In this document: piece by piece, positions 1 to 20,239 of the stretch
Layout of the letters: the number at the start of each line of letters is the position of its first letter
How positions within the stretch are numbered: the first letter of the stretch is position 1
Source: a virus
Virus record (IMG/VR): IMGVR_UViG_3300027906_000201
Location: 1 to 20,239 of that record
Reading direction: 5' to 3' (one strand)
DNA: 20,239 nt
The notes under the pieces: generated by a model
What the model was told of the DNA's origin: nothing
What the model saw: only the letters and a program-made list of their open reading frames with translations
The model's database searches: none
Made by a program: the position numbers and the translations under genes

Positions 1-1
1 T

Positions 2-172
2 GATGCAATGCCTGAAGTTTTAAGAGCAGAAGAGCGTATTCAGTCTGCTGGGGAAGGTGGAGATCCGGTGTCACAAGCTGATCTTGACGCTCAGATCAAA
101 GCAACAAAGAATCCAGATGAATTGCGTGCTTTGATGGAAAGTCATGGTGTCTTGTGGGGGGCAACAGCCTAA
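2..172 (+). CDS. C-terminal end of a probable head scaffolding protein (5' partial)
   Basis: The reading frame is open from the window edge to a TAA at 170-172 and gives the last 56 residues of a longer protein. The visible part is Glu/Asp/Ala/Leu-rich and predicted helical, with segments such as DLDAQIKATKNPDELRALM followed by a short hydrophobic end (GVLWGATA). An acidic helical protein directly upstream of the major capsid gene fits a scaffolding or capsid-assembly protein, whose C-terminus usually contacts the capsid protein. That role rests on position and composition; no catalytic motif is visible. It could also be the end of another head protein. The stop lies 40 bases before the capsid start, so the two were probably cotranscribed. 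Confidence 0.6.
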   Translation, partial: DAMPEVLRAEERIQSAGEGGDPVSQADLDAQIKATKNPDELRALMESHGVLWGATA

Positions 173-212
173 GTCGCTAAAGCCGATGGAGTCCTAAACA
201 CAAGGACTACCA

Positions 213-1151
213 GTGGCATATACAACCACCTCTACACTGGACGATCAGGTAAAAACGGCGTTCGATCAGACCGCTTATTTTGCTTTACGTTCACAACCAT
301 TGTTTGAAATGGTTGCGGATGTACGTTCAACCAACCAGAGCCATAACGGTTCTGGCGTACAATTCACGTTTTACGCTGACATGTCGCAAGCGACTACAGC
401 CCTTACTGAAGCGACTGACGTAACTGCTGTTGCGTTGACAGATAGCGCAGTAACCGTAACTCTCGCAGAATACGGTAACGCTGTTATCACGACCGCTAAG
501 GTGCGTGGAACCTCATTCCTCAATGTTGACGCTGATGCGGCCAACATTGTTGGTTACAACATGGCTGACTCGATGGACAAAATCGTTTCAGATGTCGCCA
601 ATGGCGGCTCAAACGTAACTCACGTCGGCCAGTCCAGCCGTGGTGCTATCACCGCTACGGACGTTTACACCGCTGCCGAAGGCCGTAAAGCCGTCGCCCA
701 GCTTCGTACTCGTAACGCTCCGGGCTGGAGCAATGGTAACTATATGGCAGTTATCCATCCTGATGTTTCCTACGATCTTCGTGGAGACACAGCGGTAACT
801 GACGTTATTCAGTACCAACTGTACCAAGAAGGCGCGCCTATCAAGGCTGGCTCAATCGGTACATTCAATGGCATCGAATACATCGAAAACCCACGTGCCG
901 GTCTAGTTGCCGACGGTGGCGCAAGCAATGTCGATGTTTACCAAACCCTTATCTGTGGTCGTCAGGGACTTGCAAAAGCATTCTCTCGTGCCCCCGGATT
1001 CGGGCCTGAGCCAAGCATTGTTGTCGGTCCTGTGACTGACACGCTGCGTCGGTTCAACCCAATCGGTTGGTACCACCTCGTTGGTTATGGCCGCTTCCGT
1101 GAAGCGTGTCTGCAACGTGTGGAATCAGCTTCCAGCATTGGCGATAACTAA
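213..1151 (+). CDS. Major capsid protein, N4-gp56-like HK97-fold family
   Basis: This 312-residue protein would form the icosahedral shell. The stretch around residues 64-130 (LTEATDVTAVALTDSAVTV, then LAEYGNAVITTAKVRGTSF, then a helix ending in DVANGG) is the pattern I associate with the N4-gp56 family of HK97-fold capsid proteins. In that family this region forms the long E-loop/P-domain strands and the spine helix. The C-terminal part carries a conserved-looking run on IEYIENPRAGL and GWYHLVGYGRFREACLQRVES, as capsid proteins of this kind often do. Translation starts at GTG 213, with a weak AAGGA element about 8 bases upstream. The length is normal for a phage capsid subunit. It sits directly after a scaffold-like gene, and a GC-rich hairpin follows, a common arrangement for the most highly expressed virion gene. 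Confidence 0.88.
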   Translation: MAYTTTSTLDDQVKTAFDQTAYFALRSQPLFEMVADVRSTNQSHNGSGVQFTFYADMSQATTALTEATDVTAVALTDSAVTVTLAEYGNAVITTAKVRGTSFLNVDADAANIVGYNMADSMDKIVSDVANGGSNVTHVGQSSRGAITATDVYTAAEGRKAVAQLRTRNAPGWSNGNYMAVIHPDVSYDLRGDTAVTDVIQYQLYQEGAPIKAGSIGTFNGIEYIENPRAGLVADGGASNVDVYQTLICGRQGLAKAFSRAPGFGPEPSIVVGPVTDTLRRFNPIGWYHLVGYGRFREACLQRVESASSIGDN

Positions 1152-1164
1152 TAGTTAGCGCCTA

Positions 1165-1220
1165 AGAGGAAGTGGGGGGGTCGGGTTTTCCCCCTTTCCC
1201 CGGCTCCCCCGCACTCCTCT
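1165..1220 (+). terminator. GC-rich hairpin after the capsid gene
   Basis: AGAGG-A-AGTG-GGGGG on the left pairs with CCCCCG-CACT-CCTCT on the right, and inner G- and C-runs around a TTTT can extend the pairing. It begins 14 bases after the capsid stop. No clean U-tract follows, so it may be a weak terminator, an RNA 3'-end stabiliser or a processing site that sets capsid expression above that of downstream genes. Confidence 0.5.
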
Positions 1221-1235
1221 GCTATCATTCAAATC

Positions 1236-1334
1236 ATGCCTATCGTTAAAGGAAAGAAGTATCCTTATACCACTAAAGGTAAAAAGGCTGCTGCTGCCGC
1301 AAGAAAGAAAAAGAATGCAAAAACCAAACGGTGA
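1236..1334 (+). CDS. 32-residue Lys/Ala-rich basic peptide
   Basis: ATG at 1236 opens a 32-codon frame ending in TGA at 1332-1334. The product begins MPIVKGKKYPYTTKGKK, continues with five alanines and ends in a cluster of Lys and Arg. Roughly 40% of residues are Lys or Arg and there are no acidic residues. Short peptides with a GKK-(Y/F)-PYT-KGK start and an Ala/Lys tail recur among phage structural genes in my experience, but I know of no proven function. The charge suggests nucleic-acid binding, for example charge neutralisation of packaged DNA. It lies between the capsid hairpin and the next virion gene, with no strong ribosome site visible. It could be a chance frame, but the composition is unlike random sequence here. 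Confidence 0.6.
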   Translation: MPIVKGKKYPYTTKGKKAAAAARKKKNAKTKR

Positions 1335-1378
1335 TGTAACGATCAGGCCAAAGCCGATCCAAGGAACAGGTACTGCTA

Positions 1379-1816
1379 ATGGCTAGTGGTCTTTACGTTG
1401 AGACTTTTGAAGCTGCGTTTAAGAACGATCTCGCACTTGACATGGACAATGACACATTTAAGTGCATGTTGGTCAACGCTTCTTATACACCAAACTTTGA
1501 AACTCACACAAACAAATCAGATGTAACAAACGAAATTTCGGGTACCGGATACACAGCCGGTGGCGAAACTCTTACCAGTGTGGCAATGACCAGTAGTTCT
1601 GATGGGACAGGCACAATCAAATGGGATGCAGATGACGTATCGTGGACCAGTTCCACGTTGTCAGCGGTACGAGCCGGAGTTATCTACGATGACACGGTGA
1701 CGAACGACCGTTTAATTGCATACATAGATTTCGGGGGAGATTTCAGTACAACGTCAGGCACATTCCAAATACAGTGGAATGCGTCTGGTATTTTCACTCT
1801 TGATTTGGTTCCATAG
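1379..1816 (+). CDS. Small virion structural protein (145 residues)
   Basis: The pattern is one I associate with small phage structural proteins encoded near the capsid gene: an N-terminal MASGLYVETFEAAFKNDL, a core CMLVNASYTPNFETH, then SGTGYTAGGETL, a WDADDVSW turn, a strand VRAGVIYDD, LIAYIDFGGD, and the C-terminal FQIQWNASGIFTLDL. The alternating polar/hydrophobic pattern predicts a compact beta fold with little helix. Known relatives are usually annotated only as structural or hypothetical. A head decoration or fibre-base role is inferred. The ATG at 1379 has AAGGAACAGG about 10 bases upstream. The next gene follows 8 bases after the stop with its own ribosome site. No signal peptide or membrane segment is present. 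Confidence 0.7.
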   Translation: MASGLYVETFEAAFKNDLALDMDNDTFKCMLVNASYTPNFETHTNKSDVTNEISGTGYTAGGETLTSVAMTSSSDGTGTIKWDADDVSWTSSTLSAVRAGVIYDDTVTNDRLIAYIDFGGDFSTTSGTFQIQWNASGIFTLDLVP

Positions 1817-1824
1817 GAGCAATA

Positions 1825-2487
1825 ATGCCAACGTCAAACTATCCAACATCTCTTGATACAACCTCAACGCAGGTAACTCCGGGGTCTACTACTGACTTGG
1901 ATGCGTCAGGTTACGAGCACGATCAAGTTCATGGTGCTGCTTCTACTGCTTTGATTGCTTTAGAAACAAAGCTCGGTATTAGTGCTGCGCCTGCTGCTTC
2001 TGCTAGTGCGAACTCTTTTTTAGAGCATTCGAGTGGTGGCACAACTGCGTGGACCAATACTTTGACTGGTTCGACAATTGCTGGCACCACTCTTACAGGT
2101 GCAGTTGTCGGTGGAGATCAGATCATGTCGGCAGTAGTTCACAAGGATTATGCCGAAACTGTGTACGCCGGTGGGAACACAAGTACCGCAGTCACTCTCG
2201 ACGAAACTAACGGCAACACTCAGACGTGGACGATGACAGGTAACTGTACGTTTACGATGCCTTCGGGTGCTGGGTTGCAGCCGGGTACTGCATTGACACT
2301 GATCCTTACGCAGGATGGTACGGGTTCTCGTACTGGTGCGTTTACTAGTGTGAAGTGGGCTGGTGCTACTGCTCCGACGTTGACGACTACTGCGACTACG
2401 GGTGTCGATATTCTTGCGTTTATCACGTTTAATGGTGGTAGCTCTCCGGTTTGGTATGGGTTTACCGCTGGGGCGGATATGTCGTAA
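1825..2487 (+). CDS. Head- or tail-fibre-like structural protein
   Basis: This 220-residue protein has an N-terminal part typical of phage fibre proteins: MPTSNYPTSLDT, then YEHDQVHGAASTALIALETKLGI (residues about 31-53, shown with its core HGAASTALIALETKLGI), a helix that in related proteins precedes a beta-rich shaft. A low-complexity Gly/Thr/Ser segment follows. The C-terminal domain runs from about residue 110 and contains TFTMPSGAGLQPGTALTLIL, then a DGTGSRT turn, VKWAGATAPTLTTTA and a final WYGFTAGADMS. That combination recurs in fibre and decoration proteins of environmental phages. A good ribosome site (GGAGCAATA) precedes ATG 1825. Its stop overlaps the next start as TAATG, so the two are translationally coupled. 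The exact location on the virion cannot be told from sequence. Confidence 0.72.
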   Translation: MPTSNYPTSLDTTSTQVTPGSTTDLDASGYEHDQVHGAASTALIALETKLGISAAPAASASANSFLEHSSGGTTAWTNTLTGSTIAGTTLTGAVVGGDQIMSAVVHKDYAETVYAGGNTSTAVTLDETNGNTQTWTMTGNCTFTMPSGAGLQPGTALTLILTQDGTGSRTGAFTSVKWAGATAPTLTTTATTGVDILAFITFNGGSSPVWYGFTAGADMS

Positions 2488-3113
2488 TGCCATTTGGGGC
2501 CGGTAAGGTAGCTTTACTTGGTGCCGCCGGTTCAGCCGGTGGTGGTGCATCAGACCTTGAATTTGTTGAAAAACAAGAACTTACTTCGGGTAGTAACCTT
2601 ATTCAGTTCACTGGGCTTGATACAACTTACGATCATTACCTAATTTTGTGGCGTGCTCGTCACACAAATAGTGCTGATGGTTCAGATCTGAATATCAAAA
2701 TGAACAGCGATACTAATCACGCTGTTTGGCAAACAAGATATATGTACGATGGACCTGATTCCACTAACCAAGCAAATTACAAAGGCACAAATTATAGCGG
2801 TTCTTCAACCGGTCGAATTGGTGCAGTTATCGGCACTAGTGGCGGCAAAAGCGCTTATCACTGGTCGCATGGGTACATAGACATAACAGCCGCTAACGAT
2901 ACTTTTGTTTACAACAACGCTGTTGGCGTAAGCGGTGGTTACAAAGGCGGTAATGGTGCTACTTCTTGGGGAAACAACGGCCTTTATTATTACGGCTCTA
3001 CTCTAAAATTTCAAAGTCAAGTAACTTCTATCCAGATTACCGTTAATGACGGGAGTTACACATTTGGTAGCGGATCGAAGTTTGTTCTTTACGGATACAA
3101 GGCGGCTTCGTAA
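2487..3113 (+). CDS. Fibre-like protein, tandem-domain copy 1, with MPFG anchor tag
   Basis: I placed the start at ATG 2487, which overlaps the previous stop as TAATG, rather than at an upstream in-frame GTG (2451), because the product then begins MPFGAGKVALLG, a tag shared with the protein at 4491. A Gly/Ala/Ser linker follows and then one beta-rich domain. The opening of the domain (LIQFTGLDTTYDHYLILW) and its end (GSGSKFVLYGYK) match the corresponding ends of the next two genes, so the three are diverged copies. The LYG(Y/I)K ending is common in fibre proteins of environmental phages and predicts a jelly-roll-like module. The product has 208 residues and would be an outer virion component, possibly host-binding. 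The overlap with the next start is again TAATG. Confidence 0.7.
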   Translation: MPFGAGKVALLGAAGSAGGGASDLEFVEKQELTSGSNLIQFTGLDTTYDHYLILWRARHTNSADGSDLNIKMNSDTNHAVWQTRYMYDGPDSTNQANYKGTNYSGSSTGRIGAVIGTSGGKSAYHWSHGYIDITAANDTFVYNNAVGVSGGYKGGNGATSWGNNGLYYYGSTLKFQSQVTSIQITVNDGSYTFGSGSKFVLYGYKAAS

Positions 3114-3637
3114 TGGGTTACAAACTTTTAGCTTCCGCAAAATCGTCTGACCATTCAAGTAGCCCCGGCTATTACATGGAATTTACGAACATCGACCAAG
3201 GTTATGATGATTTGCTGATTAAAGGATGGTTTCTTTCTAACCATAGTGTCGGTCAAATGAACTCTATATTGAAACTTGGCACGGATCTTAGTGGTTATAG
3301 CCGTGGTTGGTATGTGTATAACGGAAGCGCAATGGGTCGTCAATCAGACACTAGCCAACGCATGACTCTGCGTAGTGCAGGTTCTAGTAGCGGTGCTTCT
3401 TGGAGAGATACGATTTATGAGTGCCGTATTCCAAGATATACGGATACTACTTATCACAAACGATCTATGAATTTGTCGTGGCAAGCTGAAGGAAGTACTT
3501 ACGGTTCTATCGAAGGCACAGCAACATTGCAAGATGGGAATACTGCTGCTATATCTGCGATTCAACTTCAAATGAACGGTGGTTACTCAATAGTTGGAGA
3601 GTCTCAGTGGTGGCTTTACGGGATAAAGAATAGTTAA
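3113..3637 (+). CDS. Fibre-like protein, tandem-domain copy 2
   Basis: This 174-residue protein starts at ATG 3113 inside the upstream stop (TAATG). It lacks the MPFG tag and enters the beta domain almost at once. YMEFTNIDQGYDDLLIKGW corresponds to FTGLDTTYDHYLILW in the preceding protein, and the end AISAIQLQMNGGYS...GESQWWLYGIKNS corresponds to its last strands and LYG ending. Tyr, Ser, Gly and Trp are frequent, which is usual for surface-exposed receptor-binding or carbohydrate-binding modules. No catalytic motif is visible. Since it has no anchor of its own, it may be held on the virion by its neighbour's product or form a mixed trimer; that is inference. The next gene starts at the base after the stop. 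Confidence 0.66.
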   Translation: MGYKLLASAKSSDHSSSPGYYMEFTNIDQGYDDLLIKGWFLSNHSVGQMNSILKLGTDLSGYSRGWYVYNGSAMGRQSDTSQRMTLRSAGSSSGASWRDTIYECRIPRYTDTTYHKRSMNLSWQAEGSTYGSIEGTATLQDGNTAAISAIQLQMNGGYSIVGESQWWLYGIKNS

Positions 3638-4258
3638 ATGGACCATATAACAACTACTACCATTTCTGGTACATCAACAAACACAGTCGAATGGTCTAAT
3701 CTCGATACGGCTACTTATTCTTCGTATTATGTGACGTGGGAAGTGCAAGCAAACGCTTCGGGTTTAACAAACCAAGAACTTGCAGGGGGTTTGCATGTCA
3801 AAACTGGGTATGTTGAGCCGAGTAACGGAATAACTTATTACGTTGCTGGTAACGGCAACACTGTTAAAAGTAATTACGGTTCTGATTCTGGTTACAGCTA
3901 CATAACTAGCGCTGCGACTAGCGCAAACTATTTTTGTGGGGTAGGCGGATTTAACTTCCCTTACGATTCTTCCGGTAACAAACAATACTGGGGGCAAGGG
4001 TTTATGTGGATACCGTTCGGCGGAGATGACGGTGACCCTGACGGTGACACATGCGCTCCAGCCTATATAGGTAGATCAGCAGCAGTAGATGAAGCTGAAA
4101 CTAGTAACTACGGATATGGTATGACTGACAATGTGGTTATCGCAGGTCATTCTTATCGACTAGCTGGACTACAATTTTCTACAACTGCTGGCGGTAACAC
4201 TATTGCGTTTGCACCGGGTAGCAGATTTTCATTGTTCGGATTGAAGGATTCAGTGTAA
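3638..4258 (+). CDS. Fibre-like protein, tandem-domain copy 3
   Basis: ATG 3638 follows the previous stop with no gap. The 206-residue product opens with an equivalent of the shared domain start (NTVEWSNLDTATYSSYYVTW) and closes with FAPGSRFSLFGLKDSV, the counterpart of the LYGxK ending of the two genes before it. The middle differs, including an acidic turn (GGDDGDPDGD, about residues 127-137) that could bind calcium, although no complete EF-hand-type loop is present. I call it a fibre-tip or receptor-binding paralog. Its stop overlaps the next start as TAATG. As with copy 2 there is no N-terminal virion tag. Confidence 0.66.
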   Translation: MDHITTTTISGTSTNTVEWSNLDTATYSSYYVTWEVQANASGLTNQELAGGLHVKTGYVEPSNGITYYVAGNGNTVKSNYGSDSGYSYITSAATSANYFCGVGGFNFPYDSSGNKQYWGQGFMWIPFGGDDGDPDGDTCAPAYIGRSAAVDEAETSNYGYGMTDNVVIAGHSYRLAGLQFSTTAGGNTIAFAPGSRFSLFGLKDSV

Positions 4259-4482
4259 TGCCTGATGTGATAAGTGTAGATGTTCAAACTGGTGAAGTTA
4301 CTGAACGAAATTTTACTGCTGTAGAAATAGCGGAGATAGAAGCTAACGCTGTAGCTAATGCAGAAGCGTTGGCAATACAACAAGCTGAAGAAGCACGAGT
4401 GGCTGCGGAAAAGGAGTCAGGTAATCAGAAACTTAAAGATCTTGGTTTAACTGACGACGAAATCGCTGCACTTACTAGCTAA
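4258..4482 (+). CDS. Small coiled-coil protein of the fibre cluster
   Basis: This 74-residue protein starts at the TAATG junction. It has a short beta hairpin (MPDVISVDVQTGEVTERNFT), then a long Ala/Glu helix (about residues 20-52), then the ending KLKDLGLTDDEIAALTS. A hairpin, an acidic Ala/Glu helix and an LGLTxxEIxAL end are a recurring pattern for small proteins encoded beside phage tail fibres. Their function is not established; assembly chaperone or trimerisation aid are the usual guesses. Its placement between the tandem fibre copies and the next MPFG-tagged gene supports a fibre-related role. No Cys, signal peptide or membrane segment is present. Confidence 0.66.
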   Translation: MPDVISVDVQTGEVTERNFTAVEIAEIEANAVANAEALAIQQAEEARVAAEKESGNQKLKDLGLTDDEIAALTS

Positions 4483-4490
4483 GGATTGTT

Positions 4491-6038
4491 ATGCCGTTCG
4501 GATCTTTCAAAGTAGCGCTATTAGGTTCAGGTGGAGGAGGCTCCGTTGATCCTTTTGTTGCTTGGTACGCTTATGATGACGCAGCGAGTGTAGATACTAG
4601 GGCTGGGTCATTCAAACGATTCGATGACGACGACAATTTTGTTCTTGCAGGCTACACAGAGAAAACAAATGACAATAATTGGTGGATGTATTTCCTTAAG
4701 ATAGATAAAGAGGGTGAGGTTCTTAGTACCAACACAGCAAATATAGGTAACACATCTAGCGGCGGACAGACGCAGCTTATCGTCTATTCAGACTCTACAT
4801 ACGGTTGGTGGGCAGGCGGCAACTATATAAATAGCAGCGGCTATGCCACTATGGAATTGACTCGTTGGGATGACCAGCTTGCGGTTTCTGACGGTGACGC
4901 TACAAGCGCCACTTATTATCATCGAGGCGGCTACCCTTTCACTAGTTTTAATTCTCACGACTATGCAGTTACTTCTACAGGTGGCCTTGTAGTAAATATG
5001 GGGACTAGTAATGATCCGCCAAGGTTTTTGCAACAGTCATATGTGTATGATTCTTATGCGAATTATCGGTATGAAGTTAGTAACCAACAGTTTGAAAGAA
5101 CCAATAGCTTAAATACCTTAGTCAGAGCAGCGCATGGCAGCTACAATAATCAATGCTACGGCGGTGGAAACACGGTTTACGATACCAGTGACTTCCTTAT
5201 GTCTGTTTATGGGCAAGGTAGCTCTGGTTACAATCCGTATGTAAGTCGATGCACCGATATTATGAGCGTATACGGCAACGGCTATAAAATGAGCTCGTCA
5301 AACGGTGCCTATAACTGTGCTGGGGTTACTATTTTGGGGCACCAAGATTCCACAGACTGGTATATGCAAATTCTTGATATAGGTAGCAACGGTTACGATA
5401 CGTCAATCTTAAAAATGACTGACTTCCCTACTACTTATGGAAGTAACTTTACTTACGCTTGGAAGAAAGCGTTCCGGCCATCGTCAACCCGAACTAACTA
5501 TTACCCTGTCTGGTCCTCTGATCCGATTACAGATTCTTCAGACAATGTGTATCAATTAAATACTTTCTACAACGCAACTGATAGTAATAAACGTGAAATG
5601 TTTCTTATCAAACGCAATTCGAATGGGACCATACAATGGGTAAACCAAATTAAATGGAACTCCACAGCCGGAAATAACACTAACTCTTTCGGTTATCCAG
5701 TGTTACAGTTAAATAAAGCTGAAGATATGGTGTATCTGAACTGTGATACACAGACTCTTTATCCTCAACCGGGTTATAGGTATAGGAATTTAGTGTTCTG
5801 CCTTAATGCAGATGGTTCAACTTCAGGGAATGCTCGGTTTGATGACAACTGGAACTTTGACATAGCAGAGTTCACAACTTATGTAGATGAAACGTCTACT
5901 TGGTCAGATGAAGGAGCCGGTATAAATCTGACTGTAGGATTTTCTAGTAACAGTTATTCGGGTAATGGTTCGGCTAGCCCTGCCGCTCCCGGCGTGAATG
6001 GCAACACTTACGACGAAGCAAAGTTAGCAATATCGTGA
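4491..6038 (+). CDS. Large beta-rich fibre or receptor-binding protein with MPFG anchor tag
   Basis: This 515-residue protein begins MPFGSFKVALLGSGGGGS, almost the same tag and glycine linker as the protein at 2487, but the rest is unrelated to it. The body is rich in Tyr, Asn, Ser, Gly and Asp. It shows repeating beta segments such as NFVLAGYTEKTNDNNWWMYF, WWAGGNYINSSGY, DWYMQILDIGSNG, KREMFLIKRNSNGTIQW and DMVYLNCDTQTL. Blades of the form xxFLIKRxxxGxIxW suggest a beta-propeller of the kind that reads out recorded-value-like repeats. A host-receptor or glycan-binding role is plausible. No protease or hydrolase active site is evident. The ATG at 4491 is preceded by AAGGATTGTT. It overlaps the next gene's GTG by 4 bases. 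Confidence 0.68.
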   Translation: MPFGSFKVALLGSGGGGSVDPFVAWYAYDDAASVDTRAGSFKRFDDDDNFVLAGYTEKTNDNNWWMYFLKIDKEGEVLSTNTANIGNTSSGGQTQLIVYSDSTYGWWAGGNYINSSGYATMELTRWDDQLAVSDGDATSATYYHRGGYPFTSFNSHDYAVTSTGGLVVNMGTSNDPPRFLQQSYVYDSYANYRYEVSNQQFERTNSLNTLVRAAHGSYNNQCYGGGNTVYDTSDFLMSVYGQGSSGYNPYVSRCTDIMSVYGNGYKMSSSNGAYNCAGVTILGHQDSTDWYMQILDIGSNGYDTSILKMTDFPTTYGSNFTYAWKKAFRPSSTRTNYYPVWSSDPITDSSDNVYQLNTFYNATDSNKREMFLIKRNSNGTIQWVNQIKWNSTAGNNTNSFGYPVLQLNKAEDMVYLNCDTQTLYPQPGYRYRNLVFCLNADGSTSGNARFDDNWNFDIAEFTTYVDETSTWSDEGAGINLTVGFSSNSYSGNGSASPAAPGVNGNTYDEAKLAIS

Positions 6039-6364
6039 GCGTACAAATTTTTTATATGGGTCCTGACGGTGAATACCCTAGATTCGCAGGCGATATTCAA
6101 GAACAGTACCCTGATTGGAAACCAGATCAACCTGTGCCTTCAGATTGGAGAGAAGTCGAAGTCGAAGATCGGTTTGAGATAGAAGGCCGTTTAACTTACC
6201 CTGAAGGTAAAACTCACGAAGATTCTAGCCCGTTGTCAGAAAAGGTTTATGTTCCTCTTGCCCCAACTTTTGATGCTGGTGCAGGCAAGTGGGTTCAATC
6301 GTGGGTTATAGAAACTGTTGAGTGGGCTGAAGATACTTTGCTGCCTCCTCACGAACGACCATGA
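6035..6364 (+). CDS. Hypothetical 109-residue protein, fibre-associated by position
   Basis: Translation probably starts at GTG 6035, which overlaps the upstream TGA (GTGA), and ends in an ATGA overlap with the endolysin. The product is acidic and rich in Trp, Pro and Glu (DWKPDQPVPSDWREVEVEDR; YVPLAPTFDAGAGKWVQSW). The KWVQSWVIETVEWAED stretch recalls small proteins that accompany tail fibres as assembly helpers, but I do not recognise a family with confidence. There are no Cys residues, membrane segment or known active site. Coupled translation between a fibre gene and the lysis cassette is the main contextual clue. Confidence 0.62.
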   Translation: MSVQIFYMGPDGEYPRFAGDIQEQYPDWKPDQPVPSDWREVEVEDRFEIEGRLTYPEGKTHEDSSPLSEKVYVPLAPTFDAGAGKWVQSWVIETVEWAEDTLLPPHERP

Positions 6365-7173
6365 AACTTGTAGATGCCCCCGGTAAAGTCAACACCGGAC
6401 GGCCACTCAAACCATTCGGGATAGTTGTCCACCATACCGCTTCCAACCGCAACGCAGACCCCGACAACGTGGTTGCCTTATGTGTGCGAGGAGTCAACAA
6501 GGTACCCGGACCTCTATACAACTACCTCATAAAACGTGATGGTACCATTGTCAAGTTGACTGCGGAGAACGTGAAAGCTAACCACGCTGGTCGTGGCTTA
6601 CAGTCAGTGTTGACACGGATGCAGCAGAATAATCCTGTTACTGGTGACGCTGCTAGTCCCGGTAAGATCAGCGCCAACTCTCGTTTAATAGGTGTTTCAA
6701 TTATTAATGACGGGTTAGGGGAAGATGTGCCCGAGGCACAGATGGACGCACTCGTAGATTTGTGCGCCTTTCTGTGCGACGGACATAAATGGAATCCCGA
6801 TTGTGCCGTGATAGGTCACAAAGAATGGACTTCACGTAAGGTAGATCCCTCATTCTCAATGAGTGAACTTCGAGGGATGATCCACCGTCGCATGGTTACA
6901 AGCGTTCCTGTAATGACTTTACCTAAAGAACCAGAGGACGGACTTGTTCCGTTCCCCGGAACGCTACGCAAAGGCTCACGCAGCCAAGCAGTTGTTCATG
7001 TTCAACGAGTAGTAGGAGCTTTAGCCGACGGAATATACGGGCGTGGTACACTCGCCAAAGTAAAACAATGGCAGCGAGCTAAAGGGCTTGTTGCAGATGG
7101 CGTAGTTGGTCCAAAGACTTGGGCGGCTATGCAGATACGGAGACAAGAAGTTGTTCAACCAGCGTTTTATTAA
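6361..7173 (+). CDS. Endolysin: N-acetylmuramoyl-L-alanine amidase with peptidoglycan-binding domain
   Basis: This enzyme cuts the amide bond between the glycan and the stem peptide at the end of infection. Residues about 15-165 form an amidase_2/PGRP domain: GIVVHHTAS supplies H24 or H25, NHAG at 74-77 and YNYLIKRDGTI at 53-63 are typical, and GHKEW (H153) with KVDP (D162) completes a zinc site. A Pro-rich linker leads to a PG_binding_1 domain (about 203-262) with LRKGSRSQAVVHVQRVVG, DGIYGRGT and DGVVGPKTW. The 270-residue length fits a two-domain endolysin. No signal peptide is seen, so release would depend on the holin encoded next. The start is ATG 6361 in an ATGA overlap with the preceding gene. 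Confidence 0.93.
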   Translation: MKLVDAPGKVNTGRPLKPFGIVVHHTASNRNADPDNVVALCVRGVNKVPGPLYNYLIKRDGTIVKLTAENVKANHAGRGLQSVLTRMQQNNPVTGDAASPGKISANSRLIGVSIINDGLGEDVPEAQMDALVDLCAFLCDGHKWNPDCAVIGHKEWTSRKVDPSFSMSELRGMIHRRMVTSVPVMTLPKEPEDGLVPFPGTLRKGSRSQAVVHVQRVVGALADGIYGRGTLAKVKQWQRAKGLVADGVVGPKTWAAMQIRRQEVVQPAFY

Positions 7174-7354
7174 AGACAGTTTAGAACGTGGAATCTCTAC
7201 CTTTGCTCAGGCATGGGCCGCAGCTATGGCTGTACCCGGACCTGACTGGGCTGATTCCTTTAAGATCGCCGGAGTTGCGGCGCTTATCGCTATTGCCAAG
7301 GCTGTTGCTGCCAGAAAAGTGGGAGATCCAGAAACAGCATCGGTTACTAGCTAG
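7151..7354 (+). CDS. Holin, r1t-like
   Basis: I place the start at TTG 7151, which has a GGAG element 8 bases upstream. A TTG at 7106 is also in frame but lies deep within the endolysin gene. The 67-residue product begins MFNQRFIKDSLERGISTFAQ, continues into a hydrophobic segment AWAAAMAVPGPDW, and has a second hydrophobic helix KIAGVAALIAIAKAVAA before the basic/acidic tail RKVGDPETASVTS. This two-helix layout, with the RFIKDSLERGISTFAQAW start and the RKVGDP tail, matches holins of the phage r1t type, which are frequent in actinophages. It would sit in the cell membrane and release the endolysin encoded just upstream. The 23-base overlap with that gene suggests coordinated translation. Confidence 0.78.
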   Translation: MFNQRFIKDSLERGISTFAQAWAAAMAVPGPDWADSFKIAGVAALIAIAKAVAARKVGDPETASVTS

Positions 7355-7371
7355 AAAGATGAGGCTGTCCG

Positions 7372-8421
7372 GTGCCGCTTCCCACCGTCAATCCCTATTC
7401 TACAGATGAAGTTGAATATCAAGAGTCGGGGTACGACTACGCCCCACAATATCCGGGCAGCTATAACTACAATCAATCAGGGATTGAATATAACGAAGCA
7501 AACTTTACATATGTGCGGCGTGATGCGACTGTATCTGCAACAACTATTGGTTGTACTGCTGATCTGTCGCTCACGTTTGCATATGTTTATACACCGAAAC
7601 GTCCGGGTGGCGTAGCTTATAGCTCAGGTTATGACTACAACAAGAGTGGCTTCACCTATCCAGAACGTGACACCTCGGTACCAGACAACCGTATCTTGGT
7701 GGATTACAGCCAGTCGGGTGTTGGCTATTCCCAGCCTGTTGATACTGGTTTTACTGTTGCGGTCATTGCGACGCCAGCCACAATCGGTGTTACGACGACG
7801 TTTTCGGCTAGCCCGTCGGTCCCGGCAACAGTTACCCCGTCTACAGTTGCTTGTCCGGTAGTAATTGTTCCGACAGTTACTGCCAATCTAATTGTCGTAC
7901 ACGCTGGCATAGAAACTTCAGCTACTCTCCCCACCCCCACCATCTCAGCGGTCGTTACACCGGCTGCTGTGGCGGCTGCGGCGACGTTCCCCGGCCACTC
8001 GCTCTACATCACCGTTGATGCTACGCCGGGAGTCGTTGCAGCTACCGCAACGATGCCTTCGGAAACACCGAGCGGTAATTACACAGCAGTTATGGATACT
8101 ATTAGTTGTGTTTCGACTTTGGGTGCCGAAGATGTTTACCGACTTGTAGTTATACCGACAGAAAACAATGTTCCGCCTATTGGTTTAAGAGAAGATGCTT
8201 CTCCTGCTGCTTACGCTCTTATGCGTCACTTCCAGCCTCGACCCCAAGGCGATAACATATTTATTGTCAATGGGACAACTGTGCAATCTTTCTTACCGCA
8301 TGACTGGGGAACAGTCACACGGTGGATATATGGAGGGCATGACAGTCCGAGAGATTTGACCGAAGCAGAAGAAGCTGTGTTAGTCGCAGCCGGATATTCA
8401 TTTAGAGTAGGACCAGAATAG
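7372..8421 (+). CDS. Repeat-rich minor tail or fibre protein
   Basis: GTG 7372 is preceded by GAGG at 7361-7364. The 349-residue product has two kinds of internal repeat. In the first 120 residues the motif Y-x2-S-G-x2-Y occurs at 16-23, 33-40, 89-96 and 112-119, with degenerate copies at 40-47 and 83-89. From about 125 to 245, Val/Ala/Thr/Pro-rich units recur (for example ATPATIGVTTTFSASPSVPA, VTPAAVAAAATFP, ATPGVVAATATMP). Minor tail proteins with both repeat types are frequent in actinophages. The C-terminal 90 residues form a different domain (LVVIPTENNVPP ... HDWGTVTRWIYGG ... LTEAEEAVLVAAGYSFRVG) that may attach it to the virion. No enzyme motif is visible. Its stop overlaps the next GTG by one base. 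Confidence 0.72.
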   Translation: MPLPTVNPYSTDEVEYQESGYDYAPQYPGSYNYNQSGIEYNEANFTYVRRDATVSATTIGCTADLSLTFAYVYTPKRPGGVAYSSGYDYNKSGFTYPERDTSVPDNRILVDYSQSGVGYSQPVDTGFTVAVIATPATIGVTTTFSASPSVPATVTPSTVACPVVIVPTVTANLIVVHAGIETSATLPTPTISAVVTPAAVAAAATFPGHSLYITVDATPGVVAATATMPSETPSGNYTAVMDTISCVSTLGAEDVYRLVVIPTENNVPPIGLREDASPAAYALMRHFQPRPQGDNIFIVNGTTVQSFLPHDWGTVTRWIYGGHDSPRDLTEAEEAVLVAAGYSFRVGPE

Positions 8422-8831
8422 TGCCAATTTATTGTTACCGTTGTCTCGATTGTGGGTTAAACCACGAGATTCGTCATGGGTTTGATGAAACCTATGACGG
8501 TATTTGCGATGGATGTGGGGGAGTTGTTCGTAAATACTTCGGTGAAGTGCATATCGCTGCCTCAGCTACACCAACAAGAGGTATGCATGATGGAAAAGCG
8601 ATTGATTGGTCTGGGACTAAAGCTAAAGAAAGAGACAAAGAAAGGGATATGGCGGCCTATAAGCGACTTCGATCTGAAGGTATTCAGCCGAAGAGCATTG
8701 ACGGCTCTGCCCAAATGGAACGAGAAGCCTCTACCTCTCACGAAATCACAGCGGGGACACTTCTTCAAGGGCCGAAGTCAGAAAAGAAACGCAAAGAACG
8801 TGCCCTTAACGACGTTCTCGGGAGCACATAA
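8421..8831 (+). CDS. FmdB-like zinc-ribbon protein
   Basis: This 136-residue protein starts at GTG 8421 inside the upstream TAG. Residues 1-40 make a small zinc ribbon: MPIYCYRCLDCG gives C8 and C11, and ICDGCGG gives C29 and C32. The FmdB/CxxC_CxxC_SSSS-type ribbon has this spacing and the same MP-x-Y-x-Y/C-x-C-x2-C start. The rest is highly charged (Lys/Arg/Glu) and probably helical, with KAKERDKERDMAAYKRL and KSEKKRKERALNDVL. Similar proteins occur in phage genomes, often close to structural genes; their role is unknown. It lies between a tail protein and an adaptor-like protein and overlaps both by one base, so it is probably made with the virion proteins. Confidence 0.75.
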   Translation: MPIYCYRCLDCGLNHEIRHGFDETYDGICDGCGGVVRKYFGEVHIAASATPTRGMHDGKAIDWSGTKAKERDKERDMAAYKRLRSEGIQPKSIDGSAQMEREASTSHEITAGTLLQGPKSEKKRKERALNDVLGST

Positions 8832-9739
8832 TGACTGCACAAGGATGGATTGACCAAACAAGAGACATGCTTTTATCTGGGTATGTTGAAGAATTACTTC
8901 AGTTAGCTTCAGGAGTTGATAGTTCAGTAACAACTTTGCCTGTAACAGGTGCCGCTAATTCTGGGATCGTTGCTGGGGTTGTTATCGAAATAGATACAGA
9001 AGCAATGTATGTGACCGCTGTGTCAGGTACTGATGTCAGCGTTATCCGCGGGTACGGAGGTTCTTCCCCTGCTGTTCATACTGCTTCAGACATTGTGCGT
9101 ATTTCTCCAAAGTTTCCTGCATACAGAATCATGGATGCTTTGAATGACGATTTAAGAGATCTTTCCACACCTGACAACGGCATTTTCCAAATGAAAACCA
9201 CAAGTTTTACCTACAATGCTTCACAAGATGGATACAACTTGTCAGGTTTGACAAACGAAACTGTCCAATCTATTTACTCAGTGACTTACGCTGACCCTAT
9301 CCCTGTAGAAGCTCGGGAACCAGAAATCAATTCATGGAAATTGAAAAGAAATAGGGATACAACAGCTTTCGATAGCGGAATGGCACTTGTTTTGTATGGA
9401 CCGGGATGGCCGGGGAAGAAAGTAACCGTAAGTTACAAGTCTCCACTCACTCTTGTCACATCAACAAGCGACGCTAAATCTGCTACAGGTTTACAGTCAA
9501 CTGCATACGATTTGCCACCATTAGGGGCTGCTTTAGCTTTAATGTCCACAGCTCCTATCCGTCGAGAATTTCTTGACGCACAAGGAATGCCTCGTCGGGC
9601 AGAAGAAGTACCACCCGGAGCTATCTCAGCATCATTGAGAGATTTGCGTGTGCGTAGAGAAACTCGGTTAGCTTCAGAAGCCTCTCGGTTAGCTTCAATG
9701 TATCCACATAATTGGCAACGGAACGCTAGCGCAAATTAA
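8831..9739 (+). CDS. Probable head-tail adaptor or neck protein
   Basis: ATG 8831 overlaps the previous stop (TAATG). The 302-residue product starts with a helix (WIDQTRDMLLSGYVEELLQL) and then a beta insert, LPVTGAANSGIVAGVVIEID and AMYVTAVSGTDVSVIRGYGG. That insert is a small domain often seen in phage neck and adaptor-like proteins. Then come PAYRIMDALNDDLRDLS, a second beta domain (LVLYGPGWPGKKVTVSYKSP), and a helical end (LRVRRETRLASEASRLASMYP). A helix-beta-helix design fits a gatekeeper or adaptor at the portal, analogous to T7 gp11; sequence identity to it is not claimed. The next gene, a large propeller-like protein, would then be the nozzle. It could alternatively be a minor head protein. 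Confidence 0.6.
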   Translation: MTAQGWIDQTRDMLLSGYVEELLQLASGVDSSVTTLPVTGAANSGIVAGVVIEIDTEAMYVTAVSGTDVSVIRGYGGSSPAVHTASDIVRISPKFPAYRIMDALNDDLRDLSTPDNGIFQMKTTSFTYNASQDGYNLSGLTNETVQSIYSVTYADPIPVEAREPEINSWKLKRNRDTTAFDSGMALVLYGPGWPGKKVTVSYKSPLTLVTSTSDAKSATGLQSTAYDLPPLGAALALMSTAPIRREFLDAQGMPRRAEEVPPGAISASLRDLRVRRETRLASEASRLASMYPHNWQRNASAN

Positions 9740-9741
9740 CT

Positions 9742-11613
9742 ATGGCTTTTAACCCGGAGTCGCTGCCAGTAGAACTGGACGGAGTGTCATATCTAATTGA
9801 CACTACCCAGTATGGGCGTACCACTGTTCCTGCTCTCAGGGAACAGCGAGATAACAGCAAAGAACCGGGCGAGAACACTTTAGATACAAGCGGGGCGTGG
9901 ACTCGTTCACAAACTGATTGGAGTTACGGTGGGGGTCAAACGCATTTTGATTTGGATGACAGTGATCGCCGTAGGTTCGATACTTCTAGTGGTATTGATC
10001 CGTGGACTAAAGGCCAAATAACTTTACTTCCTATTACAGAACAAAAGAAAAGCGCAGCTAGCACGAACCAAAAAGTTCGGCGTGTAGGCACATACCTGTA
10101 CTTTATTGATGCGGAAACAGTTTGTTTTACCGCTGACCCAACAGGCACTTCTCCAACATGGACAGAATTTACTGCACGAGCAACTTACAGTGTCACTGAT
10201 ATTGATTCAGATGGCACATATATTTATTTGGCATTCGGATCAGGTGCAGCGATAGCAAGATCCACAATCAACACAAACGCTATAGATGGAGCATGGCCTT
10301 CCTCTGGTACCCAAGCAGCGGACATTATTTCAGTAGCATCTGGCCGACTTATCGGTGCGTTAGGTGCAAACATATTTGAGATAGGTGCTGACGGTGCGAA
10401 ACTGTCTGGTTCTCTTGACTACACACCTGCGTTAGCAGGAACTACTTGGGTAGATCTAGCTGGTGGCCCTTCAGGTATTTATGCGGCAGCGAACATTGAT
10501 AATACTGGAACGATATACCACATAGGTGTAAGCACCACTGACGGGACACTACAAACGCCGATCATTGGCGGACAATTACCACAAGGCGAAGAGATAAATG
10601 CGATTACTGCTTATGGCGGTCTGCTTTTAATAGCTACATCAGTTGGTTTACGGACAGCAGTAATCGATACAAGTTCTAATGCTGTGACTATTGGGCCAGT
10701 CATCGAAGATGGCGGCGAAGCATTTTCTCTTGATGTTGATTCTAAATTTGTTTGGTGGGGCGGAGGATCTGGGCAACTATACCGTGCAGACCTCACAAAA
10801 TTTACAGAAACATTGGTTCCAGCGTGGGCCAGTGACATTATTTCAGTGGCAGGTTCAGCCTCTGATGTGCAATCAATAGCTCGGCTTGGTAGTAAAACCT
10901 ATTTTGTAGATAAAGGGAATGGTTGTTACGGAGAATCAGGTACTGGTGTCAAAGTAACCACTGGATCTTTAACTATCGGAGAAGTTTCGTGGTCTACTGT
11001 TGCACCCAAACTCCTCAGAAACGTCACAGTCCGACAAGACCGTTCTCAATACACCTTTGGAGATACGCTATACATCGCTGCTGCAACAGATTATCGAGAT
11101 GAGTCTCTTGAATACCGTGGTGACCCGACCTCGACATTGCTTGGGTCGTTGTCCTTCGCAGCCACAAACGATAACAACGCAACATCTTCTCTCTCCCTAA
11201 CCCCTCACGTCGCTAAAAACTTTTCATTCGTAAGCGAATCATCAGTTTCTTACAAGTTTGTTATAACTCTTGGGCGGCACACTGACACAACGTCAGCCCC
11301 AATCGTTGAAGATTGGCTGACCACGTGCATTGCGACACCTGCCCGTGTAGATGAAATTATTTTGCCTATCGTTTTGCAACGGCAAGTGTTGACATCTCGG
11401 AACAGTGGTGCTCCTAAAGCATTCTCTTCTACAGATGTGTTCACGACACTTCGTAATCGTATGGAAACAGGACAAACGCTTACCTATAAAGAAGGCGACA
11501 GAGAAGAGAACGTCACAATAGAACGCATATCAATGCAACCCGACCGACTATCCGACGATGGATCATGGTGGGAAGGTACCCTCTTAGTAAGGCTCCTGAC
11601 AGTCCCAAGCTAG
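9742..11613 (+). CDS. Large propeller-like tail protein, possible tail nozzle
   Basis: This 623-residue protein begins 2 bases after the adaptor-like gene. The N-terminal 100 residues contain a domain with TQYGRTTVPALREQRDNS and TQTDWSYGGGQTHFDLDD-like features (about residues 23-75). From about 105 to 390 it shows repeated propeller-like blades: VGTYLYFIDAETVCF, DIDSDGTYIYLAFGSG, SVASGRLIGALGANIFEIGA, TAYGGLLLIATSVGLR, VDSKFVWWGGGSGQLYRADL and LGSKTYFVDKGNGCY. The C-terminal third is beta-rich (DTLYIAAATDYRDESLEY; VRLLTVPS). Large propeller proteins form the nozzle (gp12-like) in short-tailed phages, and similar proteins occur as minor tail proteins elsewhere. The pairing with the preceding gene favours the nozzle reading, but no homology has been tested. 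Confidence 0.66.
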   Translation: MAFNPESLPVELDGVSYLIDTTQYGRTTVPALREQRDNSKEPGENTLDTSGAWTRSQTDWSYGGGQTHFDLDDSDRRRFDTSSGIDPWTKGQITLLPITEQKKSAASTNQKVRRVGTYLYFIDAETVCFTADPTGTSPTWTEFTARATYSVTDIDSDGTYIYLAFGSGAAIARSTINTNAIDGAWPSSGTQAADIISVASGRLIGALGANIFEIGADGAKLSGSLDYTPALAGTTWVDLAGGPSGIYAAANIDNTGTIYHIGVSTTDGTLQTPIIGGQLPQGEEINAITAYGGLLLIATSVGLRTAVIDTSSNAVTIGPVIEDGGEAFSLDVDSKFVWWGGGSGQLYRADLTKFTETLVPAWASDIISVAGSASDVQSIARLGSKTYFVDKGNGCYGESGTGVKVTTGSLTIGEVSWSTVAPKLLRNVTVRQDRSQYTFGDTLYIAAATDYRDESLEYRGDPTSTLLGSLSFAATNDNNATSSLSLTPHVAKNFSFVSESSVSYKFVITLGRHTDTTSAPIVEDWLTTCIATPARVDEIILPIVLQRQVLTSRNSGAPKAFSSTDVFTTLRNRMETGQTLTYKEGDREENVTIERISMQPDRLSDDGSWWEGTLLVRLLTVPS

Positions 11614-11620
11614 AGGGGAT

Positions 11621-12376
11621 ATGGCTAACACTCTATTCTTTGATATAGAAACGGCACCTAATCTCAGCTATGTGTGGGGTCAGTGGCAACAAGATGTCAT
11701 CCAACACGTCAACGAGTGGTACATCATTTGTTTCTCCTATAAATGGGAAGGGCAAAAGACCACGAAGGTTGTCTCGTTAAATGATTTTGATTTGTACGAG
11801 AAAGAACCAGAAAATGATTTCCATGTTGTTCACAAACTATGGGAACTATTAAGCGAAGCAGACATAGTTATTGGACACAACTCAGATGCTTTCGATTTGA
11901 AGAAAGCCAACGCACGATTCGCATTCCATAACTTCGGGCCACCTGCTCATTACCAAACAGTAGATACTTTGAAGTTGGCTCGCCGTCATTTCAAGTTCAA
12001 CAGCAACAGGCTCGGACATTTGGGTGAGCATCTAGGTCTTGGAGGGAAAGAAGTAACAGGTGGATTCCAAACATGGGAAGGCTGTATGAAGGGCGATCCA
12101 AAAGCATGGAAGCTAATGAAGAAATACGCGAAACAAGATGTCGATTTATTAGTCGATGTCTACGAACGCTTACGACCGTGGGCTACAAACCACCCCAATA
12201 AAAACGTGATCGACGGAACGTCGTATGCGTGTCCCACTTGCGGCAGCAATAAGCTGCAAAAGCGGGGTAACCGGCGGACTCGGACAATGACATACCGCCA
12301 ACTCCAATGCACCCGTTGTCGCTCTTATTGCAGAGAGAGACTGGCTTTACCGGGTGATCGTGTCGAGGTTGTTTAA
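11621..12376 (+). CDS. DEDDy 3'-5' exonuclease (RNase H-like) with C-terminal zinc ribbon
   Basis: The three exonuclease motifs are visible. FFDIET gives D8 and E10, IGHNSDAFDLKK gives D92, and YAKQDVDLL gives Y169 with D173 (YxxxD), all of the DnaQ/YprB-type RNase H-like fold. A second region, TVDTLKLARRHFKFNSNRLGHL, is typical of the YprB-like (RNase_H_2) branch. Residues 204-233 add a CPTC...CTRC zinc ribbon (C204, C207, C230, C233) in a very basic tail, likely to bind nucleic acid. Processing or repair of DNA or RNA is expected. The ATG at 11621 has AGGGGA just upstream. It is the last gene of the plus-strand block, an odd place for a repair enzyme, and its stop overlaps the stop of the opposing gene. 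Confidence 0.85.
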   Translation: MANTLFFDIETAPNLSYVWGQWQQDVIQHVNEWYIICFSYKWEGQKTTKVVSLNDFDLYEKEPENDFHVVHKLWELLSEADIVIGHNSDAFDLKKANARFAFHNFGPPAHYQTVDTLKLARRHFKFNSNRLGHLGEHLGLGGKEVTGGFQTWEGCMKGDPKAWKLMKKYAKQDVDLLVDVYERLRPWATNHPNKNVIDGTSYACPTCGSNKLQKRGNRRTRTMTYRQLQCTRCRSYCRERLALPGDRVEVV

Positions 12377-12540
12377 CCAAGGTTATATCTAGGACGCAAG
12401 GGACGCTCTGCGTCTGGTTGAAGAATGCGTTTCTTGCATTTCTTGCAACGACACTCACCGATAAGGTACTTAGCTAACGTGCCATGCTTTTTGAAATCTT
12501 TTTTATCCCACCGGATATGACCGAGGTTGTCTACATACAT
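12373..12540 (-). CDS. Small Cys-cluster protein (55 residues)
   Basis: The reverse strand carries ATG at 12540-12538, overlapping the stop of the upstream gene as TAATG, and ends in TAA at 12375-12373. The product starts MYVDNLGHIRWDKKDFKKHG, then has IGECRCKKCKKR (C30, C32, C35) and a basic Pro/Arg-rich tail. Three close Cys residues and many Lys/Arg suggest a metal-binding, nucleic-acid-binding peptide; the fourth ligand could be H8 or H19, or another chain. I do not recognise the family. The coupling to the upstream start is the main proof that it is a gene. It is the last gene of the minus-strand block and shares stop-codon bases with the convergent exonuclease gene. Confidence 0.72.
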   Translation of the reverse strand: MYVDNLGHIRWDKKDFKKHGTLAKYLIGECRCKKCKKRILQPDAERPLRPRYNLG

Positions 12541-12722
12541 TAGTAATCTTCAGGATTAGCTGAATCCCTTTTCAATTGTTCTGCAATCCGGGTAGCTTCA
12601 TCGCTGTTCAGCACCCATTCACGGATTGCACGATCACATATGATTGCGTAACCCTTAACAGTTGGTCCCCCTGCTATTCGGGCAGGCATTTCTTTGATTT
12701 CTATGTCCATCGTTATCTCCAT
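12540..12722 (-). CDS. Hypothetical 60-residue protein
   Basis: Two starts are possible: ATG 12722 (MEITMDIEIKEMP) with AAGGAG about 8 bases upstream, and ATG 12710 (MDIEIKEMP) with GGAG about 6 bases upstream. I list the longer one, but the shorter may be used. The product has a beta start (DIEIKEMPARIAGGPTVKGY), IICDRAIREWVLNS, and a helical end (EATRIAEQLKRDSANPEDY). The family is not recognised and no catalytic residues are evident. It is the first gene after a hairpin at 12772-12804 and is coupled by TAATG to the Cys-cluster gene downstream. Confidence 0.66.
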   Translation of the reverse strand: MEITMDIEIKEMPARIAGGPTVKGYAIICDRAIREWVLNSDEATRIAEQLKRDSANPEDY

Positions 12723-12771
12723 TCACGATGCTCCTTCCATATTACCACGTTACGTGAGAATTAGGGCAGGA

Positions 12772-12804
12772 TGCTGGGGAAGAAAGGAGAGAAACACCCC
12801 AGCA
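12772..12804 (-). terminator. Hairpin between early-strand genes
   Basis: TGCTGGGG and CCCCAGCA form a perfect 8-base-pair stem around a 17-base pyrimidine/purine loop. It lies just downstream of the minus-strand gene ending at 12817. No U-tract follows on the minus strand, so it may pause transcription or protect the 3' end rather than act as a classical terminator. Confidence 0.45.
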
Positions 12805-12816
12805 CCCTGTGACCGG

Positions 12817-13224
12817 CTAGCTAACCGGCTTGCCCCGAGTTCTGTACTGTTCTTTTAGCTCTCTCATTCTTTGAGCGTTTTCTTCTATAGACAAAGATTC
12901 TTCCCTAGCCAAAGTTAGAGCTTTGGTTGTAGCAGAGATGGAAGCAATGTTAGTGGGATGTCTTTGCATTTCCTCCTGCTGTTCTTTAACTCTCCTTAAT
13001 GCTGTTTCAAATGCCGCTTCACTAAAGCTCCAAGTGACATTCAATGCGTTATAGCATTCTTCCAAGGTCCAGCCATGACTGTGTGCCATTTCAACGACGT
13101 GACGTATCTTCATTGGTTTCGCCAGTGGCTTTTTGTCTGTGTCTTTCCACCACTGGTTCAGCATCTGTGTAACGTCAGTGAAAGCTGGTGCTTGTGATGC
13201 TCTCAGTTTGATTAGTTCGCCCAT
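12817..13224 (-). CDS. Hypothetical helical protein (135 residues), replication-module context
   Basis: ATG 13224 has a strong AAGGAG 7 bases upstream and lies 50 bases inside the upstream nuclease gene. The product is mostly helical. A first part (FTDVTQMLNQWWKDTDKKPL, then IRHVVEMAHSHGWTLEECYNALNVTW, given here by its core HVVEMAHSHGWTLEECYNAL) looks like a small helical DNA-binding or replisome-type domain. A second part (EAAFETALRRVKEQQEEMQR and EENAQRMRELKEQYRTRGKP) is a charged coiled coil. I do not recognise a family. Being coupled to a resolvase, SSB and annealase, it probably serves replication or recombination; that is inference from position. Confidence 0.68.
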   Translation of the reverse strand: MGELIKLRASQAPAFTDVTQMLNQWWKDTDKKPLAKPMKIRHVVEMAHSHGWTLEECYNALNVTWSFSEAAFETALRRVKEQQEEMQRHPTNIASISATTKALTLAREESLSIEENAQRMRELKEQYRTRGKPVS

Positions 13225-13564
13225 CTATTCTCTCCTTAATGAGTTGTGCGAAATTATGTAATTCCATTACTACATAAGCTCCACCGGTACCGAAGTTCCG
13301 GCGCTTCACTATAGCGGCAGCGAAGTCGGCCTCTGCATTTACTCTTTCTTGTTCAGTTTCTTTCATTATTTGGGATAAAGATGAGAGGGCATCCTTCCTG
13401 TTTTTGCATTCGAACACAAATTCAGGAAGGTCGTGACACTTGATGTCCCCCACATCTTTAGTCCCAACAAGGGGCAGGCGCATAAACTCATGCGCCGTGT
13501 AGCTTTGGAGATACCGAACACATTCGGTTTCCCAAGCTGTCCCCTTCTGTTTGGATTTACTCAA
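13175..13564 (-). CDS. PD-(D/E)XK Holliday-junction-resolvase-like nuclease
   Basis: The product (129 residues) shows the PD-(D/E)XK core in order: KGTAWETECVRYLQ with E12, GTKDVGDI with D40, and FVFECKN with E52 and K54. KGTAWE and GDI...ECKN are the usual signature of the archaeal/phage Hjc-like resolvases found in actinophages. Expected function is cutting four-way junctions made by recombination or by replication before packaging. A helix with QERVNAEADFAAAIVKRRNF and a strand AYVVMELHNFAQL follow, as in the family. The start is TTG 13564, since no ATG precedes residue 28 and the TTG has GGAG about 10 bases upstream. It overlaps the upstream gene by 8 bases and the downstream gene by 50. 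Confidence 0.85.
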   Translation of the reverse strand: MSKSKQKGTAWETECVRYLQSYTAHEFMRLPLVGTKDVGDIKCHDLPEFVFECKNRKDALSSLSQIMKETEQERVNAEADFAAAIVKRRNFGTGGAYVVMELHNFAQLIKERIDGRTNQTESITSTSFH

Positions 13565-13829
13565 AGTCAGTGATCTCCGGCGGATGTTCTATATCCCCAT
13601 CGGTCATTTCCATATATTGTTCCAACGCTGATTGGAACATAAAGGAAAGTGCTTGCATCATTTTATTGTTGGGGTCCATACCGTCGCCTGCTGGATGACG
13701 TTCGAAAGCGTCTATCAATTTACAAGCATGGAACTCGACCTCGTTAGCAAAGTCTTTAGGAACAACGAACGACATGATCGTTAAATTGTCATTTAAGACT
13801 GGCACAATAACGCTATGTTCTTCTTCCAT
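13557..13829 (-). CDS. Hypothetical acidic protein (90 residues)
   Basis: ATG 13829 overlaps the SSB stop codon by one base. The product is acidic, with a beta start (HSVIVPVLNDNLTIMSFVVP) and a helical middle (EFHACKLIDAFERH; NNKMMQALSFMFQSALEQYM), and ends in DGDIEHPPEITDFE. The family is not recognised and there is no metal site or active site. It sits between the SSB and the resolvase in the recombination cassette and overlaps both. A partner or modulator of those proteins is possible, but nothing in the sequence shows it. Confidence 0.68.
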   Translation of the reverse strand: MEEEHSVIVPVLNDNLTIMSFVVPKDFANEVEFHACKLIDAFERHPAGDGMDPNNKMMQALSFMFQSALEQYMEMTDGDIEHPPEITDFE

Positions 13830-14221
13830 TAAAACGGTTCCTCATCTGGGTCGAACGCTGCTTGGACAGTTTCAACAGCTTGTGCAGCCACTCTATCACT
13901 TGGTCCTCCCTTCGGATGCCAGCGATATGAGGGACCACCTTCGTCTGCGTAGAGACACAGCTTGCTTCGCTTTTCGCCTTCTTTGCTTTCCCAATTATCT
14001 TGTTTCATGCGTCCGATAAACATCACACGTGAACCTTTGGGTACCTCTGCTATACGTTCAGCGAGATCACCAAAGCATTTCACATCAAACCAGTGAGTTT
14101 CTTTTGTGTCATCACGGCCAGTTGTTACGGCTACAGGAACAGTAAGGAATGCGTTACCTGACTTGGCGTATCGCAACACCAAATCGGTACCAACATTACC
14201 TGCTATGGATATATTACTCAT
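13829..14221 (-). CDS. ssb: Single-stranded DNA-binding protein with acidic tail (SSB copy 1)
   Basis: The start is ATG 14221 (MSNISIAGNVG), with AGGAG 9 bases upstream. The frame is open farther upstream, but the extra residues are not SSB-like. The 130-residue protein has an OB-fold with the family pattern: ISIAGNVGTDLVLRY, FLTVPVAVTTG, THWFDVKCFGDLAERIAEVP, KGSRVMFIGRMKQDNW and LCLYADEGGPSYRW. The last residues, FDPDEEPF, match the acidic SSB tip that binds replication and repair partners. It coats single-stranded DNA for the annealase and nuclease encoded next to it. It overlaps the annealase gene by 8 bases. A second, tailless SSB is encoded at 19238-19564. Confidence 0.92.
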   Translation of the reverse strand: MSNISIAGNVGTDLVLRYAKSGNAFLTVPVAVTTGRDDTKETHWFDVKCFGDLAERIAEVPKGSRVMFIGRMKQDNWESKEGEKRSKLCLYADEGGPSYRWHPKGGPSDRVAAQAVETVQAAFDPDEEPF

Positions 14222-14639
14222 TGCTTTCTTCTCCTTCTCTCTTTTCGAGAATGTCTGCGAGAACATAGTTCCCGTCATGTTTATGCCAGAGATGCAGACC
14301 TAAGCCCAACCTCATCGCACATCTTTTAATACCGTCAGAAGCACAAGCCTTCAGTCGTGCTCCGTCTGTCTTCCAATTGTTCGGATTTTCGCATTCACCA
14401 ACCTCTTGTATCGAGGTAGTTCGTCCATCAACATCAACAGTAAGAGTGCAGAGGCAACCAGTGAGAGTACCATCAGCATCCCTAACAAGAGTATCAATAG
14501 CAAAATCATATGGACCTACAATCCCTAGAAGGAATTGCGACACAATACCGTGTGGTACATATGCTGCTGCAAACTTTCCCGGTTTAGTTTCAATGAACTT
14601 CTCCGAGAATGGTGTTGCTAATTTATTTAACTGACTCAT
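14214..14639 (-). CDS. Rad52-like single-strand annealing protein
   Basis: The 141-residue product has the compact Rad52/Rad22-like pattern known from actinophage recombinases: MSQLNKLATPFSEKFIETK, VSQFLLGIVGPYDFAIDTLV, a strand pair LTGCLCTLTVDVDGRTTSI, EVGECENPNNWKTDG, and the diagnostic helix ARLKACASDGIKRCAMRLGL, then GLHLW. In Rad52 relatives this last region forms the DNA-binding groove. It would anneal complementary strands, working with the nuclease encoded upstream and the SSB downstream. ATG 14639 has AAAGGAG 5 bases upstream. It overlaps the nuclease gene by 17 bases and the SSB gene by 8, so the three are coupled. Confidence 0.83.
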   Translation of the reverse strand: MSQLNKLATPFSEKFIETKPGKFAAAYVPHGIVSQFLLGIVGPYDFAIDTLVRDADGTLTGCLCTLTVDVDGRTTSIQEVGECENPNNWKTDGARLKACASDGIKRCAMRLGLGLHLWHKHDGNYVLADILEKREGEESNE

Positions 14640-15438
14640 CTTTCTCCTTTATCACTAAATCGATAATGTCTAACATGTCTACGTCGCCGTGCTGTTCGCA
14701 GATGTCGTAATGCGGACAGTAGTTACATTCCCAAGGGACTTCTGTCTCCCAATAAGAACGTAAACCTTCCGGTATGACACCAGTATTCAGATAGGTTTTA
14801 GCCATCCGAGCGTGCTCTTCTAAGAAATAAGTAGTAGCAACAGAGATAGACGTTTCACTTTCATCGAATGATTCGTGTATGTCATACAACCACTCAACCA
14901 TGTCACCAGCACGAGCGCTATCTTTCCAACGAGAAGGCGTCGCATCAGTACACACATACACAAGATGGATCTTGTTAAGACCTAGACCCATTGCATAGGC
15001 ACAGGCTTGGAACAGGTGCTCTTCCTTCGGGCCTTCGTTTCTTGCTTTACGAAACCCATAGTTACGCATTGTCTTAATTTCTAAGACAGTTCCGAAGTCA
15101 TGTGGTGATGCATAATAAACTCCATCAGCATGACCTGAAGTCATACAGTTAGAGATACTGACAGGCACCTCGCATTCGAAGTCTGGATTAGTTAAGAACG
15201 CTTGCTGTATGTGGTCATGCATAGTGTTGCCAATCTCTCTAGCAACAAACCCATTGACCGCATTCTCACCAGCATCAATCCGAGGCACACCCATCCCATC
15301 GAACACCTGTTTCCGTTCACACGTGGTGATGTTAGATATTCTTAGGAACGACCCGTCTGCTGTTGGCTTGTTCTCTGGGTGACGTATATGTTCACGGAGA
15401 GCTAGCTCCGCAGGACCTCTCCCTATTTCGTACTGCAT
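14623..15438 (-). CDS. Cas4/RecB-like PD-(D/E)XK exonuclease with Fe-S cysteines
   Basis: This 271-residue protein has GHADGV (H103, D105), VLEIKTM (E120, K122) and HLFQACAYAMG (Q144), the RecB/Cas4-type nuclease motifs. Four cysteines fit an iron-sulfur cluster: C40 in TTCERK near the N-terminus, and C238, C241 and C247 in WECNYCPHYDICEQH near the C-terminus (the C-xn-C-x2-C-x5-C layout of Cas4 and AddB). It should degrade one strand at DNA ends and leave single strands for the Rad52-like protein. No cas1 or CRISPR repeats are present, so a stand-alone phage recombination nuclease is the better reading. ATG 15438 is preceded by AAAGGGAAACT. Confidence 0.85.
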   Translation of the reverse strand: MQYEIGRGPAELALREHIRHPENKPTADGSFLRISNITTCERKQVFDGMGVPRIDAGENAVNGFVAREIGNTMHDHIQQAFLTNPDFECEVPVSISNCMTSGHADGVYYASPHDFGTVLEIKTMRNYGFRKARNEGPKEEHLFQACAYAMGLGLNKIHLVYVCTDATPSRWKDSARAGDMVEWLYDIHESFDESETSISVATTYFLEEHARMAKTYLNTGVIPEGLRSYWETEVPWECNYCPHYDICEQHGDVDMLDIIDLVIKEKDESVK

Positions 15439-15464
15439 TAGTTTCCCTTTCTACGTGCAGTCTA

Positions 15465-15671
15465 TCAGTTTCCTCGGGCCTCATCAATGCGGCGATCCGC
15501 ATCATTCGATGCAGCAACCTCAGCCATATATTCTGCACAACAATCACAATCCTCTATCGGTTTCTCCATCCAGAAATGGTCGTGATCTTCCTTGCTACAG
15601 AATCTACATAGCCAACCATTATCGGGTGGTTCCATCGCATCGTACTGGGCTTGCGCCATTTCAAAACTCAT
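15465..15671 (-). CDS. Small CxxC protein (68 residues)
   Basis: ATG 15671 has AAAGGAGAGAAG upstream, one of the strongest ribosome sites here. The product is acidic, with WLCRFCSKEDHDHFW followed by EDCDCCAEYMAEV. The two Cys pairs (C22/C25 and C42/C44 or C45, with nearby His) suggest a small zinc site. The rest is helical and charged. I do not recognise a family. It lies just upstream of the recombination nuclease and is probably cotranscribed with it. Confidence 0.68.
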   Translation of the reverse strand: MSFEMAQAQYDAMEPPDNGWLCRFCSKEDHDHFWMEKPIEDCDCCAEYMAEVAASNDADRRIDEARGN

Positions 15672-15682
15672 ACTTCTCTCCT

Positions 15683-16054
15683 TTAGTCTTTCCTGCTTTC
15701 GTAATAAAAATCAGGCGTAGTCCGCCACATATATTGCGGACCAGCATGACGCTCTTTTCTTTCAGATAACCGAGTCTCTTGCCTACGACATGATTCGCAA
15801 ACAACAGGTTCAATAACCCCTGTTCTCTGTGCTTGTTTCATTAACGGGCCAAGCAAACGAGCATTGTCTAAGACAATTCCCATCCACTTCAACTCGGCAT
15901 GAACTTGATCGGTGGTCCATGAATACCACGGTCCCCGTCTAGCAGCTACTCGTTCTATTGCTTTTTTAGCAGCCAACTTCTGGGATGGACGAGCCGATCT
16001 CTCGACTCGTGCCATCCCTAAGTCACGCTGCGTTATGCCTTCAGACTCCGACAT
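15683..16054 (-). CDS. Winged-helix-like DNA-binding protein (123 residues)
   Basis: The middle of this basic protein looks like a winged helix: RGPWYSWTTDQVHAELKWMG, then NARLLGPLMKQAQRTGVIEP, then a wing-like stretch with VVCESCRRQETR and GPQYMWRTT. The pattern of a D-x-R-x-LGPxx(K/R)xAxRxGxIEP helix followed by a GPxxxWR strand recurs in small DNA-binding proteins of actinophages. A regulatory or replication-linked role is likely but unproven. The N-terminal 35 residues are basic and probably disordered. Its ATG (16054) lies 14 bases inside the upstream gene and lacks a strong ribosome site; ATG 16015 is an alternative start. Confidence 0.7.
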   Translation of the reverse strand: MSESEGITQRDLGMARVERSARPSQKLAAKKAIERVAARRGPWYSWTTDQVHAELKWMGIVLDNARLLGPLMKQAQRTGVIEPVVCESCRRQETRLSERKERHAGPQYMWRTTPDFYYESRKD

Positions 16055-16310
16055 AGCTGCGAGCCATGTTGTACAAGGCTTTCGCTACTGCGTTAATGAA
16101 GTCTTCATCATCAGGATCAACCGATGGGCTTTCCTCCATGTGCTCTCTTATGTAGTAACCGATGTCATTGCTCAATGTGTCAGCGACAATGGATTCAACT
16201 TCCCCACTGTCTCGGATCACATCAGCACAGATGTCACCTACCATGTCGCAGAATCCACCATCATTAGCGAACTCTCCAACTTCTATTTCTACTGTTGCTT
16301 CTATACTCAT
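16041..16310 (-). CDS. Hypothetical acidic protein (89 residues)
   Basis: ATG 16310 is preceded by AAAAGGAGAAAGAAA, a strong site. The product is very acidic (Asp/Glu well above Lys/Arg): MSIEATVEIEVGEFANDGGF, ICADVIRDSGEVESIVAD, IGYYIREHMEESPSVDPDDE and a helical end AVAKALYNMARSYVG. The family is not recognised. High negative charge is common in phage proteins that mimic DNA or block host nucleic-acid enzymes, but that is speculation here. It is the first gene after the hairpin at 16348-16385 and overlaps the winged-helix gene by 14 bases. Confidence 0.68.
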   Translation of the reverse strand: MSIEATVEIEVGEFANDGGFCDMVGDICADVIRDSGEVESIVADTLSNDIGYYIREHMEESPSVDPDDEDFINAVAKALYNMARSYVGV

Positions 16311-16347
16311 TTTCTTTCTCCTTTTATTTTTATTTAATGAGATTTCA

Positions 16348-16385
16348 CTAGGGGAGAGGACGGGAGGGTATGTCCTCTCCCCTAG
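16348..16385 (-). terminator. Perfect 14-bp hairpin after the DUF932 gene
   Basis: CTAGGGGAGAGGAC and GTCCTCTCCCCTAG pair without mismatch around a 10-base loop. On the minus strand it begins 4 bases after the DUF932 stop. It has no U-tract on that strand; ATTTTTAG follows on the plus strand. The likely role is 3'-end formation or an RNA boundary between the DUF932 gene and the next gene. Confidence 0.68.
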
Positions 16386-16389
16386 ATTT

Positions 16390-17394
16390 TTAGTTAGCTA
16401 CCAGAATCTTGGCAGCTTTCTCAGTCATTGGTAGCTTCCCGAACATTACGTTGGCTTGATGCCTACGATCACGTTCAAGGCTGCTATTCACACCCTTAAC
16501 TGATTTATCTTTCTGCTCCCATGCTTGAACAGCCATGAGTGCACCCCACTTGGTGTTACGCACACCAGCTATATCCTCGTCACGACGAAACCTGCGATTC
16601 AAATCTGATTTCACATGTCGCCAACGAGTTAACTGATTCAAATAACCCTGTTGTGATTGGGTATTGCTATTCCACCACGGCTCTGTTGGTCCAGCACCAA
16701 TTAGCTGAACGACCAACTGATTCCATTGTTCATCAACAAATTCTTCATTAGCCATGCGTTCAATTTCTTGCTTGTATGTTTCATGTCTTTCATAGCTATC
16801 ACACAATGCTTGAACAGCTTCTTGCATCATGCCTTGGGGATCGCCCATCTTCTTAAACTTGAAGATAGCGTTCTTATCCAAGATGTTTAGCTTGAAAGTA
16901 TTGGCACACACCACAGCCCTTGCAGACTGAGTAGCAATCAACGGAATACTTTTGTCATGCCCGTTACCGATATTGAACATCGATTCAACTGTTGACCAAC
17001 CCGGAATCTCTATATCTTCCTTGAACTTCAGAGACACATAACCAACAGCACCATTATCGTAGGTACCAACTGATTGAATAGCCTCTACCAGTCCAGTGTC
17101 GATAAGCATTCCAGTTAAGTCATCAGCCATAAACCGATGTTGAACTATCTGATATCGATTACTTACTTCGGCATGAGCATATGGATAGTTGACCATCTTC
17201 AAGACCTGTCGGTCCGAAAGTAATTCAGCTACTCCATGATGCTCAATAAGTATGGGTGTACGTTCGACTTCAGACCAGTCAAAAGCCTCACGGGCTTTCT
17301 CCCAATCGATAGGTCCAACGGTACCCATCCCATGCCAAGCAGCCTTACGGTATAAGGCATGTTCAGCATCGAGATTAGTCATTCGATGTGACAT
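16390..17394 (-). CDS. DUF932 / TIGR03299 phage-plasmid protein
   Basis: The 334-residue product has features of the DUF932 family: an N-terminal AAWHGMGT, WEKAREAFDWSEVERTPI, NRYQIVQHRFMADDLTGML, and GYVSLKFKEDIEI with a later IGNGHDKSIPLIA and ARAVVCANTF. Members are found in many phages and plasmids. Their biochemistry is not settled, although single-strand DNA or replication roles have been proposed. ATG 17394 has AAGGAGG 4 bases upstream; a second ATG at residue 5 could also serve. It overlaps the upstream 92-residue gene by 20 bases, and a perfect hairpin follows its stop. The length is normal for the family. Confidence 0.86.
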   Translation of the reverse strand: MSHRMTNLDAEHALYRKAAWHGMGTVGPIDWEKAREAFDWSEVERTPILIEHHGVAELLSDRQVLKMVNYPYAHAEVSNRYQIVQHRFMADDLTGMLIDTGLVEAIQSVGTYDNGAVGYVSLKFKEDIEIPGWSTVESMFNIGNGHDKSIPLIATQSARAVVCANTFKLNILDKNAIFKFKKMGDPQGMMQEAVQALCDSYERHETYKQEIERMANEEFVDEQWNQLVVQLIGAGPTEPWWNSNTQSQQGYLNQLTRWRHVKSDLNRRFRRDEDIAGVRNTKWGALMAVQAWEQKDKSVKGVNSSLERDRRHQANVMFGKLPMTEKAAKILVAN

Positions 17395-17653
17395 TTTCCT
17401 CCTTTATTTCTGATTCAGTATTTATCTTTTCCAATAAACGGATCATCTCCGCATCAGATATGTCATGGATATGAACATTGCCAATAGCTATTGACCACGT
17501 TCCATCCGAAAAAGAGTTCGCCCATATGACGCTCTGTTTTTCCGGGTTAAGGAATGCGGTTGCTGTTAGCACCCGTTCATTTTTGAATGTGTACTCACGG
17601 CTTTCTTCGCACACATCATTATTAACAGTTGTATTGACTGTTATTTTTCTCAT
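17375..17653 (-). CDS. Hypothetical 92-residue protein
   Basis: ATG 17653 has AAAGGGAAACC upstream. The product starts with a beta-rich half (MRKITVNTTVNN, ESREYTFKNERVLTATAFLN, VIWANSFSDGTWSIAIGNV) and ends in an acidic helix (DISDAEMIRLLEKI). The family is not recognised. It is the first gene downstream of the promoter-like element at 17747-17755 and the 12-bp hairpin at 17680-17725, and it is coupled to the DUF932 gene by a 20-base overlap. Pairing with DUF932 suggests a shared task, but nothing in the sequence defines it. Confidence 0.67.
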   Translation of the reverse strand: MRKITVNTTVNNDVCEESREYTFKNERVLTATAFLNPEKQSVIWANSFSDGTWSIAIGNVHIHDISDAEMIRLLEKINTESEIKEENVTSND

Positions 17654-17679
17654 GGTTTCCCTTTCATTATGAGATCTTC

Positions 17680-17725
17680 GGGAGAGGCTGAGGACTTAGC
17701 TGAATAGCACGTTTCAGCCTCTCCC
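17680..17725 (-). repeat. 12-bp hairpin in a likely 5' leader
   Basis: GGGAGAGGCTGA and TCAGCCTCTCCC pair perfectly around a 22-base loop. On the minus strand it falls between the promoter-like element (17747-17755) and the ribosome site of the 92-residue gene, so it would sit near the 5' end of that mRNA. It could protect the message or control its translation. Confidence 0.6.
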
Positions 17726-17746
17726 TTTCTTGCGACCTTTCAGTAT

Positions 17747-17755
17747 ATTGTACCA
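17747..17755 (-). promoter_or_regulatory. Extended -10 promoter candidate
   Basis: The minus strand reads TGGTACAAT, an extended -10 (TGn plus TACAAT, 5 of 6 to the consensus). No good -35 is placed 16-18 bases upstream, which is usual for extended -10 promoters. Transcription would start near 17740 and run into the 92-residue gene and DUF932. Confidence 0.45.
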
Positions 17756-17758
17756 GCT

Positions 17759-17792
17759 ATAAACACAATAACCCCTTTGGGCCAGTGTTTAT
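17759..17792 (-). promoter_or_regulatory. Inverted repeat beside the -10, possible operator or terminator
   Basis: ATAAACAC and GTGTTTAT are perfect 8-base inverted arms separated by 18 bases, with a small CCC/GGG stem in the loop. The repeat spans the end of the 71-residue gene and the -35 area of the candidate promoter. It could be a repressor site or a hairpin ending the upstream message. Confidence 0.42.
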
Positions 17793-18004
17793 GCGGGATT
17801 AAGCGTCCGAAAGATCACGTTCTCTTCGCAACAATAATCGTCACACCAATGCTTTTCTAAGATCTTGCTGCGGCTATCCATCAAGCAATCCCAACACATT
17901 GGGTGGGCGTCATAGTCGCCATCGCCTTCATAGTAATAAGTATCTTCAGGCAAAATGTAACCATCACAATAATTGCATGGATGCCAGCCTTCAGGCCCAC
18001 TCAT
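17789..18004 (-). CDS. Cys-rich zinc-finger-like mini-protein (71 residues)
   Basis: ATG 18004 overlaps the upstream stop (ATGA). The product has three Cys groups: HPCNYCDGYI (C10, C13), HPMCWDCLMDS (C37, C40) and HWCDDYCCEENV (C54, C58, C59). Two CxxC pairs plus nearby His fit one zinc-binding treble-clef or ribbon fold, with the C-terminal group a possible second site. The middle is acidic and Tyr-rich (EDTYYYEGDGDYDAH). Proteins with CxxC-x(20-25)-CxxC spacing in phages are often annotated only as hypothetical. It is the last gene before the promoter region at 17747-17792. Confidence 0.7.
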   Translation of the reverse strand: MSGPEGWHPCNYCDGYILPEDTYYYEGDGDYDAHPMCWDCLMDSRSKILEKHWCDDYCCEENVIFRTLNPA

Positions 18005-18180
18005 TCTTCTGTTAGCAATTCGTCGAGTTCAGCTATACGATTTAACTCTCCGAAAAACTTATCAAGCTCATCCAGAAACATATAAGCATCTGCGTCATCT
18101 AAAACTGCATATGCCACAGTACAGATAGCTTCTGATATTCCTTCGATAGCATTATCTAATTGTTTTTCACTTACTTCCAT
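18001..18180 (-). CDS. Small acidic helical protein (59 residues)
   Basis: ATG 18180 has a strong ribosome site (AAAGGAGAAATAAA). The frame runs 59 codons to a TGA at 18003-18001, where it overlaps the next start as ATGA. The product is acidic and almost entirely helical: MEVSEKQLDNAIEGISEAI, then CTVAYAVLDDADAYMFLDEL, then FFGELNRIAELDELLTEE. No family is recognised. Helical acidic proteins of this size can act as small inhibitors or adaptor subunits, but nothing specific shows here. The ribosome site and the coupled overlap make a real gene likely. Confidence 0.75.
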   Translation of the reverse strand: MEVSEKQLDNAIEGISEAICTVAYAVLDDADAYMFLDELDKFFGELNRIAELDELLTEE

Positions 18181-18192
18181 TTTATTTCTCCT

Positions 18193-18528
18193 TTATTTAT
18201 AGCGACCACACGTCCACAAATCCCAGCCATCACGAGTGTTCTCATGTATGTAATGAGCCATCCATGTTGACTGCACAATTTCGTAGCGTTTCGGCCAATG
18301 AACTTCGAACACATCACCCCAGTAATGTTCGTTTATTTGGAATAATCCATGATCGGCACCGTTATATGCCCGTGGATTATGCAACGACTCACACCACGCA
18401 ATGCTTAAAGCGCGAACACAATCATCCTGAAAGTATTCACACACAACCGGTGCAACTTCAGGGTTAGGTGGTTCATGGTTGATCGCAGCGAAGTCAAGTA
18501 TCGACCAGATCACCAACCAAAGATTCAT
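18193..18528 (-). CDS. Exported lysozyme/transglycosylase-like enzyme
   Basis: I place the start at ATG 18528, which overlaps the upstream stop as TGATG; a GTG one codon earlier is also in frame. The 111-residue product starts with a short hydrophobic segment (MNLWLVIWSILDFAAI), a likely export signal or anchor. It is followed by the core of an SLT/lysozyme-like fold: LSIAWCESLHNPRAYNG with catalytic E47, then DHGLFQINEHYW and WDLWTCGRYK. Four Cys (30, 37, 46, 107) could make disulfides outside the cytoplasm. It should cut the glycan strand of peptidoglycan. Its place in the early block, far from the amidase and holin, is unusual. Cell-wall remodelling or blocking of rival phages are possible roles. 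Confidence 0.8.
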   Translation of the reverse strand: MNLWLVIWSILDFAAINHEPPNPEVAPVVCEYFQDDCVRALSIAWCESLHNPRAYNGADHGLFQINEHYWGDVFEVHWPKRYEIVQSTWMAHYIHENTRDGWDLWTCGRYK

Positions 18529-18725
18529 CACATCTCTCTCGCTGCAAGGATTTGTTCTCTAGTAAATGCATCATGTTCCACCAAAGGAGTATCACGCTTA
18601 GTCCCTCTCTTATTTTTAGTAGCTCTATCTTCTTCACGATGAACACGCCAAGCCTCACGACACGGCGCACACCGGCAACCATTACTGTATTGATTAGCAG
18701 ATGGCTTCCCTTTACACTTCTTCAT
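18528..18725 (-). CDS. Small GCRCxxCR-type zinc protein (65 residues)
   Basis: The product starts MKKCKGKPSANQYSNGCRCAPCREAW (core NQYSNGCRCAPCREAW) with C4, C17, C19 and C22, then a basic helix (RVHREEDRATKNKRG) and REQILAAREM. The motif Y-x2-GCRCxxCRxA-x(n) recurs in short actinophage proteins, with an N-terminal (H/C)G(T/K)xxxY partner; the function is unknown. A zinc-bound, nucleic-acid-binding domain is the reasonable reading given the basic residues. It starts in the TGATG overlap with the upstream 90-residue gene and ends in another with the transglycosylase-like gene. Confidence 0.74.
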   Translation of the reverse strand: MKKCKGKPSANQYSNGCRCAPCREAWRVHREEDRATKNKRGTKRDTPLVEHDAFTREQILAAREM

Positions 18726-18997
18726 CAGAACGTACTCGTTCCAGCGATCACGTCACCAAGTTTGTCGGCATTACCGAACGCATCATCTAAGCGGATCTCT
18801 ATCTGACGAGCACGCTCCTGAGATTCCCGATACATATCATCCATCATCTCATCAAGATCATGTTCGATACGCAAAATCAGATCAGCAAGTTCCGGTTCAG
18901 CTTCGTGACCGATTGACTTACTGTTTTGTAATTCCCAAAGCTTGCCCTGAATGTAATTCAGAATCGCTTCAGCACTAACTAGCTTTCGGTGTCTCAT
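18725..18997 (-). CDS. Hypothetical coiled-coil protein (90 residues)
   Basis: ATG 18997 has AAAAGGAGATAATA upstream, a strong site. The product is helical and charged: LVSAEAILNYIQGKLWELQN, EPELADLILRIEHDLDEMMD, and a heptad-like stretch DMYRESQERARQIEIRLDDA. No active site or metal site is seen and no family is recognised. It is the first gene after the structured non-coding stretch at 19063-19228, and overlaps the next start by one base. Confidence 0.66.
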   Translation of the reverse strand: MRHRKLVSAEAILNYIQGKLWELQNSKSIGHEAEPELADLILRIEHDLDEMMDDMYRESQERARQIEIRLDDAFGNADKLGDVIAGTSTF

Positions 18998-19062
18998 TAT
19001 TATCTCCTTTTATTATGGGTGCGTCCTATTATGGATGCTGTTTTGATTTTACCTAATTGTTT

Positions 19063-19112
19063 AAGAGAAAGGTCCGGCTACCGACGAAATCCCGGTAGCC
19101 GAACCCTCTCTT
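19063..19112 (-). repeat. Long GC-rich hairpin in the 240-base gap
   Basis: AAGAGA...GGT.CCGGCTACCG pairs with CGGTAGCCG.ACC...TCTCTT, giving about 18 base pairs with a few mismatches and a 9-base loop. It follows the tailless SSB gene and precedes a run of small genes. It may be a 3'-end or processing hairpin. No U-tract follows on the minus strand. Confidence 0.6.
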
Positions 19113-19116
19113 TCTT

Positions 19117-19138
19117 GACGGAGGTCCATCGCTCCGTC
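19117..19138. repeat. Small hairpin GACGGAG/CTCCGTC
   Basis: A perfect 7-base stem with an 8-base loop lies 4 bases from the preceding hairpin. On the plus strand it is followed by CCTTTTG, but no plus-strand gene is nearby. It is probably part of the same structured element. Confidence 0.45.
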
Positions 19139-19155
19139 CCTTTTGTTATGAAGAC

Positions 19156-19228
19156 CGAGGGACTCCACAAGCCATGCAAAGCTATCTCGCATTTGGGCGG
19201 TAGCAGTCATCTTGTGAATCGTCCCTCG
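19156..19228 (-). ncRNA. Nested inverted repeat, candidate structured RNA
   Basis: CGAGGGAC (19156-19163) pairs with GTCCCTCG (19221-19228) and, inside it, CACAAG (19166-19171) with CTTGTG (19211-19216). The 39-base interior contains a further GCTATC/GGTAGC pairing (one G-U). Total length is 73 bases, tRNA-like in size, but no T-loop GTTCRA or proper D arm is present. It lies just 3' of the tailless SSB gene. The gap 18998-19237 holds no convincing gene and mainly these three hairpins. Confidence 0.42.
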
Positions 19229-19237
19229 ACTCCAGAT

Positions 19238-19564
19238 TTATGAGCGTGCTGACCAGCGTAGGCTGACGCCAGCTTCTTCAGCATATACAACGGTTCGGAA
19301 TTGCTTTACGCCTTCTTTGTCGCTGTATGTATCTTGCCTTAGGTGACCCTTAATGATGACTCGTGTACCTTTTGGTAATCGAGCCATCTCGTTAGCTTGC
19401 TCTTCGAAGAACTTAACATCGAACCAGCTAGTCTTAGGGTTTTCTTTTGTACCTGAACTTACCGCTATGGGCATGTTAAGGAATGGCTTACCTGAGTTTG
19501 CACCGTAGCGCAGTTCAGGGTCCTTTCCGTAATTACCACATATCGTGATAGTTGCATTTTCCAT
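19238..19564 (-). CDS. Second single-stranded DNA-binding protein, tailless (SSB copy 2)
   Basis: The start is ATG 19564 (MENATITICGNYG), in a TAATG overlap with the upstream gene and with AAAGGG about 6 bases before it; residues upstream in the open frame are not SSB-like. The 108-residue OB-fold aligns along its length with the SSB at 13829: ITICGNYGKDPELRY, FLNMPIAVSSGT, TSWFDVKFFEEQANEMARLP, KGTRVIIKGHLRQDTY, VVYAEEAGVSLRW. It stops right after the fold with SARS, so the linker and acidic tip are absent. Without the tip it should bind single-stranded DNA but not recruit SSB partners. Whether it forms mixed tetramers with copy 1 cannot be told. Confidence 0.88.
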   Translation of the reverse strand: MENATITICGNYGKDPELRYGANSGKPFLNMPIAVSSGTKENPKTSWFDVKFFEEQANEMARLPKGTRVIIKGHLRQDTYSDKEGVKQFRTVVYAEEAGVSLRWSARS

Positions 19565-19716
19565 TATTTTCCCTTTTCTATTGTTTTCCATTGCTGCCGA
19601 CGTTCGACTGCTAAGGTCCTGACCATTTTGTTCCACCGGTCAACTTGCGCCGGTGATCCAACACGGTTTAGCGGAATTGTTTTCCACTGAGAATTATTAA
19701 ATGCACTCCTAGACAT
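19564..19716 (-). CDS. Small basic protein (50 residues) coupled to SSB copy 2
   Basis: ATG 19716 has GAAAGGAGACAGA upstream, a strong site. The frame runs 50 codons and its stop overlaps the SSB start as TAATG. The product is basic and Trp-containing: MSRSAFNNSQWKTIPLNRVG, then SPAQVDRWNKMVRTLAVERR, then QQWKTIEKGK. The segment QWKTI occurs twice (residues 10-14 and 42-46). I know of no family. A helix rich in Arg next to an SSB gene suggests a nucleic-acid or SSB-associated role, but this is only inference. Confidence 0.74.
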   Translation of the reverse strand: MSRSAFNNSQWKTIPLNRVGSPAQVDRWNKMVRTLAVERRQQWKTIEKGK

Positions 19717-19728
19717 TTCTGTCTCCTT

Positions 19729-20217
19729 TCAACAACGTGACCATCCGCCACGTTCAGCTATCGCAGCCTCATCGTGAGCCTCACCAATTAAACTGGCGAA
19801 CTCAATATTCGGCTCCATTTTCATTGCCTCAGCCGCACCTGCACGAACCATTTCCAAGTTGACAAACAAGCCATCTTCATGGAACACATAAGCAAGCAAC
19901 CTGCCATACGGATCACGCTTACCATCTCCAATAGCCAACCAAATATCACTCCGGTCAACTAAACGAGCTAACAAGTCATGCGACTGAGTTGAATAACAGC
20001 TACCCAATTCAGGTGCATTTATCCCAATCAGCCGTATCGTTTCCGTAATACCATCTACTTCAGCTACGAAAGTATCTCCGTCTATTACACGTTCTACCTT
20101 CACTGAAGGATCAGGGTCACCCCCAATAGAGTTAGCTATAACAGCACCCACAATTATTAAGGTGGCTGCTGCTAGGGCTACTCTTATATTTCTCTGTTTT
20201 GCTGTAACCTTAACCAT
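19729..20217 (-). CDS. Exported thermonuclease (SNase family)
   Basis: This 162-residue protein has a basic N-terminus and a hydrophobic segment (about residues 13-31, VALAAATLIIVGAVIANSI), so it is probably secreted or membrane-anchored. The SNase OB-fold follows: VERVIDGDTF (D46, D48), IRLIGINAPE (R62, E70) and RDPYGRLLAYVF (R106), which correspond to the D19, D21, R35, E43 and R87 positions of staphylococcal nuclease. The D40 ligand is replaced by N67, which also occurs in some relatives. It would degrade DNA or RNA outside the cytoplasm, for instance host or competitor DNA. ATG 20217 follows AAGAAGGAAGAA. It is the most upstream minus-strand gene in the window. Confidence 0.88.
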   Translation of the reverse strand: MVKVTAKQRNIRVALAAATLIIVGAVIANSIGGDPDPSVKVERVIDGDTFVAEVDGITETIRLIGINAPELGSCYSTQSHDLLARLVDRSDIWLAIGDGKRDPYGRLLAYVFHEDGLFVNLEMVRAGAAEAMKMEPNIEFASLIGEAHDEAAIAERGGWSRC

Positions 20218-20239
20218 TTCTTCCTTCTTTCTTTCTGAT

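Follow-up and report, generated by a model that had tools for sequence, protein, structure and literature searches.

Why does one phage carry two genes for single-stranded DNA-binding proteins (SSBs), of which only one encodes an acidic C-terminal tip? The genes lie in a marine phage fragment registered as IMGVR_UViG_3300027906_000201, and "the window" below means this whole virus record of 20,239 bases; the longest related contigs are about 36-38 kb. The two genes are as follows.

Positions 13829..14221, minus strand: SSB1, 130 aa, consisting of an OB fold, a short linker/helix and the acidic tip FDPDEEPF.
Positions 19238..19564, minus strand: SSB2, 108 aa, an OB fold only, ending LRWSARS.

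The original prediction, on the basis of motifs shared along the OB folds, had regarded the two as paralogs, and this view is upheld: the motifs are present as described, the proteins are 44% identical over 104 residues (E=4e-32), and both exceed the cut-offs of PF00436 (69.5 bits for SSB1 and 70.5 bits for SSB2; cut-off 26) and TIGR00621 (67.7 and 66.6 bits, respectively; cut-off 53.95). At the DNA level, ssb1 and ssb2 have in-register stretches of 17-43 nt that are 74-94% alike, at a spacing of 5334. AlphaFold2 models made from the window and locus sequences have the SSB OB fold in both cases (pLDDT 80.2 for SSB1 and 89.8 for SSB2), and the best solved-structure matches of both models include the SSBs of M. 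tuberculosis, M. smegmatis and S. coelicolor. When the proteins are aligned to solved SSBs, the residues corresponding to W54 and F60 of the E. coli protein are kept in both SSB1 and SSB2, and the W88 position is occupied by Trp in all SSB1 and by Tyr in all four known SSB2. Judging from these sequence features, both proteins probably bind ssDNA. The SSB1 and SSB2 groups differ by ten fixed substitutions and three likewise fixed inserted residues, and the ten substitutions could give SSB2 a different partner or DNA-binding mode, beyond the loss of the tail.

For SSB1, both the coordinates and the ending FDPDEEPF were confirmed. The acidic C-terminal tip ending in PF, by which a typical SSB is recognized, is found in SSB1 and likewise in all complete SSB1 proteins among the roughly 45 related viral contigs of marine origin; the pairwise omega values of SSB1 are similar to those of SSB2 (0.03-0.09), indicating purifying selection. 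The gene belongs to a recombination module whose order around ssb1 is common to related viral contigs; in the direction of transcription, it encodes a Cas4-like exonuclease, a Rad52/Erf-like annealase, SSB1, a 90-aa protein and a RusA-like resolvase. The neighbors with assigned families are listed here.

Positions 14623..15438, minus strand: Cas4-like exonuclease (phrog_1706, phrog_1990), conserved in order.
Positions 14214..14639, minus strand: Rad52/Erf-like single-strand annealing protein (phrog_1097, phrog_3290; Pfam Rad52_Rad22 just below its cut-off).
Positions 13175..13564, minus strand: PD-(D/E)XK / RusA-like resolvase, downstream of ssb1 (phrog_244, 86.5 bits; PF24608).

The annealase gene overlaps the start of ssb1 by 8 nt and directly precedes it in every relative covering the site, so that ssb1 has the position characteristic of HK620-like SSB-annealase pairs, beside an annealase gene. 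In the closest experimentally tested system, phage HK620, the SSB similarly has an acidic tip ending in PF and is encoded beside the annealase Sak4; its last six residues are required both for the binding of Sak4 to SSB-covered ssDNA and for the stimulation of annealing (PMC5928155). The HK620 system differs from the present one in that a single SSB has been described and in that Sak4 is RecA-like, whereas the annealase here is Rad52/Erf-like. By analogy with this system, the likeliest role of the SSB1 tip is to recruit the annealase of the phage itself, and not mainly host factors. It had originally been proposed that a recruiting SSB and a silent one balance the recruitment of host factors. 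Because both paralogs are conserved under purifying selection and the tip is present in one only, a division into a recruiting and a non-recruiting protein is still the simplest reading; the assignment of the tip mainly to host factors, however, is not supported, in view of the annealase gene preceding ssb1 and the HK620 precedent. The original alternative, that SSB2 blocks interactions of the host SSB, is speculative.

The host of the phage is probably actinobacterial, perhaps a member of Acidimicrobiia. One relative contig (L086) sits in an Acidimicrobiaceae metagenome bin; as an indication of the host this is weak, being based only on binning. The same bin includes a phage contig of more distant relationship (L097; G042:C121) with the annealase-SSB-nuclease order and a tailed SSB, and this is a second hint that phages of the Acidimicrobiaceae host group use such a module. 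Another contig of this bin (L095; G042:C111) encodes a different short phage-type SSB of 112 aa, which keeps the acidic tip DSDTEDEPPF and adjoins nuclease-like and annealase-like ORFs. Separately, the 59,966-bp record IMGVR_UViG_3300020476_000002 (L089-L091) apparently has genes for the major head protein and the amidase, as well as tail-side genes, in two sets; two related phages may have been joined in one chimeric assembly, or the record may represent a tandem pair.

We turn to SSB2, which had been described as stopping right after the fold at 19238-19564. This proved correct for the whole ortholog group: the four orthologs (105-110 aa, on four separate contigs) all end a few residues past the last tryptophan of the OB fold, none has the linker plus acidic C-terminal tip of a typical tailed SSB, and no tail remnant is present downstream of ssb2 in any frame in any of the four. 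Their pairwise omega of 0.03-0.09 indicates strong purifying selection and, together with the absence of the tail in 4/4 orthologs, argues that the tailless form itself has been maintained. An assembly artefact is ruled out by the same gene order on four separate contigs, and a recent truncation or pseudogene by the ortholog-wide taillessness and the low omega. Natural OB-only SSBs that occur beside a tailed SSB are known in Anabaena (Alr0088 and Alr7579), and these tailless proteins bind ssDNA (PMC3976300); they are chromosomal and cyanobacterial, whereas SSB2 is a phage accessory gene product. SSB2, too, would most likely bind ssDNA as an ordinary SSB core, recruiting no partners.

The ssb2 gene is located about 5 kb from ssb1 as the last gene of a row, SNase-orf50-ssb2, whose order is the same in the four carriers. 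The other elements of this row in the window are given below.

Positions 19729..20217, minus strand: staphylococcal-nuclease-like protein (SNase; PF00565, 48.8 bits) with a hydrophobic N-terminus, the first gene of the row.
Positions 19564..19716, minus strand: orf50, a 50-aa basic protein (pI 11.7), overlapping ssb2 by 1 nt in the window.
Positions 19063..19112, minus strand: a stem-loop after ssb2 (-36.8 kcal/mol, z -5.6), terminator-like without a clear U-run.

The gene orf50 adjoins ssb2 in 4/4 carriers, but the original view that ssb2 is coupled to a unique 50-residue gene had to be abandoned: relatives of orf50 with about 30% identity are present in three contigs lacking SSB2 (L018, L026 and L027), and two carriers (L004 and L005) have, instead of the 1-nt overlap, a spacer between orf50 and ssb2 with its own AGGAGG. 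An obligate coupling is thus ruled out. Hairpins comparable to that after ssb2, though differing in sequence, follow ssb2 in the other three carriers (L003, L004 and L005). A strong stem-loop (16346-16387, z -6.3) with little U-run on the minus strand also stands just after the gene of a DUF932 protein (16390-17394), which is present in nearly all relatives with 67-93% identity, and termination in this phage seems to rely on such hairpins lacking U-tracts. A scan for sigma-70 promoters gave fewer sites than expected by chance. In L005 (IMGVR_UViG_3300020379_000405), a run of stem-loops lies upstream of SNase, between a 377-aa gene and SNase (7064-7340); three of them have a common 25-nt repeat around CGTAACGCCG, found in L005 only among the fetched loci, and multiple terminators or a structured RNA are possible explanations of this run.

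Searches with exact peptides and alignment-based viral scans located SSB2 orthologs beyond the window on three contigs only, the latter scans adding none to those found by exact peptides. Among the 21 records that cover its site, the window included, SSB2 is present in 4 and absent in 17; it is an accessory gene, and it is therefore not needed for the ssb1 module. The relatives without SSB2 have other accessory genes at this site, mostly without database names. In the tree, the SSB2 sequences form one clade (100/99). It lies inside a viral lineage (96/81) to which every SSB1 also belongs, whereas the SSBs of the putative host family fall elsewhere. The question whether SSB2 arose by duplication or by separate acquisition could be answered in part by phylogeny. 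AU tests rejected both a recent duplication within the carriers, in which SSB2 would group with the carriers' own SSB1 (p=0.003), and capture from the putative host SSB (p=0.002); the two placements tested inside the SSB1 family, with its wider clade of 21 rows or with the L030/L031 group, were not rejected (p about 0.2), and SSB2 may branch either inside this family or just outside it. SSB2 therefore branched off long ago within the phage SSB family, and by identity it is closest to the SSB1s of the L030/L031 group (50-52%). It may be an ancient duplicate or an acquisition from a cousin phage. In L003 and L004, SSB1 is almost identical (dS 0.04) while SSB2 is not (dS 1.4), indicating that ssb1 and ssb2 have been exchanged independently.

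This history bears on a reading, in our judgment rather unlikely, in which SSB2 would be a redundant xenolog, obtained from a cousin phage and perhaps together with SNase and orf50, that adds SSB dosage only and has no special regulatory role. The placement of SSB2 in the same viral lineage with its affinity to the L030/L031 SSB1s, the row ending in a hairpin and the patchy presence would all accord with such an origin; that all four orthologs are tailless with low omega, so that this form has been maintained, speaks against a mere increase of dosage.

The tip of SSB1 also has a relation to the presence of SSB2. All 16 cellular SSB copies examined in the family of the L086 bin end in YDPNEEPF, and SSBs sampled from elsewhere in the class and phylum have other tips; the SSB1 tip closest to it is FDP[DG]EEPF, that of the four SSB2 carriers. 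This resemblance suggests that SSB1 could dock host SSB partners, too. The tip FDP[DG]EEPF occurs in 4/4 carriers and in 0/17 known non-carriers (Fisher p=2e-4, the carriers not being independent cases, because near ssb1 they form one clade together with L009). The tip and SSB2 may thus simply be co-inherited, and the likeness of carrier and host tips is confounded by common descent. A more elaborate proposal is a two-component system, in which SSB1, with its host-like tip, and SSB2, without a tail, would make up mixed coats or mixed tetramers; the ratio of the two would set the number of displayed tips and switch ssDNA between recombination and a hidden, protected state. We consider it quite improbable.

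Several defence systems are triggered by phage SSBs bound to ssDNA (PMC10732053), and SSB2 might accordingly be a spare counter-defence SSB that coats phage ssDNA without being recognized by SSB-sensing systems of the AbpAB, Hachiman, Nhi or Retron-Eco8 type. Its accessory and patchy occurrence, resembling that of anti-defence genes, and its divergence from SSB1 would fit such a role. Nevertheless, this host has no known defence system, the trigger in the T4 case is ssDNA-bound SSB with nothing showing that the tail is sensed, SSB1 is still made, and a PADLOC search with SSB1, SSB2 and orf50 gave no match, which rules these proteins out as members of known defence families; we hold the proposal to be very unlikely. 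Just as unlikely is a PriB-like adaptor, in which the tailless OB surface of SSB2 would contact one particular partner, for instance orf50 or a primosome protein of the host. PriB is itself a tailless SSB-type OB protein (PMC8509808), and the surface changes fixed between SSB2 and SSB1, as well as the adjacency of orf50 in all carriers, could be understood in this manner. SSB2 differs from PriB, however, in that it scores as a true SSB above the model cut-off and matches no PriB model among NCBIfam results up to E=1, and no helicase or primosome gene is seen nearby.

The reading that we prefer, with about even confidence, is that SSB1 is a recombination SSB whose tip recruits the phage annealase and that SSB2 coats ssDNA without recruiting. 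SSB1 would coat resected ssDNA, its acidic C-terminal tip would load the phage's own annealase, and docking of host SSB partners may be a secondary function of it. SSB2, an anciently diverged relative of SSB1 that would have lost the linker and tip, may shield or hold ssDNA and lower the density of tips along it, either alone or in mixed tetramers with SSB1; we infer this shielding or damping role from the features described above. Less favorable to this reading are the absence of SSB2 from 17 of the 21 records covering its site, the ten fixed substitutions, and the observation that no partner or regulatory link is visible between the two genes, which recombine independently.

Parts of this arrangement are already known: tailed phage SSBs beside annealases are common, and both cellular SSB paralog pairs and tailless SSBs have been described. 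The SsbA/SsbB proteins of S. pneumoniae (PMC3168475, PMC3128108) and S. aureus (PMC5945547) are likewise two paralogs per genome with different roles, but these are cellular pairs, while SSB2 does not derive from the putative host SSB, and pneumococcal SsbB still has its C-terminal end, the removal of which has been studied. In tblastn searches, the SSB2 query matched 997 phage records at one place each, and a generic SSB query matched 2355 places in 2350 phage records; the presence of two same-family SSBs in one phage therefore appears rare, although a second copy that has diverged strongly can escape tblastn and the true number of such phages may be higher. In the open-access literature, we found neither a phage described as having a conserved pair of tailed and tailless SSBs nor a direct two-SSB precedent; for Klebsiella phage phiKp_24, which has a gene named ssb1, no second annotated ssb was present in the 18 kb viewed.

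The dependence of SSB function on the number of tails appears to have been studied mainly with engineered E. coli SSB. A conserved natural pair of tailed and tailless proteins would offer a ready test of how far the job of SSB depends on the number of recruiting tails, and also of the possible ability of a phage to conceal its ssDNA from host factors and from defences that sense SSB.
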